Source: Longimicrobiales bacterium
GTDB lineage: Bacteria; Gemmatimonadota; Gemmatimonadetes; Longimicrobiales; RSA9
Assembly (NCBI GenBank): GCA_035461765.1
Contig: DATHUY010000077.1
Location: 62,001 to 126,000 of the forward strand
Length of the DNA stretch: 64,000 bases
Direction of reading: 5' to 3'
A model generated the notes under the pieces. The model saw only the letters and a program-made list of their open reading frames with translations. It searched no databases and was not told the origin of the DNA. A program made the translations under genes and the position numbers. Below, in pieces: positions 1-64,000 of this stretch (its first letter is position 1; every line of letters begins with the position of its first letter).

Positions 1-129
1 TCTCCGGATCACCGCATCCGCGCCATGAGGGTGGTGCGCATCGATGAAAACGAGGGCGACCGCTCCCGCACGGTATTCGGATCCGATCACCACCCGCTGC
101 TGGCGCATATCGATCTCGACGAACGTTGA
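1..129 (+). CDS. C-terminal end of an endonuclease/exonuclease/phosphatase-like protein (partial)
   Basis: The reading frame is open from the first base and stops at 127-129; only the last 42 residues are present. They contain the stretch FGSDHHPLLAHIDL, which resembles the closing SDH motif of the endonuclease/exonuclease/phosphatase (DNase I-like) superfamily, where the Asp-His pair is catalytic. That is a short match, so the family call is tentative. The stop overlaps a possible TTG start (126) of the next gene, which suggests co-transcription with the phospholipase D gene. Confidence 0.5.
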   Translation, partial: SPDHRIRAMRVVRIDENEGDRSRTVFGSDHHPLLAHIDLDER

Positions 130-134
130 ACGCA

Positions 135-1436
135 ATGGACGCAATGCTCGATTACCCCTGGTGGCTCGTTACCTTCGCCGGCATCGGTATGCTCGCGATC
201 CTGGGCGGCATCGTCACGCTCTTCTTCTCGCTCGGTCGGCGGCCCAACCGCATGTGGACCGAGGCCGTCGAGCCTGTCGCTTCGGACGACTTCACCGGAC
301 CGCTCGCGGCGCTCCTGAACGTCCCTCTGCGCAAGGGCGGCAGCGCCCACCTGCTCAACAACGGCGACGAGTATTTTCCGGTGATACTCGACGCAATCCG
401 CGCCGCGAAGCACAGCGTGCACGTCATGGTCTACATCTGGGAGGATGGCCGGATCAGCGACGAGTTCATCTCCACGATGATCGAGAAGCGGAAGGCGGGC
501 GTTCAGGTGCGTGTGCTCCTTGACGCCTTCGGTGGCATGCGCGCGCCTGATGACAAGTTCGAGAAGCTCGTTGAAGCCGGTGGCCGCGTGGAGAAGTTTC
601 GGCCCGCAGTGCCAGGCAAGCTGTTGCGGTTCCACCGCCGGAACCACCGCCGCGCGATCGTCATCGATGGCCGCGTCGGGTTCACCGGCGGTGCGGCCGT
701 TGCCGACAAGTGGGCCGGCAGCGCGTCGACCACCGAGGAATGGCGCGATACGATGGTGCGCGTGGATGGGTGTATCGCGCACAACCTGCAGTCGGCATTC
801 TGCGAGCTGTGGGCATTCGTTACCGGTGAAGTGCTCACCGGCGAGGAGGTGTTTCCGGGGGACCTGCTGGACCAGCCGGACAGCGGGGTACACTCCTGCG
901 GCGTGATATCATCGCCCTCCAGCGAGGAGCATCCGCTTCGCCTGTTCTTCTTCCTGTCGTTCCTGGCCGCGCGCGAGCGGCTGTGGATCACCACACCCTA
1001 TTTCGTGCCGGACAAGCACACGCGGCAGGTGGTGAAGCGCCGCGCACAGGCAGGGGTCGACGTCCGTATCCTCATGCCGAACCACCATACGGATGCCAGA
1101 CCGATCCGCCAGGCCAGCCACAGCTACTACAGCGAGCTGATGAACGCTGGCGTGCGCATCTACGAGTATCAGCCGACCATGATGCACACCAAGGGCGTCG
1201 TCGTCGACGGCCAGTGGTCCGTCGTCGGCTCAGCCAACATGGACATACGGTCGAAGGAGCTCAACGAGGAGAACGTGCTCGGCATCCGCGACGCCGCATT
1301 TGCCGCCGAGCTGGAGCGCACGTTCCTGGCCGACCTCGAGAATGCGCGCGAGATCGATCGTGTTCAGTGGCGGCGCCGCGGCATTGGCAGCCGCATCATC
1401 GAGCGTATCTGCGTTCTCTTCGCGGAGCAGTACTAG
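135..1436 (+). CDS. Cardiolipin synthase-like phospholipase D family protein
   Basis: 433 aa with one N-terminal membrane helix (about residues 7-30) followed by two PLD domains. The second HKD motif is canonical (HTKGVVVD, about residue 351) and is followed by the usual GSANMDIRS. The first reads HRRAIVID (about residue 171), so Arg replaces the motif Lys. Family members make cardiolipin by transphosphatidylation at the inner membrane, and the membrane anchor with two HKD motifs fits this. ATG 135 was chosen; a TTG at 126 overlapping the upstream stop is an alternative. The gene converges on the S9 peptidase gene across a long inverted repeat. Other phospholipase D activities cannot be excluded. 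Confidence 0.85.
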   Translation: MDAMLDYPWWLVTFAGIGMLAILGGIVTLFFSLGRRPNRMWTEAVEPVASDDFTGPLAALLNVPLRKGGSAHLLNNGDEYFPVILDAIRAAKHSVHVMVYIWEDGRISDEFISTMIEKRKAGVQVRVLLDAFGGMRAPDDKFEKLVEAGGRVEKFRPAVPGKLLRFHRRNHRRAIVIDGRVGFTGGAAVADKWAGSASTTEEWRDTMVRVDGCIAHNLQSAFCELWAFVTGEVLTGEEVFPGDLLDQPDSGVHSCGVISSPSSEEHPLRLFFFLSFLAARERLWITTPYFVPDKHTRQVVKRRAQAGVDVRILMPNHHTDARPIRQASHSYYSELMNAGVRIYEYQPTMMHTKGVVVDGQWSVVGSANMDIRSKELNEENVLGIRDAAFAAELERTFLADLENAREIDRVQWRRRGIGSRIIERICVLFAEQY

Positions 1437-1440
1437 GAGT

Positions 1441-1570
1441 CGGACGCGGCACCCACTCTGCAGAACGGCTCATCGGGACATGCTCCTGTCTGCGGAGCGC
1501 GGTGACGCATGTCCCGCCGCGCCACGGCCCTGTGGGCATGAGCCATTCTGCAGAGTGGGTGCCGCGTCCG
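1441..1570. repeat. Long near-perfect inverted repeat between convergent genes
   Basis: Arms of 33 bases at 1441-1473 and 1538-1570 are complementary with a single mismatch (a G:U pair in RNA). Inside, 1474-1483 pairs perfectly with 1508-1517, making a nested second stem. The element fills almost the whole gap between two convergent genes (stops at 1436 and 1575). It could work as a bidirectional terminator, although neither side has a clear T-run. It could also be a small palindromic mobile or REP-like element. No second copy was noticed in the window. Confidence 0.85.
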
Positions 1571-1574
1571 GCGG

Positions 1575-3749
1575 TCAGCTGTCCACACTGGCCTCACCGG
1601 CGGGCTTCAGCCAGTGCACGAACCACTGCCGCAGCCGGCCGAGCCGATCGACAAGCAGCCATGGCTCACCCGTCCTCGACAGGTCGTGCGTCGAGCGCGG
1701 ATAGCGAATGAACTCCACAGGCACGTCCTGCTTCCGGAGCGCCATGAACCACTGCTCCGCATCCGCCATCGGCGTCCGGTGATCCTCCTCCGACTGCACG
1801 ATCAGCGTCGGCGTGCGCACTCGTTCCACGTAGCGGATCGGCGACAGCTCCTCATACAGATCCCAGTTCTCCCATGGCTTGCCGTAGAACTCGAACTCCG
1901 TGAGACCCTGCGCGTCAGAGGCGCCGTACCAGGAGAACCAGTTGCTGATCATGCGGTCCGCCTGCGCGGCCTTGAAGCGGTGCGTCTTCGTCGTGATCCA
2001 CGCCGTCATGAAGCCGCCGTACGAACCGCCCGTCACGCCCATACGCGTCGAATCGACATCCGGCCGCTGCGCCGCGATGTCCACCGCCTTCATCAGGTCC
2101 TCGTAGTCCTCCATGCCCCAGCGACCGCGCGTCGAATACGTGAAGTCGGCGCCGTAGCCGGATGACCCGCGCGGATTCGTATAGAGCACCCACATCCCGG
2201 CACCCGTGATGTTGTGGAACTCGTCGAACCAGCCCTCGCCGTAAGCGGAGTGAGGACCGCCGTGGATGTATAGAACGAGCGGGTACTTCTGGCCGGGCGT
2301 GTAGCCGTACGGCTTCTGAAGCCACGCCTCGATCTCCAGTCCGCCGACCGACTCGTAGGTGAAGCGTTCGGCGTCCGGCCACGCGATCTCGCGGTTCAGC
2401 TCCTCGTTGAACGAGGTCAGCTGCCGTTCGTTCCGGCCGTCGGCGTCGGCGATGAACAGCTCCGTCGGCCGGTCGACGGATGTCGCTACGTACGCGACCT
2501 TCGTGAAGCGCTGGTCATAGGAGAAGCCGTTGAGCCGGCGCCGGCCTCCGATGATCTCCGTCATGCGGCCGGTGCGCGGCGATACGCGGAACAGCGCCGT
2601 CCGCCCCCCGATCGCGGCGTTCACGAGAATCTCACCGTTCGACGACCAGTCATATCCGCCGGGCTCGTACTGCCAGTCGCCGAGCACGTTGCGCGGCTCG
2701 CCGCCGTTCACGTCGGTCACGTACAGGCGTCGCGACTGAACGCGATGCGGGCTCGACACATACGATATCTGCCGGCTGTCGGGTGACCAGGCGATGCTGC
2801 GCTCGTCACCGGGTGCGGTCGTGACGCGGCGCGGCTCTCCACCCGACAGTGGGATGATGAAGATGTCGCTGTCGTTTCGGATCTCCTGATCGCGCTCCAT
2901 GCTGAACGGCAGGAGCGCGAGCGAGTCCTCCCTGGCCTGCACGACGGAGTCGCTGCGCAGCTCGGCGTCCGCGGTGAACGCGATCCACCTTCCGTCCGGT
3001 GACACGGCGACGTCGCGGTGGGAATACCACGTGCGCGTCAGCTGCACCTTCGCGGTATCACCCTCGCGCTGAACCCAGATCTGCGCCGGGTCGTACGTGC
3101 GCGCCTCACGGCGGTTCGGTACGAACCCCGGGCCGTTACGCTTGTAGCCGTTGTCCACGATGTGACGACCGTCGAAGCGGCGTGGCTCCAGCGGTCGCGT
3201 GATCGCGCCGAACGGCGGCCGCGCAGTAGCGGCCATGCGCTCGAACGGATCCTCGTCGCCCCCCTCCGACTCATCCTCCCCGTCACCGTCCTCGTCCTCA
3301 TCCATGCCCTGCGCGAACACGACGAAGGAGCCGTCGCGCGGGCGCGATCCGGACGGATAGTCCAGCTGGAATGCTTCTCCCGACGGGCGGTCCATCCGCA
3401 GCGCCCAGGTGGACCCCTCTCCCCCCGGACGGCGCGAGGAAAAGAACAGGTGCGTGCCGTCGTGGGACCAGCGCGGCGAGGATGACGACACTCCCGGCGA
3501 CGTGTAGCGCACCGGTTCGCCGCCCGCCGCGGGCACGACCCAGACCTCACTGTGTCGCTCGTTCTCCTCTTCCTTCACCGTCGTGACCGTGAACGCGACC
3601 AGCCGCCCGTCCGGCGACATGGCCGGACTGCTCACTGTGGTGAGCCGGTACCAGTCATCGGGGGTGAACGCACGACCCGCCGGCTCCTGGGCCGCGATCG
3701 GCGTGAAGGCGAGCGCCACCAGCAGAAATACGATACGTGCCGAACGCAT
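1575..3749 (-). CDS. S9 family (prolyl oligopeptidase-type) serine peptidase, secreted
   Basis: 724 aa: an N-terminal signal peptide (RIVFLLVALAFTPIAAQ), a long region of PD40-type propeller blades (repeated SPDGR motifs), and a C-terminal alpha/beta-hydrolase domain. The expected triad is visible: Ser in GGSYGGFMT (about residue 576), Asp in QSEEDHRTP (about 654) and His in RSTHDL (about 688). S9 enzymes cleave short peptides or acyl-peptides, and this one should act in the periplasm. A very acidic run (DEDEDGDGEDESEGGDED, about residues 152-170) interrupts the propeller. ATG 3749 was chosen because GGAG lies about 7 bases upstream and the signal peptide follows; an upstream start (3794) would add 15 unlikely residues. 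A good promoter lies just ahead. Confidence 0.93.
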   Translation of the reverse strand: MRSARIVFLLVALAFTPIAAQEPAGRAFTPDDWYRLTTVSSPAMSPDGRLVAFTVTTVKEEENERHSEVWVVPAAGGEPVRYTSPGVSSSSPRWSHDGTHLFFSSRRPGGEGSTWALRMDRPSGEAFQLDYPSGSRPRDGSFVVFAQGMDEDEDGDGEDESEGGDEDPFERMAATARPPFGAITRPLEPRRFDGRHIVDNGYKRNGPGFVPNRREARTYDPAQIWVQREGDTAKVQLTRTWYSHRDVAVSPDGRWIAFTADAELRSDSVVQAREDSLALLPFSMERDQEIRNDSDIFIIPLSGGEPRRVTTAPGDERSIAWSPDSRQISYVSSPHRVQSRRLYVTDVNGGEPRNVLGDWQYEPGGYDWSSNGEILVNAAIGGRTALFRVSPRTGRMTEIIGGRRRLNGFSYDQRFTKVAYVATSVDRPTELFIADADGRNERQLTSFNEELNREIAWPDAERFTYESVGGLEIEAWLQKPYGYTPGQKYPLVLYIHGGPHSAYGEGWFDEFHNITGAGMWVLYTNPRGSSGYGADFTYSTRGRWGMEDYEDLMKAVDIAAQRPDVDSTRMGVTGGSYGGFMTAWITTKTHRFKAAQADRMISNWFSWYGASDAQGLTEFEFYGKPWENWDLYEELSPIRYVERVRTPTLIVQSEEDHRTPMADAEQWFMALRKQDVPVEFIRYPRSTHDLSRTGEPWLLVDRLGRLRQWFVHWLKPAGEASVDS

Positions 3750-3785
3750 TGATCCGCTCCATCCGGGGGTGTGTGGGGAACAGAA

Positions 3786-3814
3786 CGTATACAATGCCGG
3801 ACGTCGCAGGTCAA
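3786..3814 (-). promoter_or_regulatory. Sigma-70-type promoter of the S9 peptidase gene
   Basis: On the minus strand, TTGACC (3814-3809) is followed after exactly 17 bases by TATACG (3791-3786), leaving a leader of about 30 bases before ATG 3749. The -35 hexamer uses the last bases of the T-run of the terminator behind mpl. Confidence 0.6.
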
Positions 3815-3841
3815 AAACGGCGGCGCTGCGCGCACGCCACC
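3813..3841 (-). terminator. Intrinsic terminator of mpl
   Basis: On the minus strand, 17 bases after the mpl stop, a 7-bp GC-rich stem (3841-3835 with 3825-3819, one G:U pair) closes a 9-base loop and is followed by GTTTTT. The T-run overlaps the -35 element of the next gene's promoter. Confidence 0.6.
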
Positions 3842-3857
3842 CGACCGCGAGGAGTAC

Positions 3858-5270
3858 TCAAGCCCGGCGCGCGTTCAGCGCGTCCAGCATCTTGCCGTGT
3901 ATGCCGCCGAACCCGCCGTTCGACATGATCATGAGCACGTCCCCGGGCGCCGCGTCAGCCGTGACCCGCGCCACGATCTCATCGACGTCCGGGATGTAGG
4001 CGGCCTTCCGGCCAGCGGCGCGCCATGCCGTGACGAGGCGGTCGGGCTGCATGGCGGTGTCTGCGTCGTATCGCTCGGGATGGAAGAGCCCGGCCAGGAC
4101 GATCTCGTCGGCCAGACCGAGGGACTGCTCGTAGTCGGCCTCGAACTCGCGCCGCTGCGCCGTGTAGCTGCGCGGCTCGAAGATCGCCACGAGTCGCCGA
4201 CCGGGATACCGGCTGCGCGCGGCCAGCAGCGTTTCGCGTACTGCCGTCGGGTGATGAGCGAAGTCATCGATGACCGTGACGTCGTTGATGACACCGCGGA
4301 CTTCCATGCGACGGCGCACGCTGCGATAGGTCCGCAGAGCTTCGCGCACCTTGTCGGGATCGGCACTCACTGCTTCGGCGGCGGCTATGCCGGCAAGGCA
4401 GTTGCGGATGCTGAACGCCCCGGACAATGGCGTCTCGACATCGCCCCAGACGCGGCCCTCGTGCATCACGGTGAAACGGGTCGTCTCGCCGAATGTCACG
4501 TCGCGCGCTGACCACATCGCGTCCCCCGACGTGCCCTCAGGGTCATAGGCAAACGGCTCCACCGGCGCGAACGACTTCGTCGCCAGCTCGCGTACCGCAG
4601 GCGAGTCCCAGCCCGCGATCAGGCGGCCACTCGTCGGGACGAGATTGATGAAGCGTGCGAACGCATACAGATAGGCCGTCTCGTCACGATAGATGTCGGC
4701 ATGGTCGAACTCGATGTTGTTGACAATGGCCACGTGCGGCAGGTAGTGCCACATCTTCGGACCCTTGTCGAAGTATGCCGTGTCATACTCGTCCGCCTCG
4801 ATCACGAAGTACTCCGAGTCCGTCAGCCGGAACGATGTGCCGAAGTTCTCGGCCACGCCGCCGATGAGGAACGACGGGTTCAGTCCCGCCACATCCAGAA
4901 TCCATGCGAGCAGTGACGTCGTCGAGGTCTTGCCGTGCGTGCCGGCCACGGCCAGCGATATGCGATGCCGGATGAACTCCTCCTTGATCGTGGCTGCCGC
5001 CGACGTGTAGGGCAGCCGCTCGTTCAGCAGAAACTCCAGCTCCGGGTTCCCGCGCGATATGGCGTTGCCGACAACGACCATGTCCGGTCGCGGAGTCAGA
5101 TTTTCCGGACGATACCCCTCCGCGTACGCGATCCCCATGGACTCGAGCATGGTGGACATGGGTGGATACACGTTCTCGTCGGAGCCGGTCACACGATGCC
5201 CGGCGGCCGTCAGCAGTCCTGCAAGGGACGCCATGGCCGTCCCGCCGATACCCATCAGGTGGTAGTGCAT
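3858..5270 (-). CDS. mpl: UDP-N-acetylmuramate:L-alanyl-gamma-D-glutamyl-meso-diaminopimelate ligase (Mpl)
   Basis: 470 aa, a normal length for Mpl. The enzyme re-attaches murein tripeptide recovered from cell-wall turnover to UDP-MurNAc in the cytoplasm. It has the Mur ligase architecture: an N-terminal UDP-binding domain starting HYHLMGIGGTAM, an ATP-binding P-loop GTHGKTSTT (residues 110-118), and the Mpl-like stretch DEYDTAYFDKGPK followed by NNIEFDHADIY (about residues 160-193). These separate it from MurC. ATG 5270 is the natural start because the glycine-rich motif follows at once. It lies divergently from rpsU across a 276-base gap and ends in its own terminator. Confidence 0.93.
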   Translation of the reverse strand: MHYHLMGIGGTAMASLAGLLTAAGHRVTGSDENVYPPMSTMLESMGIAYAEGYRPENLTPRPDMVVVGNAISRGNPELEFLLNERLPYTSAAATIKEEFIRHRISLAVAGTHGKTSTTSLLAWILDVAGLNPSFLIGGVAENFGTSFRLTDSEYFVIEADEYDTAYFDKGPKMWHYLPHVAIVNNIEFDHADIYRDETAYLYAFARFINLVPTSGRLIAGWDSPAVRELATKSFAPVEPFAYDPEGTSGDAMWSARDVTFGETTRFTVMHEGRVWGDVETPLSGAFSIRNCLAGIAAAEAVSADPDKVREALRTYRSVRRRMEVRGVINDVTVIDDFAHHPTAVRETLLAARSRYPGRRLVAIFEPRSYTAQRREFEADYEQSLGLADEIVLAGLFHPERYDADTAMQPDRLVTAWRAAGRKAAYIPDVDEIVARVTADAAPGDVLMIMSNGGFGGIHGKMLDALNARRA

Positions 5271-5462
5271 TTACCGCAGGTCCCCCGTCTCGGATGATTG
5301 CTGCACAGGACTGTATCGCCCCGCGCCGTGCTGCAAAAGATCTGATGAAGGCGCCTCCGCACGGACAGGCCCGCCGCCGTGGTCGGGCGGCCGCCTGTCA
5401 AGGACGCTTCCGGGATGGCCGCCGCCGCCGAATCGCCCCCTCCGGAGGTGGTGGGCCGAGGG

Positions 5463-5491
5463 TGGACAGCCTCCCGATCCCCGGTTACATT
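5463..5491 (+). promoter_or_regulatory. Sigma-70-type promoter of rpsU
   Basis: TGGACA (5463-5468), a 17-base spacer and TACATT (5486-5491). Transcription would begin near 5498 and give a leader of about 49 bases before the rpsU start codon. Confidence 0.5.
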
Positions 5492-5546
5492 CTCTGGTCT
5501 GGGGTTCTTTATGCCCCTGCCTGATGTTCGTGGAAACGGGAGCAAC

Positions 5547-5738
5547 ATGATCGAGATCCAGATTGGCGAAGGCGACCGTATCGAGTGGGCGCTGAAGCAG
5601 TTCCGGCGCAAGATGCTGCGTTCCGGTCTGTTCAAGGACATGAAGAAGAAGCGCTTCTACGAGAAGCCGAGCGAGGCCCGCAAGCGCAAGGCGGCGGATG
5701 CGCGCCGGCGCAACGCGCGCGCACGTCGTCGCCGCTGA
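5547..5738 (+). CDS. rpsU: 30S ribosomal protein S21
   Basis: 63 aa, strongly basic, of the size expected for bS21. The sequence matches the family: an N-terminal IEIQIGEGDRIEWALKQF, then RKMLRSGLFKDMKKKRFYEKPSE and an Arg/Lys-rich C-terminal helix that contacts 16S rRNA near the anti-Shine-Dalgarno region of the small subunit. ATG 5547 was chosen over longer in-frame extensions because GGGAG lies directly upstream (5538-5542) and homology begins there. It is a single-gene unit with a credible promoter, followed by a 108-base gap and the histidine kinase gene. Confidence 0.95.
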   Translation: MIEIQIGEGDRIEWALKQFRRKMLRSGLFKDMKKKRFYEKPSEARKRKAADARRRNARARRRR

Positions 5739-5846
5739 GTCGCTGGACCTTCCCGACATAGCCGCACGCCGCAGATTCCGGCGGGTCCCGTAGTGGACTC
5801 GCCGGTATTTTCGTTACTATTGGCGTACTCCTGCACGCGGGACTGA

Positions 5847-8192
5847 ATGGAGCAGCCGCGCGGTAGCAACCGCCCCGGTCGCCGGGGGGCAAGCCGAAAG
5901 CACGACATGACGCAGCGCAGCTCTTCAGCGCCGGCACCGCCGGCCGTTACTCCCATCGCCGTGCTGCTTTCCGCGGCGGTGGTAGCCATCATGCTGGCCG
6001 TCTCGATGGTCACGCGGCAGTGGATCCCCTACACCCAGATGACGTTCTTCCTCGTCGCAGTGCTGGTATCCGCGCGCGTGGGGGGCTTTGCACTCGGCGT
6101 TTTCGCAGTCGCGCTGTCCGTGGTGGCAGCGGAGCTGATCATCTTCCGGCCTGTCGGTATTGGCGAGATCGAGCTGATCTCTGCCCGAATCGTGAGTTGG
6201 GCGGCTGTGGCGCTGGTGACCGCGTACGTTGTGGACCGCATGCAGCGCGAGCGGAGCAGGGCTGCTGTCCAGCAGGCGGAGGCCGAGCGGCTGGCGACCG
6301 AGCTGCGCGAGCAGGCCGGCAAGCTTTCGGCGCAGGTCGAGCAGTCGAATGCACTGGCCGGCGAGCTGGAGGAGGTGAACGCGCGATTAACCGCCCAGTC
6401 GGAGGTGGCGGGTCGCGTGGCCGATCGTGCCGAACGACTGCAGCGCTTCACCGCGCAGATGCTCGAGCGGGTTGGTGCCGCCGGTGTTGCCAGCCTGATC
6501 GTGGACGAGGGCCGCCTGGCAGTAGAGGCCGGTGCGGCATCGCTGATGCTGGCCCGCGATCATGCGCCCGAGCTGGTGGCGTCCCACGGTTACACGGACG
6601 TGGTGCTCAACCCCGCCAGCGAGCTCTACAGCGGACCCAACCCGCTGATGGACGCGCTTCTCAAGGGCACTCCAATCTGGATCGAGACTGAGGAAGAGCT
6701 GCATGAGCGCTTCCCGCTGCTGGCGTCCTATCCGAAGAGCGGTCGCGCATGGGCGGCGCTGCCGCTCCAGCTGGATGGCCGCAGGATCGGCGCCCTGGCG
6801 CTCAGCTACGACGAGCCCCAGTCCTTTCCCGCCGGCGATCGCTCCTTCATGCTGCTGATCGCACAGCAGTGTGCGCAGGCACTCGAGCGCGCACGCCTGC
6901 ACAGCATGGAAGTGAGCGCCCGCGTGCGCGCAGAATTTGCCGAGCGCCGGCTCGCGCTGCTCGCCGAGGCGAGTGCACGCCTGGCCGCGTCGCTCGATTA
7001 TCTTGCCTCGCTCGCCAATCTTGCGAGCCTCGCCGTGCCCGAAGTCGCCGACTGGTGCGTCATTCATCTCGTCGACGCCGAGGGCGTCCCGCGTCTGGTC
7101 GCGGCCGCGCACAGCGACCCGGATCTCGCGGCACGACGCAGGTCCATCGAGGACCTCTACCCTGCGTCGCTCCAGGACCGGGGCGCGTATGCCGAGGTCC
7201 TGCGCACGGGTGAGGTTGTGCACGTCGAGCCCGTGACCGACGCGTATCTGCGCAGCATCGCCCGCGACGAGGAGCATCTCGACATCATGCGCTCGTTCGA
7301 CCTGCGCGCGCAGCTGACCGTACCGCTCCGGATCGAGGACCGGGTGAGCGGCGCAGTCACGCTCGGGCACGCGGAGTCGGGTCGCACTTTTGCCGAGACG
7401 GATGTGACGCTCGCACTCGAGCTCGGACGCAGGGCGGGCAATGCCGTGGAGAACGCACGCCTCTACCAGGCAGCGCATCACGCCAGCGAGGCCAAGTCGG
7501 ACTTCCTGGCGGTGATGTCGCACGAGCTGCGCACGCCCCTGAACGCGATCATAGGCTACAGCGACCTGCTTCTCATGGGTGTGCCCACTGGCGTCCCCGA
7601 CCCGGCTCGTCGTCAGGTCGAACGTATCCGCAGTGCGTCCACGAGCCTGCTGCATCTGGTCGAGGAAGTGCTCAGTTTCTCGCGCGTCGAGGCTGGCAAG
7701 GAAGACATCCGGATCTCGCCCGTGGATCTGAGCGCAGTGGTGAGCGACTGCGTGGCCATGATCGAGCCGCTCGCATCCGAGAAGGGGCTGGAGCTCGAGG
7801 TGGATGTACCGCAGAAACCGCTGAAAGTGGTGTCCGATGAACGCAAGATCCGGCAGATCCTCACCAATCTGTTATCCAACGCGGTGAAGTTCACGGAGAG
7901 CGGATCGGTCCACGTCAGCGTGCGCGCGATAGACGGCGAAACGGAGATCGATGTGCGAGATACCGGCATCGGCATTTCGCCGGAGAACATCGATCGCATC
8001 TTCGAGCCCTTCTGGCAGGTGGAGCAGTCGGCGACGCGCCGGTTCGGCGGCACCGGTCTGGGCCTGGGCGTCGCACGCAAGCTGGCCAAGCTGCTGGAGG
8101 GCCGGCTCGAGGTACAGAGCGAGGTCGGCGTCGGCAGCGTGTTCACGCTCGTGCTGCCCGCCCACACGCCCGGCATGCAGAGACTGGCGTGA
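5847..8192 (+). CDS. Membrane sensor histidine kinase with DUF4118-like membrane region and two GAF domains
   Basis: 781 aa. Residues about 35-130 form a membrane region resembling the DUF4118 segment of KdpD. A coiled coil follows (about 135-200), then two GAF-like domains (about 200-355 and 370-545). The C-terminal kinase core has the H-box VMSHELRTPLNAIIGYS (about 555), N-box LTNLLSNAVKF, G1 box DVRDTGIGIS and G2 box GGTGLGLGVA. It should autophosphorylate on the H-box His in response to a ligand or redox cue; no receiver domain or regulator gene is adjacent, so it is an orphan. ATG 5847 is used; ATG 5907 is also possible, and neither has a strong ribosome site. The stop overlaps the GTG of the next gene. 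Confidence 0.9.
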   Translation: MEQPRGSNRPGRRGASRKHDMTQRSSSAPAPPAVTPIAVLLSAAVVAIMLAVSMVTRQWIPYTQMTFFLVAVLVSARVGGFALGVFAVALSVVAAELIIFRPVGIGEIELISARIVSWAAVALVTAYVVDRMQRERSRAAVQQAEAERLATELREQAGKLSAQVEQSNALAGELEEVNARLTAQSEVAGRVADRAERLQRFTAQMLERVGAAGVASLIVDEGRLAVEAGAASLMLARDHAPELVASHGYTDVVLNPASELYSGPNPLMDALLKGTPIWIETEEELHERFPLLASYPKSGRAWAALPLQLDGRRIGALALSYDEPQSFPAGDRSFMLLIAQQCAQALERARLHSMEVSARVRAEFAERRLALLAEASARLAASLDYLASLANLASLAVPEVADWCVIHLVDAEGVPRLVAAAHSDPDLAARRRSIEDLYPASLQDRGAYAEVLRTGEVVHVEPVTDAYLRSIARDEEHLDIMRSFDLRAQLTVPLRIEDRVSGAVTLGHAESGRTFAETDVTLALELGRRAGNAVENARLYQAAHHASEAKSDFLAVMSHELRTPLNAIIGYSDLLLMGVPTGVPDPARRQVERIRSASTSLLHLVEEVLSFSRVEAGKEDIRISPVDLSAVVSDCVAMIEPLASEKGLELEVDVPQKPLKVVSDERKIRQILTNLLSNAVKFTESGSVHVSVRAIDGETEIDVRDTGIGISPENIDRIFEPFWQVEQSATRRFGGTGLGLGVARKLAKLLEGRLEVQSEVGVGSVFTLVLPAHTPGMQRLA

Positions 8193-9214
8193 GGGATATC
8201 GCTGTACCGGACGTGCTCCGCTCGAAACGTGATGAGCGCGGCCGTTTCGTTCTGCCCTGGCCGCTCGACCAGGAACCTACCCGCGGTCTTCGCGACATGG
8301 CGCGCTGGTATCGAGACCGCATGCGCGACGGCGTTCCGCCGAACCCTCCCGTCACCGCATTCGAGGTGATCGAGCCGGACGTCGCGGTACCGCGCAACAG
8401 CACGGACGAGCTGCGCCTCACGTGGGTCGGGCACGCCACGTTCCTGGTGCAGCTGGCCGGCATGACTATCCTCACCGATCCGATATGGAGCCGCCGCGCC
8501 TCGCCGGTCGGCTGGGCCGGGCCGTCCCGCCTGGTGCCGCCGGCTCTCGCCTTCGACTCGCTACCGGCCGTCGATGTGGTGGTGCTCTCGCATGACCATT
8601 ACGATCATCTCGACAGCCGAACCGTGCGCAGACTCCAGGCGCGATTCGGTGACGGGATCACGTGGGTCACGCCGCTCGGATACGCACCGTGGCTGCGCGG
8701 CTTCGATGTGCGCAATGTCGTGGAGCTCGACTGGTGGGACGCCGCGCACGTGGCCACACCGGGCGGAGTGCTGCACGTCCGGGCTACGCCCGCCCAGCAC
8801 TGGACGAAGCGCTCGCCCTTCAGCGAACGGACGCGGCTGTGGGCCGGATTCGTGCTGAGCGCGGACGCGGGCTCCGGTGTATACTTCTGCGGCGACACCG
8901 GCTACTTCGACGGATTCACCGCCATAGGCGGCCTCGGTCCGTTCGCCGCGTCCCTGCTGCCTATCGGTGCGTACGAGCCGCGCTGGTTCATGAAGCCCGC
9001 GCACATGAATCCGGAGGAGGCCGTGCGCGCCTACAGCGAGCTGGGCGACGGCGGGCTGTTCGTGGGCATGCACCACGCCACGTTCCGGCTGACGGACGAG
9101 CAGCCGTTCGAGCCTGCGGCGCGCACGCAGACGGCCTGGAGCCGGCGCGGCCTGCCGCCTGAACGTCTCTGGGTGCCGCGCCACGGCGAGACGCGCATCC
9201 TGCCGCTCCGCTGA
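8189..9214 (+). CDS. MBL-fold metallo-hydrolase, NAPE-PLD-like
   Basis: 341 aa. A metallo-beta-lactamase fold with the signature LSHDHYDHLD (about residue 130), plus later metal-ligand candidates in TPAQHWTKRSPF, FCGDTGYFDG and MHHATF. The N-terminal part (TWVGHATFLVQL, LTDPIWSRRASP) and the overall plan match the family that includes N-acyl-phosphatidylethanolamine phospholipase D and bacterial relatives. No signal peptide is visible, so it is probably cytoplasmic. The substrate is unknown; a phospholipid-like phosphodiester is a family-based guess. GTG 8189 overlaps the kinase stop, suggesting translational coupling. Confidence 0.85.
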   Translation: MRDIAVPDVLRSKRDERGRFVLPWPLDQEPTRGLRDMARWYRDRMRDGVPPNPPVTAFEVIEPDVAVPRNSTDELRLTWVGHATFLVQLAGMTILTDPIWSRRASPVGWAGPSRLVPPALAFDSLPAVDVVVLSHDHYDHLDSRTVRRLQARFGDGITWVTPLGYAPWLRGFDVRNVVELDWWDAAHVATPGGVLHVRATPAQHWTKRSPFSERTRLWAGFVLSADAGSGVYFCGDTGYFDGFTAIGGLGPFAASLLPIGAYEPRWFMKPAHMNPEEAVRAYSELGDGGLFVGMHHATFRLTDEQPFEPAARTQTAWSRRGLPPERLWVPRHGETRILPLR

Positions 9215-9237
9215 AACTCACTGAACGCGACGAAGCG

Positions 9238-10728
9238 ATGCTGGCGAGCGAAGCCCTCTCCGATCTCGAGCTGCTGATCCGGTCGCGGTACGGTCTCATC
9301 CATATCGACACTGTCGAGGAGGAGCGCACGGAGCTTCTCCTCAGGCATGTATCCGATCGCCTCACCCTGCCGTTCTTCACCTGGTCGCGGACACGTGGGC
9401 TGTGCCGCGACGGTCACGCGAACGGCGTCTACGAGACGCAGGACCCTGCGCAGGCACTCGCCCACATCGTCAGCTCGCAGATGGCAGGGCTGTACATGTT
9501 CCCGGCGTTCGAAGGGCTCGCCGGCAACGAGCTCATCGTGCACCGGCTGAAGGAGGTCGCGGCGGAGCTCGGCAGCCGCCGCGGCGCACTCGTCCTCACC
9601 GGCACGTCGCTCGATCTGCACGAATCAGTTCGCAGGCTGATCGCCGTGATGCCACTGCCGGAGCCCGGCCCCGAGGAGTTTCGCAGACTGATCGAGCACA
9701 TTGCGCGCGACATCGGCCGAAAGGACCCCGTGGCCGTTCAGCTCAGCGAGCAGGACGAGTCGCGGCTGCTCGGATCCCTGCGCGGACTGTCGCTGCTCGA
9801 GGCGGAAAAGGTGCTGACGAAGGCGATGGTCGAGGATCATCGCCTCACCGCCGATGACATCGTGCACGTCATCGATGCGAAGAAGCAGATCGTCGAGCGC
9901 GAGGGAGTCCTCGAGTATTACCCCGCGGAGGAATCGCTCGCGGAGGTAGCGGACCTCGCGGGACTCAAGGGCTGGCTGCGTAAGCGCCGCAACATTCTGA
10001 ACGATCCGGTGCGTGCGGCGGAGTTCGGCCTCACGTTTCCGAAGGGCCTGCTGCTGATCGGCGTACCCGGCTGCGGCAAGAGCCTGTGCGCCCGCGCCGT
10101 AGCCACGGAATGGGGCCTGCCGCTGCTGCGCCTCGATACCGGCAGCCTCTACAACAAGTTCATCGGCGAGACCGAGAACAACTTCCGGCGCGCCATGCGG
10201 ACCGCCGAGCGTCTCGCTCCCTGCGTCCTGTTCATCGATGAGCTCGAGAAGGCCTTCGCGGCCGGCGGCTCCGACGACGGCGGCGTGTCCATGCGCGTCC
10301 TCGGCACTTTTCTCTCCTGGCTCCAGGATCGGAAGCAGGACGTGTTCGTCGTCGCCACGGCCAATGACGTGTCGCGGCTGCCGCCCGAGTTCCTGCGCAA
10401 AGGGCGCTTCGATGAGACGTTCTTCGTCGACCTGCCCGACCCGGAAACCCGCACCGAAATCCTGCGCATCCATCTGAAGCGCCGCGGCCAGGATCCCGAT
10501 GCGTTCCGTCTGGACCTCGTGACCACGGCGACCCACGCGTTCAGCGGTGCCGAAGTGGAACAGGTCATCGTCTCGGCACTCTACACCGCGTTCAACGACG
10601 GCGGCGCACTCAGTACCGAACACCTGCTCCGCGAAGCCGCCGCCACCCGCCCGCTCGCTGTGATGATGGCCGAGAAGATCACTGCACTCAGGGAATGGGC
10701 GAAGGACCGGACGGTGCCCGCCAATTAG
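9238..10728 (+). CDS. Ycf46-type AAA+ ATPase
   Basis: 496 aa. The N-terminal half (about 1-250) resembles the degenerate first AAA region of Ycf46-type proteins, opening with an LIRSRYGLIHIDTVEEER-like stretch. The C-terminal half is a full AAA+ module: Walker A GVPGCGKS (about residue 275), Walker B VLFIDELEKAF (about 336), sensor ATAND and Arg-finger region RKGRFDE. Ycf46 is a conserved but poorly characterised ATPase first named from algal plastids and cyanobacteria, where it has been linked to photosynthetic or CO2 metabolism; its role here is unknown. The gene follows the MBL gene by 23 bases and is probably co-transcribed. Confidence 0.85.
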   Translation: MLASEALSDLELLIRSRYGLIHIDTVEEERTELLLRHVSDRLTLPFFTWSRTRGLCRDGHANGVYETQDPAQALAHIVSSQMAGLYMFPAFEGLAGNELIVHRLKEVAAELGSRRGALVLTGTSLDLHESVRRLIAVMPLPEPGPEEFRRLIEHIARDIGRKDPVAVQLSEQDESRLLGSLRGLSLLEAEKVLTKAMVEDHRLTADDIVHVIDAKKQIVEREGVLEYYPAEESLAEVADLAGLKGWLRKRRNILNDPVRAAEFGLTFPKGLLLIGVPGCGKSLCARAVATEWGLPLLRLDTGSLYNKFIGETENNFRRAMRTAERLAPCVLFIDELEKAFAAGGSDDGGVSMRVLGTFLSWLQDRKQDVFVVATANDVSRLPPEFLRKGRFDETFFVDLPDPETRTEILRIHLKRRGQDPDAFRLDLVTTATHAFSGAEVEQVIVSALYTAFNDGGALSTEHLLREAAATRPLAVMMAEKITALREWAKDRTVPAN

Positions 10729-10786
10729 GCGAGTCAGCGTCCCCGGCCGTGCGCGTGCTCGAGTCGTCGTTCGTTGTACCCCCGCC

Positions 10787-10858
10787 CGCGCGCGTGCGCG
10801 TGCGCATGCCCGCGTCGTTGTTACCGTAGATTCGCGCACGGGCACGCACGCGCGCACG
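10787..10858. repeat. Alternating CG/CA purine-pyrimidine tracts
   Basis: Two strictly alternating pyrimidine-purine runs, 23 bases at 10787-10809 and 17 bases at 10842-10858, are separated by about 30 bases. They are roughly complementary and could pair as an imperfect hairpin in the transcript. Such tracts favour Z-DNA under negative supercoiling. They lie downstream of the AAA+ gene in a noncoding gap. Confidence 0.6.
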
Positions 10859-10892
10859 GGCGTGGGTGGTTCAGGGATTGCCGAGAATTCGC

Positions 10893-10914
10893 ACCCGCGC
10901 TCGCGCGCGGGTTT
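10893..10914 (+). terminator. Likely terminator behind the AAA+ gene
   Basis: An 8-bp perfect stem (10893-10900 with 10905-10912) with a 4-base loop is followed by TTT on the plus strand, 165 bases after the ATPase stop. The T-run is short. Confidence 0.4.
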
Positions 10915-10922
10915 CAATAACA

Positions 10923-10954
10923 GAAAGGCCGGAAGCACCTGCTCCCGGCCTTTC
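10923..10954 (-). terminator. Terminator of the protease/propeller/barrel gene
   Basis: A 10-bp perfect stem, GAAAGGCCGG with CCGGCCTTTC, around a 12-base loop, 22 bases past the stop of the minus-strand gene. The stem itself supplies CTTTC on both strands, so it can act in both directions. Confidence 0.7.
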
Positions 10955-10976
10955 CTGTCGAACTATTCGGCGCAGG

Positions 10977-13900
10977 CTACCAGCCCGGTGACAGGCTGAA
11001 GCCCCAGTGCCAGCCCTTGTCGGGGCGCTGGAACGGGTACGCGTAGTACGCTTCCAGGATCACGTAACCGAGCACGTTCGCGCGGGCGCTCACACCGGTG
11101 CTGAACACCGGCACACGCGCGTCGGTGGTGCGTGCAAATTCGAGGGTTGGGCTCTCGTCCGCGGTCCACGCCAGGCCGACGTCGACGAACGGCGACACTT
11201 CCAGTGGCAGGTAGGGGAAGTTGATGAGCCCGAGCTCGGACACACCGAGCACTGGAATGCGCAGTTCCATGTTCGCCACGGCCACCCGCGAGCCGAACAG
11301 GCGCTCAAACGCCGGGCAGCCGCTCTGCGTATCGGGGTCCACGGTCCTGCACTCCTCGTTCTCGAACGACTCGCGCGCATAGCCGCGGATAAGCGTTTCA
11401 TATCCCACGTTGATCTCGCCGAGCAGGCGCCGGCCTTCGGAGTCGAGGCCGTCCGCGTCCTTGCCGTACCTGCCGTAATGCAGCCCCCGGAACGCCACGG
11501 TGAGCGGCCGCATGAACAGGTACCGACGGTAGTCGGCGAGCAGCGTCGCGTACTGCAGCGAGCCAAATGTGGGCGATACCTCGGCGCGCCACCTCTGTCC
11601 TGCTACGGGTGAGGTGAGACCAAAGAACGAGTTGTCTCCCACCAGCGCGGCAGAGGCCTCGACGAAGTTCAGCGCGTCCGGCGATTCTATCTCCTGCTGG
11701 ATCGGTGGCGCGATCTGCACCTGTCCGGTCGGATCGAAGAAATACTGGATGACCTCGCGATCGAATGCGTAGCGCGTGTAGCCGGCGTTGAACTCGAAGC
11801 GGCGGGTCTGCGAGAACGGGTACTGCGCCATCCCCTGCGCCTGCTGGATGTAGATTCGCTCCAGGACCTGGCTGTAGATCAGGTTGTTCGTGCCCGGCTC
11901 CCGCTCCAGGCCCTGGAACCCGGTCAGATAGGGAATGTGTCCGATGACGGCGCCGTAGTTCCACCGGTTCTCGGCGTCGATGTACATCGCCTGCCCGCCA
12001 ATGTCCTTGAAGCTGCCGTTCGCCTGCACCACCGCCTGCACCTGCTTGTTGCCCAGCATGTCGCCGAACAGGAAGCCGATGCCGCCGGCGATCCCCGCGC
12101 CGCCGAAATCGCTCACTCCGACCCCTACCGTCGGGGGTGCGATGTATTCGAGGCTGAGCTTCGAGTCGTAGTCGCGGATCGCGAACTGCCGCTGCGTCGG
12201 CAGACCCGTCACGGGATCGGCCAGATAGTCGCTCACGAGGCCACTGCCGAACGCCTCGACGGGCGGGAGCACCGCAGCGCGCGCGATCTGCGGCGTCGTC
12301 CGGTCCACCGGCTGACCGCGCGTGCGTGACGCGTCCAGCCCGTAAATGTTGTTGCCGGAGTTCTCGAACACCGAGAACATCACGCGGCCATCGCCGGCCG
12401 CGATCGACATCGCCGGCGACAGCTTGCTGATGCCGCTGATCCCCGTCGCCAGGTTCGTCACCTGGTAGAGCTGGTTCGTCGCCAGCTCCACCCGGTACAG
12501 ATCCGTGAAGCCCTGCGGGTCCGCCAGGAAGTACAGATCACGTCCGTCCGGCGAGTACTGCGGGTTGATGTGTTTGCCCGACGGGAACAGATCGAGGATC
12601 CGCGTCTGTCGCGACGCGACATCCACCACTGCCAGCCGCATCTCGCCATAGACGAGTGAGCTGAAGTCCGTCGCCGCGTCCGTCGCAAACGCGATGGAGC
12701 CGCCATCCGGTGACCACGCCGGGTGGATATTGGCGTACCGGTCGTTCGTCAGCTGCTGCACGTTGCCTGTACCGAGGTCGAGCACGTACAGGTCACTCAG
12801 GCCGCCGGCCATGCCGCTGAACGCGATGCGGCTCCCATCGGGCGACCACGCCACCGTCTGAACCGCACCCACACCTTCCACCGAGAAGCGGCGCTCGATG
12901 TCGCGCGAAGCAATGTCGACGATCGCAATCTGATTGTCCCCGCCCGCAAACACGATGAACGCGAACTTCTGTCCGTCCGGCGACCACGAGCCCGCCGACT
13001 GGATGAAGCTGAGCGCGTCGAAGTGCTCATCGCGGTCCGGGCTCGTCAGCTCCGTCACGATCTCGCCCGTGACCGCATCGGCGATGTAGAGGTCGATCGT
13101 GAAGATCTGGCGGCGCCCGAAGAACGCCACATACCGGCCATCCGGACTGACGGCCGGAGCCAGGTTCATTGCGCCCGGCTCGTCATCGTGCAGCACCCGG
13201 TCGCCTGCATCCTCCGGACGCTGCCGTCCCGCGAGGAGTGGCAGGTACGTGGCCCGTATCGATGTGATCCAGTCCTGCGAGAGCTGCTCGCTGTTCACAC
13301 CCAGCACCCGCTCGAGCGCGACCTCGAAGCCCGCACGCGTCGCATAGCGGAACACCTCGGTCACTGCGGCATCACCGTAGCGCCCGGCGACGTAGGCCCA
13401 CAGCGCCTGACCGTAGCGGTAGGGGAAGAAGCGCGTGTCCGTCGTCAGCTGTCGGATCGTCGGCAGCTCGCCGCGCAGCGCCGCGTCCCGCATCCACATT
13501 GCCGTATGCGCATCCTCACGGCCCAGCGACAGGTACTCCGCCATCCCCTCGATCAGCCACAGCGGCAGCCGGTTCAGTCCCTGGAGGCCGCCGCCGCCCG
13601 CCGACGACGAGAGGTCGTACTGGAACACGTGCACCAGCTCGTGACCCAGTACATGGTCGTTCTCGAAGTACGTTCCCGTGAACGGCATCACCACGCGGTT
13701 GCGCAGTGCGTCCGTGAACCCGCCCGTTCCCTCCGTCAGCTGGCCCCACGTCGTGTTCGTCTGCTGGAAATCAGGATGGTCGGCGTAGAAAATGAGAGGT
13801 TTCTTCAGAAACTCGTGCTGGAACGCCCGCGACAGCCGCGCATACCAGCGTTCGGACATCCGGGCGGCATCCTGCACGACCGTCTGTTCCGCCGGATAGA

Positions 13901-14066
13901 AATGAACATCGAAATGATCCGTCTCCATGATCCGCCAGTCGAACGTCTCGTATTGCACCTTCTGACGTCCGAAATACTGCGCTGCTGCGGGTGAGCTGTC
14001 GATCAGGAGCAGGGAAACGATCAAAAGGTAGAAGAGGGCAGGGCCTCTCCCGGGTCGCGACGACAT
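10977..14066 (-). CDS. Outer-membrane protein combining a peptidase-MA-like domain, PD40 propeller and surface-antigen-type barrel
   Basis: 1029 aa. After a signal peptide (LFYLLIVSLLLIDSSPAAAQ) comes a gluzincin-type domain with the zinc motif HELVHVFQYD (about residue 143) and a downstream LIEGMAEYLS supplying the third ligand. A set of PD40 blades follows (repeated WSPDG motifs, about 290-560). The last third (about 680-1029) resembles the Omp85/surface-antigen barrel, with an RGY motif and many alternating hydrophobic strands, ending in FSLSPGW with the terminal aromatic typical of barrels. It should sit in the outer membrane with the protease and propeller in the periplasm. ATG 14066 was chosen because AGGGGGGT precedes it and the signal peptide starts there. 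The substrate is unknown. Confidence 0.85.
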   Translation of the reverse strand: MSSRPGRGPALFYLLIVSLLLIDSSPAAAQYFGRQKVQYETFDWRIMETDHFDVHFYPAEQTVVQDAARMSERWYARLSRAFQHEFLKKPLIFYADHPDFQQTNTTWGQLTEGTGGFTDALRNRVVMPFTGTYFENDHVLGHELVHVFQYDLSSSAGGGGLQGLNRLPLWLIEGMAEYLSLGREDAHTAMWMRDAALRGELPTIRQLTTDTRFFPYRYGQALWAYVAGRYGDAAVTEVFRYATRAGFEVALERVLGVNSEQLSQDWITSIRATYLPLLAGRQRPEDAGDRVLHDDEPGAMNLAPAVSPDGRYVAFFGRRQIFTIDLYIADAVTGEIVTELTSPDRDEHFDALSFIQSAGSWSPDGQKFAFIVFAGGDNQIAIVDIASRDIERRFSVEGVGAVQTVAWSPDGSRIAFSGMAGGLSDLYVLDLGTGNVQQLTNDRYANIHPAWSPDGGSIAFATDAATDFSSLVYGEMRLAVVDVASRQTRILDLFPSGKHINPQYSPDGRDLYFLADPQGFTDLYRVELATNQLYQVTNLATGISGISKLSPAMSIAAGDGRVMFSVFENSGNNIYGLDASRTRGQPVDRTTPQIARAAVLPPVEAFGSGLVSDYLADPVTGLPTQRQFAIRDYDSKLSLEYIAPPTVGVGVSDFGGAGIAGGIGFLFGDMLGNKQVQAVVQANGSFKDIGGQAMYIDAENRWNYGAVIGHIPYLTGFQGLEREPGTNNLIYSQVLERIYIQQAQGMAQYPFSQTRRFEFNAGYTRYAFDREVIQYFFDPTGQVQIAPPIQQEIESPDALNFVEASAALVGDNSFFGLTSPVAGQRWRAEVSPTFGSLQYATLLADYRRYLFMRPLTVAFRGLHYGRYGKDADGLDSEGRRLLGEINVGYETLIRGYARESFENEECRTVDPDTQSGCPAFERLFGSRVAVANMELRIPVLGVSELGLINFPYLPLEVSPFVDVGLAWTADESPTLEFARTTDARVPVFSTGVSARANVLGYVILEAYYAYPFQRPDKGWHWGFSLSPGW

Positions 14067-14132
14067 GAGACCCCCCTGGGGCGTGAGATAACACCGGTTT
14101 ATGCCCGGTACTGCCGGGCTGCGAAGTCGCAA

Positions 14133-14827
14133 GGCTTATACCATGGGCGGCCTCTGATTCGTTCCGCAGGCCGCACTGCCAACCCTGTCGTATTAATACG
14201 CGCGAGTCTCTGCGAACGCGACGCCGGGCGGGCCGTGGCCCGGCGCGAAGGCGCCGCACCGGCGCTGCTTCGCCCCTGTCCGGAGTCTCTTGCAGACGGG
14301 AGCTTGCGCTGTCCATCGACGACCATTCGCGCTCGACATCTCCCGTCGATATGTGAATCGCGGTGCCCCCGAGAACAGCATTGACATGGCGAAAAGGCCC
14401 CCCGATGAACAATGCCGTCCTCCCTGATCACGAATGCGCGGATGTCGCAGTCATGCGGTGAGCCGCGCATCTTCAGAACCGTCAGCCCCCTTTTCATGTT
14501 CCCGGAGTTCACGACGTACCGGAGCAGGATGATCGAGTCGGTGAGCGTCGAGATGAGACTTTCCGTGATCGATCCTGCTGATCCGGGCCGCGAACCCACT
14601 CCGGCGACGGCTCCGCTCCGCCTGCCCTGACGCTAGCCCCTGCAACCGGCAGGACAGCGCCCGTCGGCGCGGCTGACCCCACCGACCAGCGCCAGCGGCC
14701 AGCAGAGCGCCGGGCTACGGACGCAACGCATCGATGTTTTGCAAATCGCCGTCCTTGCATTTCGCCAATCGCCCATATTAGCTTTGCGCGGCGAGTTAGA
14801 CCCCCTCTCACAGCCGAACTGAACGCG
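14133..14827. other. Gene-poor region between divergent genes
   Basis: About 700 bases with no intact gene. It contains the KaiC-family remnant listed separately (14323-14599, minus strand) and an 8-bp perfect hairpin at 14222-14245 with an 8-base loop. The promoters of the two divergent flanking genes must also lie here or just beside it. A weak TTGCAT with a downstream TATTAG (14755-14781, spacing only 15) is the best plus-strand candidate. I see no RNA gene. Confidence 0.6.
14323..14599 (-). pseudogene. Frameshifted C-terminal remnant of a KaiC-family ATPase
   Basis: On the minus strand, 14599-14413 encodes ITESLISTLTDSIILLRYV followed by a KMRGSPHDCDIRAFVI-like segment, which is the characteristic end of KaiC/RecA-superfamily ATPases (pattern STLTDSIILLRYVE...VLKMRGSxHD..IREF). 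Just after the residues REDG the match jumps to another frame and continues as LFIGGPFRHVNAVLGGTAIH (from 14412), which corresponds to the usual G.FIGEPFR tail. One extra base near 14413 explains the break. The Walker motifs and the rest of the ATPase are missing, and the frame is closed by a stop near 14635. It is a decayed fragment, not a functional clock protein. Confidence 0.75.
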
Positions 14828-16454
14828 ATGGAGCGTACACAGCGCTGGCTGCGTTGGCTTTATACAGGCCGCCTCGTGCTGGCGACGGCGATTTTCGTCG
14901 CTGCGCTGGCGCAGTGGTTCAGCCCGGATGGCAGTCCGTTCGAGACGCTCGTGGCGACGATCGCGCTGCTGTCAGCGCTCGCGGTGACGGCGTTCGGCCT
15001 GTGGTGGGTGGAGCTGCGCGATGAGGTGCCGCAGCGGAATTTCCTGTACATCCAGGTCCTGTTCGACGTCCTGCTGGTCACGGCCGCGGTCCACGTGACG
15101 GGCGGTCCACTGAGCCCGTTCCCTCCGCTCTACATCCTGGTGATCACGGCTGGTGCGCTCCTGCTGCCGCTGCCCGGCGGCATGCTGATCGGCGCGCTGG
15201 CGAGCATGCTCTTCTTTGCGGATGTGGTGTTCCTGCATCCGGTCGAACCTGCGTTACAGGATTTCATGCGGATCGCGCTGTTCTGCGTGATGGCTGTGGC
15301 GATGGCGGCGGTGGGCGATCGGCTGCGGCGCGCGGGAACGGCGCTGGGCGCGATCGAGTCGGAGCTTCATCAGCTGCGGGTGGAGACGGGCGACATCCTG
15401 GACGGGATCGATACGGCGCTCGTGACGGTGGATGGGGAAGGTCGGCTGATGTACATGAACACGGCCGCGGTGAAGCTGCTGGGGATCGGGTCGGAGGACG
15501 ACGTGGAGGTGCGGCCGGTGCTGGAGGACCTGGAGCGGAGCGCGCCGGGTCTCGGCCGGCTGATGCGCCGGACGGCGGCCACGCGGGTGCCGGTGGGTCG
15601 ATTCGAGATCAGGAGAAACACGCCGGAGGGCGCCCGCTACCTGAGTGTGCGGACGACGGTCCTGGACCGGGATGACGAGCCGAGCGTGACGGCGGTGATC
15701 CAGGACATCAGCGAGGCGCGGCAGATGGATGACCTGATCCATCGGGCGGAGCGGCTCGAGGCGGTCGCTGCGCTGGGTGCCTCGCTGGCGCACGAGATCA
15801 AGAACCCGCTGGCTTCGATACGGAGCGCAGCGGAGCAGCTGGGCGGGTCGCGGCTGCGGTCGGAGGACCGGGAGACGTTGAACGGGCTGATCGTGTCGGA
15901 AACGGAGCGACTCAGCCGGCTGCTGACGGAGTTCATGGACTTCAGTCGTTTCGACGCACAGCGGTGGTCGAGCGTCGACCTGGGCAGGGTCGCGCGCGAT
16001 GCGATCGAGCTCGTGACGCGGCATCCGGACCGGACGGACGACCTCCGCATCGACTTCGCGTGGCCGGACGTGCCGGTGGTGGTGGACGGGGATCACGACC
16101 TGCTGCATCGCGCCGTGTTCAACCTGGTGCTGAACGCGGTGCAGCATACCGGCCGGGACGGAGTGGTGACGGTGGAGGTCGACCATCCGAACGGTGACAT
16201 GCCGCCGAGCGTGCAGCTGCCGAAGCCGGTGCGCCTGCGTGTGCGTGACACCGGCGCGGGCGTCAGCGAGGAGGACATCCCGCGCATGTTCGATCCGTTC
16301 TTCACGCGTCGCTCGGGGGGCACCGGGCTCGGGCTTGCGCTGGTGCACCGTGCGGTCGAGGCCCACCGCGGAGCGATTCTGGTAGACAGCCCCGCCGGGG
16401 CGGGGGCGTGCTTCACGATCTACTTGCCGGCGCATGCCGGCCGGGAGCTGGGTG

Positions 16455-16474
<20 letters not shown>
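14828..16474 (+). CDS. PilS/NtrB-type membrane sensor histidine kinase
   Basis: 548 aa. About six hydrophobic helices occupy residues 12-160, as in PilS. A PAS domain follows (about 185-310, starting ILDGIDTALVTVDGEG), then a HisKA/HATPase core: H-box LGASLAHEIKNPLASIRSA (about 320), N-box FNLVLNAVQHTG, G1 RDTGAGVSEEDIPRMFDPFF and G2 GGTGLGLALVH. The H-box HEIKNPL is of the NtrB/PilS type that partners sigma-54 activators, and such an activator overlaps it downstream by 20 bases. It probably senses a membrane signal and phosphorylates that regulator. It is the first gene of the long glycan operon. Confidence 0.9.
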
Positions 16475-17857
<1,383 letters not shown>

Positions 17858-17861
<4 letters not shown>

Positions 17862-18835
17862 ATGAGAACGTGACAGCCAGATGCAGGGTCTCGATCGTCA
17901 TGCCCGTCTACAACGAGGCGCGCACCGTCGAGTACGCCATCCGTCGCCTGCGCACGGTGCCCCTGAACATGGAGCTGATCTGTATCGATGACGGCTCACG
18001 TGACGGTACGCGCGATGTCCTCGCGCGTCTGCACGAGGAAGGCGTCATCGACAACCTGATCCTCCAGGAGCGCAACCAGGGGAAGGGTGCCGCCGTCCGC
18101 CGGGGCATCCAGGCCGCGACGGGCGATGTCACCGTCATCCAGGACGCCGACCTGGAGTACGACCCGTTCGACCTGCCGGCGCTGCTCGGGCCGATCCTCG
18201 ACAACCGGGCGGACGTCGTGTTCGGCAGCCGCTTCCTCGGCGGGCCGCACCGGGTGCTGTACTTCTGGCACAGCGTCGGCAACGGACTGCTCACGCTCAT
18301 CTCGAACATGTTCACGGACCTGAACCTCACAGACATGGAGACGTGCTACAAGATGGCACGTACCGGCCTGCTTAAGAGTCTGCCGCTCAAGACGGACCGC
18401 TTCGGCATCGAGCCGGAGCTGACGGCGCGCTTCTCACAGGCCCAGGCCCGCATCTACGAAGTGCCGATCAGCTACAACGGCCGGACGTACGCTGAGGGCA
18501 AGAAGATCAACTGGAAGGACGGGGTCGCCGCGTTCTGGCACATCTTCCGGTCGAACGTACTCGACCGGAAGGCGGAACCATACGACCGTGCGATCGAGAG
18601 CGGCCATGGAGAGCACGCGGGCGCGCACGCGCGCGTGTCGGCCATTGGCGAAGGCCGTGATGCAGGTGTGCCGCCTGGCAACGATGCCGCCGGCGAGCGC
18701 TGGGCGGCCGGGCGCCGCCACAGGGACGACGGCGTGGGCGCGCGTGCAGATCGCACCGATGCGCGGCGTACCGATGCGGACATGGACGCCCCCGTCACAT
18801 CGGCTGGCGGTGACGGCGCGGGACATACGAGGTAG
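17858..18835 (+). CDS. GT2 glycosyltransferase, dolichyl/polyprenyl-phosphate sugar synthase-like, with disordered tail
   Basis: 325 aa. The GT-A fold is clear: VSIVMPVYNEARTVEYAIRR at the start, IDDGSRDGT, a QGKGAAVRRG motif and QDADLEYDP as the metal-binding DXD-type site. The pattern resembles DPM1-like enzymes that load a sugar onto polyprenyl phosphate. Residues 1-245 account for the enzyme. The remaining 80 residues are rich in Gly, Ala, Arg, Asp and His with no recognisable domain. The start overlaps the regulator stop (ATGA) and the stop shares a base with the GTG of rmlD. It may supply lipid-linked sugar to the large membrane glycosyltransferases of the same operon (inference). Confidence 0.88.
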
Positions 18836-19674
18836 TGCGCATTCTCGTGACGGGTGCAGGCGGCCTGCTGGGACGCGATGTCGTGCGTCAGCTGGGGCAG
18901 CGCGGTCATGAAGCGATTGCGTGCGACCGCCGCATGCTCGACATCACGGATGCTGCGCGGGCGGGCGAGGTCGTACTTCGCTCTGCACCCGACGCCGTGC
19001 TGCATTGTGCAGCATTCACGAACGTGGATGCCGCGGAGTCGTCACCGGACGATGCCTTCCGGGTGAACGTCGATGGTACGGAGAACATTGCGCGCGCTGC
19101 CGCCGCGGCGGGTGCGCGGTTCATGTACGTGTCGACGGACTACGTGTTCGATGGTGAATCGGCGCAGCCCTACAGGCCGGACGCCGCGCGGAATCCGTTG
19201 AGCGTGTACGGCCGGTCGAAGCTGGGTGGGGAGGACGCAGCGCGCCTGGCAGGTGACTGGATCGTTGCACGTGTCAGCTGGGTGTATGGTCGTGGCGGAT
19301 CGAATTTCGGATCGCGTGCGCTCGATCGTGCCCGCGCAGGCGAGACGCTGCGCGCGTTCACGGATCTGCTCTCCGTGCCCACCTGGGTGTCCGATGCGGC
19401 GGCGACGCTGCTGACACTGTTCGAGCGCTCGGCGCCGTCCGGCGTGTATCACGCGAACAACGCCGGTGGCGCCACCTGGTACGATTTCGCGCTCGCCGCG
19501 CTCGCCGCGGCTGGCGTCGAAGCGACCGTGGAGCCGACGAGCATCGCGGATGCAAATCTGCCGGCGACGCGGCCGCGTTACTCCGTAATGGATGTGTCCG
19601 CCACGGCGGCGCTGGTGGGGCCGGTGAGGACCTGGTCGGATGCACTTACGGCGGCAGTAGCGGGAGGACTGTGA
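18835..19674 (+). CDS. rmlD: dTDP-4-dehydrorhamnose reductase
   Basis: 279 aa, of normal length. It catalyses the last step of dTDP-L-rhamnose synthesis, the NAD(P)H-dependent reduction of dTDP-4-dehydrorhamnose. Visible are the Rossmann motif GAGGLLG (7-13), STDYVFDG (100-107) and the catalytic YGRSK (Tyr125, Lys129). GTG 18835 overlaps the preceding stop by one base. RmlA, RmlB and RmlC are not in the window, so the earlier steps must be encoded elsewhere. Its presence suggests rhamnose in the exported glycan. Confidence 0.9.
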   Translation: MRILVTGAGGLLGRDVVRQLGQRGHEAIACDRRMLDITDAARAGEVVLRSAPDAVLHCAAFTNVDAAESSPDDAFRVNVDGTENIARAAAAAGARFMYVSTDYVFDGESAQPYRPDAARNPLSVYGRSKLGGEDAARLAGDWIVARVSWVYGRGGSNFGSRALDRARAGETLRAFTDLLSVPTWVSDAAATLLTLFERSAPSGVYHANNAGGATWYDFALAALAAAGVEATVEPTSIADANLPATRPRYSVMDVSATAALVGPVRTWSDALTAAVAGGL

Positions 19675-19724
19675 CATGAATGCAGCGCCCCGCCACAGAA
19701 CGCGACTGCTGCGCGAGGAGCGGA

Positions 19725-20909
19725 ATGCAGACTGAGCTGATGCCTGCGCCGGTGCACGCAGACGAGCGCGATCCGGACGTGTCGATCATCGTGCCGTGTC
19801 GCAACGAGGCGGCCACGATCGGTGCGGTGGTGAGCGCTGCGCTCGCTGCGCTGCAGCGCTGCGGGTACGCAGGCGAGGTCGTGGTGTGCGACAATGCATC
19901 GACGGACGGCTCGGCGGAGGCTGCCGCGCGCGCGGGCGCGCGTGTCGTGCATCAGTCGATACGCGGCTACGGCGCGGCTTGCCTGCGCGGCATGGAGGAA
20001 GCGCGCGGCGATCTTCTGGTGATCGCCGATGGCGATGGGACGTACGATCTGGATGTGCTGCACCGCTTCGTGGAGCCGCTGCGTGCCGGTTACGAGATGG
20101 TGCTGGGCACCCGCCGCAACGGCGAGATCGAGCGCGGCGCCATGCGTCGCGTCCATCGCCACGTGCTGGAGCCCGTGCAGACGTACCTCTCACGACGATT
20201 TCTCCATTTCCATGTATCTGACGTGCGCTGCGGCCTGCGCTCGATCACGCGTGACGCGCGTGCCCGCCTCGCGCTCGGCGCGACCGGGATGGAGTTTGCC
20301 AGTGAGATGCTGATCGAGGCGGCGCGGGCCGAGCTCCGTGCGGTCGAGGTGCCCGTGCGGTTCCAGCCGCGTCCCGAGGGCGTGCAGCGGCGCAGTGTCG
20401 GTGATGGCTGGCGGGTGGCGCGCCAGTCGCTCCTGCTCAGCCCCACGCAGCTGTTTCTGGTCCCCGGCCTCCTGTTGCTGCTGGCCGGCCTCGTCCTGGA
20501 GCTGGTGCTTCTCCCGGGGCCGGTACGCATCGCGGGTCAGAACATCGACTTCCACTTCATGTTCGTCGGCGGAGCGCTCGTGCTTCTCGGGCTTCAGCTG
20601 GTACTGCTCGGGATTTATTCGAAGACGTACGCACTCGTGCACGACGCGGGTCCCGCCGATCCCTGGATCCGACGATTCCACCTGCATTACACACTGGAGC
20701 GCGGTGTCGCGCTCGGCGCACTCCTGTTCGCGGCCGGGTTCTGCATCGACCTGTACATACTCGCCGACTGGATCGCCGATGGGCGCGGTATCCTGTTCGC
20801 CGTGCGACCCGCCGTGCTGGCGCTCACGTTCATGCTCCTGGGGGCGGAGATCCTGTTCGCGTCATTCTTCCTGAGTGTGCTCCGCGGACCGGGGTTCGGG
20901 AGGATCTGA
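19725..20909 (+). CDS. GT2 glycosyltransferase with C-terminal membrane domain
   Basis: 394 aa. The N-terminal GT-A domain (about 15-235) has VSIIVPCRNEAATIGAVVSA, CDNASTDGS and IADGDGTYDLD. About four hydrophobic helices follow (about 245-390). This plan is common in polyprenyl-phosphate glycosyltransferases that act at the inner face of the membrane. ATG 19725 was chosen because GAGGAG lies just upstream; ATG 19680 would add 15 residues without a ribosome site. It sits 50 bases after rmlD and directly abuts the next GT gene. Donor and acceptor are unknown. Confidence 0.87.
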   Translation: MQTELMPAPVHADERDPDVSIIVPCRNEAATIGAVVSAALAALQRCGYAGEVVVCDNASTDGSAEAAARAGARVVHQSIRGYGAACLRGMEEARGDLLVIADGDGTYDLDVLHRFVEPLRAGYEMVLGTRRNGEIERGAMRRVHRHVLEPVQTYLSRRFLHFHVSDVRCGLRSITRDARARLALGATGMEFASEMLIEAARAELRAVEVPVRFQPRPEGVQRRSVGDGWRVARQSLLLSPTQLFLVPGLLLLLAGLVLELVLLPGPVRIAGQNIDFHFMFVGGALVLLGLQLVLLGIYSKTYALVHDAGPADPWIRRFHLHYTLERGVALGALLFAAGFCIDLYILADWIADGRGILFAVRPAVLALTFMLLGAEILFASFFLSVLRGPGFGRI

Positions 20910-21791
20910 ATGGCGCGCTCCGGCATCTCTGTCGTGATCCCGACGCTGAACGGAGGCGACGCTTTCGGCTACCTGTGCCGGCACCTCGAGCAGGTGCGGT
21001 GCCGCATGGACGTGGAGGTACTCGTCATCGATTCGGGCTCCACCGATGACACCGTGGCGCACGCCGTGACCGCCGGACTGCGGGTTCACGCGATACCGCG
21101 CGATGCGTTCGGCCATGGCCGGACTCGCAACCTGGGCGTGCAGCTTACGAGCGGCGACATCATCTGCTTTCTCACCCAGGACGTGCTGCCGTGTACGCCG
21201 GACTGGACCGAGCAGTTTGCAGACTCCCTGTCCGATCCTCAGGTAGCGGGGGTCTACGGCCGCCAGGTGCCGCGTGATGCGACGTCGATGGAGATGTTCT
21301 TCGTGGCGCTGAACTACCCGGCCGGGGAGTTGCGCTTCGTGCCGCAGACCGGCGGCCATCACCCCCGACCGGGCCGGGTGTTGTTCTCCAATGCATTCAG
21401 CGCCGTGCGCCGCGATGCGGTGGAGGCGATCCCGTTCGATGCAGCGGCGCGGTTCAGCGAGGATCAGCTCTGGGCGCACCAGGTTCTTGCTGCCGGCTAT
21501 TCCATCGTATACCAGCCCGTGGCGGAGGCGCTGCATGCGCACCGCTATTCGCTGGCGGGGCTCTATTCCCGCAGCTTCGAGGTAGGCCTCGCCCTCGGCG
21601 GCTCCGGCATCGACAGTGGCGCCAGCCTCCGCGAGTCCGCCCGCTTCCTGTGGTCGGAGATCTCATACTTCATCAGGCAGGGGCACGTACACAGGCTGCC
21701 GCAGCTGCTGCCCTATGAGCTGCTGCGCTGGGCTGGATTTCAGGCCGGTCGCCTGAGCGCCCGGACTCAGGCCGGCGCGACCGTGTCATGA
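20910..21791 (+). CDS. GT2 glycosyltransferase, rhamnosyltransferase-like
   Basis: 293 aa. GT-A domain with ISVVIPTLNGGDAFGYL, IDSGSTDDT, then FGHGRTRNLGVQLTSGDIIC, a pattern often seen in rhamnosyltransferases, and FLTQDVLP as the metal site. The neighbouring rmlD makes a dTDP-rhamnose donor plausible. The start codon follows the previous stop without a gap and the stop overlaps the Wzm start (ATGA). It is probably a cytoplasmic chain-assembly enzyme. Confidence 0.88.
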   Translation: MARSGISVVIPTLNGGDAFGYLCRHLEQVRCRMDVEVLVIDSGSTDDTVAHAVTAGLRVHAIPRDAFGHGRTRNLGVQLTSGDIICFLTQDVLPCTPDWTEQFADSLSDPQVAGVYGRQVPRDATSMEMFFVALNYPAGELRFVPQTGGHHPRPGRVLFSNAFSAVRRDAVEAIPFDAAARFSEDQLWAHQVLAAGYSIVYQPVAEALHAHRYSLAGLYSRSFEVGLALGGSGIDSGASLRESARFLWSEISYFIRQGHVHRLPQLLPYELLRWAGFQAGRLSARTQAGATVS

Positions 21792-22633
21792 AGACGACCC
21801 CCGCCGCTCCGGCAGTCCGCATCGTGCCCGCCGTTCGGTGGCCCTGGCCGACGACTACCGACGTACGCGAGCTCTGGCAGTATCGCGCTCTCCTGTGGCA
21901 GCTGGTGCGGCGTGACATCCGGGTCCGCTATGCGCAGACACTTCTTGGCGCCGCGTGGGCTGTGCTTCAGCCCGTCGTGTCGATGGCAATCTTCACCGTC
22001 ATTTTCGGGTACCTGGCCCGAGTCCCATCCGGAGACGTGCCATACGCGCTTATGGCGCTCGCAGGCCTGGTCCCGTGGACGTATTTCGCAACCGTTGTCG
22101 CAGCTTCGAGCGACAGCCTGCTCACGAACCGGGAGCTGGTCACGAAAATCTACTTCCCGCGGCTTATCATACCGGTCGCACCCATACTCGCCGGACTCGT
22201 CGACCTCGGCATTGGCCTGCTCGTTCTGCTCGGTGCCGTGCTGTTCTGGTATCCGATGGGAATCGGTGTGGAGCTCTTCCTGCTGCCACTACCGCTCATC
22301 GTCATGGTGATCGGCGCTACGGCGATCGGCGTATGGGCGACAGCCCTGAATATCCAGTACCGCGATGTACGATATGTAATACCGTTTGTCCTCCAGACCG
22401 GTCTCTTTCTCTCGCCTGTCATCTATCCGCTGGACATCGTGCCGGACGGCTTCCACACCGTCGCCGCGCTCAACCCGATGACGGGTGTAATCGAAACCCT
22501 GCGCGCGATTCTGCTGGGCGGCACCATACCGTGGTCGGTGCTTGGAGTGTCGACCGCAGCGGCCGTCCTCCTGTTCGTGACCGGCACCGCATATTTCCGC
22601 CGTGCCGAGCAGCTCTTCGCTGACGTGGCCTGA
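21788..22633 (+). CDS. wzm: ABC-2 type polysaccharide exporter, permease subunit
   Basis: 281 aa with about six membrane helices. The opening LLWQLVRRDIRVRYAQTLLG and the LQPVVSMAIFTVIFGYLARV segment are typical of the Wzm/TagG permease family, which exports lipid-linked O-antigen or teichoic-acid-like polymers across the inner membrane. It is paired with the ATPase encoded 8 bases downstream. The start overlaps the preceding GT gene. Together they show that the glycan built here is finished in the cytoplasm before export, unlike Wzx/Wzy systems. Confidence 0.92.
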   Translation: MKTTPAAPAVRIVPAVRWPWPTTTDVRELWQYRALLWQLVRRDIRVRYAQTLLGAAWAVLQPVVSMAIFTVIFGYLARVPSGDVPYALMALAGLVPWTYFATVVAASSDSLLTNRELVTKIYFPRLIIPVAPILAGLVDLGIGLLVLLGAVLFWYPMGIGVELFLLPLPLIVMVIGATAIGVWATALNIQYRDVRYVIPFVLQTGLFLSPVIYPLDIVPDGFHTVAALNPMTGVIETLRAILLGGTIPWSVLGVSTAAAVLLFVTGTAYFRRAEQLFADVA

Positions 22634-22640
22634 CGAGATC

Positions 22641-23936
22641 ATGTCTATCGCGATTTCGGCCCACGAACTTTCGAAGCGCTACCAGCTCGGCACAACGGCT
22701 GCGCCGTACGACACTCTGCGTGAAGCCATTGTCCGGGGCGCGCGTTCGGCACTCCGCTCATCCCGTACGGGTGGCGGAGCGGCGGACCGTACGTTCTGGG
22801 CGCTTCAGGACGTGTCCTTTGATGTCCGGAACGGCCAGGTTCTCGGCATCATCGGACTCAATGGCGCAGGGAAGAGCACCCTCCTGAAGATCCTGTCCCG
22901 CATCACGCGCCCCACAACGGGATATGCCGACGTGCACGGCCGCGTCGGCTCGCTCCTGGAGGTGGGTACGGGCTTTCATCCGGAGCTGACCGGCCGCGAG
23001 AACATCTACCTGAACGGCTCCATCCTGGGCATGGACCGCCGCTACATCGATCGTCGCCTGGACGAGATCGTGGCGTTTGCCGAGCTGGATCGGTTCCTAG
23101 ACACGCCGGTCAAGCGCTATTCGAGCGGGATGTACATGCGTCTGGCGTTTGCCGTCGCTGCGCACATCGAGCCGGAGATACTCATTATCGATGAGGTCCT
23201 GTCCGTCGGCGATGCCGCGTTCCAGCGCAAGTGCCTCGACCGCATGGATGCAGTCGCGGGCGAAGGCCGCACGGTACTTTTCGTGAGCCACAATCTCACC
23301 GCAGTGCAGAAGCTGTGCACCCGCGCCCTGTGGCTGGATCATGGGCGGCTCGTAGCTGACGGCACGGTGCAGGACGTGGTGTCGCGCTATCTCGGCCGCG
23401 TGACTGCGCACTACGATTCGCGCCGCTGGCCCGATCGCGCCACCGCACCGGGCTCCGACACAGTGCGGCTGCATTCCGCGGTCGTGCGCCCGGCACACGG
23501 CGCGGCGGGTGACCTGCTCGACGTACATACGCCCCTGAGTCTGCAGTTCGAGTACTGGAACATGCAGCCGGGTGCGAGGCTGAACCTGAGTGTGGTCGTC
23601 TATAATGAGGAGGGCACACCGCTGTTCAACACGTTCCCCACGCGCACGGATGAATGGCACGGTGCCCCGTTCCCGCCCGGACTCTTTCGCAGTGAATGCG
23701 TGATCCCGGGCGGACTGCTCAACAACGGCATGCATCGCGTGCAGCTGTACGTGGTTCGTGATCAGGGCGTCGTGCTGTCGCGCCACGATGATCTGCTCGT
23801 GTTCGAAGTCCTTGACATGCCGGATGACCGGGGATCGTGGTTCGGCAAGTGGACGGGCGCGGTGCGCCCGCGCCTCCAGTGGCAGACGGAGCTGCTGCTC
23901 GAAGACGCTGCACGCGCGGAGGGCGGGCGTGGCTGA
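22641..23936 (+). CDS. wzt: ABC-2 type polysaccharide exporter, ATPase subunit with C-terminal glycan-binding-like domain
   Basis: 431 aa. The ATPase domain has Walker A GLNGAGKS (72-79), the signature YSSGMYMRLAFA (about 155-166) and Walker B ILIIDEVLSVGD. An extension from about residue 260 to the end has the beta-sandwich pattern of the Wzt C-terminal domain (VHTPLSLQFEYWNM, LFNTFPTR), which in characterised systems recognises the modified end of the polymer. ATG 22641 is chosen because the ATPase fold begins there; an in-frame upstream ATG (22602) lies inside wzm. It overlaps the methyltransferase gene by 8 bases. Confidence 0.92.
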   Translation: MSIAISAHELSKRYQLGTTAAPYDTLREAIVRGARSALRSSRTGGGAADRTFWALQDVSFDVRNGQVLGIIGLNGAGKSTLLKILSRITRPTTGYADVHGRVGSLLEVGTGFHPELTGRENIYLNGSILGMDRRYIDRRLDEIVAFAELDRFLDTPVKRYSSGMYMRLAFAVAAHIEPEILIIDEVLSVGDAAFQRKCLDRMDAVAGEGRTVLFVSHNLTAVQKLCTRALWLDHGRLVADGTVQDVVSRYLGRVTAHYDSRRWPDRATAPGSDTVRLHSAVVRPAHGAAGDLLDVHTPLSLQFEYWNMQPGARLNLSVVVYNEEGTPLFNTFPTRTDEWHGAPFPPGLFRSECVIPGGLLNNGMHRVQLYVVRDQGVVLSRHDDLLVFEVLDMPDDRGSWFGKWTGAVRPRLQWQTELLLEDAARAEGGRG

Positions 23937-24690
23937 TTCACAGATCGAGCGCCCGCTGGTGGCTGCGCCCCTGTCAGTCACGCCGGCAGCAGGACCATCA
24001 CCGCTGCGGCACGCAGCCGCCGTGCTGCGCGCTGAGCTGCGCCACACGCTCCGCGGCGTGGGTGCCGCCCGCAGGCTGGCACGCGCCACCCGCGGTCTCG
24101 CCGATCCGCTCGTGAAGGTTCATCTCGGTTGCGGCGATGATGTCCGCAGCGGATGGCTGAACGTCGACATGAGCGCGGGTCACGCCGCGCGCGAACGTGC
24201 AGACGCGGCGGGCCCGGGCACTGCCCTCGTTCTGCACGATCTGCGGCGCGGCCTCGAGCTGCCGGCGCGCAGCTGCTCGCTCATCTATTCCTCGCATCTC
24301 CTGGAGCACCTGGAGTTTCCACAGGCCCTGCGGCTGCTTCGTGACTGTCGCCGAGCACTCGCACCGGGCGGCGTGTTCCGGGCGGCACTGCCTGACTTCC
24401 GGCGCATCGCGACCGCCTATGTCGAGAACGATGCATGCTTCTTCGATCTCATCGACATCAGTGAGGCGTTCCCGCACAACACGCCCGGAACGTACGCCCT
24501 CGTCGATTACGTCAACTACGCGGCATACCAGTCGGGCGAGCACCGCATGCTCTACGACGCGGACAAGTTGATACGGGCGCTGCTGGCGGCGGGCTTCAGC
24601 GATGTCCGTGAATGCGGCTACGATGAAGCTCTCGACCCCGGTTCCGAAGTGCGACGCCGTTACTCCTTCTATGTGGAGGGTACGGCATGA
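23929..24690 (+). CDS. SAM-dependent methyltransferase
   Basis: 253 aa. The class I SAM-binding motif is VHLGCGDDVRSGWLNVD (about 64-80). YSSHLLEHLEFPQALRLLRD and the ALAPGGVFRAALPDF strand are typical of sugar or small-molecule methyltransferases of this type. GTG 23929 was chosen because GGAGG lies 6 bases upstream; it overlaps the wzt end by 8 bases, and the stop overlaps the aminotransferase start. Its place behind a Wzt with a C-terminal domain suggests it may cap or decorate the chain (inference). Confidence 0.85.
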   Translation: MADSQIERPLVAAPLSVTPAAGPSPLRHAAAVLRAELRHTLRGVGAARRLARATRGLADPLVKVHLGCGDDVRSGWLNVDMSAGHAARERADAAGPGTALVLHDLRRGLELPARSCSLIYSSHLLEHLEFPQALRLLRDCRRALAPGGVFRAALPDFRRIATAYVENDACFFDLIDISEAFPHNTPGTYALVDYVNYAAYQSGEHRMLYDADKLIRALLAAGFSDVRECGYDEALDPGSEVRRRYSFYVEGTA

Positions 24691-25916
24691 TCACGGGTAC
24701 GCGTGAGCTGGCCGTGCTCGGCGGCGAGCGCGCCTTCGCCGAACCGCTGCACGTGGGCGCGCCGAGTACGGGCAACCGGGAGCGGCTGCTCGAACGCATC
24801 AACGGTGCGCTGGATCGGCGCTGGCTCACGAACGATGGCCCGCTGGTACGCGAGCTCGAACAGCGCATCGAGTCGCTGCTCGGAGTGCGTCACTGCATCG
24901 CCATGTGCAACGGAACCGTCGCACTGGAAATAGGCATTCGCGCGCTCGGCCTCGAAGGGGAGGTCATCGTTCCGTCCATGACGTTCGTTGCGACGGCACA
25001 CTCGCTCCAGTGGCAGCGGATCACACCGGTTTTCGCCGACATTGACCCGGAGACCCACAACATAGCCGTCGACCGCATCGAGGAGCTGATCACCCCGCGC
25101 ACCACCGGAATCATCGGCGTGCACCTGTGGGGCCGGCCCTGCGCTGTCGATGAGCTCGCGGACCTCGCCCGGCGGCACGACCTGCGTGTGATGTATGACG
25201 CCGCGCACGCGTTCGCCGTCACGCTCGGCGGTCGCGCCATTGGCAGTTTCGGTGACCTCGAGGTGTTCAGCTTCCACGCAACCAAGTTCTTCAACACATT
25301 CGAGGGCGGCGCCATCACGACGAATGATGACGACCTGGCCGGACGGCTTCGCCTGATGCGGAATTTCGGATTCGCCGGCTATGATCACGTCGTATACGTC
25401 GGCACCAATGGCAAGATGAACGAGATCTCGGCGGCAATGGGGCTGACCCTGCTCGACGATCTCGACGACCTGATCGAACACAACCAGTCCAACCATCGCC
25501 TCTACCGGGAATGCCTCGCCGACGTGCCAGGGCTCGTTGTTCATGGTTTCGATGAGGCCGAGCGACAGAATTATCAGTACGTCGTCGTCGACGTGTCGGC
25601 AGGGACTGCCGGACTGACGCGTGACCAGCTGCTCGAGGTGCTGTGGCGCGAGAACGTGCATGCGCGCCGATACTTCTACCCGGGCTGCCACCGCATGGAG
25701 CCGTACCGATCGCTGGATCCGGACGCCGGCGCCGGTCTGCCGAATACGGAAGCGCTCCTCGAGCGGTTGCTCATGCTGCCGTCGGGCGGTGCTGTCGGGC
25801 TGCAGGAGATTCATATCATCTGCGGTATTCTCGCGGATGCGGTACGGCGTGCGGGCGAAGTCCGTGCGTGCCTGGGCGGTATGCGAGTTCCCGGCTACTA
25901 CCAGGGCGACGTCTGA
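24687..25916 (+). CDS. DegT/DnrJ/EryC1/StrS-family PLP-dependent sugar aminotransferase
   Basis: 409 aa, of family length. The PLP lysine is in SFHATKFFN (K200), the cofactor-binding Asp in YDAAHAFAV (D171), and the substrate loop in CNGTVALEIGIRALGL. These enzymes transfer an amino group from glutamate to a keto-sugar nucleotide, giving amino-deoxy sugars for surface glycans. It overlaps the methyltransferase (ATGA) and the following glycosyltransferase by one base. It implies an amino sugar in the product; the exact sugar cannot be told. Confidence 0.9.
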   Translation: MITGTRELAVLGGERAFAEPLHVGAPSTGNRERLLERINGALDRRWLTNDGPLVRELEQRIESLLGVRHCIAMCNGTVALEIGIRALGLEGEVIVPSMTFVATAHSLQWQRITPVFADIDPETHNIAVDRIEELITPRTTGIIGVHLWGRPCAVDELADLARRHDLRVMYDAAHAFAVTLGGRAIGSFGDLEVFSFHATKFFNTFEGGAITTNDDDLAGRLRLMRNFGFAGYDHVVYVGTNGKMNEISAAMGLTLLDDLDDLIEHNQSNHRLYRECLADVPGLVVHGFDEAERQNYQYVVVDVSAGTAGLTRDQLLEVLWRENVHARRYFYPGCHRMEPYRSLDPDAGAGLPNTEALLERLLMLPSGGAVGLQEIHIICGILADAVRRAGEVRACLGGMRVPGYYQGDV

Positions 25917-26782
25917 TGCTGCGCAGCCACCTGCATCGATTCCTCAGCCGCTGGGTCGTGCCGATCACGGGACGGCGCTCGCGCACGCTGACGCGCCAGG
26001 TCGACGAGCTGCTCGATCAGACGCGGGACCTGCTCAGGCGTGAAGAGCTGGACGCGTTCAAGTCGAGTCTCGAAGTGCCCGATTCGCTGATCGCCGAGTT
26101 CGAGACCTGGAAGGCCGCCACGCCTGTGCCCGCGGAGCCTCTCGTCAGCATCTGCATTCCGACGTACAACCGAGCCGGACTGCTCACTACACGTGCGATC
26201 CCTTCGGTGCTGGCCCAGACGTACCGCAACGTCGAGCTCATCGTCGTCGGTGATGCATGCACCGATGACACGGAGGAGAAGGTCGCAGCCTTCGGCGACC
26301 CGCGCGTCCGCTTCGTCAACCTAGAGGAGCGCGGCCGGTATCCGCAGGACCCGGAGCTGCGGTGGATGGTCGCGGGCACCGCCCCACTCAATCATGCACT
26401 GCGCATGGCGAGCGGCGATTACGTCACGCATCTGGATGATGATGACGAGTATCTGCCGCACCGCATCGAGATGCTGGTTGAGTTCGCCATTACCACTGGC
26501 TGTGACTTCGTGTGGCATCCGTTCTGGCAGGAAGTGGAACCCGGTTACTGGCTCGTGAACGAGGCGAGCCGTTTCGCGCACGGTTGTGTGACGACGTCGT
26601 CCGTGTTCTACCGTTCGTGGCTGAAGCGGATCGAGTGGGACATCAACGCGTGGCGGCTGCGCGAGCCCGGTGACTGGAATCGCATGCGCAAGATCCGTTA
26701 CCTCGGCGCCGATGCCCGTCGTCTGCCGGAGCCTCTGCTTCGGCATTACCGTGAGCGCAATGATGCGAGCCGTGGCGAGTGA
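25916..26782 (+). CDS. GT2 glycosyltransferase
   Basis: 288 aa. A basic, helical N-terminal stretch of about 75 residues (containing TRQVDELLDQTRDLLRREEL) precedes the GT-A domain, which starts VSICIPTYNRAGLLTTRAIP and has VGDACTDDTEEK and the metal site THLDDDDEYLP. The N-terminal helix could be an oligomerisation or membrane-contact element. ATG 25916 overlaps the previous stop. The acceptor is unknown. Confidence 0.87.
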   Translation: MLRSHLHRFLSRWVVPITGRRSRTLTRQVDELLDQTRDLLRREELDAFKSSLEVPDSLIAEFETWKAATPVPAEPLVSICIPTYNRAGLLTTRAIPSVLAQTYRNVELIVVGDACTDDTEEKVAAFGDPRVRFVNLEERGRYPQDPELRWMVAGTAPLNHALRMASGDYVTHLDDDDEYLPHRIEMLVEFAITTGCDFVWHPFWQEVEPGYWLVNEASRFAHGCVTTSSVFYRSWLKRIEWDINAWRLREPGDWNRMRKIRYLGADARRLPEPLLRHYRERNDASRGE

Positions 26783-27761
26783 CTCCGCGGCGGCGCGGCC
26801 GCAGGTGAGTGTGATCATCCCGACCTGGAATGGTCGCGAACTGCTCGAGGTCTGTCTCTGCTCGCTCAGGCAGCAGACGTTCCGCGATTTCGAGATCATC
26901 GTCGTGGACAACGGTTCCGCGGATGACACCATTCCCTGGCTGGCAGCGGAGCACGAGTCGGTGCGGGTGGTGGCGTTCGGCGAGAACCGTGGCTTCGCGG
27001 CAGCGGCCAACGGGGGTATCCGAGCAGCCCGCGGCAGCACCATTGTCCTGCTCAACAACGATACCGAAGCACATCCCGGCTGGCTGGCGGCGCTCGTTCG
27101 TGCCGTGGAGGAGCATCCGGAGGCGGGTTTCTTCGCCTCGCGCGTCCTCAATTTCTACGAACGCTCGCTGGTCGATTCCGCAGGTGACATGCTGGGGCCG
27201 CTCGCCTATCAGATCGGTCACGGTCAGCCGGACGGCCCGCCTTTCGATTCACCGCGGTCCGTCCTCTCCGCGTGTGCCGCGGCGGCTGCGTACCGGCGCG
27301 ACATGCTCGATGACATCGGCCTGTTCGATGAGAGCTTCGTGTCCTATCTCGAAGACGTCGATCTGGGCCTGCGTGCGCAGTACGCCGGCTACTCGTGTCT
27401 CTACGTCCCGGATGCCGTGGTTTACCACATGGTATCGGCCACCGCGCGCCGCATCGCCGATACCAAGCTGCGCTTGCTGCTGCGCAACTCGCTCCTGCTG
27501 TTCTTCCAGTACATGCCGCCGCGCACTGTCGCTCTGTGGGGCGCCGTGATGCTCGGCTGGCCGTTCGTCTACGTCATACGACGACGCCACCCCGTGCGCA
27601 TCGCCGCCCAGGCTTTGACCGGGTTCGTGCGGCATGCACCCGCCGCAATGCGCCGCCGGCGCGACGTCCGGTCCCGGGGCGCTATCACGGATACGGATCT
27701 GCGCCGCCTGCTCTCGCCGCCGTTCGGCACTGCGGCGCCGGTCGGCGGGAGGGCGTCATGA
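26760..27761 (+). CDS. GT2 glycosyltransferase, rhamnosyl/galactofuranosyl-type
   Basis: 333 aa. GT-A domain with VSVIIPTWNGRELLEVCL, VDNGSADDT, NRGFAAAANGGIRAA and LNNDTEAHPGWL as the metal site; YLEDVDLGLRAQYAGY is the catalytic-base region. The NRGFAAAxN pattern is common in WcaA/RfbN-like rhamnosyltransferases. A C-terminal hydrophobic or basic part (about 235-330) may touch the membrane. Two tandem ATGs (26760 and 26763) begin inside the end of the preceding gene (about 20 bases overlap). The stop overlaps the next start. Confidence 0.87.
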   Translation: MMRAVASDSAAARPQVSVIIPTWNGRELLEVCLCSLRQQTFRDFEIIVVDNGSADDTIPWLAAEHESVRVVAFGENRGFAAAANGGIRAARGSTIVLLNNDTEAHPGWLAALVRAVEEHPEAGFFASRVLNFYERSLVDSAGDMLGPLAYQIGHGQPDGPPFDSPRSVLSACAAAAAYRRDMLDDIGLFDESFVSYLEDVDLGLRAQYAGYSCLYVPDAVVYHMVSATARRIADTKLRLLLRNSLLLFFQYMPPRTVALWGAVMLGWPFVYVIRRRHPVRIAAQALTGFVRHAPAAMRRRRDVRSRGAITDTDLRRLLSPPFGTAAPVGGRAS

Positions 27762-29857
27762 GCGGCCGTCTGCTGGTGAGTATCGTCAGCTGGAATACGC
27801 GCGCGGAGCTCGCGCGTTGCCTGACTGCGCTGCAGCGGTGCGATCGTCATATCGAGGTTGTCGTCGTCGACAACGACTCGAGCGACGGCAGTGCCGACAT
27901 GGTCGAGCGGTCGTTTCCGGACGTGAAGCTCATCCGCGCCGGCAGAAATCTCGGATTCGCGGGGGGCAACAATCTGGCCGTGCAGGATTCGTCTGCCGAA
28001 TTCGTGCTCGTGCTCAATCCGGATGTCGAGGTGAACGCTGCCGCGCTCGATGAGCTCACCGCGTTCCTGGACCACGACGCTCCGGCGGCTGCAGCGCCGC
28101 TGCTCATGGGAGACGACGGCCAGCCGCAGCCCCACATGTATCGTCGCTTTCCCACGTTCGCGCAGGTGCTGCTGTTCTGGACGGTCCTCGGCCCTGTCAC
28201 CCGCCGCATCGGGTGGTTGCGCCGCGCGATATTCGAGCATGACCTGCGCGGCGATCGCCCGGTCCGGGTGGACCAGCTGCCCGGTGCCGCGCTCATGATG
28301 AACGCGGCTGCGCTGCGCACTGTCGGGCTGATGGATGACGGCTATTTCGTCTGGTGGGAGGATGTAGACTGGTGTTACCGCGCCCGTAACGCGGGGGTGC
28401 CGCTCACGGTTCTTCCTGCGGCGCGGTTCCGCCACGCCGGCGGGGCGAGCTTTGCCGGCTGGAATACCGAGACGCGGGTCTTCCAGTTTTATCGCGCGTT
28501 CTATCGCTTCCTCGCACGCCACCGCCTCGGACGGCTCGCGCACCGCGTGACTCCGATCATTCGCGCCGATCTCGCGCTCAAGGACGGACTCCTTCGCGTG
28601 CGCAATCTGCTGGGCCGGCCGCACGGTAACGGCGTGACGAGCCTGGCCGACACGCGCGAGGTCGTCCGCCGCATGGCGCGTGAGGTCGCACATGGGCCGG
28701 TTCCGCATTTCCGGAGCGCGGGCCGCGACAGGATCGCCGGGCCTTCGCTCCCCATCGCCGTGAGGGACAGATCCCGCGCGACCGAACCTGATGCAGGTCT
28801 GTACCGTGATCCCGACGTGGACGTCGTGATCGTCAACTGGAACGGGTGCGCGTACCTGCCGGCAGCGCTCGCGGCACTGAAGCGTACAACGGTGCCCGTC
28901 CGCATTGTCGTCGTCGACAACGCCAGCACCGACGCGTCCCGTGAATACCTGAGATCCGCGCACCCGGACGTCGAGGTCATCGCGCTGGACTCCAACTGCG
29001 GTTACGCAGGCGGAGCAAACGCCGGGCTCCGTCATGTCGACGGCCGGTACGCTCTCGTCATGAATCCCGACGTGCTCCTGGCTCCGGACTGCATCGAGAT
29101 GCTGCGCGACCGTCTCGACCATGATGACACCATTGGTGCCGCGCAGGGCAAGCTGTACCGCATCGCGCCCGAGGACTTCATCGCGGGGTATACTCCGGCC
29201 GGCGGGACGATCGATTCCGCCGGCCACACCATTCGGCGCTCCCGCATGGTCGTCGACCGCGCCCAGGGTGAGCCGGACGCTGCGCGGTATGACCGCGAGG
29301 CCGCCATCTTCAGTGCGTGCGGTGCCGCGCTGTTCCTGCGCCGCTCGATGCTGGACGACGTTGCGCCGCACGGCGAGTTCTTCGCCGAATCGTTCTTCGC
29401 GTACAAGGAAGACATCGACCTCTGCTGGCGCGCCCGGCTGCTGGGATGGGATGTGCGCTACGTGCCCGCCGCGGTGGCCCATCACGTACGCACCGCGCCG
29501 CTCGATGGCCAGGCGTGGCGCCGGATGCACATCACGGCCCGACGCCATTCCTGGAAGAACCACTATCTGCTCATGATCCGTAACGACCGCGTCGGCGACA
29601 TCGTTCGTGCGTTGCCATATGTCGCAGCGTGGGAGGTGGCCCGACTCGGTCACGCGGTATTGCGCGATCCGCGTGTGCTGCGCGCCTTCGCCGACCTCGC
29701 GCGAGCCCTGCCTGGCGCGCTGCGCGAGCGCCGCGATCTCCTTCGTCGCCGACGGGCGACACCCGCAGCGGTGCGGTGCTGGTTCGGGGCGGAGCCCGTG
29801 CCGGTGCGTGTCCCGGAACGGCCGGCGGAACTGCCGCGATCGGCGGTGTGCGGATGA
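27758..29857 (+). CDS. Two-domain GT2-GT2 fusion glycosyltransferase
   Basis: 699 aa containing two complete GT-A domains in one chain. The first (about 1-300) has VSIVSWNTRAELARCL, VDNDSSDGS, NLGFAGGNNLAV, LNPDVEVN and WWEDVDWCYRA. The second (about 355-640) has VVIVNWNGCAYLPAAL, VDNASTDAS, NCGYAGGANAGL, MNPDVLLAPD and YKEDIDLCWRARLLG. A linker of about 55 residues joins them. Such bifunctional enzymes can add two sugars in turn or act processively. ATG 27758 has GGAGG about 5 bases upstream. It overlaps both neighbours by 4 bases. Confidence 0.9.
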   Translation: MSGRLLVSIVSWNTRAELARCLTALQRCDRHIEVVVVDNDSSDGSADMVERSFPDVKLIRAGRNLGFAGGNNLAVQDSSAEFVLVLNPDVEVNAAALDELTAFLDHDAPAAAAPLLMGDDGQPQPHMYRRFPTFAQVLLFWTVLGPVTRRIGWLRRAIFEHDLRGDRPVRVDQLPGAALMMNAAALRTVGLMDDGYFVWWEDVDWCYRARNAGVPLTVLPAARFRHAGGASFAGWNTETRVFQFYRAFYRFLARHRLGRLAHRVTPIIRADLALKDGLLRVRNLLGRPHGNGVTSLADTREVVRRMAREVAHGPVPHFRSAGRDRIAGPSLPIAVRDRSRATEPDAGLYRDPDVDVVIVNWNGCAYLPAALAALKRTTVPVRIVVVDNASTDASREYLRSAHPDVEVIALDSNCGYAGGANAGLRHVDGRYALVMNPDVLLAPDCIEMLRDRLDHDDTIGAAQGKLYRIAPEDFIAGYTPAGGTIDSAGHTIRRSRMVVDRAQGEPDAARYDREAAIFSACGAALFLRRSMLDDVAPHGEFFAESFFAYKEDIDLCWRARLLGWDVRYVPAAVAHHVRTAPLDGQAWRRMHITARRHSWKNHYLLMIRNDRVGDIVRALPYVAAWEVARLGHAVLRDPRVLRAFADLARALPGALRERRDLLRRRRATPAAVRCWFGAEPVPVRVPERPAELPRSAVCG

Positions 29858-31734
29858 TCCCGGTCGACACCGCTCCGGCACCTGTCGAGGCCATGCCCGC
29901 TGCGCACAGCCGGTGGCGCGCCGTTCTATCAGGGCGCCCCGTCCTCTGGCTCACGCTCGCAGCGATCGCGCTGCGTCTGGTGATCTTTCTCGGACGCGGC
30001 GACTACGTCGCGTTCGATGAAGGCTGGTACCTGCTGCTCGCCCGAAGCCTCTTCGACGGGCAGGGTTACTCACTCACCGGGCTGCGCCACGTCACGCTGT
30101 CACCGCTTTTCCCTATCCTCGCCGGCGCCGTCGCCGAGCTGATCGGCGATCCCATTCGCGCGGGCAGACTCGTGGCGGCGGTCGCTGCCGGCCTGCTCGT
30201 GTGGCCCTGCTGGTCGATCTTCAACCGTCTGACCGACCGACGCACTGCATGGCTCGCCTGCGTTTTCGTCGCGGTGATGCCGGCGCTCGCACCGTTCGCC
30301 GCGCCCTACTGGATCGGCTGGGACCTCTGGGTCGGAGCCGAGCCGCTGCTCCACGTCTTTCTGTTCGCAGGTATCGCGCTCGCCCTGCGGGGCTGGCGCG
30401 AGCAGCGCACAGCCGACTGGGCCGCGGCCGGTCTCGCACTCGCACTCGCGTACCTGGCGCGCTCCGAGGCCATCCTGCCGTTCGGCATGCTCGGCCTGCT
30501 GCTCACCGCACGTGCGCTGTGGCTGCGTACCCCTCGTGCCATGCTCAATGTCGCCGTGCTGGCTCTGGCGTTCGCTGTGACCGCGGCGCCCTACTGGCTT
30601 TATCTGCACGATGCCATGGGTCGCTGGACGATCACCGGTCGCGGCGTGGAGGTCGTCGTGCCGCGCCGCGCGACGGACGCCGCCACCGCGGCAGAAAGTC
30701 CGCCGCCGGGCAGCGCAGCCACCGGCATAGAACGCATGCTGTGGGAAGAAGGCCAGCGCTCCTACATGTATTCCCTCTATGCGCTCGACGCCTCCGCCAC
30801 ACATCTGGCGAGCTCCTACTGGGGAATACCTGACGAGGACGCTGCGGCGACGCAAGCGCGGAATGCAGCCGTCGAACCCACGGCGCCGCGGGCCGGGAGT
30901 CCCGCGCCGGTGGCCGATGCTGCATCACCGGCGGCCGCGCAGAACGACACGTTGCCCGGGCGGTGGACGCTCTATGTCCGCGCTCTCACCACCGCCATTC
31001 CATGGTACCTGTGGCCATTCATCGGCGTCGGGCTGTTCGGTATGAGGCGCGCCTGGCGCGATGAGCTCGTGGTAGCGGTGCCGCTCGTGCTCACGAGCGT
31101 CGCGATCGCCCGCATTGTCGCTGCTGATCCCCGCACGCAGCTCTTCATCGTGCCGCTGGCCGCGTTCTATGCCGCGCGCGGCGTGACCATGTTCGGCGCA
31201 TTCGTGGATGATCGCATCCGGGACGGGTCATTACGGCGCGGATTCGTGGCGACGGCCACGGCTGCCATTCTTGCCTTCGTTCTCCTGGCGACGGAGGCGC
31301 GCTGGGTGTACCTCGGGCTGAGCCTCGGATCGCCTCATCATCTCGTGGGCAGCGCGAACCGCCGCATGGGTGAGGCGCTGCGCGACATCGTGCCGGAACA
31401 CGAGCCGGTGATGAGCTGGCACCCGGCCATTGCGCTGTATGCTCGGCGGGACTGGCGCGTGCTGCCGCACGCATCGTTCGACAACGTAGTGCGCTACGCA
31501 AACGCGACGGATACGCGCTTCCTCGTACTTTCGCAGTATTATCCGCCGCAGGGAATTCTCGGCGAGCTGCCGCGCGAGCACCTCGTGCTGGACATACCAC
31601 CAGGCGCCGCTGCGGCCGGCGGCCAGTTCCGCCTCGAGCTCAGTGACGCAGGCACGTCCCACATGTTCGGAACCGTGCAGCCGGCGGTCGGCGTCGATCC
31701 GCCGGACACCACACTATCCGATGAGGGATCGTAA
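29854..31734 (+). CDS. Multi-pass membrane glycosyltransferase, PMT/ArnT-like
   Basis: 626 aa with about 10 membrane helices. The first periplasmic loop carries the acidic motif DYVAFDEGWYLLLARSL (about 48-64), as in GT39/GT83-type enzymes that use lipid-phosphate-linked sugars on the outer face of the inner membrane. A hydrophilic Ala/Pro-rich insertion (about 270-370) interrupts the helices, and a soluble C-terminal domain of about 130 residues follows. ATG 29854 overlaps the preceding stop (ATGA). The acceptor could be a glycolipid or a protein; this cannot be decided from sequence. Confidence 0.8.
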   Translation: MIPVDTAPAPVEAMPAAHSRWRAVLSGRPVLWLTLAAIALRLVIFLGRGDYVAFDEGWYLLLARSLFDGQGYSLTGLRHVTLSPLFPILAGAVAELIGDPIRAGRLVAAVAAGLLVWPCWSIFNRLTDRRTAWLACVFVAVMPALAPFAAPYWIGWDLWVGAEPLLHVFLFAGIALALRGWREQRTADWAAAGLALALAYLARSEAILPFGMLGLLLTARALWLRTPRAMLNVAVLALAFAVTAAPYWLYLHDAMGRWTITGRGVEVVVPRRATDAATAAESPPPGSAATGIERMLWEEGQRSYMYSLYALDASATHLASSYWGIPDEDAAATQARNAAVEPTAPRAGSPAPVADAASPAAAQNDTLPGRWTLYVRALTTAIPWYLWPFIGVGLFGMRRAWRDELVVAVPLVLTSVAIARIVAADPRTQLFIVPLAAFYAARGVTMFGAFVDDRIRDGSLRRGFVATATAAILAFVLLATEARWVYLGLSLGSPHHLVGSANRRMGEALRDIVPEHEPVMSWHPAIALYARRDWRVLPHASFDNVVRYANATDTRFLVLSQYYPPQGILGELPREHLVLDIPPGAAAAGGQFRLELSDAGTSHMFGTVQPAVGVDPPDTTLSDEGS

Positions 31735-32507
31735 TGGACGCTGATGTATTTCGCGTACACGCGGAGGTCGAGCAGCGACACTGGTGGTTCGCGGCCCGGC
31801 GCGGCATCCTGCGTGCCGTCATCGAGCGCGTCCTGCCGCCCGACGGCACCAGGACCGTCGTCGACATCGGCTGCGGCGTGGGTGCCAATGCGACTGCGTT
31901 TCAGTCCGGGTACCGTTGCGTCGGCTATGATCCCTCGCCTGATGCCATAGCGTTCGCCCGCTCGGCTCACCAGGGCGCGGCGTTCCACGTGGGCGGAGCC
32001 GCCGACGCACGCGACGACCTGAGCGTTGCGGATGCCGTCCTGCTCACCGATGTCATCGAGCACGTGCCGGACGACCATGCGCTGCTCTCGGACGTGATTG
32101 GACCGATGAAGCCAGGCGCGTTCCTCCTCGTGACAGTACCCGCGGGGATGGAGCTGTGGAGCCCACATGACGTGGCGCTGGGACACTACAGGCGTTACGA
32201 CACCGACATGCTCGCCCATGCATGGCGAGACCTGCCGGTGAGCCCGGCTCTCGTCTCGCATTTCAACAGCCGGCTCTATCCGCTCGTCCGCGGCGTACGC
32301 TGGATCACGGCGCGCCTCAGGCGCTCTGCCGGCGGCGAAGGAACCGACCTCTCACTACCGCCGGCGATGGCGAACGACCTGCTCCGGCGCGTCTTCTTCG
32401 GGGAGGCCGGGCGACTGCAGGACGCCCTGACATCGCAGCGCCCCGCCTACAGGCACGGTGTGAGCCTCATGGCGCTGCTGCGCCGGACGAACGGCGGATC
32501 ACCATGA
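31734..32507 (+). CDS. Class I SAM-dependent methyltransferase
   Basis: 257 aa. SAM-binding motif I is VVDIGCGVGANATAFQ (about 42-57), followed by VGYDPSPDAIAFAR, LTDVIEHVPDDHALL and the MKPGAFLLVTVPA strand. An N-terminal HAEVEQRHWWFAARRGIL motif is typical of methyltransferases found in polysaccharide loci. It shares one base with the upstream stop and overlaps the next GT by 4 bases. The target is likely a sugar or lipid intermediate. Confidence 0.87.
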   Translation: MDADVFRVHAEVEQRHWWFAARRGILRAVIERVLPPDGTRTVVDIGCGVGANATAFQSGYRCVGYDPSPDAIAFARSAHQGAAFHVGGAADARDDLSVADAVLLTDVIEHVPDDHALLSDVIGPMKPGAFLLVTVPAGMELWSPHDVALGHYRRYDTDMLAHAWRDLPVSPALVSHFNSRLYPLVRGVRWITARLRRSAGGEGTDLSLPPAMANDLLRRVFFGEAGRLQDALTSQRPAYRHGVSLMALLRRTNGGSP

Positions 32508-33310
32508 CGCCGCCGGAAGCCATCATCGTTGTGCCGTGCTACAACGAAGCGGCGCGGCTGCGACCCGCGACGTTCCGCAGCTTCCTGGAGACCACTCCGG
32601 ATGTGGAGATGCTGCTGGTCGATGACGGGAGCACCGACGCGACTGCCGAAGTGCTCCATGATCTCGCGGCTTCGTGCCCGCAGATCCAGGTGCACGCGCT
32701 CGAACACAATTCCGGCAAGGCGGAAGCAGTGCGCCAGGGCATGCTGCGCGCATGCGCGCGCCGTCCCGCGTTGGCGGGATACTGGGATGCCGATCTGGCA
32801 GCGCCCCTGGAGGCGATCCCCATGCTGATGAGCATGCTGCGCCGACAGCCCGCCCTGGACATGGTCATGGGATCCAGGGTCCAGCTGCTCGGCTCACGCA
32901 TCCGTCGCAGTGCCTATCGCCACTATCTCGGCCGCGTCCTCGCCACCTGTGCCGCGGCGGCACTCCGGCTCCCTGTCTACGACACGCAGTGCGGCGCTAA
33001 GCTGCTGCGTGTCAACGAGCGCACGTGCAGCATATTCGCTACACGCTTCGAGAGCCGCTGGCTCTTCGATGTCGAGCTGCTCGCACGCCTCCTCGCCACG
33101 CAGGACGGTGGCCGCGTCGATCCCCAGTCCCGCATCAATGAGATGCCGCTCCCCGAATGGACCGAAGTGCCGGGGTCGAAGGTCAAAATGCGTGACGGCG
33201 TGGCCGCCCTGATGGAGCTGTACCGGATCCAGCGCGCGTACCGCGAGTCCCGACAGCGCTGGCAGACCGACGTTCTCGGTACCGTGCACGACACAGCCGG
33301 TACCCGGTGA
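32504..33310 (+). CDS. GT2 glycosyltransferase, polyprenyl-phosphate glucosyltransferase-like
   Basis: 268 aa. It begins AIIVVPCYNEAARLRPATFR and continues with VDDGSTDATAEVL, HNSGKAEAVRQGM and GYWDADLAAPLEAIP; the last supplies the DAD metal site. The NSGKAEAVR and MGSRV elements resemble enzymes of the dolichyl-phosphate beta-glucosyltransferase type. A lipid-phosphate sugar donor for the membrane glycosyltransferases just downstream is a reasonable role (inference). ATG 32504 lies in an ATGA overlap with the methyltransferase. Confidence 0.86.
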   Translation: MTPPEAIIVVPCYNEAARLRPATFRSFLETTPDVEMLLVDDGSTDATAEVLHDLAASCPQIQVHALEHNSGKAEAVRQGMLRACARRPALAGYWDADLAAPLEAIPMLMSMLRRQPALDMVMGSRVQLLGSRIRRSAYRHYLGRVLATCAAAALRLPVYDTQCGAKLLRVNERTCSIFATRFESRWLFDVELLARLLATQDGGRVDPQSRINEMPLPEWTEVPGSKVKMRDGVAALMELYRIQRAYRESRQRWQTDVLGTVHDTAGTR

Positions 33311-34953
33311 CTGCGCCAGCACCACCCGCACCCGAAGCCGGGATGAATTTCGCGATGATGCGACACCGTATCCTGCTCGTCCTGATCGTGGCCGTTTTCG
33401 CCGGTGTGGCCGGGACGGCCATCCGCCATACGTCGACCACGTTCGATGAAGTGCTGCTGCCGTCGGCGGGGGCGCGCGGTTACGTAACGGGCGAATTCGA
33501 TCTCGTGCTCGACCATCCGCCGTTCCTCCAATATCTGTATGGGCTGCCCGTTTACCTGGACAGTCCCAATTATCCGAGGGAGGATGTCGTCGACTGGAGC
33601 TACCCCGGACGCTACCAGTACGCGAACGCGTTCTACTTCGGATCGGGCAACGATCCCGAGCGTATTGCCTTCATCGCCAGGCTGGTCGGAGTCGCGCTCG
33701 GTGTCCTGCTGATCCTCACCACGTTCGCGTTCACACGGTCCGCGTACGGTCGCAGCGCGGGTGTCGTCGCCGCGGCGCTCGTCGCGTTCGTGCCCGACGT
33801 GCTGGCTCATTCCGGCATCTCCTATAACGACGTGCCGCTGGCTCTGATCCTGCTCGCGGCTACCTGGGCGGGCGACGCGGCTGCACGGGACCCGCGCATC
33901 GGACGCGTAGCGCTCGCCGGTGCCGCTACGGGGCTCGCACTCGGTGTGAAGTTCAGCGCGATCGTCATGGGTCCGATCGCGCTTCTGCTCATCCTGCTCG
34001 AAGGTGTTCGGCGCTGGCCGGACCCTGAATGGCCGCGACGGATCATTGCCGGCATCCCGGTGTTCGTTATCGCCGCGTACCTCGTCCTGGTGGGCATCTA
34101 CCTGGGGGACTTCACGCTGAGCGAGTTCTGGTTCGGTCTGGATTTCAACATCAAACACGCCAACGACGGCCATGGCGCTCCGGCCGTCCTGCTCGGTGAC
34201 TACAGCGAGCAGGGCTGGTGGTACTTCTTCCCCGTGGCGTTCTTCCTGAAGACATCCCTGGGGCTCCACGTGCTGCTGTTCCTGAGCCTGGTCGGCCTCG
34301 CACTGGAGCCGGTACGCGCCGGCTGGCGCGCGCTCGCGGCGTCTCCCGCACGCGTTCCTGTCGTGGGTGGCCTCGTCCTCCTCGGCTTCGTCATGGCCGC
34401 CGATCTGAACATCGGGTTCCGCCATGCACTGCCGCTGCTCCCGTTCGCGTGCGTTCTCATCGCGGCCGGCGTGGTGCGTCTGTGGAACATGCGCCGGACC
34501 TGGCTCCGTGTGGCCATCGCCGTCGCACTCGCGTGGCACATCATTTCACCGCTGCGTTTCTACCCGTACTTCATCTCCTACCTGAGCGAGTACACGGGTC
34601 CGGTCGAGTACAGCTACGAAACCCTCGTGGACTCCAGTCTCGACTGGGGCCAGGGACTTATCGCGCTGCGCGAGTTCATGCAGGAGGAGAACATTCCGGC
34701 TGTGCTGCTGAGTTACTTCGGGTCGGCGCCGCCCGCAGGCTACGGCATCAACTACGTCGCACTCCCGAGCTTCGCGCCGCTGGCGCCGCTGCCCCTGCCC
34801 CCCGGCGATACACTGCCGCGCTGGGTCGCCATCTCGGCAACGAACCTGGCCGGCAATTATCTGCCGGACGATCCGTTCGCGCGCTTCCGTGACATCGAAC
34901 CTTATCGGGTTGTCGGCCGCAGCATCTTCGTGTTCTATCTGGAGGGTGAGTGA
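33307..34953 (+). CDS. Multi-pass membrane glycosyltransferase, PMT family-like
   Basis: 548 aa with about 10 hydrophobic helices. The first helix is followed by TTFDEVLLPSAGARGYV and LVLDHPPFLQYLYGLP, giving the acidic residues of the catalytic first loop of GT39-like enzymes. A further conserved-looking segment is ETLVDSSLDWGQGL (about 442), often seen in bacterial PMT_2-like proteins. It probably works on the periplasmic face of the inner membrane with a lipid-linked sugar. GTG 33307 overlaps the previous stop; an internal ATG at 33343 is possible. Its stop overlaps the next GTG. Confidence 0.8.
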   Translation: MTAPAPPAPEAGMNFAMMRHRILLVLIVAVFAGVAGTAIRHTSTTFDEVLLPSAGARGYVTGEFDLVLDHPPFLQYLYGLPVYLDSPNYPREDVVDWSYPGRYQYANAFYFGSGNDPERIAFIARLVGVALGVLLILTTFAFTRSAYGRSAGVVAAALVAFVPDVLAHSGISYNDVPLALILLAATWAGDAAARDPRIGRVALAGAATGLALGVKFSAIVMGPIALLLILLEGVRRWPDPEWPRRIIAGIPVFVIAAYLVLVGIYLGDFTLSEFWFGLDFNIKHANDGHGAPAVLLGDYSEQGWWYFFPVAFFLKTSLGLHVLLFLSLVGLALEPVRAGWRALAASPARVPVVGGLVLLGFVMAADLNIGFRHALPLLPFACVLIAAGVVRLWNMRRTWLRVAIAVALAWHIISPLRFYPYFISYLSEYTGPVEYSYETLVDSSLDWGQGLIALREFMQEENIPAVLLSYFGSAPPAGYGINYVALPSFAPLAPLPLPPGDTLPRWVAISATNLAGNYLPDDPFARFRDIEPYRVVGRSIFVFYLEGE

Positions 34954-36641
34954 CGACAGGAGCACCGGCCGACGGCCGGTCTGCCTGGCTGCGGCCGCTC
35001 CCCGGGGACCGCCTGCTGCATGCGCTGCTCGTATTCAGTCTGGCTGTCGCCGCCTACCTGCCGGCCGTCAGCAATGACTTCGCGTACGATGATCTTCCCA
35101 TCGTCGCGCTCGATGAGCGTGTTCGTACATTCGATGTGCCCGCGATCCTGACGGGCGGCTACTGGCAGGACACGGCGAGCGTGCTCTACCGTCCCGCAAC
35201 CACGTTGTCCTACGCGCTCGACTGGAAGATCTCGGACGGGACGCCGGGGTGGTCGCACGCGGTCAACATGATGTGGCACGGGGTAGTGAGCGTGCTGGTC
35301 CTGCTGCTGCTGCGCGCCTTTCGGGTCCCACCTGCCGCGGCACTTGTGGCGGCCGCGGTGTTCGCCGTCCACCCGGTACACGTGGAAGCCGTAGCCAATA
35401 TCGTCGGCCGCGCCGAGCTGATGGCAGCCGCATTCACGCTGGCCGCGGCGCTGCTGTTCACGCTCCCAGCGCGTACCCTGCGCACCGCGGCCGCGCTGAC
35501 ACTCCTGCTGACGCTGTTCGCGCTCGCATTGCTGTCGAAGGAGAGCGCGGTGATGCTGCCTGCTCTTCTCGTGCTCACGGATGCAGGCACCCGGCGTCTG
35601 CGTCCGGGTCGCGTCCGTGCATGGCTCCGGGTGCGTCTCCCCTCTCTGCTCGGGCTCGCCGCAGTCCTGGCGCTGTACTTCGGCACAAGGCACGTCGTGC
35701 TGGGTGCGATGACGCCGGGGGACCTCGATCCCAGCCTGGAGGTGCTCGACTCACCGCTGCACCGCATCTACACGGCGCTCCAGGCATGGCCGCAGTACGC
35801 GAGGCTGCTCTTCTATCCGCGCGTTCTGCTGGCCGACTACGGCCCGCGCATCATGCTGCCCGCCACGCAGCTCAATGCGGCCGCGCTTCTCGGCGCCGGG
35901 CTGATCACCCTCTGCATCGGCGGCGGGATGGCGGCGTGGCGCCGGCGTGACCCGCTCGCGGCCGCCGCGCTGCTCTGGTTCCCGGTTGCCTTGCTGCCGG
36001 CATCCAATCTGCTCATTCCGATCGGCGTGCTCATCGCCGAACGCACGCTGTATCTGCCATCGATCGCCCTGTCCATGGGCATTGCCGCGGCGGCGATCCG
36101 GATGTACGGCGGCTTCACGCCAGCCCGGCCCGTTCGCCGGGTCGCGACTGCCGCCGTGATCGGGTTGACGCTCGGCCTCCTGACCGCGCGCACCCTCATT
36201 CGTATCCCGGACTGGCGCAACACCAACACCGTGTTCTTCGCGCTGCTCCAGGACCGCCCGGACGCCTTTCGCGGCGTCTGGCACGCCGCCAGGCTCGCGG
36301 CGAGTCACGGCTCACCCGATACGGCGATGCGTCTGCACACGGAAGCGATCCGGCTCTGGCCGTACCGCCCGCGCCTGCTGCGCGAAGCCGTCATCTATGC
36401 CGCTGCCAACGGACGCCCGGACTGGTCGCGGCAGCTCGCGGAGTTCGGCCTCGCGCACGTACCCGATGACCTCGTCGTAAGACGTTTCCACGCCGGAACC
36501 CTGCTCGATGGCGGTGACACCGCCGCCGCTCGCGCACAGATCACGGAAGGACTGAAATGGCACCCGCAGGACTCGTTGCTTCTGATGATGCTCGACGCAG
36601 CCACGCCGCCGCCGACCCGGAACCCCGAGAGCGGATCTTGA
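34950..36641 (+). CDS. TMTC-like membrane O-glycosyltransferase with C-terminal TPR-like helices
   Basis: 563 aa. After the first helix comes AVSNDFAYDDLPIVALDERV, then YRPATTLSYALDW and FAVHPVHVEAVANIVGRAEL, which are hallmarks of the TMTC/DUF1736 group (protein O-mannosyltransferase relatives). About ten helices are followed by a soluble segment from about residue 425 (WHAARLAASHGSPDTAMRL) that looks like short TPR repeats. TMTC proteins in animals mannosylate cadherins; bacterial homologues are mostly uncharacterised. GTG 34950 overlaps the upstream stop. It is followed by a clear paralogue. Confidence 0.82.
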   Translation: MTTGAPADGRSAWLRPLPGDRLLHALLVFSLAVAAYLPAVSNDFAYDDLPIVALDERVRTFDVPAILTGGYWQDTASVLYRPATTLSYALDWKISDGTPGWSHAVNMMWHGVVSVLVLLLLRAFRVPPAAALVAAAVFAVHPVHVEAVANIVGRAELMAAAFTLAAALLFTLPARTLRTAAALTLLLTLFALALLSKESAVMLPALLVLTDAGTRRLRPGRVRAWLRVRLPSLLGLAAVLALYFGTRHVVLGAMTPGDLDPSLEVLDSPLHRIYTALQAWPQYARLLFYPRVLLADYGPRIMLPATQLNAAALLGAGLITLCIGGGMAAWRRRDPLAAAALLWFPVALLPASNLLIPIGVLIAERTLYLPSIALSMGIAAAAIRMYGGFTPARPVRRVATAAVIGLTLGLLTARTLIRIPDWRNTNTVFFALLQDRPDAFRGVWHAARLAASHGSPDTAMRLHTEAIRLWPYRPRLLREAVIYAAANGRPDWSRQLAEFGLAHVPDDLVVRRFHAGTLLDGGDTAAARAQITEGLKWHPQDSLLLMMLDAATPPPTRNPESGS

Positions 36642-38668
36642 AGCTGGAGCGGATATCGTCCGGGACGCTCGCACTGTTCGCGGCCGCCGTCGCGATTGCC
36701 GTCTACATCAACTCGGCGTGGAACGGGTTCGCGCTCGACGACACGTTCATCGTCGAGATGAACTCACGCGTGCACGACCTTACTGATCTGCGCAGTATCT
36801 GGCTCACGCCCTACTGGACCTTCTACGGCCCCGAGCTCGGACTGTGGAGGCCGCTCACTATCTTCCTGTTCGCCGTCCAGTGGGCGATCGGCGATGGCGC
36901 GCCCTGGGTCTTTCACACGGTGAACATCGGACTCCACGCCGTGGCCACGGTCCTCGTCTTCAAGCTGCTGGAACGCTTCACCGCCGCGCTCCCCGCGTTT
37001 GCCGGAGCACTCGTATTCGCCGTGCACCCGGTCCACACCGAGGCCGTCGCGAATATCGTCGGCCAGGCCGAGATAGTCGGCGCGATCGCGGTATTCGGTG
37101 CGTGCCTCGTCCATTCCGGGCGCGCTCCCGGAATGAGCGTCTCCTGGCCGCGACGGATCGCGCTCGTGGCGCTCTTCCTGGCCGGCCTCGCGACGAAGGA
37201 GAGTACGGTGGTTCTGCCGGGACTCCTCGTCATTGTCGACTTCGCACAGCGGCGGGTGCGCCCATCGCTGCGCAGCCTGGTGGACTATGCGGATGCCATG
37301 CTCATGCCCATCGTGCTGCTATCGGCGACCCTCGCGGCGTATCTGCTCGTGCGCTTCGATGTCATGGGCGGTACGCTCACCGGTGTCGATGCAGCGCCCG
37401 CGCTCCCGTATCTGCGCGAGGAATTCCGCGTACTCAATGCGCTCCGCGCATTTCCCGAATTTCTCCGCCTGCTGTTCCTGCCGATGGATCTCGCGTCGGA
37501 TTATTCCCCCGCGATGATCCTGCCCGTCGAAACCGTGCGCCCCATGGTCGTCCTGGGCGCCGTGCTCCTCGTCATCATCACGCTCCTCGCGCTGCTGACG
37601 CCCTGGCTGCCCGCAGTCGGCTTTGCGCCCGCCTGGTTTCTGCTCGGCATCATCACGGTATCGAACCTGTTCTTCCCGATCGGCGTGCTTGTCGCCGAGC
37701 GCACCCTGTATATGCCGTCGCTCGCGGTCAGCGCTCTGATCGCCTTCGCGTGGCATCGCGCCGGGCCGCACGCATCTCCTTCGATGCGGCGCCTCGTTCC
37801 GGTCCTCCTCGTGCTGGTTGTTGGCGCGGGCGCCGTGCGCACATGGATACGGAATCCCGACTGGAAGAGCACGCCCGCAGTATGGGACGCTCTCTATCGC
37901 GACTCGCCCGAGTCTTATCGCGCCCAATGGGTCCAGGCGTCTCTCTTTGCCGCGGCCGGTGACATCCAGCGCGCACGGGAGCACTACGAGCTCGCCTACC
38001 GGATCTATCCCCGCGACGGTCACTTCCTCGCGGATTATGCGAGCTTCCTCATGCGCGGCGGCAACTACCGCGTCGGTCTGCCCATGATGGAACGCGCCGT
38101 CGAGGAATCCTCCTTCTCGCACGAGACGGAAACCGTTCTCGCCTACGCGTATGTCGCCGCCGGCCGCTACGAGGAGGCGCTGCAGGCGCTCGCCCGGGCC
38201 GAAACGCGCGGGGCACCGCCGTTCGCGACGATGCCCCTGCGGGCAAACGCTTACCGGGGCATGGGTGACTACAATCGCGCCGTCGGCGCGTGGCGCACTG
38301 CGATCGGCTCCGCACCGCAGCCCCAATGGCGACTCTGGGGGTTCCTCGCGCGCACCCTCGCCTACATGGGCGATGATGTGGCCGCTGCCGCCGCACTGGA
38401 CACCGCGCGCATTGTCGCTGCAGGCGATTCGGCCAGCCTGGCGACGATCGATCGTGCACGGCAGGCGCTGGCGACAGGCTGCTATGAGCTGCCCCCGGAC
38501 GGGAGCACCGGGCTCGAAGAAGGTTTCGCCGCGGCCGGCACTCCCGAGTGTGATCCGCTCGGCCACTGGATCCACTTCATGCCGCCGGTGCAAAACGCCA
38601 ACCCGTTGCAAAATGCAACTGGAGCGCCTCCCGGCGCGGCACCCCCGGTGGCGCCCGAGGGATCATGA
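36638..38668 (+). CDS. TMTC-like membrane O-glycosyltransferase with TPR domain (paralogue)
   Basis: 676 aa from TTG 36638. It repeats the hallmarks of the preceding gene: YINSAWNGFALDDTFIVEMN, WRPLTIFLFAVQWAIG and FAVHPVHTEAVANIVGQAEI. The C-terminal part (about 425-620) contains at least four TPR-like repeats (for example YRAQWVQASLFAAAGDIQRA). An Ala/Pro/Asn-rich tail ends the protein. TTG 36638 overlaps the upstream stop as elsewhere in the operon; ATG 36557 has a better ribosome site (GGAAGG) but would overlap the upstream gene by 85 bases. It is the last gene before the pilin promoter. Confidence 0.82.
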   Translation: MKLERISSGTLALFAAAVAIAVYINSAWNGFALDDTFIVEMNSRVHDLTDLRSIWLTPYWTFYGPELGLWRPLTIFLFAVQWAIGDGAPWVFHTVNIGLHAVATVLVFKLLERFTAALPAFAGALVFAVHPVHTEAVANIVGQAEIVGAIAVFGACLVHSGRAPGMSVSWPRRIALVALFLAGLATKESTVVLPGLLVIVDFAQRRVRPSLRSLVDYADAMLMPIVLLSATLAAYLLVRFDVMGGTLTGVDAAPALPYLREEFRVLNALRAFPEFLRLLFLPMDLASDYSPAMILPVETVRPMVVLGAVLLVIITLLALLTPWLPAVGFAPAWFLLGIITVSNLFFPIGVLVAERTLYMPSLAVSALIAFAWHRAGPHASPSMRRLVPVLLVLVVGAGAVRTWIRNPDWKSTPAVWDALYRDSPESYRAQWVQASLFAAAGDIQRAREHYELAYRIYPRDGHFLADYASFLMRGGNYRVGLPMMERAVEESSFSHETETVLAYAYVAAGRYEEALQALARAETRGAPPFATMPLRANAYRGMGDYNRAVGAWRTAIGSAPQPQWRLWGFLARTLAYMGDDVAAAAALDTARIVAAGDSASLATIDRARQALATGCYELPPDGSTGLEEGFAAAGTPECDPLGHWIHFMPPVQNANPLQNATGAPPGAAPPVAPEGS

Positions 38669-38706
38669 GGCGTTGGGGGAGAAAGGGTTTGGTGGCAATG
38701 CTACGA

Positions 38707-38723
38707 TTGGACCGGCTATTGCT
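38707..38723 (+). promoter_or_regulatory. Sigma-54-type (-24/-12) promoter of the pilin genes
   Basis: TTGG at 38707-38710 and TTGC at 38719-38722 place GG and GC exactly 10 bases apart, as sigma-54 holoenzyme requires; the downstream T matches the TTGCW consensus. The bases just after the GG (ACCG instead of CACG) match only in part. Transcription would start near 38734, about 50 bases before the pilin start. Two sigma-54 activators are encoded in the window (16455 and 40971), and pilin genes are classic PilR targets. Confidence 0.6.
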
Positions 38724-38782
38724 CTGACACGGTCCCGACCCTGCCAGGTCCAGTCGACAACTACACCCACAAGGAGCACCGC

Positions 38783-39196
38783 ATGCAGAAGAGACGTGCA
38801 GGTTTCACGCTGATCGAGCTGCTGATCGTGATCGTCATCATCGGCATTCTTGCCGCGATCGCGATTCCGAAGTTCGGCAAGACGCGTGAGAAGGCCTACT
38901 TCAAGGCCATGATGTCCGATCTCCGCAACCTGAACAATCAGCAGGAGATCTACTACTCGAGCCCGGCCAGCGGCTATTCGTACGCCGCTTCGATCGGTCA
39001 GCTGCCGGAGTTCACCATGTCCAATGGTGTGACGGTCGCCGTCAGCGGCAACACCGTGACGGGCTGGGCCGCAGTGGCCAGCCACGCCGCGCTCGGCTCG
39101 ACACAGTTCTGCGGTATCTACATTGGTACGCCGACGGCAACACCGTCGGGCCTGAATCTCGTGACCCCAGGCATCGTCGCCTGTACGGGCGAGTAG
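38783..39196 (+). CDS. pilA: Type IV major pilin-like protein
   Basis: 137 aa. A short basic leader MQKRRAG is followed by the mature N-terminus FTLIELLIVIVIIGILAAIA with Glu5, the classic type IVa prepilin. Prepilin peptidase would cut after the Gly and methylate the Phe. The globular domain has two Cys (in FCGIYIG and GIVACTGE), probably a D-region disulfide. AGGAG precedes the ATG by about 7 bases. A sigma-54 promoter lies upstream and a strong hairpin directly downstream, so this should be the highly expressed subunit. Confidence 0.92.
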   Translation: MQKRRAGFTLIELLIVIVIIGILAAIAIPKFGKTREKAYFKAMMSDLRNLNNQQEIYYSSPASGYSYAASIGQLPEFTMSNGVTVAVSGNTVTGWAAVASHAALGSTQFCGIYIGTPTATPSGLNLVTPGIVACTGE

Positions 39197-39212
39197 GACG
39201 GCTCACCTGGTT

Positions 39213-39246
39213 GAAGGGGCGGCGGCCGGTTGCCGCCGCCCCCTTC
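39213..39246 (+). terminator. Strong hairpin between the two pilin genes
   Basis: A 13-base arm (39213-39225) pairs with 39233-39246 apart from one extra C, around a 7-base loop. The following sequence GATTTC is only weakly T-rich. It may act as a leaky terminator or as an mRNA-stabilising structure that makes the first pilin more abundant than the second. Confidence 0.55.
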
Positions 39247-39267
39247 GATTTCAACGAACTGACGATT

Positions 39268-39672
39268 ATGCGAGTGCTTCCGAGGCGGGAAGGCTTCACG
39301 TTGATCGAGTTGATGATCGTTATCGTGATCATCGGGATACTCGCAATGATCGCGGTGTCGCTTTTCTGGGGCGTCAAGGATCGTGGAATCCAGGCCTCCA
39401 TGCAGGCGGACCTGAAGAACGCCGCCGCGCAGCAGGAGCTCTATTATTCCTCGTACAACAACTACGCTCCTACGGCGGTTTACCTGTCGAACTACAACGC
39501 CAGTCCGGGAGTGCAGCTGTCGGTGACCTACGCTGCGCCCGATGGCTGGGCCGGCATCGCCACCCATATCTCGGTCATCGGAGCACAGTGCGGGATTGCG
39601 GTAAACAACGCACCGCTGGCGTCCGCGCCGCCGGCCACCGTAACGGGTATCGTGGCGTGCACCGGCATGTAG
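39268..39672 (+). CDS. Second type IV pilin, tandem paralogue of PilA
   Basis: 134 aa: leader MRVLPRREG, then FTLIELMIVIVIIGILAMIA with Glu5. The C-terminal end GIVACTGM mirrors GIVACTGE of the preceding pilin, and the two Cys are conserved. The middle has an extra Tyr/Asn-rich stretch (YYSSYNNYAPTAVYLSNYNA). ATG 39268 is chosen because the prepilin leader starts there; no strong ribosome site is visible, in contrast to the first pilin. It may be an alternative or minor subunit. Confidence 0.9.
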   Translation: MRVLPRREGFTLIELMIVIVIIGILAMIAVSLFWGVKDRGIQASMQADLKNAAAQQELYYSSYNNYAPTAVYLSNYNASPGVQLSVTYAAPDGWAGIATHISVIGAQCGIAVNNAPLASAPPATVTGIVACTGM

Positions 39673-39688
39673 GTGGTGTACGGCTCCA

Positions 39689-39717
39689 TTGCAGTTCTTT
39701 CCTCACAAACATAAACT
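39689..39717 (+). promoter_or_regulatory. Possible sigma-70 promoter of the second two-component pair
   Basis: TTGCAG (39689-39694), a 17-base spacer and TAAACT (39712-39717). The predicted start site falls only a few bases before ATG 39727, so the message would be nearly leaderless. Confidence 0.4.
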
Positions 39718-39726
39718 TGCCCGCGA

Positions 39727-40974
39727 ATGGCTGATCTTCCCACACTGCGACGGGAGCTGATCGGAGCGTTCGCTGTGGTATTCGCGGGCGCGTTGTTCGT
39801 TGCGGTCGTCGGGGTGCTGCTGCTCGCGCCTCGTCTCTCGACGGGCTATGCCGTAGGCTACGTCGTGACGCTGCTCGTCGCAGACATCGCGATCTTCTCC
39901 TGGTTCGGCACACAGCTGCTGCGGCGCCGCGTGCTCGATCCGCTGTCTGCGCTGGTCCACGGCGCCGAGTCGATATCGGCCGGCGAGCTGGACACCCGCA
40001 TCGAGGGCGGCTCAACCGAGGAGCTCGCACGCGTGTCGGCCGCGGTCAATTCGATGGCGGAGCGGCTGATCGCGGATCAGAAGAAGCTGACGGAGAACAT
40101 TCGCTCGCTGAACGAAACCAACCGGCTGCTGACTGAAGCGCGCGACGCCATGATCCATGCCGAGAAGATGGCGTCGGTCGGCCGTCTGGGCGCGGGTGTA
40201 GCGCACGAGGTGGGCAATCCGCTCGGCGCGATTCTCGGGTACCTCTCCCTCCTCGGCCGGCACCAGGAGGGATCGCGCCTCGAGCTGGTGCAGGCGGCGG
40301 AGCGGGAGGCGCACCGGATCGACCGGATCGTGCGGGGATTGCTCGACTTCGCGCGGCCGCGCGAGGCCGTCGCGCAGCCGACGGACGTGAACGACGTAGT
40401 TCGCGACACCGTGGAGCTGGTCCGCACGCAGGGCCATTTCACACAGATCCAGCTCACGCTCGCGTTGAGCGATACGGAGCTCGTCGTGCGCGGCGATCCG
40501 TACCAGCTGCAGCAGGTGCTCGTGAACCTGCTGATGAACGCGGCACAGGAGCTCGAGGAGACGCGCGATCCGTTCATCGAGATCACGACCATGCGTCGCG
40601 AGGTGGAGGCGCCGCCACCGCATACGCCGGCCCGCCGGGCTGGTGATCCACCCGGCATCGACTATTCGCACCGGCGGCGACTGGCCGCGATGGTACGGTG
40701 GCCCTCGCGCGACCCCGACTCCGAATCGGGCGAGATCATAGAGCTGATCGTGCGTGACAACGGGCCCGGTCTGCCGCCCGAGCTGATCGACCAGATCTTC
40801 GAGCCGTTCGTTACGACCAAGGAGCCGGGGAAGGGAACCGGCCTTGGCCTCGCTGTCTGCGCCCGCCTCATCGAGGGGATGGGCGGAGTAATTCACGCGG
40901 ACAACGCCGCTGAGGGCGGTGCCGTGTTCCGTGTGCTGCTGCCGGCCGAAACGGCCGAGGTGATATCGACATGA
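39727..40974 (+). CDS. NtrB-type sensor histidine kinase with HAMP domain
   Basis: 415 aa. Two membrane helices (about 10-35 and 40-62) enclose almost no periplasmic loop, so the signal is probably membrane or cytoplasmic. A HAMP domain (about 65-115) and coiled coil follow, then the kinase core: H-box LGAGVAHEVGNPLGAILGYL (about 155), N-box LVNLLMNAAQEL, G1 VRDNGPGLPPELI and G2 GKGTGLGLAV. An Arg/Pro-rich insertion sits between the N and G1 boxes (about 290-335). It overlaps its regulator gene by 4 bases, marking them as a pair. Confidence 0.9.
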   Translation: MADLPTLRRELIGAFAVVFAGALFVAVVGVLLLAPRLSTGYAVGYVVTLLVADIAIFSWFGTQLLRRRVLDPLSALVHGAESISAGELDTRIEGGSTEELARVSAAVNSMAERLIADQKKLTENIRSLNETNRLLTEARDAMIHAEKMASVGRLGAGVAHEVGNPLGAILGYLSLLGRHQEGSRLELVQAAEREAHRIDRIVRGLLDFARPREAVAQPTDVNDVVRDTVELVRTQGHFTQIQLTLALSDTELVVRGDPYQLQQVLVNLLMNAAQELEETRDPFIEITTMRREVEAPPPHTPARRAGDPPGIDYSHRRRLAAMVRWPSRDPDSESGEIIELIVRDNGPGLPPELIDQIFEPFVTTKEPGKGTGLGLAVCARLIEGMGGVIHADNAAEGGAVFRVLLPAETAEVIST

Positions 40975-42329
40975 CCGTGCTGATCATCGACGACGAGCCG
41001 GGTCTGCGTCAGACCGTCTCACTGATCCTGGCCGAAGAGGGCTACGAAGTGCAGGCGGCGAGCGACGGCGAGGAGGGCCTCGCGCGCGCACTGGAGCTGC
41101 AGCCGGACATCATTCTCTGCGACCTGCGCATGCCGCGCCTGGGCGGCCTCGAGTTTCTCGAGAAGTACCGTGCCGGAGGCGGTACCGGCATGGTCATCAT
41201 GATGACGGCCTACGGCGGCACCGAGCTCGCCATCCAGGCGATGAAGAGTGGCGCGTACGATTACCTGCCGAAGCCGTTCAGCCCCGATCAGCTCATCCTC
41301 GTCCTGAAGAAGGCGGAGGAGCGCGAGGCGTTGCGCCAGGAAGTCTCGCGTCTGCGCGAGGAAGTCAGCATTCAGCGCCGCTACCGCGAGATCATCGCGA
41401 AGTCGCCGGCGATGACCAAGGCGCTCGAAGTCGCGGCGAAGGTCGCGAAGCATCCATCGTCAGTACTCATTACCGGTGAAAGCGGCACCGGCAAGGAGCT
41501 CGTCGCACGACTGATCCACGGCGAGAGCCATCGGGCGGACGCTGCCTTCGTGCCGGTCAACTGCGGTGCGATTCCGGAGAACCTCCTGGAATCGGAGCTG
41601 TTCGGTTACGCGCGGGGTGCGTTCACCGGCGCCGACCGTGACAAGCCCGGACTCTTCGAGGTCGCGTCGGGCGGTACGCTGTTCCTGGATGAGATCGGTG
41701 AGATGCCGTCCACGCTGCAGGTGAAGCTGCTGCGCGTGCTGCAGGAGTCCGAGATCCGCCGGCTCGGAGATACGCGCACCCGCCAGGTCGATGTGCGCCT
41801 GGTCGCCGCCACCAACAAGGATCTCGAGGAGGAGATCAAGGCCGGCAACTTCCGCCAGGATCTTTACTATCGCATGGCCGTGGTGCCGATCCACCTGGTG
41901 CCTCTGCGTCAGCGACGCGATGAGATTACTCTCCTCGTGCGGCACTTCATCGACAACAACAATCGCAAGCTTCGTCTCGACAAGAAAACCATTGAGGCCG
42001 ACGCCATGCGACTGCTGCTGGCTTACAGCTGGCCGGGCAACGTCCGCGAGCTGGAGAACACGATCGAGCGTGCGATGGTGCTCTCCGACGGACCGAACAT
42101 CACAGCCGCCGATCTGCCCGAACAGGTCACTAACCCGCTGCCCACTGCGGATGGCCCGGAGCTCGGCCACGACGAGCTCTCCGTGAAGAAGCACGGCGCC
42201 GCTCTCGAGCGCCGCCTCATCCGGCAGGCCCTGGAACGCACGGGTGGCAACAAGACACGCGCTGCCGAGCTGCTCGAGCTTTCATCACGCGCACTACTGT
42301 ACAAGATCCGCGAGTACGGGCTGGAATAG
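40971..42329 (+). CDS. NtrC/PilR-family sigma-54-dependent response regulator
   Basis: 452 aa: receiver with D51 (ILCDLRMPR), AAA+ domain with Walker A GESGTGKE (about 169-176), canonical GAFTGA loop (216-221), [11 protein letters not shown] Walker B, and a Fis-type HTH ([20 protein letters not shown]). It is translationally coupled to the HAMP kinase (ATGA). Its position between the pilins and minor pilins makes it the best candidate activator of the -24/-12 promoter at 38707 (inference). Confidence 0.93.
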
Positions 42330-42385
42330 AAACTCGTCCCAGCCCGCCATGTAACCGCCCCGCTCCCAGTGTCATCGTGTCTGCC

Positions 42386-42817
42386 ATGAACAGACGCGGA
42401 TACACCCTCATCGAAGTCCTGCTCGTGCTGATGCTGAGCACGCTGCTTCTCGCTATCACCGTCGCTCCCGTGCGGCATGCGCGCAGTGTCCTGGCGGTGC
42501 GTGCCGCCCGCAGCGACATCGCCGCCCTGGTCGCCATGACGCGCTCGACCGCGATCATGACAGGCGGCGCCACGCTCGTGGTCGATGTCGGTGCCGGTAC
42601 AGCATGGATCGAGCACGGCAGCGGTGTACGCGTGGGTGACGTCCAGCACATCACGGCGCGTCATCGCGTGGCACTTACGGCGAGCCGACCGCTGCTCAAT
42701 CTGCGCTACGACGCGCTCGGTATCGGCCGCATGACCAGTGCGGTCGTACATGTGACGAGCGGATCCGTAACGGGAACCGTCACCATCTCCGCCTACGGCA
42801 GAGCACGGGTCTCATGA
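42386..42817 (+). CDS. Minor pilin/pseudopilin, FimT/GspH-like (cassette A)
   Basis: 143 aa. Leader MNRRG, then YTLIEVLLVLMLSTLLLAIT with Glu5; a Tyr replaces the usual Phe1. The remainder (AARSDIAALVAMTRSTAIMT and a beta-rich end) follows the FimT/GspH plan. It would help prime pilus assembly after processing by prepilin peptidase. ATG 42386 opens the leader directly; a GTG at 42377 is possible. It heads a four-gene overlapping set that is repeated at 44981-47785. Confidence 0.85.
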   Translation: MNRRGYTLIEVLLVLMLSTLLLAITVAPVRHARSVLAVRAARSDIAALVAMTRSTAIMTGGATLVVDVGAGTAWIEHGSGVRVGDVQHITARHRVALTASRPLLNLRYDALGIGRMTSAVVHVTSGSVTGTVTISAYGRARVS

Positions 42818-43170
42818 TTTCTGCGACGCAGAATCGCCACCCGGCCGGCTTCGGGCTGGTCGAGCTGATCGTCGCGCTGACCATACTCTCGATCGGGATG
42901 CTGGCGCTCACCGGCGCAGCGTCGGTCGCACAGCGCTCGTTCATTGGTGCGCGTGCCCTTCAGGAGGGCACCGATGCCGCCGCTGCCCTCCTCGACTCCC
43001 TCATGAGCGAAACCTCGCCCGTCGCCGGGACACGACGCGTGGGTCGGGCAGATGCGCAGTGGTCGATCGGCCGGGATTCCGTGGCGACGAACATCCTGCT
43101 CACGATCCGGGTCAATGACGGCGCCAGCATCCGTCGGCTCGATTTCCATGCCTCGCACCGCGCCAGGTGA
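42814..43170 (+). CDS. Minor pilin, PilV/GspI-like (cassette A)
   Basis: 118 aa. The prepilin motif GFGLVELIVALTILSIGMLA (Glu5) follows a 12-residue leader. It is short and ends after a small beta-rich domain. It overlaps the FimT-like gene by 4 bases and lies 4 bases before the PilW-like gene. PilV-type proteins form part of the minor-pilin tip complex. Confidence 0.8.
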   Translation: MISATQNRHPAGFGLVELIVALTILSIGMLALTGAASVAQRSFIGARALQEGTDAAAALLDSLMSETSPVAGTRRVGRADAQWSIGRDSVATNILLTIRVNDGASIRRLDFHASHRAR

Positions 43171-43174
43171 CGCC

Positions 43175-43873
43175 ATGAGGCCATGCCTGCGTGCTGGCTC
43201 GACACTGGCTGAGGCGGTAGCAGTGATGACGCTGACATCGATACTCATGGCCGTGATGGCGGGTATCCTGATGACACAGATGCGCCTCGCCCGACTGGCA
43301 GCCGACGAGGCGGCTTCGGCCGAGGCGGTGCGGTCCGCGTCGACCATCCTGTCGGCAGAAGTTCGGCGGGCCACACGCGTCGACGTGATTGCCTGGAGCA
43401 GCGACTCACTCGCGCTGCGCGGTTTCAGGGGTGCCGCCATCCCGTGCGGTACCACTACAGCGGGCACGCTCGTGCGCTACACGGGCGACCGCATGCCGGA
43501 TCCCGCGAAGGATTCCGTTCTCATCATCAGCCAGTCCGGTGAAACGGGTACGGCGCTTCACGCGTGGAACCCGGCGGCGGGAAGATGCGCAATCCAACCG
43601 GGTGAGACCGTGCTCGAGCTGGGAACCAGTGGCCCGGTACCCCCTAGGTCGGCGTTGCTGGTCTTCGAATCCGGCTCATACCATCTGAGCACGGGTGCAC
43701 TGCGCTATCGTATGGGTGGCGGCGGGCGGCAACCGCTCACCATCCCCGTTCTGCGTCATCCGTACTCCCGGTTCATCGGGATCACTTCCCGGGACGTGCG
43801 CTTCCAGGTCGAGGCGGGTCAGATCCGCTTGCAGCACGCCGCTTCGTTCACGCCGCCCGCGGCCCACCCATGA
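43175..43873 (+). CDS. Minor pilin, PilW/GspJ-like (cassette A)
   Basis: 232 aa. The leader MRPCLRAG precedes STLAEAVAVMTLTSILMAVM, with Ser in place of Phe1 but Glu at +5. The region after the helix (AEAVRSASTILSAEVRRATR) follows the PilW pattern. ATG 43175 is supported by AGGTGA just upstream. A Cys pair in IPCGTTT and GRCAIQP may form a disulfide. It overlaps the PilX-like gene by 4 bases. Confidence 0.75.
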   Translation: MRPCLRAGSTLAEAVAVMTLTSILMAVMAGILMTQMRLARLAADEAASAEAVRSASTILSAEVRRATRVDVIAWSSDSLALRGFRGAAIPCGTTTAGTLVRYTGDRMPDPAKDSVLIISQSGETGTALHAWNPAAGRCAIQPGETVLELGTSGPVPPRSALLVFESGSYHLSTGALRYRMGGGGRQPLTIPVLRHPYSRFIGITSRDVRFQVEAGQIRLQHAASFTPPAAHP

Positions 43874-44790
43874 TGCGCCGGCGGAGGAGTGGTGCAGCGC
43901 TCGCCATGGCGCTGCTGGCCATCATCGTACTGGACTGCATCGTACTCGGCTCACTGTACCTGGCCCTGCAGGAAGTCCGCATCGGCGGCAACGGCGCGGC
44001 CGTGCTCCAGCTGCGGCTCGATGCCGAGAGTGGTGTCCGGCGCGCACTCGGCCTCTGGACCCTCGAAATCGACACCATGCCCGCCGGGACCGGCCAGCAA
44101 TTGATGCTCGACACTCTCGCCACCGCGGGCGCTCGTGTCCATGTGGAGCGGCTGGATGATCGCCTGTTTCTCCTCCACTCCGGCGCTTTCGAGCGACCAC
44201 CACGGGTCGGTCGCACCGCGGCCCGAATGCTGGTGGCACCACCTGCGCTGGCCGTCGGCGTCGACCCGGCGCCCGCTCCGCTGTCGTCATCCGGTGCCGT
44301 CCATGTGACGGCCACGGGCGTCGTGGTTTCCGCGCCTGCCGGCGGGTGTGCGGCACCCGCGCCGCCCCACGCGGTTCTTGCGCCGCTGTTCGGCGTGACG
44401 AGCGCCCCGGGCGCCAGCATCGATGCGCCGGTCGGCACTCTCGGAGCGGACCCGCTCATCCTCTCGTTCGCGCGGCTGCTTGCGCTTGCGCCGCCGGGCA
44501 CCGTCGCTGCTGGCGATACGGCGATCAGCGCGGGTCATTCCGGAGTCCTGATCGTGCCGGGCGATCTCACCGTGAATGGCGGCGCTGTGGTGAGCGGGCT
44601 TCTCGTCGCCAGTGGCTCGGTTCGTATCGACCCGGGAGCCGTCGTCGCCGGTGCGGTGCACGCCGGCGGTCTCCTCACGGTCGGAGGGATTGTGACGTGG
44701 AACCGCTGCAGCGTAATCGCCCAGGTCAGGGCAGCGGGTCTGGACCGTCCCCGGCCGGCGGCCGTTCGCGCATGGCTGCCTGCATTCTGA
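43870..44790 (+). CDS. PilX-like pilus assembly protein (cassette A)
   Basis: 306 aa. The start RRRRSGAALAMALLAIIVLD matches PilX proteins, which keep the hydrophobic helix but lack Glu5. LRLDAESGVRRAL corresponds to the AEAGL motif after the helix. The C-terminal half is Gly/Ala/Val-rich with strand repeats (SGVLIVPGDLTVNGGAVVSG) that look like a short beta-helix, and the same element recurs in the cassette B protein at 46703. It ends cassette A. Confidence 0.75.
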   Translation: MMRRRRSGAALAMALLAIIVLDCIVLGSLYLALQEVRIGGNGAAVLQLRLDAESGVRRALGLWTLEIDTMPAGTGQQLMLDTLATAGARVHVERLDDRLFLLHSGAFERPPRVGRTAARMLVAPPALAVGVDPAPAPLSSSGAVHVTATGVVVSAPAGGCAAPAPPHAVLAPLFGVTSAPGASIDAPVGTLGADPLILSFARLLALAPPGTVAAGDTAISAGHSGVLIVPGDLTVNGGAVVSGLLVASGSVRIDPGAVVAGAVHAGGLLTVGGIVTWNRCSVIAQVRAAGLDRPRPAAVRAWLPAF

Positions 44791-44980
44791 TCATGCACCC
44801 CGCCCCCGCCTGCGCCGTCGTCGGGCTGCTATTCGCTTCAGGGCAACGGCTACTTATTTCCTTCCTTTCCGCTCAGTTTTTTTCTAAGTTGTTGTCGCCA
44901 CAAGCGTTTCTCGGGGGCATGGAAATCGCCCGATCGGCATCCGTCCGGGTCGGTTCGTGTCCAATCGAACGAAAAATTGA

Positions 44981-45427
44981 ATGCGCAGTCGCGACGGCTT
45001 TACGATCACCGAGGTCCTCATCGTGCTCATCCTCGTCGGCATCATCGGCGGGTTTGCGTTTGCGCGAGTGGGGTCCATGCTCGCCCAGACGCGGGTACAG
45101 CGGGCGGCTTCAGTCGTGGCGGCAGATCTCAAGCTTGCCCACAGCATGGCGGGCAGGCAGCGGGTGCCGATTCGGGTCTCGATCGATCCCACGGCGCGCG
45201 TGTTCCGTCTGAGGGACTACACGACGCCCACGACGATCTACAGCGAGCGGCACTTCCACAACGACGGTGAATACCCCGTCGAGAGCTTCCTGACCAGCAA
45301 GACGTCGCTGCTCGTCTATCCGAACGGACTGGCCGACGGATCCGTGGAGATCGAGCTCAGGGCAGGCGGCAAAACTCGGGTGGTGAGAATGTCGCGCGCC
45401 GGACAGGTGAGGGTGAGCGGTTCATGA
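44981..45427 (+). CDS. Minor pilin/pseudopilin, FimT/GspH-like (cassette B)
   Basis: 148 aa. Leader MRSRDG, then FTITEVLIVLILVGIIGGFA with Glu5. The core (RAASVVAADLKLAHSMAGRQ and a beta-rich C-terminus ending MSRAGQVRVSGS) fits FimT/GspH. The 190 bases ahead are unusually AT-rich for the window, with a seven-T run (44877-44883) and a GTTCG/CGAAC inverted repeat (44953-44970), so an independent promoter is likely. No clear ribosome site is visible. It overlaps the PilV-like gene by 4 bases. Confidence 0.85.
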   Translation: MRSRDGFTITEVLIVLILVGIIGGFAFARVGSMLAQTRVQRAASVVAADLKLAHSMAGRQRVPIRVSIDPTARVFRLRDYTTPTTIYSERHFHNDGEYPVESFLTSKTSLLVYPNGLADGSVEIELRAGGKTRVVRMSRAGQVRVSGS

Positions 45428-45816
45428 TACAGAATCGGGAAGGCTTCGGACTCGTCGAGGTAGTGGTCGCCATGGTCATGCTGGCGATCATCGTGACCTC
45501 GCTGGCCGGGCTCACATACGCGAGCGCGCGCCAGTCGATCATCGCGGACAACGCCATGGCCCGCCAGGCCGTCGCGCTCCAGACCGTCAACCGCTTCGCG
45601 ACCATGCCCTATGCGAACCTCGCCGGTGCTGCCGGCTGCGATACGGTGGGCACCGCCAATCGGGAATTCCAGACATGCGTGACCCTGTCTGCTGCCACGA
45701 ACGCCACGCGTGTCCAGATCGTCACGACGCCGCTGCAGCACAACCTGTCGGCTTCCACGATGCGCATCATCCGTGCGGCACCGGTGACGAGTAACCCGCT
45801 CTGCATGGGGTGCTGA
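45424..45816 (+). CDS. Minor pilin, PilV-like (cassette B)
   Basis: 130 aa. Leader MIQNREG followed by FGLVEVVVAMVMLAIIVTSL with Glu5. The domain after the helix has Cys residues in AAGCDTVG and QTCVTLS plus a C-terminal PLCMGC, so disulfides are likely in the periplasm. It is the counterpart of the gene at 42814 but has a different C-terminal domain. Confidence 0.82.
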   Translation: MIQNREGFGLVEVVVAMVMLAIIVTSLAGLTYASARQSIIADNAMARQAVALQTVNRFATMPYANLAGAAGCDTVGTANREFQTCVTLSAATNATRVQIVTTPLQHNLSASTMRIIRAAPVTSNPLCMGC

Positions 45817-45818
45817 CC

Positions 45819-46688
45819 ATGAAGACCATCATGAAGAACAGGCCGGGCTTCACGCTCGTCGAGGTGATGATCGCCCTGACACTCACGGCGGTACTCGGAG
45901 CCGTGTTCATGGGCTCGTTCGTGTCGCAGTCGCGCTTCTTCGACCATCAGGAGAAGGTCGGCGCCGCCCGCGCCGTATCGCGCGGTGCGCTGAACATCAT
46001 GATGTCTGAGATGCGCATGGTCGAGCAGACGGCGGGCGTGGTCTCCGCCACCAATCAGCAAGTGGAGCTGCGTGTGCCGTACGTTTTCGGCATGGTGTGT
46101 GGATCGGCGGCTGGCCTGCTGACCATTACCACTCTGCCAGCCGACCTTACGGCCGTGGCCGGCCTCAGCTTCTCCGGCTATGCCTACAGGCAGCCCGGCG
46201 GCGCGTATAACTACCAGGAAGGCATTGTCGCAGCCACGACCGGCCTGGCCACGATATGCAGCAGCGCCGGCATCGTGCCCGATGATGCCGGCGTCATTCC
46301 CGATCCCGCGGGTGGATACGGTGCCGGTAGCGGCAGCGTGATCCAGATCCCGCTCGGTCCGACGATCGCGGCAGGCACGCCCGTGTTCCTGTACCACAAG
46401 GTCACTTACCGCTTCGCCGCATCGACGAGTGTGCCCGGCGGCATCGCCCTGTTCCGCCAGGTCGAGGGCCAGCTGAATCCGGAAGAGCTCGTTGCGCCGT
46501 TCGATACGACTGCGAAGTTCCGTTTCTTCGAGAGCGATGCCGCGACCGCGCAGGACGCCGTCCCGGCTTCACTCAGCGACATCACGGGCATCGAAGTCGT
46601 CCTCGACGCCATAAGTGAGCGGCCAAATCCTGACGGTTCGCACCAGAGCGTGCCGCTGACGACGGCCGTGCATTTCAAGAACCGCTAG
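45819..46688 (+). CDS. Minor pilin, PilW-like (cassette B)
   Basis: 289 aa. Leader MKTIMKNRPG, then FTLVEVMIALTLTAVLGAVF with Glu5, a fully canonical prepilin site. The region after the helix (AARAVSRGALNIMMSEMRMV) matches PilW. ATG 45819 lies 3 bases after the previous stop; the GTG at 45810 is inside the upstream gene. It is followed by a 14-base gap with GGGAG for the PilX-like gene. Confidence 0.85.
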   Translation: MKTIMKNRPGFTLVEVMIALTLTAVLGAVFMGSFVSQSRFFDHQEKVGAARAVSRGALNIMMSEMRMVEQTAGVVSATNQQVELRVPYVFGMVCGSAAGLLTITTLPADLTAVAGLSFSGYAYRQPGGAYNYQEGIVAATTGLATICSSAGIVPDDAGVIPDPAGGYGAGSGSVIQIPLGPTIAAGTPVFLYHKVTYRFAASTSVPGGIALFRQVEGQLNPEELVAPFDTTAKFRFFESDAATAQDAVPASLSDITGIEVVLDAISERPNPDGSHQSVPLTTAVHFKNR

Positions 46689-46702
46689 CAGGGAGCAATA
46701 CC

Positions 46703-47785
46703 ATGATGCTCCGGACGAATCGTGAGGGCTTCGCACTGCCGATGGCCATTCTTCTCATCGGCTTCATGACGGCGGGCGTGCTTGCTGGCTTCGCACGGTC
46801 GAGCGCGGAAGTGCAGATCTCCGACAACCAGACCACGGAGACCGCCGCATTCGCACTCGCCGAAGCAGGGCTGGCGCAATACATGGCGCGCGGTCAGATC
46901 CTGCCTGTCGATACGACCTTCGTGTATCCGGGCGGGCAGGCCCGCGTCTGGATTACGCGGATGAAGCCGGCCGCGACCGTCACGGACACGGCGATGTACC
47001 TCATCCGCTCCACCGGTCAGGTCAACTCGCCGGCCGGAAAGCCGCCGGCGCGCCGGACGGTGGCCCAGTTCGCGTTCCGCGTCGTCGGCACGATGCAGGT
47101 GCTGTCCTCGTGGACCAGCCTGAGCGGACTCAACAAGGCGGGTACGGCTGGCGACATCACCGGCTTCGATGGCTGCACCGGCAATGCCGTGGCGGGCGTG
47201 GCGACACCGGACAGCATGCTGACCGGCAAGGACGCCTCGATTACGGGATCGCCGCAGCACCTGGAGATGGGCACGCAGGCGCAGATGGCAGCCCAGATCA
47301 AGATCGACTGGCCGAACATCGCCAAGCCCGTCGCCCCGTCGATCGTGCCGGACCAGGTTGTCTGCATGCCGGGTACGTCTGCCTACGACAGCAACTATAC
47401 CAACTGCAGCAGCTGGCCATCCAGCTCCAAGTTCACGGACCCGAACTACTGGCCGACGATCGTGATCAACGGCAGCTCGCCGCTGCCCAGCAACGGACGC
47501 GGTGTCCTCATCGTCACCGGCGACCTCACGTTCGGCGGCGGCGACACCTGGGATGGCATCATCCTCGTCGGCGGCATGATCACGGACAACGGCAGCGGTA
47601 ACATCGCCGGCGCCGTGGTGTCGGGCCTGAACGTCCTGAAGGGCATGACAGTCGGAGTGTCGTCCAAGGCGAACGGAACGAAGGACTACACCTACGACTC
47701 GTGCATCGTCAGCAATGCTGCCAACGGCATGGCAAAGCTGAATCAGATCTCGAATACGTGGGCCGACAACCTGTCGACCTGGTAA
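46703..47785 (+). CDS. PilX-like pilus assembly protein (cassette B)
   Basis: 360 aa. It begins MMLRTNREGFALPMAILLIG, lacks Glu5, and has the PilX hallmark ETAAFALAEAGLAQYMARGQ after the helix. The C-terminal half carries GVLIVTGDLTFGGGDTWDG and a following Gly-rich strand repeat, matching the cassette A protein. GGGAG lies about 8 bases before the ATG. It closes cassette B and is followed by the pilM promoter region. Confidence 0.82.
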   Translation: MMLRTNREGFALPMAILLIGFMTAGVLAGFARSSAEVQISDNQTTETAAFALAEAGLAQYMARGQILPVDTTFVYPGGQARVWITRMKPAATVTDTAMYLIRSTGQVNSPAGKPPARRTVAQFAFRVVGTMQVLSSWTSLSGLNKAGTAGDITGFDGCTGNAVAGVATPDSMLTGKDASITGSPQHLEMGTQAQMAAQIKIDWPNIAKPVAPSIVPDQVVCMPGTSAYDSNYTNCSSWPSSSKFTDPNYWPTIVINGSSPLPSNGRGVLIVTGDLTFGGGDTWDGIILVGGMITDNGSGNIAGAVVSGLNVLKGMTVGVSSKANGTKDYTYDSCIVSNAANGMAKLNQISNTWADNLSTW

Positions 47786-47830
47786 ATGAAAATGCTCATA
47801 CAGGTACGGGCGCTGTTGCCGATAAGAACC

Positions 47831-47859
47831 TTGACTCACACGTGTGTGCGGAGTACGAT
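47831..47859 (+). promoter_or_regulatory. Sigma-70-type promoter of pilMNOPQ with a palindrome in the spacer
   Basis: TTGACT (47831-47836), a 17-base spacer and TACGAT (47854-47859). The spacer opens with the perfect palindrome CACACGTGTG (47837-47846), a candidate operator. Transcription would start about 50 bases before the pilM start at 47917. Confidence 0.65.
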
Positions 47860-47916
47860 GTTGCACCAACCTGTGCAGGCATCGTCTCCCTTCATAATCA
47901 AGACTGAGTCCGTGTA

Positions 47917-48954
47917 ATGGGACTGTTTGGCCGGAGCAAGCTGTCGGCGGGGCTCGACATCGGTAGCGGCATAGTGAAACTCGTCGTCATCGATCACTCG
48001 AAGCCGGAGCCGGAGATCGTGCAGGTCGCCACGAGTTCGCTCGTTCCAGACGCGATCGTCGAGGGCGAGATCATGGATCCCGTGCTGGTCGCGGAGACCG
48101 TGCGTTCGCTCATCGCGAGCGCGGGACTCAAGACCAAGAACGTCGTCGCGGCGGTCGGCGGTCACGATGTGATCGTCAAGAAGATTCCGATGGACCGCAT
48201 GAGCCAGACCGACGCGGCCGAGGTCATCCGCTGGGAGGCGGAGCAGCACGTGCCGTTCGACATGGAGAACGTCCAGCTCGATTTCCAGATCCTCGATCCC
48301 GATGAGGACACGCCGCAGATGGCCGTGCTGCTCGTAGCGGCAAAGCGCGAGCTGATCGAGAACCGCATGAGTCTGCTGACGGATGCCGGCCTCGAGCCGG
48401 GGGTCATTGACGTCGAGGCGTTCGCGCTGAACAACGCGTTCGATCGCAACTATCCGGGTGTGCGCGACGGGCTCGTGGCACTGGTCAACATCGGACACGA
48501 GACGACGAACGTGAATCTCATTGCAAACGGTGCTCCCGTTCTCGTGCGCGACGTGCCCTTTGGCACGCGGCGACTGCGCGAATCACTTCAGCGCGAGCGT
48601 GGCATGACGGCGGATCGCGCGGAAGAAGTTCTGAACGGCCGTGAGGATCCGGCGGCATTGCGGTCCCTGCTGGATGAGCGCGTTGACGAGCTGGCGGTCG
48701 GGATCGAGCGTGCGGTTGCGTTCATCCTGGCGCAGTCGGGCGGCGAGGGAGTGCGCCGCGTGTACCTGTCGGGAGGCGGTGCCGGCATTCCAGGCATCGT
48801 TGATGTGGTCGCCGCACGCATGAGTGTGCCCGCAGAGGTCGCGAATCCGCTGCTGCGCGTCGCGATCCTGCCGGAAGTGATGGAACGCGTACCCATGGAG
48901 CAGTTGGCGCCGATGCTGATGCTCCCGGTCGGACTCGCCCTGCGCCAGGCTTAG
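47917..48954 (+). CDS. pilM: Type IV pilus inner-membrane assembly ATPase-like protein PilM
   Basis: 345 aa. Actin-like fold: LSAGLDIGSGIVKLVVID at the start (phosphate 1), GLVALVNIGHETTNVNLIAN (phosphate 2) and RRVYLSGGGAGIPG (adenosine motif). PilM is cytoplasmic, binds ATP and docks the N-terminus of PilN at the inner membrane. The first residues, GLFGRSK, match the family. It begins the pilMNOPQ operon and is followed by GGAGG for pilN. Confidence 0.95.
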   Translation: MGLFGRSKLSAGLDIGSGIVKLVVIDHSKPEPEIVQVATSSLVPDAIVEGEIMDPVLVAETVRSLIASAGLKTKNVVAAVGGHDVIVKKIPMDRMSQTDAAEVIRWEAEQHVPFDMENVQLDFQILDPDEDTPQMAVLLVAAKRELIENRMSLLTDAGLEPGVIDVEAFALNNAFDRNYPGVRDGLVALVNIGHETTNVNLIANGAPVLVRDVPFGTRRLRESLQRERGMTADRAEEVLNGREDPAALRSLLDERVDELAVGIERAVAFILAQSGGEGVRRVYLSGGGAGIPGIVDVVAARMSVPAEVANPLLRVAILPEVMERVPMEQLAPMLMLPVGLALRQA

Positions 48955-48962
48955 GAGGCGGC

Positions 48963-49634
48963 GTGATAGAGATCAACCTGTTACCGGGCTCGACGAAGAA
49001 GCGCGGCGGCAAGCGAGGCAAGGCCCCGCGCCGCGCCACCGGTGCGGCTGCCGCCGCACCCAAGCTGCCGGAGTTCGACCGCACGAAGGCCATGGTCCTC
49101 GGCGGCTGGGTGCTGGGCGTCGCGATCATCGCGTGGCTCCACCTGGGCATGAACTCCCGGCTGGACACCCTCCGCACCGACACCGAGACGGCTGTGCGCG
49201 ACTCGATCAGGTTTGCGGCCCTGCGAGCACAGGGGGACTCGCTCCAGGCACAGGAGCGCGCGATCGGTCAGAAGCTGCAGGTGATCCAGGAGATCGATGC
49301 CGGCCGCTACATCTGGCCGCACATCCTCGACGAGGTCAGCCGCGCACTGCCGCCCTATGTCTGGGTGGTCAATCTGACCGAGGCGTTCTCCGAGGCAGGT
49401 GTGCCGCGCGTGCGCATGGAGGGTCGGGCGGGCAACTACCTGGCCATCGGCCGCTACATCGAGGATCTCGAGGCGTCGCCGTTCCTTTACCAGGTGCGCC
49501 TCATTTCCTCGGCCCAGACGACCGTGGATCAGCGCACCGTGCTCGGCTTCATTGTAGAAGCTTCATATGAGGAGCCGGCGCCGGACATGATACAGACCGT
49601 ACCGCTCTTCGGAGCCGCATCGGGGGAGAACTGA
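48963..49634 (+). CDS. pilN: Type IV pilus assembly protein PilN
   Basis: 223 aa. It opens with MIEINLLPGSTKKR, the conserved INLLP motif that binds PilM. One membrane helix (about 42-60) leads to a periplasmic coiled coil and a ferredoxin-like domain. GTG 48963 is supported by GGAGG 5 bases upstream. A Lys/Arg/Ala-rich stretch lengthens the segment between the INLLP motif and the helix. PilN pairs with PilO in the alignment complex linking PilM to PilQ. Confidence 0.93.
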   Translation: MIEINLLPGSTKKRGGKRGKAPRRATGAAAAAPKLPEFDRTKAMVLGGWVLGVAIIAWLHLGMNSRLDTLRTDTETAVRDSIRFAALRAQGDSLQAQERAIGQKLQVIQEIDAGRYIWPHILDEVSRALPPYVWVVNLTEAFSEAGVPRVRMEGRAGNYLAIGRYIEDLEASPFLYQVRLISSAQTTVDQRTVLGFIVEASYEEPAPDMIQTVPLFGAASGEN

Positions 49635-49635
49635 C

Positions 49636-50256
49636 ATGGCTTTGCTGCCACAGGACCCGCAGAAGCAGAAGCTGGTGCTGGCAGGACTGCTGCCCGTTCT
49701 GCTCGCGTTCGGCTACTACTACTTCTACCACACGAAGCGTGTGACGGAAGCGGAAGCGCTCCAGGCCAATGTCGACCGCCTGGAGGCGAGCAATGCCGGG
49801 ATGCGCCAGATCGTGGGCCGCTTCGGCCAGGACTTCCAGCAGCGCCTGGCGATCTATCAGGCACACGTCGAGCAGCTCGAGCAGCTGATCCCGCGGCGCG
49901 AGGATGTGCCGGTGCTGATCAGCCAGATAACTACGCGGGCACAGGATCTCGGCGTCGAGCTGGCAGCCCTGAACCCCGCGGCTGAAGAGCCCGGCGAGTT
50001 CTACTCGCGCCAGACATACGAGCTCCAGGTGCTCGGCACGTATCACGGTATCGGCGAATACATGACCGCGATCGGTTCATTGCCGCGCATCGTGAAGGCG
50101 ACGGAGTTCAAGGTGAACACCGACCAGCCGGCAACCGAGCCCGGCGAGTCGCCACGGCTCCGCGCCATGTTCCGCATCGAGACGTTCATCGTTCCCGACC
50201 CGGGCACGGTCAGGGACACAGCTGCTGTCGGGGAGGTCGCCAATGCGAACGATTGA
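49636..50256 (+). CDS. pilO: Type IV pilus assembly protein PilO
   Basis: 206 aa: one membrane helix (about 15-33), a coiled coil rich in Glu/Gln (about 35-85) and a C-terminal domain with QTYELQVLGTYHGIGEYMTA, typical of PilO. It forms the periplasmic heterodimer with PilN. It starts 1 base after pilN, with GGGGGAG before it, and overlaps pilP by 14 bases. Confidence 0.92.
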   Translation: MALLPQDPQKQKLVLAGLLPVLLAFGYYYFYHTKRVTEAEALQANVDRLEASNAGMRQIVGRFGQDFQQRLAIYQAHVEQLEQLIPRREDVPVLISQITTRAQDLGVELAALNPAAEEPGEFYSRQTYELQVLGTYHGIGEYMTAIGSLPRIVKATEFKVNTDQPATEPGESPRLRAMFRIETFIVPDPGTVRDTAAVGEVANAND

Positions 50257-50710
50257 TCGCATCTTTCTAACGGGCCTGATCGCCCTCGCGGCAGCGGCAC
50301 CGGCACGTGCACAGGAGCCAGCGCCGCCGGCCGCGACACCACCGGCCACTCCGCCGGCGACGGTCGTTCAGGCGGACGATCCGAAGCTCGTGTTCGAGCG
50401 CGAGGTCTTCGCCTATCCGGGCCGGGCGCGGCGCGACCCGTTCATGCCGCTCACGGGGCAGAATGCAGGTGTGATGTTCTCGGATCTGAAGCTGCACATG
50501 ATCCTGTTCGATGACAATCCGACTCGCAGCATCGTCGCGGTGTCCGACGCCGCGGGCAAGCAGTACCGGCTGCGCAGGGGTGACACGGTCGGCAACACCA
50601 CCGTTGTCGATATCGGTCGCACCCGCGTCGTCTTTTCCGTCAGTGATTTCGGTGTTCGCAGGCAGGAAGTCCTCGAAATGAAGCCAATGGGAAGGAGCGT
50701 ACTCCGATGA
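50243..50710 (+). CDS. pilP: PilP-like periplasmic pilus assembly protein
   Basis: 155 aa. A signal peptide (FLTGLIALAAAAPARAQ) is followed by a Pro/Ala-rich linker and a small beta-domain with RRDPFMPLTG, YRLRRGDTVGNTTVVDIG and RTRVVFSVSD. This matches the position and fold pattern of PilP, which bridges PilNO and the PilQ secretin. There is no lipobox, unlike proteobacterial PilP lipoproteins. The ribosome site GGGAGGTC is strong. It overlaps pilQ by 4 bases. Confidence 0.8.
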   Translation: MRTIDRIFLTGLIALAAAAPARAQEPAPPAATPPATPPATVVQADDPKLVFEREVFAYPGRARRDPFMPLTGQNAGVMFSDLKLHMILFDDNPTRSIVAVSDAAGKQYRLRRGDTVGNTTVVDIGRTRVVFSVSDFGVRRQEVLEMKPMGRSVLR

Positions 50711-52434
50711 CCGCGTTCATCGCGCTCTTGCTGACCATGTTCGCCGCTGAGCCGCGTGTTACTTCGCTCAGCGTCGCACCGGTAGCGGATCGCACTGAGG
50801 TCGTCATTCTGGTCGATGGCACCGTCACGCCCCAGCATTTCATGATGCCGGACGGGCGGCTCGTCGTCGATCTCACGGGCGTGCCAAAGGCGCCGCAGAT
50901 CGACCTGCGCGACTTCAACCGGGGTGGTGTCCGCGAGCTGCGCGTCGCACCGTTCCAGACGAACGTCGCCCGCGTCGTGCTGGCACTCGGATCTCCATTG
51001 GAGTACGAGTTCGCACGCGAGGATGGCCGCATCCGTATCTCGTTCCGCAACCCGGACGGCGCGTTCGAGCCGTGGCATCGCGAAATCTCCGGCGGAGGCG
51101 CTCCCGCGCCGGCAGCGGCCGCTGCATCGGCCGCGCGCTACACGCCGACCTCGGCACCGCCGCAGCAGACGGAGCCGATGCGGAGCCAGCGTGCGGTTGA
51201 TCAGCAGGACCGCGATCAGCGGATCCGCTCCATCAACTTCACGGCCGAGCCCGTCAACAACGTGCTCGCGATCTTCAGTGACTACGCAGGCCAGAACATC
51301 GTTGCCGCGCCCGGTGTCCAGAGCAAGGCGATCACGGCCACACTGACCGATGTGACGTGGCGCGAGGCGCTCGAGGCGATCCTGGAGGCCAACGGCATGT
51401 TCCTCCGCGAGCTGCCGAGCGGTGTGCTGCTCGTGCAGGACATTGCGGCCGCGGACCAGGCTCAGGTCACCGAGCCACTCGTCACGAGGACGTTCGCGAT
51501 CCGTTACATCAGTGCAGACTCGATCAGTCGCGCGGTCGCAGGCGGCCTGCTATCGCCGAACGGCAAGGTGACGGTGAACCCGTCTTCCAATACGCTGCTC
51601 ATCACTGACACGCGTTCGGCCATCGAGCGCATCGGCCAGGTCCTGCCGGAGCTGGACGTGCGCACGCCGCAGGTCGATATCACAGCGGTGATCGCCTTCA
51701 TCGATCGCACGGCGCTCGAGTCCTATGGCGTGGTGTATGACCTGAAGGATTCGCGCGGTAACCAGCTCAACCGGCTGAGCCCGGGAATGCTCAACGGAGG
51801 TCAGGTCGATGATGACGTGATCTCGCTTGGCGGCAACTCGATTGCGGCGCTCGGCAACGCCAACTACCGCGTCGCGTCGCCCTCGCTCGAGGTGGTCACA
51901 TCGCTGGTGCTCGGTCGGCATACGCTGATCAGCTTCATCGAGGCACTCCAGACGGTGAGCCTGAGCGACGTCCAGGCGAAGCCTGTCGTCCGCACGATGG
52001 ACCATCGCCGTGCGACCATCCAGGTCGGTGAGCAGACGCCGATCCGCGTCGTCGATGCCGGCGCTGCCGGAGCCGGTGGTCCGCGTGCGGCCGTCGAGTA
52101 CAAGAACACCGGTATCATCCTGGAGGTGACGCCGCACATCATCGCCGACCAGGTCATGCTCGACATGCGGGCCGAGCGGTCCGGTGTCTCGGCGGCGCCG
52201 TCGGATATCGGCGTCATCTTCCAGACACAGAACGCGCAGACTCAGGTGCTCGTGAATGACGGTGAAACGGTCGTGATCGGCGGCCTGACGATCACCGAGA
52301 AGACCCAGTCCCGCGCGGGTATCCCGATCCTCATGGACCTGCCTGTGGTCGGCGCGCTGTTCCGCAACCAGACCGATCAGGAGAACAAGCGCGACCTGCT
52401 GATCATGGTCACGCCGCACATTGTGAGGGACTGA
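50707..52434 (+). CDS. pilQ: Type IV pilus secretin PilQ
   Basis: 575 aa. A short signal sequence (MTAFIALLLTMFAAEP) precedes a single AMIN domain (about 17-118), a Pro/Ala linker, an N0/STN-like domain (INFTAEPVNNVLAIFSDYAG, about 175-245) and an N1 domain (about 255-320). The secretin core has VEYKNTGIILEVTPHI and ends GALFRNQTDQENKRDLLIMV followed by TPHIVRD. PilQ forms the outer-membrane gated channel for the pilus. With one AMIN domain and 575 aa it is shorter than many proteobacterial PilQ proteins. Confidence 0.95.
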   Translation: MTAFIALLLTMFAAEPRVTSLSVAPVADRTEVVILVDGTVTPQHFMMPDGRLVVDLTGVPKAPQIDLRDFNRGGVRELRVAPFQTNVARVVLALGSPLEYEFAREDGRIRISFRNPDGAFEPWHREISGGGAPAPAAAAASAARYTPTSAPPQQTEPMRSQRAVDQQDRDQRIRSINFTAEPVNNVLAIFSDYAGQNIVAAPGVQSKAITATLTDVTWREALEAILEANGMFLRELPSGVLLVQDIAAADQAQVTEPLVTRTFAIRYISADSISRAVAGGLLSPNGKVTVNPSSNTLLITDTRSAIERIGQVLPELDVRTPQVDITAVIAFIDRTALESYGVVYDLKDSRGNQLNRLSPGMLNGGQVDDDVISLGGNSIAALGNANYRVASPSLEVVTSLVLGRHTLISFIEALQTVSLSDVQAKPVVRTMDHRRATIQVGEQTPIRVVDAGAAGAGGPRAAVEYKNTGIILEVTPHIIADQVMLDMRAERSGVSAAPSDIGVIFQTQNAQTQVLVNDGETVVIGGLTITEKTQSRAGIPILMDLPVVGALFRNQTDQENKRDLLIMVTPHIVRD

Positions 52435-52435
52435 T

Positions 52436-52876
52436 ATGACGGCGAACTGGGACTTTCGCACCCGCCTCATGCGGGCCGCCGCGGGACTGTTCGCGCTCAC
52501 GCTGCTGACCGGTGGTTGCGAAGGGTCCAACCTCTTCGAAGGCGAGGTTGCCGAAGAGGCGCCGAAAGTTGCGGCGCTCTCGGTTCCGGGCACGGTGGCG
52601 TCGGGTGAGACGTTCGACGTGCTGGTCACCGGAACCGCGCCGCGCGGCGTGAGCTTCATCGAAGTGCAGGTGTCCGGCGCCGCGACGGACACCGTCCGCG
52701 CGGAGTTCGACGGCTTGAGCCAGACCGAGTTTGCGCTGGTACCGGTGACTCCGACGTTCGCTCTCGGGTCCACGGTCACGGTAGACGTGTTCGTGAGCGA
52801 CGTCAACGGCCGCAACAGCGCCGTGAGGCGCGCCACGGTCAACGTAACGGCAACCGGTCCGGCCGGTTCGGACTGA
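52436..52876 (+). CDS. Small lipoprotein-like protein with an Ig-like domain at the end of the pil operon
   Basis: 146 aa. The N-terminus has a hydrophobic stretch ending in FALTLLTGGCEGSNLF, a lipobox-like site with Cys about residue 29 (the -3 position is Thr, so processing is uncertain). Residues about 42-140 form a beta-sandwich-like pattern (VPGTVASGETFDVLVTGTAP) resembling bacterial Ig-like domains. It starts 1 base after pilQ and precedes the operon terminator. It could be a pilotin-like or secretin-associated outer-membrane protein, but this rests only on position; the family was not recognised. Confidence 0.7.
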   Translation: MTANWDFRTRLMRAAAGLFALTLLTGGCEGSNLFEGEVAEEAPKVAALSVPGTVASGETFDVLVTGTAPRGVSFIEVQVSGAATDTVRAEFDGLSQTEFALVPVTPTFALGSTVTVDVFVSDVNGRNSAVRRATVNVTATGPAGSD

Positions 52877-52883
52877 TCACGAC

Positions 52884-52912
52884 TTTACAGCGGGCGCATG
52901 ACGCCCTATATA
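52884..52912 (+). promoter_or_regulatory. Sigma-70-type promoter of aroC
   Basis: TTTACA (52884-52889), a 17-base spacer and TATATA (52907-52912). The predicted start (about 52919) lies upstream of the hairpin at 52929, so a transcript from here must read through that hairpin to reach aroC. Confidence 0.55.
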
Positions 52913-52928
52913 GATGATGATACACGCG

Positions 52929-52955
52929 AGAGCCCGGTTCATTGCCGGGCTCTTT
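52929..52955 (+). terminator. Intrinsic terminator between the pil operon and aroC
   Basis: A 9-bp perfect stem, AGAGCCCGG with CCGGGCTCT, closes a 7-base loop and is followed by TTGCTT. It lies 53 bases after the lipoprotein stop and 19 bases before the aroC start, in the predicted aroC leader. Confidence 0.7.
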
Positions 52956-52973
52956 GCTTGAACCCGGGAGAAT

Positions 52974-54206
52974 ATGCACTTCCGTTTCCATACAGCCGGC
53001 GAGTCGCACGGCCGCGGGCTCGTTGCCCTGGTCGAGGGTGTGCCGGCCGGTCTGTCGCTGACGATCGAGCGCGACATTGACCCGGATCTCCGGCGCCGCC
53101 AGGGCGGCTACGGCCGCGGCGGCCGCATGAAGATCGAAAAGGACACGGCCGAGCTCGTGGCCGGTGTCCGACTCGGTGAGACGCTGGGCTCACCGATCGC
53201 GCTCCTGGTCTGGAACCGGGACTGGGACAACTGGCGCGTGCCGATGGCGTACGAGCCGCCAGCCGCTGACGCGACCGACCGTCAGCTGCGCCGCGTACAT
53301 CTGCCGCGTCCCGGCCATGCCGACCTGGTCGGTGTGCTGAAGTACGACCGCGCCGATGCGCGCGACATCCTCGAGCGTGCGTCCGCACGTGAGACCACGG
53401 CACGTGTCGCCGCCGGGGCGGTGGCGAAACGGCTGCTGGCGGAGGTCGGCGTTACGATCGGAAGCCACATCGTCATGCTGGGCGGTATCGAGGCGCAGGT
53501 GCCGGACGAGCTACCGGATGATCTCAACGCTGCCGCTGATGCATCGCCACTGCGCACGCTCGATGCGTCTGCGGAAGCCCGCATGATCGAGGAGATCGAC
53601 GCATCGAAGCGCGCGGGCGACACCCTCGGCGGCACGTTCGAGGTGGTCGCACGCGGCCTGCCGGTGGGGCTGGGCAGCCATGTGTCCTGGGACCGCAAGC
53701 TGGATGGCCGGATCGCGCAGGCCATGATGTCGATCCAGGCCATGAAGGGTGTGGAGATCGGTCTCGGCTTCGAAGCGGCTCGCCGTCGCGGCTCAGCGGT
53801 GCACGACGAGATCGAGCGTGACCCACAGCTGCTGCGCACCGGCGGTTACCGCCGCACGCGGAACAGCGCCGGCGGCCTGGAGGGCGGGATCACGACAGGT
53901 GCGCCGCTCGTCGTTCGCGTCGCGATGAAGCCGCTGTCGAGTCTCATGCAGCCGCTCCGCAGCGTCGATATCCGCACGGGCGATACCGGCGATGCCATCC
54001 GCGAGCGCAGCGACGTCGTGGCGCTCGCGGCCGCGGGCGTCGTGGGTGAGGCGATGCTCGCGATCGTGCTCGCCGACGCACTGCTCGAGAAGTTCGGCGC
54101 TGACAGCATGAGTGAGCTGCGGCGCAATCTCGACGGCTACCTCGCTCAGCTGGAGAACCGGAGCGCAGAGCTCGGACGCGTGGAGGGACGAGAGGCCGGC
54201 GCATGA
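52974..54206 (+). CDS. aroC: Chorismate synthase
   Basis: 410 aa. It converts 5-enolpyruvylshikimate-3-phosphate to chorismate with reduced FMN, the last shikimate step. Signatures are FHTAGESHGRGLVALVEGVP at the start, GGYGRGGRM, the RDWDNW motif and RNSAGGLEGGITTG. GGGAG sits 5 bases before the ATG. It is followed after 73 bases by aroK. The length is slightly above the typical 360-400 aa of the family. Confidence 0.96.
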   Translation: MHFRFHTAGESHGRGLVALVEGVPAGLSLTIERDIDPDLRRRQGGYGRGGRMKIEKDTAELVAGVRLGETLGSPIALLVWNRDWDNWRVPMAYEPPAADATDRQLRRVHLPRPGHADLVGVLKYDRADARDILERASARETTARVAAGAVAKRLLAEVGVTIGSHIVMLGGIEAQVPDELPDDLNAAADASPLRTLDASAEARMIEEIDASKRAGDTLGGTFEVVARGLPVGLGSHVSWDRKLDGRIAQAMMSIQAMKGVEIGLGFEAARRRGSAVHDEIERDPQLLRTGGYRRTRNSAGGLEGGITTGAPLVVRVAMKPLSSLMQPLRSVDIRTGDTGDAIRERSDVVALAAAGVVGEAMLAIVLADALLEKFGADSMSELRRNLDGYLAQLENRSAELGRVEGREAGA

Positions 54207-54279
54207 CCATGCGCGCGTCACCGTCGGCGGGGGTGCCGCACGCGCACTGGCCGCCGGGTAACGCGCGCACGGCGCAACC

Positions 54280-54807
54280 ATGAACGAGCCCGCGGAACGG
54301 TGTGTCCTCATCGGCCTGCCCGGGGCAGGGAAGAGTACCGTCGGCGCGGATCTCGCGCGGCTGCTCGGCTGGCGCTTTGTCGACATCGATTCCGAGATCG
54401 TGCGGGCCAGCGGCCGCTCCATCACCGACATGTTCCAGTCAGACGGCGAGTCGGCCTTTCGGGCCATGGAGTCGCGGTTGACAGCGGAGTTATGCTCCAC
54501 GACAGGAATCGTAATCGCCCCGGGCGGTGGCTGGGCCGTACAGCCCGGCGCTCTCGAGACGCTGCCACCCGGCACGGCCACGGTATGGCTGCGCATATCG
54601 CCGGAAGAAGCGATCCGCCGTCTCGGGGGTAGCCCACAGGACAGGCCGCTCCTCGCCGGTGCCGATCCGCTCGCCGCGATGCGCAGTCTCGGCCGTAAAC
54701 GCAACGAATACTACAGTCGCGCCGATCTGGTCGTCGATGTGGACAGGCGCGCGGCATCAGACATCTCCCGAACCATCTTCGAATGGCTAAAACGAAGCAC
54801 CTCGTGA
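54280..54807 (+). CDS. aroK: Shikimate kinase
   Basis: 175 aa, normal size. The Walker A motif is GLPGAGKS (12-19), and the shikimate-binding DIDSEIVRASG, FRAMESRL and APGGGW segments are in order, with the lid Arg in GGSPQDRPLL. It phosphorylates shikimate at O3 using ATP. It overlaps the topA start by 25 bases, so the two are probably co-expressed. Confidence 0.94.
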   Translation: MNEPAERCVLIGLPGAGKSTVGADLARLLGWRFVDIDSEIVRASGRSITDMFQSDGESAFRAMESRLTAELCSTTGIVIAPGGGWAVQPGALETLPPGTATVWLRISPEEAIRRLGGSPQDRPLLAGADPLAAMRSLGRKRNEYYSRADLVVDVDRRAASDISRTIFEWLKRSTS

Positions 54808-57371
54808 TCGTCGAGTCGCCTGCCAAGGCCAAGACGATCGGCAAGTATCTCGGCAGCGATTATCGTGTGCGCGCCTCGGTCGGTCACATCCGCGACCTGC
54901 CGCCGCGCGAGCTCGGTGTCGACATAGAGCACGGCTTCGAGCCGAAGTACGTGACGATCCGCGGCAAGGGCAAGATCATCCAGGACCTGCGGCGCGACGC
55001 GGAAGCGGTCGATGAGGTGATCCTGGCGACTGACCCTGATCGCGAGGGTGAGGCGATCGCCTGGCACGTGGCCGACCAGCTCGGTTATGAGCAGGGTGAC
55101 GGCAAGCGCTTCAGCCGTGTTCTGTTTCACGAGATCACGAAGGACGCGATCAACCGTGCGCTCAAGCAGCCGCTCGCGCTGGATATGCGCAAGGTCGAAG
55201 CTCAGCAGGCGCGGCGCATCCTGGATCGCCTGGTCGGCTACCAGGTCAGCCCGCTGCTGTGGAAGCCGATCCGGCCCGGCCTGTCCGCTGGCCGCGTTCA
55301 GACCGTTGCGCTGCGACTGATTACGGAGCGCGAGGCAGAGATCCGCGCATTCGTCGCTGAGGAGTACTGGTCCGTCACCGCGCTCCTGGAGAAGGACGGC
55401 AAGCAGTTCGAGGCGAAGCTCCACCACATCGACGGCAAGGCTTTCAAGCTCGAGAACGAGACCAGCGCCATGAAGGCGCTCAATGATGTCACCGGCCTGC
55501 CGTTCATCATCACGGAGCTGAAGCGCCGTCAGCGGCTCAAGAATCCGCCGCCGCCGTTCACAACATCGACGCTCCAGCAGGAGGCCGCGAAGCGACTCGG
55601 CTTCACGGCGCAGCGCACGATGCGCACTGCGCAGCAGTTGTACGAGGGCATCGACGTGGGCGCGGAGGGCTCGGTCGGCCTCATCACCTACATGCGTACC
55701 GACTCGACGCGTATCGCGACGAGTGCCGCCGAGGGCGCGCGCGACCTTGTACGCAGCACATTCGGTGACAAGTACCTGACCGACAAGCCGCGCCTCTGGG
55801 GCGGGAAGCAGCAGAAGAGCGCGCAGGAAGCCCACGAGGCGATCCGGCCCACCGACGCGCTGCGACGGCCGGACGAGCTCAAGCGTTATCTCGACCGCGA
55901 TCAGCATCGACTCTACGAGCTGATCTGGCTGCGCCTCGTGGCAGGACAGATGGCGTCGGCGATCTATGACACCACCACGGCCGACTTCGAGCTGACCACT
56001 GCCAGCGGCACGAAGTACCTGTTCCGTGCAACGGGCTCCATCATGGTGTTCGACGGCTTCACCCGCCTCTACACCGAGGCGCGCGAGGACGGCGACCACA
56101 AGACGCTCGATGATCTCGCGCCGCTGCCCGACCTCGCGGAGAAGGATCGGTGCAGAGTGGAGTCCATCATGCCGGCTCAGCACTTCACGCAGCCGCCACC
56201 CCGCTTCACGGAAGCCAGCCTGGTCAAGGAACTGGAACGCCTGGGCATCGGCCGGCCGTCCACATACGCCCAGATCATCTCGACACTCACGGACCGCGAG
56301 TACGTGCAGCTCGAGCAGAAGCGCTTCACGCCCACGCCGCTCGGCGAGACCGTGGCCATGGTGCTGGTCAAGATCTTCCCCGACGTGTTCAGCGTCGGGT
56401 TCACGAGCGGAATGGAGGCAGAGCTCGACCGGGTGGAGGAAGGTGAGCTGCAATGGCAGAAGGTGCTCCAGGATTTCTACGTCCCGTTCCTGCGCCGGCT
56501 CGATGAGGGCAGGGACAAGGGCGAGGAGATCATCCGCGAGTCGGTGGCATCGGACGCCGGGCCGTGCCCGGAGTGCGGCCGCGACATGGCTGTGCGCTGG
56601 AATCGTTATGGCCGCTTCCTCGGCTGCACGGGCTATCCGGAATGCCGGCACACGCAGTCGCTTGACAACGAGCAGCGCAAGGAGCCCGTGCCAACGGGTG
56701 AGAAGTGCGAGAAGTGCGGTGCGGAGATGGTCGAGCGCGAAGGCCGGTTCGGTCCGTTCATCGCCTGCAGCAATTATCCGAAGTGCAAGCACACCAAGCC
56801 GCGCACGATTCCCGGCCTGAAATGCCCGAAGTGCGAGATCGGCGATGTCGGCGAAAAGCGCACGCGCCGTGGCAAGACGTTCTGGGGATGCACACGCTAC
56901 CCGGAATGCGACTGGTCCACGTGGGATGAGCCCGTCGCGCGACCGTGCCCCAACTGCAATGCGCCGTTCCTCGTCCGCAAGAGCACAAAGGCACGCGGCG
57001 AGTTCATGCGCTGCCAGTCCTGCTACCACGAGTACACTGTCGGCGCCGACGACTCGCTCGAGCCGGCTGGCGTCGGTGTCCCGACGCCCGCCGATCGCCG
57101 TGCCCGCAAGGACAGCGATGCAGGCTCCGATGGTGGCAGTGGCGGCTACAGGCGCGGTGCCCGGAAATCGTTCGGGACGAAGTCGGGGCCCAGCAAGTCC
57201 GTGACAAAGAAGACGACCGGAAAGAAAGCCGCGGCAAAGAAGTCGACCGGGAAGAACGCAGTAACGAAGTCGACAGCGAAGAAGTCGAGCGCTAACAAAT
57301 CCGCCGCGGGAAAGTCGACTGTGAAGAAGTCGACCGCGAAGAAATCGGCACCGAAGCGATCGAAGGAGTAG
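54783..57371 (+). CDS. topA: DNA topoisomerase I (type IA)
   Basis: 862 aa. The TOPRIM domain starts HLVIVESPAKAKTIGKYLG and has the DPDREGEAIAWH metal motif; the active-site Tyr lies in GLITYMRTDSTRI (about residue 303). Four Cys4 zinc-ribbon units follow (starting CPECGRDM, CEKCGAEM, CPKCEIGD and CPNCNAPF, about 595-750). The last 55 residues are Lys/Ser/Thr/Ala-rich (KKSTGKN-type repeats), a histone H1-like tail. It relaxes negative supercoils. The start lies inside the end of aroK and the stop is 2 bases before trmFO. Confidence 0.96.
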   Translation: MAKTKHLVIVESPAKAKTIGKYLGSDYRVRASVGHIRDLPPRELGVDIEHGFEPKYVTIRGKGKIIQDLRRDAEAVDEVILATDPDREGEAIAWHVADQLGYEQGDGKRFSRVLFHEITKDAINRALKQPLALDMRKVEAQQARRILDRLVGYQVSPLLWKPIRPGLSAGRVQTVALRLITEREAEIRAFVAEEYWSVTALLEKDGKQFEAKLHHIDGKAFKLENETSAMKALNDVTGLPFIITELKRRQRLKNPPPPFTTSTLQQEAAKRLGFTAQRTMRTAQQLYEGIDVGAEGSVGLITYMRTDSTRIATSAAEGARDLVRSTFGDKYLTDKPRLWGGKQQKSAQEAHEAIRPTDALRRPDELKRYLDRDQHRLYELIWLRLVAGQMASAIYDTTTADFELTTASGTKYLFRATGSIMVFDGFTRLYTEAREDGDHKTLDDLAPLPDLAEKDRCRVESIMPAQHFTQPPPRFTEASLVKELERLGIGRPSTYAQIISTLTDREYVQLEQKRFTPTPLGETVAMVLVKIFPDVFSVGFTSGMEAELDRVEEGELQWQKVLQDFYVPFLRRLDEGRDKGEEIIRESVASDAGPCPECGRDMAVRWNRYGRFLGCTGYPECRHTQSLDNEQRKEPVPTGEKCEKCGAEMVEREGRFGPFIACSNYPKCKHTKPRTIPGLKCPKCEIGDVGEKRTRRGKTFWGCTRYPECDWSTWDEPVARPCPNCNAPFLVRKSTKARGEFMRCQSCYHEYTVGADDSLEPAGVGVPTPADRRARKDSDAGSDGGSGGYRRGARKSFGTKSGPSKSVTKKTTGKKAAAKKSTGKNAVTKSTAKKSSANKSAAGKSTVKKSTAKKSAPKRSKE

Positions 57372-57373
57372 CG

Positions 57374-58759
57374 ATGTCAGACGTACTCGTCGTCGGCGGT
57401 GGTCTGGCCGGCTGCGAGGCGGCCTGGCAGCTCGCGGAGCGCGGCCATGCGGTCACGCTCCGTGAGATGCGGCCCGTCCGTTCCACGCCTGCGCACCAGA
57501 CGCAGGATCTTGCCGAGCTCGTCTGCACCAATTCGTTCAAGAGTGAGGATCTCGGCAATGCGCACGGCCTTCTCAAGGCGGAAATGCGCGATATGGGCTC
57601 CATCCTGCTCCAGGCGGCCGACGTGTCGCGCGTGCCTGCCGGACAGGCTCTGGCAGTCGACCGCGACATGTTCGCGCGCGCGATGACGGAGCGCATGGAG
57701 CGGCATCCGAACATCACGATCGAACGCGGCGAGACGACAGCACTGCCGGATGGTCCTGCCGTTATCGCCACCGGTCCGCTGACGTCTGCCGCCCTCGCCG
57801 ACAGTATCGCAGCGCTGCTGGGCGATGAGGGTCTCGCCTTCTACGATTCCATCGCGCCCATCATCAGCGACGACTCCATTGATACGAACGTCGCGTTCTT
57901 TGCATCGCGCTGGGACAAGGGCGGAGATGACGATTATCTCAACTGCCCCATGTCGCGCGAGGAGTACGAGTCGTTCATCCACGCGCTGCGTGCTGCCGAT
58001 GTGTATCCAGGCCATGACTGGGAGAACCTGCCCCACACACGGGCCGAGGCACCGGCGGCACAGCCGCAGGTTGCCGAAGACAATATCCCGTACTTCGAAG
58101 GATGTCTGCCGATCGAGGTGATGGCGGAGCGCGGTGCGGACACGCTGCGTTTCGGCCCGATGAAGCCGGTCGGCCTGCGTGATCCGCGCACGGGCAGACG
58201 ACCATGGGCAGTCGTCCAGCTCCGGCGCGAGGACCGGACGGGCCAGATGTGGAACATGGTCGGGTTCCAGACACGGCTCCGCACGGGTGAGCAGCGCCGC
58301 ATCTTCCGCATGATCCCGGGCCTCGAGCAGGCGGAGTTCCTCCGTACGGGGTCCATCCATCGCAACACGTATCTGAACTTTCCCGCACGACTGAATGCGT
58401 ACGGAGCAGCGCCCAAACGACCGGACATCATCTTCGCAGGCCAGCTGACCGGCGTCGAAGGGTACACCGAGTCTGCCGCCTCAGGAATCCTGGCCGGCAT
58501 CAACATGGATCGCATCCTGACATCGCAGGAGCCTGTGCTGCCGCCATCGACCACGATGCTCGGCGCGCTCCTGCAGTATCTGCGCACGGCCGAGCCCGGC
58601 CGCTTCCAGCCGATGAACTCCAACTTCGGCCTGCTCGACCCGCTCACCGACCACGTGCGTGACAAGTCGCTGCGCCGCCAGCGCATGGTACAGCGCGCGC
58701 GCGACGATTTCGCGATGTGGGTACAATCCACCGTCACGCCGTCCGCGAGTCCGGTGTGA
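57374..58759 (+). CDS. trmFO: Methylenetetrahydrofolate-tRNA-(uracil-5-)-methyltransferase TrmFO
   Basis: 461 aa. The FAD-binding motif VLVVGGGLAGCEAAWQLAER opens the protein, followed by REMRPVRSTPAHQT and LVCTNSFKSEDLGNAHGLLK, all hallmarks of TrmFO. It methylates U54 of the tRNA T-loop using methylenetetrahydrofolate and FADH2. GGAG precedes ATG 57374. The topA-trmFO-xerC order is conserved in many bacteria. It overlaps the xerC GTG start. Confidence 0.96.
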   Translation: MSDVLVVGGGLAGCEAAWQLAERGHAVTLREMRPVRSTPAHQTQDLAELVCTNSFKSEDLGNAHGLLKAEMRDMGSILLQAADVSRVPAGQALAVDRDMFARAMTERMERHPNITIERGETTALPDGPAVIATGPLTSAALADSIAALLGDEGLAFYDSIAPIISDDSIDTNVAFFASRWDKGGDDDYLNCPMSREEYESFIHALRAADVYPGHDWENLPHTRAEAPAAQPQVAEDNIPYFEGCLPIEVMAERGADTLRFGPMKPVGLRDPRTGRRPWAVVQLRREDRTGQMWNMVGFQTRLRTGEQRRIFRMIPGLEQAEFLRTGSIHRNTYLNFPARLNAYGAAPKRPDIIFAGQLTGVEGYTESAASGILAGINMDRILTSQEPVLPPSTTMLGALLQYLRTAEPGRFQPMNSNFGLLDPLTDHVRDKSLRRQRMVQRARDDFAMWVQSTVTPSASPV

Positions 58760-59688
58760 GCAGTCCACCGTCCGCCACGGCACACCTGCTCGAGTATCTG
58801 CGCGGTGTCGAGCACGGCCGCCAGCTCAGCCCCAACACCGTCGCCGCCTATCGCCGCGACCTCTACGAGCTCGCAGCGTTCCTCGACCGCTTCTACAATG
58901 GCGATGACTGGACCTGGGACGGCGTCGACCGCCTCGCGCTCCGTGCCTGGCTCGGGGAGCTCTCCCGGCGCGGCCTCGCCCGGCGCAGCATCACAAGGAA
59001 GATGTCAGCGGTGCGCAGCTTCTTCCGGCACCTCCACCGCGAAGACATCGTCGAAGCCAATCCCGCACGGGCCGTGCGCTCCCCGAAAATCGAGAAGACG
59101 CTGCCTTCCTGGCTCACGCGCCTGGAGGTGGACCGGATGTTCGATGTCGCTGAACACGGCTCCGCCGACAACACGTTCCGCGGTACGCGCGACCACGCCA
59201 TCGTCGAGCTCTTCTACGCCACCGGCATGCGCCTCTCCGAGCTCGCCAGCCTCGATCTGGCCAGTGTGGACCTCGTCAGCGAGCAGGCACGCGTCCTCGG
59301 CAAGGGCCGCAAGGAACGCATCGTCCCCATCGGCGCTCCCGCTGTCGCCGCACTCCGTCGCCACGAGCTGCGCCGCCGCGAGATCCTGAATCGCGTTCCC
59401 ACGGCAGATCGCAAGGCGCTCTTCCTCTCCGAGCGCGGCAAGCGGCTCTCTACCCGCCAGATCCAGAACATCGTGCGCGGGCTGCTCGACAAAGTCGCCG
59501 ATGACGCCGGCCTCTCCACCCACTCCCTCCGCCACTCCTTCGCCACCCACCTCCTCGACGCCGGCGCCGACCTCCTCGCCGTCAAGGAGCTGCTCGGCCA
59601 TGCGTCGCTTTCCACGACCCGGATCTACACCCACATCGCCAAGGAACGCCTCAAGAAGGTGTACGACCAGGCCCACCCGCGGGCCTGA
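58756..59688 (+). CDS. xerC: Tyrosine recombinase XerC
   Basis: 310 aa. An N-terminal SAM-like core-binding domain (about 10-95, LSPNTVAAYRRDLYELAAFL) is followed by the catalytic domain with Arg in TGMRLSEL, Lys in GKGRKERIVP, HSLRHSFATHLL (His-x-x-Arg), His in LLGHAS and the nucleophile Tyr in TTRIYTHI. XerC resolves chromosome dimers at dif with XerD. GTG 58756 overlaps the trmFO stop (GTGA) and gives a normal length. It sits in the conserved topA-trmFO-xerC block, so it is XerC and not a mobile-element integrase. Confidence 0.94.
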   Translation: MSSPPSATAHLLEYLRGVEHGRQLSPNTVAAYRRDLYELAAFLDRFYNGDDWTWDGVDRLALRAWLGELSRRGLARRSITRKMSAVRSFFRHLHREDIVEANPARAVRSPKIEKTLPSWLTRLEVDRMFDVAEHGSADNTFRGTRDHAIVELFYATGMRLSELASLDLASVDLVSEQARVLGKGRKERIVPIGAPAVAALRRHELRRREILNRVPTADRKALFLSERGKRLSTRQIQNIVRGLLDKVADDAGLSTHSLRHSFATHLLDAGADLLAVKELLGHASLSTTRIYTHIAKERLKKVYDQAHPRA

Positions 59689-59836
59689 CTGGGGCCGCAA
59701 CCGCGTTGCCTCGCGCGGAATATCGCCCGTTCACCTGAATCCCTGAGGCGTGCCGGTCAGGTCGCTCCCGTGGTGCCGGCCTTCCCGCCAGCATGCATGC
59801 CGGGGATTCCCCTACACGGCTGCAGGCATCCACCCG

Positions 59837-59865
59837 TTGCGGAGTCGGAAGAGGGGCCCTATCCT
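59837..59865 (+). promoter_or_regulatory. Candidate promoter of the flavin redox operon
   Basis: TTGCGG (59837-59842), a 17-base spacer and TATCCT (59860-59865). Transcription would start near 59872, so the Fur-box-like palindrome at 59874-59890 would cover the start region, a position suited to repression. Confidence 0.45.
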
Positions 59866-59873
59866 TCACGCAA

Positions 59874-59890
59874 TTGAAACTCATTCTCAA
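59874..59890 (+). promoter_or_regulatory. Fur-box-like palindrome before apbE
   Basis: TTGAAACTCATTCTCAA is a 17-base imperfect palindrome in which 12 of 17 positions agree with its reverse complement. The core resembles classic Fur sites (GAxAATCATTNTC type) and is much more AT-rich than its surroundings. It lies 6 bases before ATG 59897 and just after the candidate promoter. This points to repression by Fe(II)-Fur, or by a related metalloregulator such as Zur or Mur. Confidence 0.5.
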
Positions 59891-59896
59891 CTGTGT

Positions 59897-61006
59897 ATGC
59901 ATTCGCTGCTTCCTGTTCTTGTCACTGCCGCCATTGCCGCTTCGGCTCTGACAGCCACCGTCTCGGCCGGTGTCCGTGCAACCGCGAGTCCTGATCTGAG
60001 GGTCAGCCAAAGCGCGCAGTGCCGCGGCGCCGAGTCCATTGAGCGCACGACGCTTCAGATGGGCACGCTGCTGCGGATACGGATATCCGACGTCGATCGT
60101 GGCTGTGGTACTGAGGCGATAGAGGCTGCCATTGCGGAAGTCGAACGACTGGAAGGCGTGTTGAGCTCCTGGGTCGCCGAGTCGGAGATCGGCCGGCTGA
60201 ATGCCGCGCAGCCGGGGGCGCAAGTGGAACTGACGGCGGAGTTGTATGACCTGCTCGCCGAGGCTGGAATCTGGGTGGAAGAGACGGGCCGTGCGTTCGA
60301 CCCCGCGGTCGGCGCCTTGATCGATACGTGGGAGCTGCGGGGACAGGGTCGCGTGCCCTCTGCCGCTGATCTGGCGCGGGCGCGCGCGGCGTCAGGCTGG
60401 TCGAGGGTGACGCTCGAAGAAGGGAACCGCGTAACCCGCGGTCCGTCGGGCTGGTGGTTGGATACGGGAGGGTTCGGGAAGGGTGCCGCGTTGCGCGCGG
60501 CGGCGAGAGTGCTTGCCTCCCGCGGGGTGGTGTTCGGTGTGCTCGACTTCGGCGGTCAGCTGCTGGTTCTCGGCGAAGCTGAGGCGGGTGTCGCGCATCC
60601 CTCGAAGCGCGATCGCGAGGTCGTACGATTGAAGGTGGCCGGCAGCTCGGTGGCCACGACCTCTTCGTCGGAACGCTTCGTCAGCGTGAAAGGGCGGCGA
60701 CTGGGTCATGTGCTGGATCCCCGCCGCGGCGAGCCCGTGCCGGCCTGGGGCAGCGTAACGGTTGTGATGCAGGATGCGCTTTCGGCGGATGCGTTGTCTA
60801 CGGCGCTGTTCGTGATGGGCGCGGATGCGGCATTGGAGTGGGCCGCGCAGCGTCAGGACGTCGGCGTGCTCGTTCTCCGTCTCGACGGTGGCAGCGTGTC
60901 AGCCGGCTGTAACGCGAGTATGGCGACGCTCATCAGCAGTGTATCTGCGGAGGTCGGCCATGCCCGGTGTGAGTTCACCATGATAAATCCTGAACAGGGG
61001 AATTGA
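59897..61006 (+). CDS. apbE: FAD:protein FMN transferase (ApbE)
   Basis: 369 aa. A signal peptide (MHSLLPVLVTAAIAASALTA) precedes the ApbE domain. Family motifs are present: LDTGGFGKGAALRAAARVL (usual form LDLGGIAKG), GVLDFGGQLLVLG and the metal-binding ALSADALSTALFVMG. ApbE transfers FMN from FAD onto a Thr or Ser of target proteins in the periplasm; the obvious target is the FMN-binding protein two genes downstream. ATG 59897 was chosen because the signal peptide starts there; no clear ribosome site is visible. It opens a four-gene operon placed between xerC and hslV. Confidence 0.92.
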   Translation: MHSLLPVLVTAAIAASALTATVSAGVRATASPDLRVSQSAQCRGAESIERTTLQMGTLLRIRISDVDRGCGTEAIEAAIAEVERLEGVLSSWVAESEIGRLNAAQPGAQVELTAELYDLLAEAGIWVEETGRAFDPAVGALIDTWELRGQGRVPSAADLARARAASGWSRVTLEEGNRVTRGPSGWWLDTGGFGKGAALRAAARVLASRGVVFGVLDFGGQLLVLGEAEAGVAHPSKRDREVVRLKVAGSSVATTSSSERFVSVKGRRLGHVLDPRRGEPVPAWGSVTVVMQDALSADALSTALFVMGADAALEWAAQRQDVGVLVLRLDGGSVSAGCNASMATLISSVSAEVGHARCEFTMINPEQGN

Positions 61007-61009
61007 CAT

Positions 61010-62335
61010 ATGGGGACCATGGCTGGACGCTGGGTCGCAGCTGCTGCGACGATTGCGCTCCTTCTGACGGTTTCGCCCGCGTTGCACGGGCAGCAGGACA
61101 CGACGGAACTGGCTCGGATCCGCACCCAGATCGATGCGCTGACGCGGGAGCTGGAGGCGTTGCGCCTCGGGCAGGATGTGCTGCCGCAGGCGGACAGCTC
61201 GGCACACGGACTCGGGCCGGCTGCCGCGAAAGTGTATCGCGTGCGGCACGGCGTATCACTCGGTGGGTACGGTGAGGTGCTGTACGAGAACTTCGCTGCC
61301 GAACGCGAGAATGGGGAAGCCTCGAACCTGCGTGACCAGATCGACGCACTGCGTGCGATCATCTATGTCGGCTATCGCTTTACGGACAACCTGCTTTTCA
61401 ACTCCGAAATCGAATTCGAGCACGCGTCCACCGACCAGGCAGGCTCGGTCTCCGTCGAGTTCGCTTATCTCGACTATATCCCATCGCCGTATCTCGGCGT
61501 GCGCGGCGGTATGGTGCTCGTGCCGATGGGATTCATCAACGAGCTGCATGAGCCACCCATCTTTCTCGGAACGACGCGCCCGCTCACGGAGAACTCGATC
61601 ATACCGACCACCTGGCGAGAGAACGGCTTCGGCGTGTTCGGCGATTTCGGCGACTTCGCGTATCGCGCCTATGTCGTGAATGGCCTGGATGCGATCGGCG
61701 GCGGGCCGTCGCGTGCGGGCGGCTTCTCGGCGGGCGGGCTACGCGGGGGGCGTCAGAAAGGCTCGCGTGCTCTGATCGAGGATCCCGCAATCGTGGGACG
61801 TCTCGATTTCGAGCCTGCCGGCATGCTGCCGGGCCTCCTGCTCGGGGCCTCGGCGTACCACGGCAATTCGGGCCAGAGCGGGATGACGCCGGCGGGTGTC
61901 GAAGTCGACGCGCCGACGACTATCCTGGAGGGGCACGCACAGTACCGGGCCTACGGACTGGACCTGCGCGCACTCGCCGCCCGTGCCACGGTGGGGGATG
62001 CTGCGCTGATCAACGAAGCACGCACGCTCACGGGCACGTCATCGGTGGGCGAGGAGCTGGTCGGCTGGTACGCGCAGGGTGGATACGACGTCCTGCGGCT
62101 CGTACGCTCCATGCAGGAGCTTACGCCTTACGTACGCTATGAGAAACTGAACACACAACACGTGGTGCCGGAGGGCTTCACGGCCTCACGGGCCACAGAT
62201 CGCAGCGTCCTGGCCGTCGGCGCACAGTGGAAGCCGATCACGAATGTGGTGGTAAAGGGTGATTATCAGATCCATTCCAACGAGGCATCCACGGGCGTGA
62301 ACCAGTTCAACATCGTACTCGGATACCTGTTCTGA
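61010..62335 (+). CDS. Outer-membrane beta-barrel (porin-like) protein
   Basis: 441 aa. A signal peptide ends near SPALHGQ, followed by a short coiled coil (TELARIRTQIDALTRELEAL). The rest has alternating amphipathic strands (YGEVLYENF, IIYVGYRFTDNLLFNSEIEF, YAYR-type turns) and ends with the C-terminal phrase FNIVLGYLF, whose final Phe is the classic barrel assembly signal. The layout is like phosphate-selective porin O/P-type proteins. It starts 3 bases after apbE and ends 2 bases before the FMN-binding gene. A role in letting iron or an electron acceptor reach the periplasm is inferred from context only. Confidence 0.82.
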   Translation: MGTMAGRWVAAAATIALLLTVSPALHGQQDTTELARIRTQIDALTRELEALRLGQDVLPQADSSAHGLGPAAAKVYRVRHGVSLGGYGEVLYENFAAERENGEASNLRDQIDALRAIIYVGYRFTDNLLFNSEIEFEHASTDQAGSVSVEFAYLDYIPSPYLGVRGGMVLVPMGFINELHEPPIFLGTTRPLTENSIIPTTWRENGFGVFGDFGDFAYRAYVVNGLDAIGGGPSRAGGFSAGGLRGGRQKGSRALIEDPAIVGRLDFEPAGMLPGLLLGASAYHGNSGQSGMTPAGVEVDAPTTILEGHAQYRAYGLDLRALAARATVGDAALINEARTLTGTSSVGEELVGWYAQGGYDVLRLVRSMQELTPYVRYEKLNTQHVVPEGFTASRATDRSVLAVGAQWKPITNVVVKGDYQIHSNEASTGVNQFNIVLGYLF

Positions 62336-62337
62336 TC

Positions 62338-62895
62338 ATGCAACGTAATCGGCCGCTGATCCTGGTTCTGTCGCTGGCGCTGATCGCGCCGGCAGCGCTG
62401 CCTGCTGCCGTCGCCGGTCAGGCCCGCCTCACGCAGGTTGAGGCACTCCGGCTCGCGTTCCCGCCGCCGCTCGAAGTCGAGCGGCGGACGGCTTACATGA
62501 ACGAGACGCAGCTGAACCGCGCGACGGAGCTGGCCGGATCCCCGGTAACGCAGGGCGTCGTGAATTACTATGTTGCGCTCGAGCGCGGCCGCATTACAGG
62601 CGTCGCCTACTTCGACAGCCATCGGGTCCGCACGCACGGCGAGGTGTTGATGTTCGTTGTCGCGCCCGATGCAACGATACGCCGTGTGGAAGTCCTGCAG
62701 TTTGCTGAGCCGCCGGATTACGAGCCACCGGGGCGCTGGCTCGGCCTCTTCCGCGGGAAGCGACTGACCGACGATCTATCCATCAAGCGCGCGATCCCCA
62801 ACATGAGCGGCGCGACGCTGACCGCGCACGCGGTCACGGCAGCGGCACGCCGCGTCCTGGCCCTTCATGCCGTTATTCGACCTGTCGCTGGCTGA
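62338..62895 (+). CDS. Periplasmic FMN-binding-domain protein (flavinylation target)
   Basis: 185 aa. A signal peptide (LILVLSLALIAPAALPAAVAG) is followed by an FMN-binding domain. The flavinylation motif is NMSGATLTAHAV, with SGAT at 157-160; Thr160 is the predicted site where ApbE attaches FMN by a phosphoester bond. The upstream part (YYVALERGRITGVAYFDSHR) fits the family fold. Similar domains occur in NqrC, RnfG and small periplasmic flavoproteins. Its operon with apbE and a membrane cytochrome makes it the likely electron shuttle. The stop shares a base with the next start codon. Confidence 0.88.
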   Translation: MQRNRPLILVLSLALIAPAALPAAVAGQARLTQVEALRLAFPPPLEVERRTAYMNETQLNRATELAGSPVTQGVVNYYVALERGRITGVAYFDSHRVRTHGEVLMFVVAPDATIRRVEVLQFAEPPDYEPPGRWLGLFRGKRLTDDLSIKRAIPNMSGATLTAHAVTAAARRVLALHAVIRPVAG

Positions 62896-63476
62896 TGTCG
62901 AGCTGGGAGAAGCACCTGATGTGGTGGTCCACGGCGGCCGTCGCCCTGACCGGGTTCGTTTACGCCTGGATGAAGTACCTGTTGCAGCCCGCGGATGAGT
63001 GGGCCATCGTGAACCACCCCCTGCAGCCTGTCATTCTGAAGCTGCATATTCTTGTGGCCCCGGTGCTGGTCTTCGCGATCGGCCTCATCGCCTCTCGCCA
63101 TATCCTGGCACATCTCCGCACGCGCACCCGCACCGGCCGCCGGTCAGGAACCAGTGCCGCGCTCATCGTCGTGCCCATGATCCTCTCCGGGTATCTTATC
63201 CAGGCGATCACGCATAACGGCTTCCTCACAGCGCTCGGATACCTGCACCTGGCGGCGGGAACCGTATACGCCGCCGCCGCCGTTGCGCATGCCGTCGCCG
63301 CCCGACGACAGCGGCGCGCCCGTGCGGCGGGCTCTAATGACCCTGCCGCCCCCGGTTTCCATGGTCCTGCCGCCGCCGGCTTCGATCGCCCTGCCACCGC
63401 CGATCCGCTCCAGGGCGCATCGCAGCCCCTGCTGACAGCAACCCGCCCTTCGAGGTCGCGCCGGATCCGCTCCTGA
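62895..63476 (+). CDS. Four-helix cytochrome b-like membrane protein
   Basis: 193 aa. Four membrane helices (about 9-30, 45-70, 88-106 and 113-136) carry His residues in suitable places for b-type haem: H51 in [10 protein letters not shown]69 and H73, H118 in LGYLHLAAG and H132 in VAHAVAARR. The plan resembles small cytochrome b561/DUF4405-type proteins that pass quinol electrons to the periplasm. A disordered tail of about 50 residues with a degenerate PAAxGF repeat (about 149-172) follows. It overlaps the FMN-binding gene by one base and is the natural electron donor for it (inference). Confidence 0.75.
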
Positions 63477-63537
63477 CGCCTCGCGCCCCCCGACGTCTTC
63501 CTGTAGATTTGGCAGGTTCCACCGAGGAGGAGGGAAA

Positions 63538-64000
63538 GTGCACCCAAATGACGGGAAGATGCGCGCGACGACGATCGTCGCGGTGCGGCATAATGGACGG
63601 GTCGCGCTGGGCGGAGATGGGCAGGTAACGCTCGGTGATACGGTGATGAAGGCGTCGGCCATGAAGGTCCGGAAGCTGAAGGACGGCGCGGTACTGGCCG
63701 GCTTCGCGGGCTCGGTCGCGGACGCATTCACGCTGTTCGAGAAGTTCGAGGAGAAGCTGGAGCGGTATCCGGGCAACCTGTCGAAGGCGGTGGTCGAGCT
63801 GGCGAAGGAATGGCGGACGGACCGGTTCCTGAGACGCCTCGAGGCACTGCTGGCGGTCGCGGATCGAAACCACCTGTTCGTGATCAGCGGCGATGGCAAC
63901 GTAATCGAGCCGGATGACCAGATCGCGGCGATTGGAAGCGGCGGCGGGTTTGCGCTGGCAGCGGCGCGTGCGCTGAAGGGAAATACAGCGCTCACGGCGC
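63538..64000 (+). CDS. hslV: ATP-dependent protease subunit HslV (partial, runs off the window)
   Basis: 154 residues are visible. GTG 63538 is chosen because GAGGAGGAGGG precedes it by a few bases. The product begins with a short propeptide (HPNDGKMRA) before [20 protein letters not shown]; the first Thr of TTIV (residue 11) is the catalytic N-terminal nucleophile exposed after processing. [30 protein letters not shown] and [17 protein letters not shown] match HslV closely. It forms the proteolytic chamber capped by HslU, whose gene should follow outside the window. Confidence 0.95.

Follow-up and report, generated by a model that had tools for sequence, protein, structure and literature searches.

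Gene organization of the locus

The window, that is, the whole stretch of 64,000 nucleotides analysed here, contains an operon of four tightly packed genes on the + strand. The first gene, apbE (59897..61006), encodes an FAD:protein FMN transferase with a signal peptide. It is followed after 3 bases by a gene for a 16-strand outer-membrane porin-type barrel with an N-terminal coiled coil (61010..62335), and after a further 2 bases by a gene for a periplasmic SGAT-type FMN-binding protein (62338..62895). The latter overlaps by one base with the gene for a four-helix membrane protein, likely a di-haem cytochrome b (62895..63476). An earlier note on this DNA had described the same tight packing and the same four gene identities, and both were borne out by the coordinates, the Pfam matches and the AlphaFold models. 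A Fur-box-like palindrome of the 7-1-7 type, TGAAACTCATTCTCA, was found at 59875..59889 on the + strand, 7 bases from the ATG of apbE.

The left neighbour of the operon is xerC (58717..59688, + strand) and the right neighbour is hslV (63538..64000, + strand), which continues beyond the window. This arrangement is unusual: in a neighbourhood comparison, xerC abutted hslV in relatives. Hence, the operon is regarded as a later insertion that split xerC from hslV, as had been suggested before. A scan of the operon for a sigma-70 promoter and a terminator showed nothing above chance on the + strand, and no iron transporter adjoins the operon in the window's genome. A plasmid search retrieved only distant relatives of the barrel, with no sign of the intact set being plasmid-borne in Gemmatimonadota.

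Conservation of the four-gene set

We compared 89 non-redundant loci having the barrel. The flavoprotein was found in 88 of these, the four-helix protein or a substitute for it in 84, ApbE in 72, and all four in 57. The barrel-FMN protein-cytochrome order was constant, and the 57 complete loci showed only two gene orders; thus, the set stays together in relatives and keeps its order, as the earlier note had anticipated. The loci were distributed over Gemmatimonadota, Acidobacteriota, Planctomycetota, Bacteroidota, Bdellovibrionota, Schekmanbacteria and other phyla, and this conservation rules out chance adjacency. The set was also found in Ideonella dechloratans and is therefore testable in a cultured species. 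No paper describing the set was found in the open-licence literature.

Fur-type operator and link to iron genes

The palindrome matches the Fur 7-1-7 box at 11 of 14 positions. Among Gemmatimonadota-type operons, a Fur-type palindrome preceded the first gene in 29 of 32, compared with 3.7% of control windows; both the site proposed earlier and its retention in relatives were thereby confirmed. In the other phyla, such an operator (threshold, at least 10 of 14 positions) was observed at 17 of 46 loci against a null of 5.7%, so that the palindrome is far above chance across relatives. Some loci in these phyla had no recognisable Fur box, and the methanotroph copies had neither feoB nor a clear Fur box. 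Scoring of a 9-1-9 palindrome without a consensus was dropped because it gave no discrimination in Gemmatimonadota.

In the 4.7-Mb genome to which the window belongs, the three best Fur-type sites were those of feoAB, a TonB receptor and the flavin-cytochrome operon, and only these three were found at 0-1 mismatch. A reversed-pattern control gave zero sites in this genome even at 2 mismatches. The operon thus shares the Fur box in its promoter region with recognised iron genes of this genome, which carries two Fur-family genes. Furthermore, in other phyla a Fur-family gene was located just upstream of the set in 10 loci and FeoB in 5. The best reading of these sequence data is that the four-gene operon would be repressed by Fur and expressed under iron starvation.

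Since the boxes of Fur-family regulators are alike, we also considered uptake of another metal (Mn, Zn or Cu) under Mur or Zur, in which the FMN protein would reduce Cu(II) or act on metal complexes. The four-helix protein shows a weak similarity to CopD (E 0.0012, below the cut-off), and multicopper oxidase genes lie near the Methylocystis copy. However, the same operator marks feoAB in the window's genome and FeoB is a neighbour in several phyla, which makes this reading highly improbable.

ApbE and the FMN-binding protein

ApbE matched PF02424 with an E value of 1.3e-59 in a Pfam scan, and its residues M55, G196, G220, H271, G278 and D298 were kept in 64-65 of 65 homologues. The earlier note had placed the start of the gene at 59837. 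This is an alternative upstream start; we prefer the ATG at 59897, because it yields a clean signal peptide and places the palindrome in the leader, outside the coding sequence. The rest of the gene is as described there. The genome carries two apbE genes, the second of which adjoins rnf genes. This rules out a single ApbE shared with Rnf, and the ApbE of the operon is a dedicated copy distinct from the rnf-linked one. In two genomes, ApbE was fused to the barrel without an internal signal peptide.

The FMN-binding protein matched PF04205 (E 1.3e-6) and, weakly, RnfG (E 0.007). A signal peptide is visible in its sequence, and the SGAT motif occupies residues 157-160. Among the homologues, G158 was kept in 87 of 87, A159 in 86 of 87, T160 in 82 of 87 and E124 in 87 of 87. 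FMN is therefore likely to be attached covalently at T160. As in a flavinylation system, an exported ApbE adjoins a substrate with an SGA(T/S) motif. An apparent fusion of the FMN-binding protein with an ABC transporter in one locus (789 aa) was rejected as an assembly gap, marked by a run of X.

Four-helix membrane protein

The AlphaFold model of the 193-aa membrane protein gave four helices (pLDDT 80.6). Five histidines were kept in 64 of 64 homologues: H51 and H118 on the periplasmic side, H69 and H132 on the cytoplasmic side, and H41 in a periplasmic loop. Four of them are thus placed as two haem pairs, and the protein could bind two haems. The best fold match was cytochrome b of E. coli hydrogenase-1, with a Foldseek probability of 0.99 and moderate similarity (TM about 0.5, E 0.16). 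No Pfam cytochrome family was above its cut-off; PF01292 (prokaryotic cytochrome b561) scored 15.6 bits against a cut-off of 30.1. From the histidines, the helices and the fold match, we infer that the protein is likely a di-haem cytochrome b.

This finding bears on the view that the flavoprotein is an iron-sparing or general periplasmic electron carrier, which would replace iron-containing carriers and supply a reductase encoded elsewhere, for example for repair or peroxide, Fur control then serving iron economy. Fur control by itself is compatible with this view, the substitution of cytochromes by flavins in iron-poor settings has been discussed (PMC8238504), and the Ideonella set adjoins a cytochrome c peroxidase gene. 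However, the set invests haem in its own predicted cytochrome with five invariant histidines, pairs with an outer-membrane barrel in 88 of 89 loci that would be superfluous for a repair system, and has feoB as a recurrent neighbour. We consider this view unlikely.

Outer-membrane barrel

The AlphaFold model of the barrel has 16 strands (pLDDT 83.5). Its top Foldseek matches were the general porins OmpU, Omp-Pst2 and OmpC, and OprP was also matched. The barrel has an invariant glutamate ladder (E133/E135/E137), which appears to face the lumen, together with E150 and H180 in the long loop. A cation-type lumen alone does not point to Fe(III). PF07396 matched 4 of 23 members of the barrel family and missed the window protein. 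A search of the sequences of solved structures with barrel and cytochrome profiles gave nothing useful. Distant barrel relatives adjoin imelysin and di-haem oxidoreductase genes, one of them with a 12/14 Fur box.

A barrel together with a periplasmic redox protein is similar to porin-cytochrome conduits. Electrons would then exit through the barrel, and respiration would use insoluble Fe(III) or Mn oxides as the acceptor. A barrel relative is located on a plasmid of Candidatus Manganitrophus. However, that copy has no flavoprotein neighbours, the set encodes no multihaem cytochrome able to fill the barrel, and Fur-type repression triggered by iron runs opposite to the needs of iron respiration. 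Such dissimilatory or extracellular metal reduction is the least probable of the readings considered.

Proposed function in iron acquisition

Taken together, these findings suggest that the operon is probably a Fur-repressed, flavinylation-based electron-transfer system for iron acquisition, namely a periplasmic ferric reductase that feeds ferrous uptake and has its own porin. When iron is scarce, Fur would leave the operator and the four proteins would be made. ApbE would load FMN onto Thr160 of the FMN-binding protein, and the di-haem cytochrome b would draw electrons from the quinol pool and pass them across the inner membrane to its periplasmic side. Free or chelated Fe(III) may reach the periplasm through the operon's porin, in which the conserved glutamates probably line the lumen, and would be reduced there by the flavoprotein once the latter has been given electrons. 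Fe(II) would then be imported through FeoB or a similar transporter. Both quinol as the donor and Fe(III) as the acceptor are presumed. The earlier note had proposed a self-contained route; this is likely for the reduction part, whereas for iron to enter the cytoplasm another transporter, for example FeoB, is required.

Feo systems require Fe(II), and the set is a concrete candidate for its periplasmic supply in Gemmatimonadota, Acidobacteriota and other phyla that are for the most part uncultured. More tentatively, with somewhat less than an even chance, the set may represent an undescribed and widespread module, in which a dedicated porin lined with glutamates, a periplasmic reductase with covalent flavin and a four-helix di-haem cytochrome of minimal size form one Fur-controlled trans-envelope unit and provide Gram-negative bacteria with a siderophore- and TonB-independent route for Fe(III). 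The components may be complexed at the coiled coil of the barrel, since the ApbE-barrel fusions hint at a complex. The proposal specifies each part to the residue level, from the operator and the electron carrier to the flavin site and the porin, and it suggests a function for a family of porins that carries the annotation "hypothetical protein".

Comparison with known systems

In published flavinylation precedents, the membrane parts are PepSY, MsrQ, NapH, DsbD, NQR/RNF-like or DUF4405 proteins, and none of these types was matched in the operon. NapH-, MsrQ-, DsbD- and NQR/RNF-like membrane Pfam domains were absent from the four window proteins and 19 cytochrome homologues. A PepSY identity (PF03929/PF16357) was ruled out by the lack of any match in the 19 homologues.

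Published work links flavinylation clusters with iron assimilation and with Fur (PMC8238504). The PepSY-like clusters (Meheust et al. 2021, PMC8238504), cited there as Fur-repressed in Shewanella and Caulobacter, likewise combine ApbE, an FMN-bearing protein and a haem membrane protein and share the link to iron assimilation. In contrast, the membrane part of the present operon is a four-helix protein of 193 aa without a PepSY match, the operon has its own porin instead of a TonB receptor, and the recurrent neighbour of the set is FeoB, not VIT1. The DUF4405 cytochromes and FezC (Huang et al. 2024, PMC10979944) are, like the predicted cytochrome of the operon, small multi-His membrane proteins encoded beside apbE, with four histidines. 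However, DUF4405 has six helices whereas the window protein has four, and this identity was excluded, as 0 of 19 family members matched at E 0.1. The hydrogenase cytochrome b/cytochrome b561 group (HyaC; PF01292) probably shares the four-helix haem core, but the operon has no hydrogenase and identity is about 14%.

The barrel resembles porins (OmpC/OmpU; OprP; PF07396) in its 16 strands and long constriction-type loop. It has a glutamate ladder where OprP has an arginine ladder (title of 2o4v) and, unlike general and phosphate-selective porins, is an operon partner of a flavoprotein. RnfG and NqrC share the FMN_bind domain with a covalent FMN motif, whereas the operon lacks Rnf/Nqr partners and the genome encodes Rnf elsewhere, together with the second ApbE. 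The four-helix protein is thus a membrane partner absent from the published flavinylation-system surveys compared, and the four-gene set is a variant within the known flavinylation-based electron-transfer systems, with a new membrane part.

Genes and predicted proteins of the operon

The operon consists of four forward-strand genes: apbE (59897-61006), the barrel gene (61010-62335), the gene of the FMN-binding protein (62338-62895) and that of the four-helix membrane protein, hereafter the cytochrome (62895-63476). Pfam identified ApbE (E = 1.3e-59) and FMN_bind (E = 1.3e-6), and no family above cut-off was found for the barrel or the cytochrome. These assignments and the intergenic gaps of 3, 2, and -1 bases agree with the four packed genes described in the earlier note. 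Its apbE start at 59837 was replaced: that position is an alternative upstream start, and the ATG at 59897 fits the homologues and keeps the palindrome in the leader. Signal peptides were read off the sequence at the N-termini of ApbE, the barrel, and the FMN protein. The other of the genome's two apbE genes adjoins an Rnf gene set with RnfG; accordingly, the ApbE of the operon is likely devoted to the FMN protein beside it. That Rnf set, which also includes RnfD and further genes, lies at locus L001 elsewhere in the genome.

The barrel was modelled by AlphaFold, using alignments of related loci, as 16 strands with an N-terminal coiled coil (pLDDT 83.5). Foldseek placed it near general porins and OprP, with E values down to 1e-13, in line with the outer-membrane barrel of the earlier note. 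Four glutamates (E133, E135, E137, and E150) were invariant in 86/86 sequences, remote relatives among them. E133, E135, and E137 share one face because they are alternate residues of one strand, and the alternating hydrophobic neighbours F130, I134, and F136 point to a lumen-facing position of the glutamates. Such a glutamate ladder in a porin suggests a passage for cationic iron or weak iron chelates. In two genomes, each of a different family, ApbE and the barrel form a single open frame without an internal signal peptide (L045:5155-7377 and L052:5148-7367), which hints that both proteins act at the same place. Distant barrel relatives in Pseudoalteromonas (L186:4875-9111; Fur box 12/14) and Parabacteroides (L184:4872-8851) are followed by imelysin and di-haem oxidoreductase genes; hence, the barrel family may be iron-linked beyond this operon. 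On a Candidatus Manganitrophus plasmid (L185:5902-7891), a barrel relative adjoins a Tn3-family transposase, without flavoprotein genes.

The cytochrome, modelled in the same manner, is a four-helix bundle (pLDDT 80.6), and the top structural match was E. coli hydrogenase-1 cytochrome b (probability 0.99, TM ~0.5, E 0.16). Histidines 41, 51, 69, 118, and 132 were invariant in 64/64 homologues. These observations are compatible with the cytochrome-b-like reading made previously. In the model, His51 and His69 lie in helix 2, whereas His118 and His132 are in helix 4. Membrane proteins that stack two haems across the bilayer commonly have this arrangement, and haem binding is thus predicted. From the positive stretches at about 74-84 and after 136, we infer that both termini are cytoplasmic. 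At L037:8132-9205 the cytochrome frame extends over a DsrE-like domain (PF02635); this part may be a distinct exported protein of the DsrE type, reached by read-through.

Conservation of the gene set

When the order and the phylum were searched, strong relatives of the FMN protein were found in about 1 genome in 7 to 15, scattered across families. The genes co-occur at all such loci except two decayed ones and one with an assembly gap. Scanning 84,980 species genomes with the barrel alignment yielded 365 candidate relatives, and the best 80 of these were retained. These 80 belong to Gemmatimonadota, Acidobacteriota, Planctomycetota, Elusimicrobiota, Nitrospirota, Bacteroidota, Ignavibacteriota, KSB1, Bdellovibrionota, Schekmanbacteria, and Methylococcales. 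Among 89 non-redundant barrel loci, the FMN protein was present in 88, the cytochrome in 66, and ApbE in 72 (some loci being clipped by contig ends). The complete set, found in 57, occurs in two orders only: ApbE-barrel-FMN-cytochrome (42) and barrel-FMN-cytochrome-ApbE (15). Both the co-occurrence and the gene order proposed for the operon are therefore kept in relatives.

In 18 of the 89 loci (L057-L061, L109, L112, L116-L118, L123, L133, L135-L138, L140, and L142), the FMN protein is followed not by the cytochrome but by another four-helix protein, in which a THxH...TH motif and 'GWLVRF' are conserved. It matched no Pfam family above cut-off, and a comparison with the cytochrome gave no clear sign of homology (hhalign probability 15%). 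A quick barrel tree clusters by phylum, imperfectly. The operon of a 'Gammaproteobacteria' bin (L067) was placed among Gemmatimonadota and is likely misbinned or transferred. L055 (7313-8022) and L056 (6652-7868) have the cytochrome, no more than a piece of the FMN gene, and no barrel; they are remnants of decaying operon copies.

Fur-type operator and iron-related neighbours

Nearly all relatives have, upstream of the first operon gene, a counterpart of the palindrome at 59875-59889, with the form TTGAGAATGRTTCTCAA. Fur 7-1-7 boxes were scored over 14 positions in the 350 bases upstream, with control windows from the same loci as the null. A score of at least 10/14 was reached by 29/32 Gemmatimonadota-type operons versus 3.7% of control windows, and at least 11/14 by 19/32 versus 0.2%; the palindrome is thus conserved, as anticipated. 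In other phyla, 17/46 operons reached at least 10/14 versus 5.7% of control windows. At no more than one mismatch, TGARAATNATTYTCA occurs three times in the 4.68-Mb genome of the window, upstream of feoAB, of a TonB-dependent receptor gene, and of the operon; the reversed TGARAATNATTYTCA gave zero sites there, even at two mismatches. A TonB-dependent receptor with a carboxypeptidase-regulatory-like domain in this genome (L064:1290-3749, minus strand) has a strong Fur-type box. The genome has two Fur-family genes. Among operons of other phyla, 10 have a Fur-family gene directly upstream and 5 have feoB there, one per group being confirmed by Pfam and the others assigned through sequence clustering.

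Insertion between xerC and hslV

The hslV region was compared in 29 other genomes of the order. In 26 of them xerC lies upstream of hslV, with a spacing between the matched parts of at most 353 bases in 21 and below 1.3 kb in all, and the operon stands between the two genes in none of the 26. One of these genomes (G028) has the operon, but elsewhere, on a different contig. Since relatives keep xerC and hslV adjacent without the operon, their separation is a derived insertion in the lineage of the window, as the earlier note had supposed. A cursory look for the route of insertion revealed no transposon or repeat trace.

Proposed route and comparison with known systems

We propose that electrons would pass from quinol to a di-haem cytochrome b, then to the covalent FMN of the periplasmic FMN protein, and from there to Fe(III) in the periplasm; the resulting Fe(II) would be handed to FeoB. 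This chain, whose biochemical steps are proposed from sequence, is the interpretation that accounts at once for the operator and the neighbouring genes, the invariant histidines and flavin site, and the barrel. The operon is probably an assimilatory ferric reductase.

Flavinylation has been tied to iron assimilation via VIT1, P19/FTR1, and TonB receptors (PMC8238504, PMC10979944). Neither paper uses the word "porin" in its main text, and FeoB is unmentioned in PMC8238504. Ideonella dechloratans, a cultured bacterium, has the set, with annotations that go no further than hypothetical protein, FMN-binding protein, FAD:protein FMN transferase, and hypothetical protein. The surveyed membrane partners are NapH-, MsrQ-, PepSY-, DsbD-, and NQR/RNF-like (PMC8238504), and DUF4405 is a further published one (PMC10979944). 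The cytochrome of the window and 18 homologues matched none of these types. We place the operon within flavinylation-based extracytosolic electron transfer; whereas the published systems use one of these membrane parts, it has a four-helix partner outside them. Given this comparison, we file the operon as a novel variety of flavinylation system.
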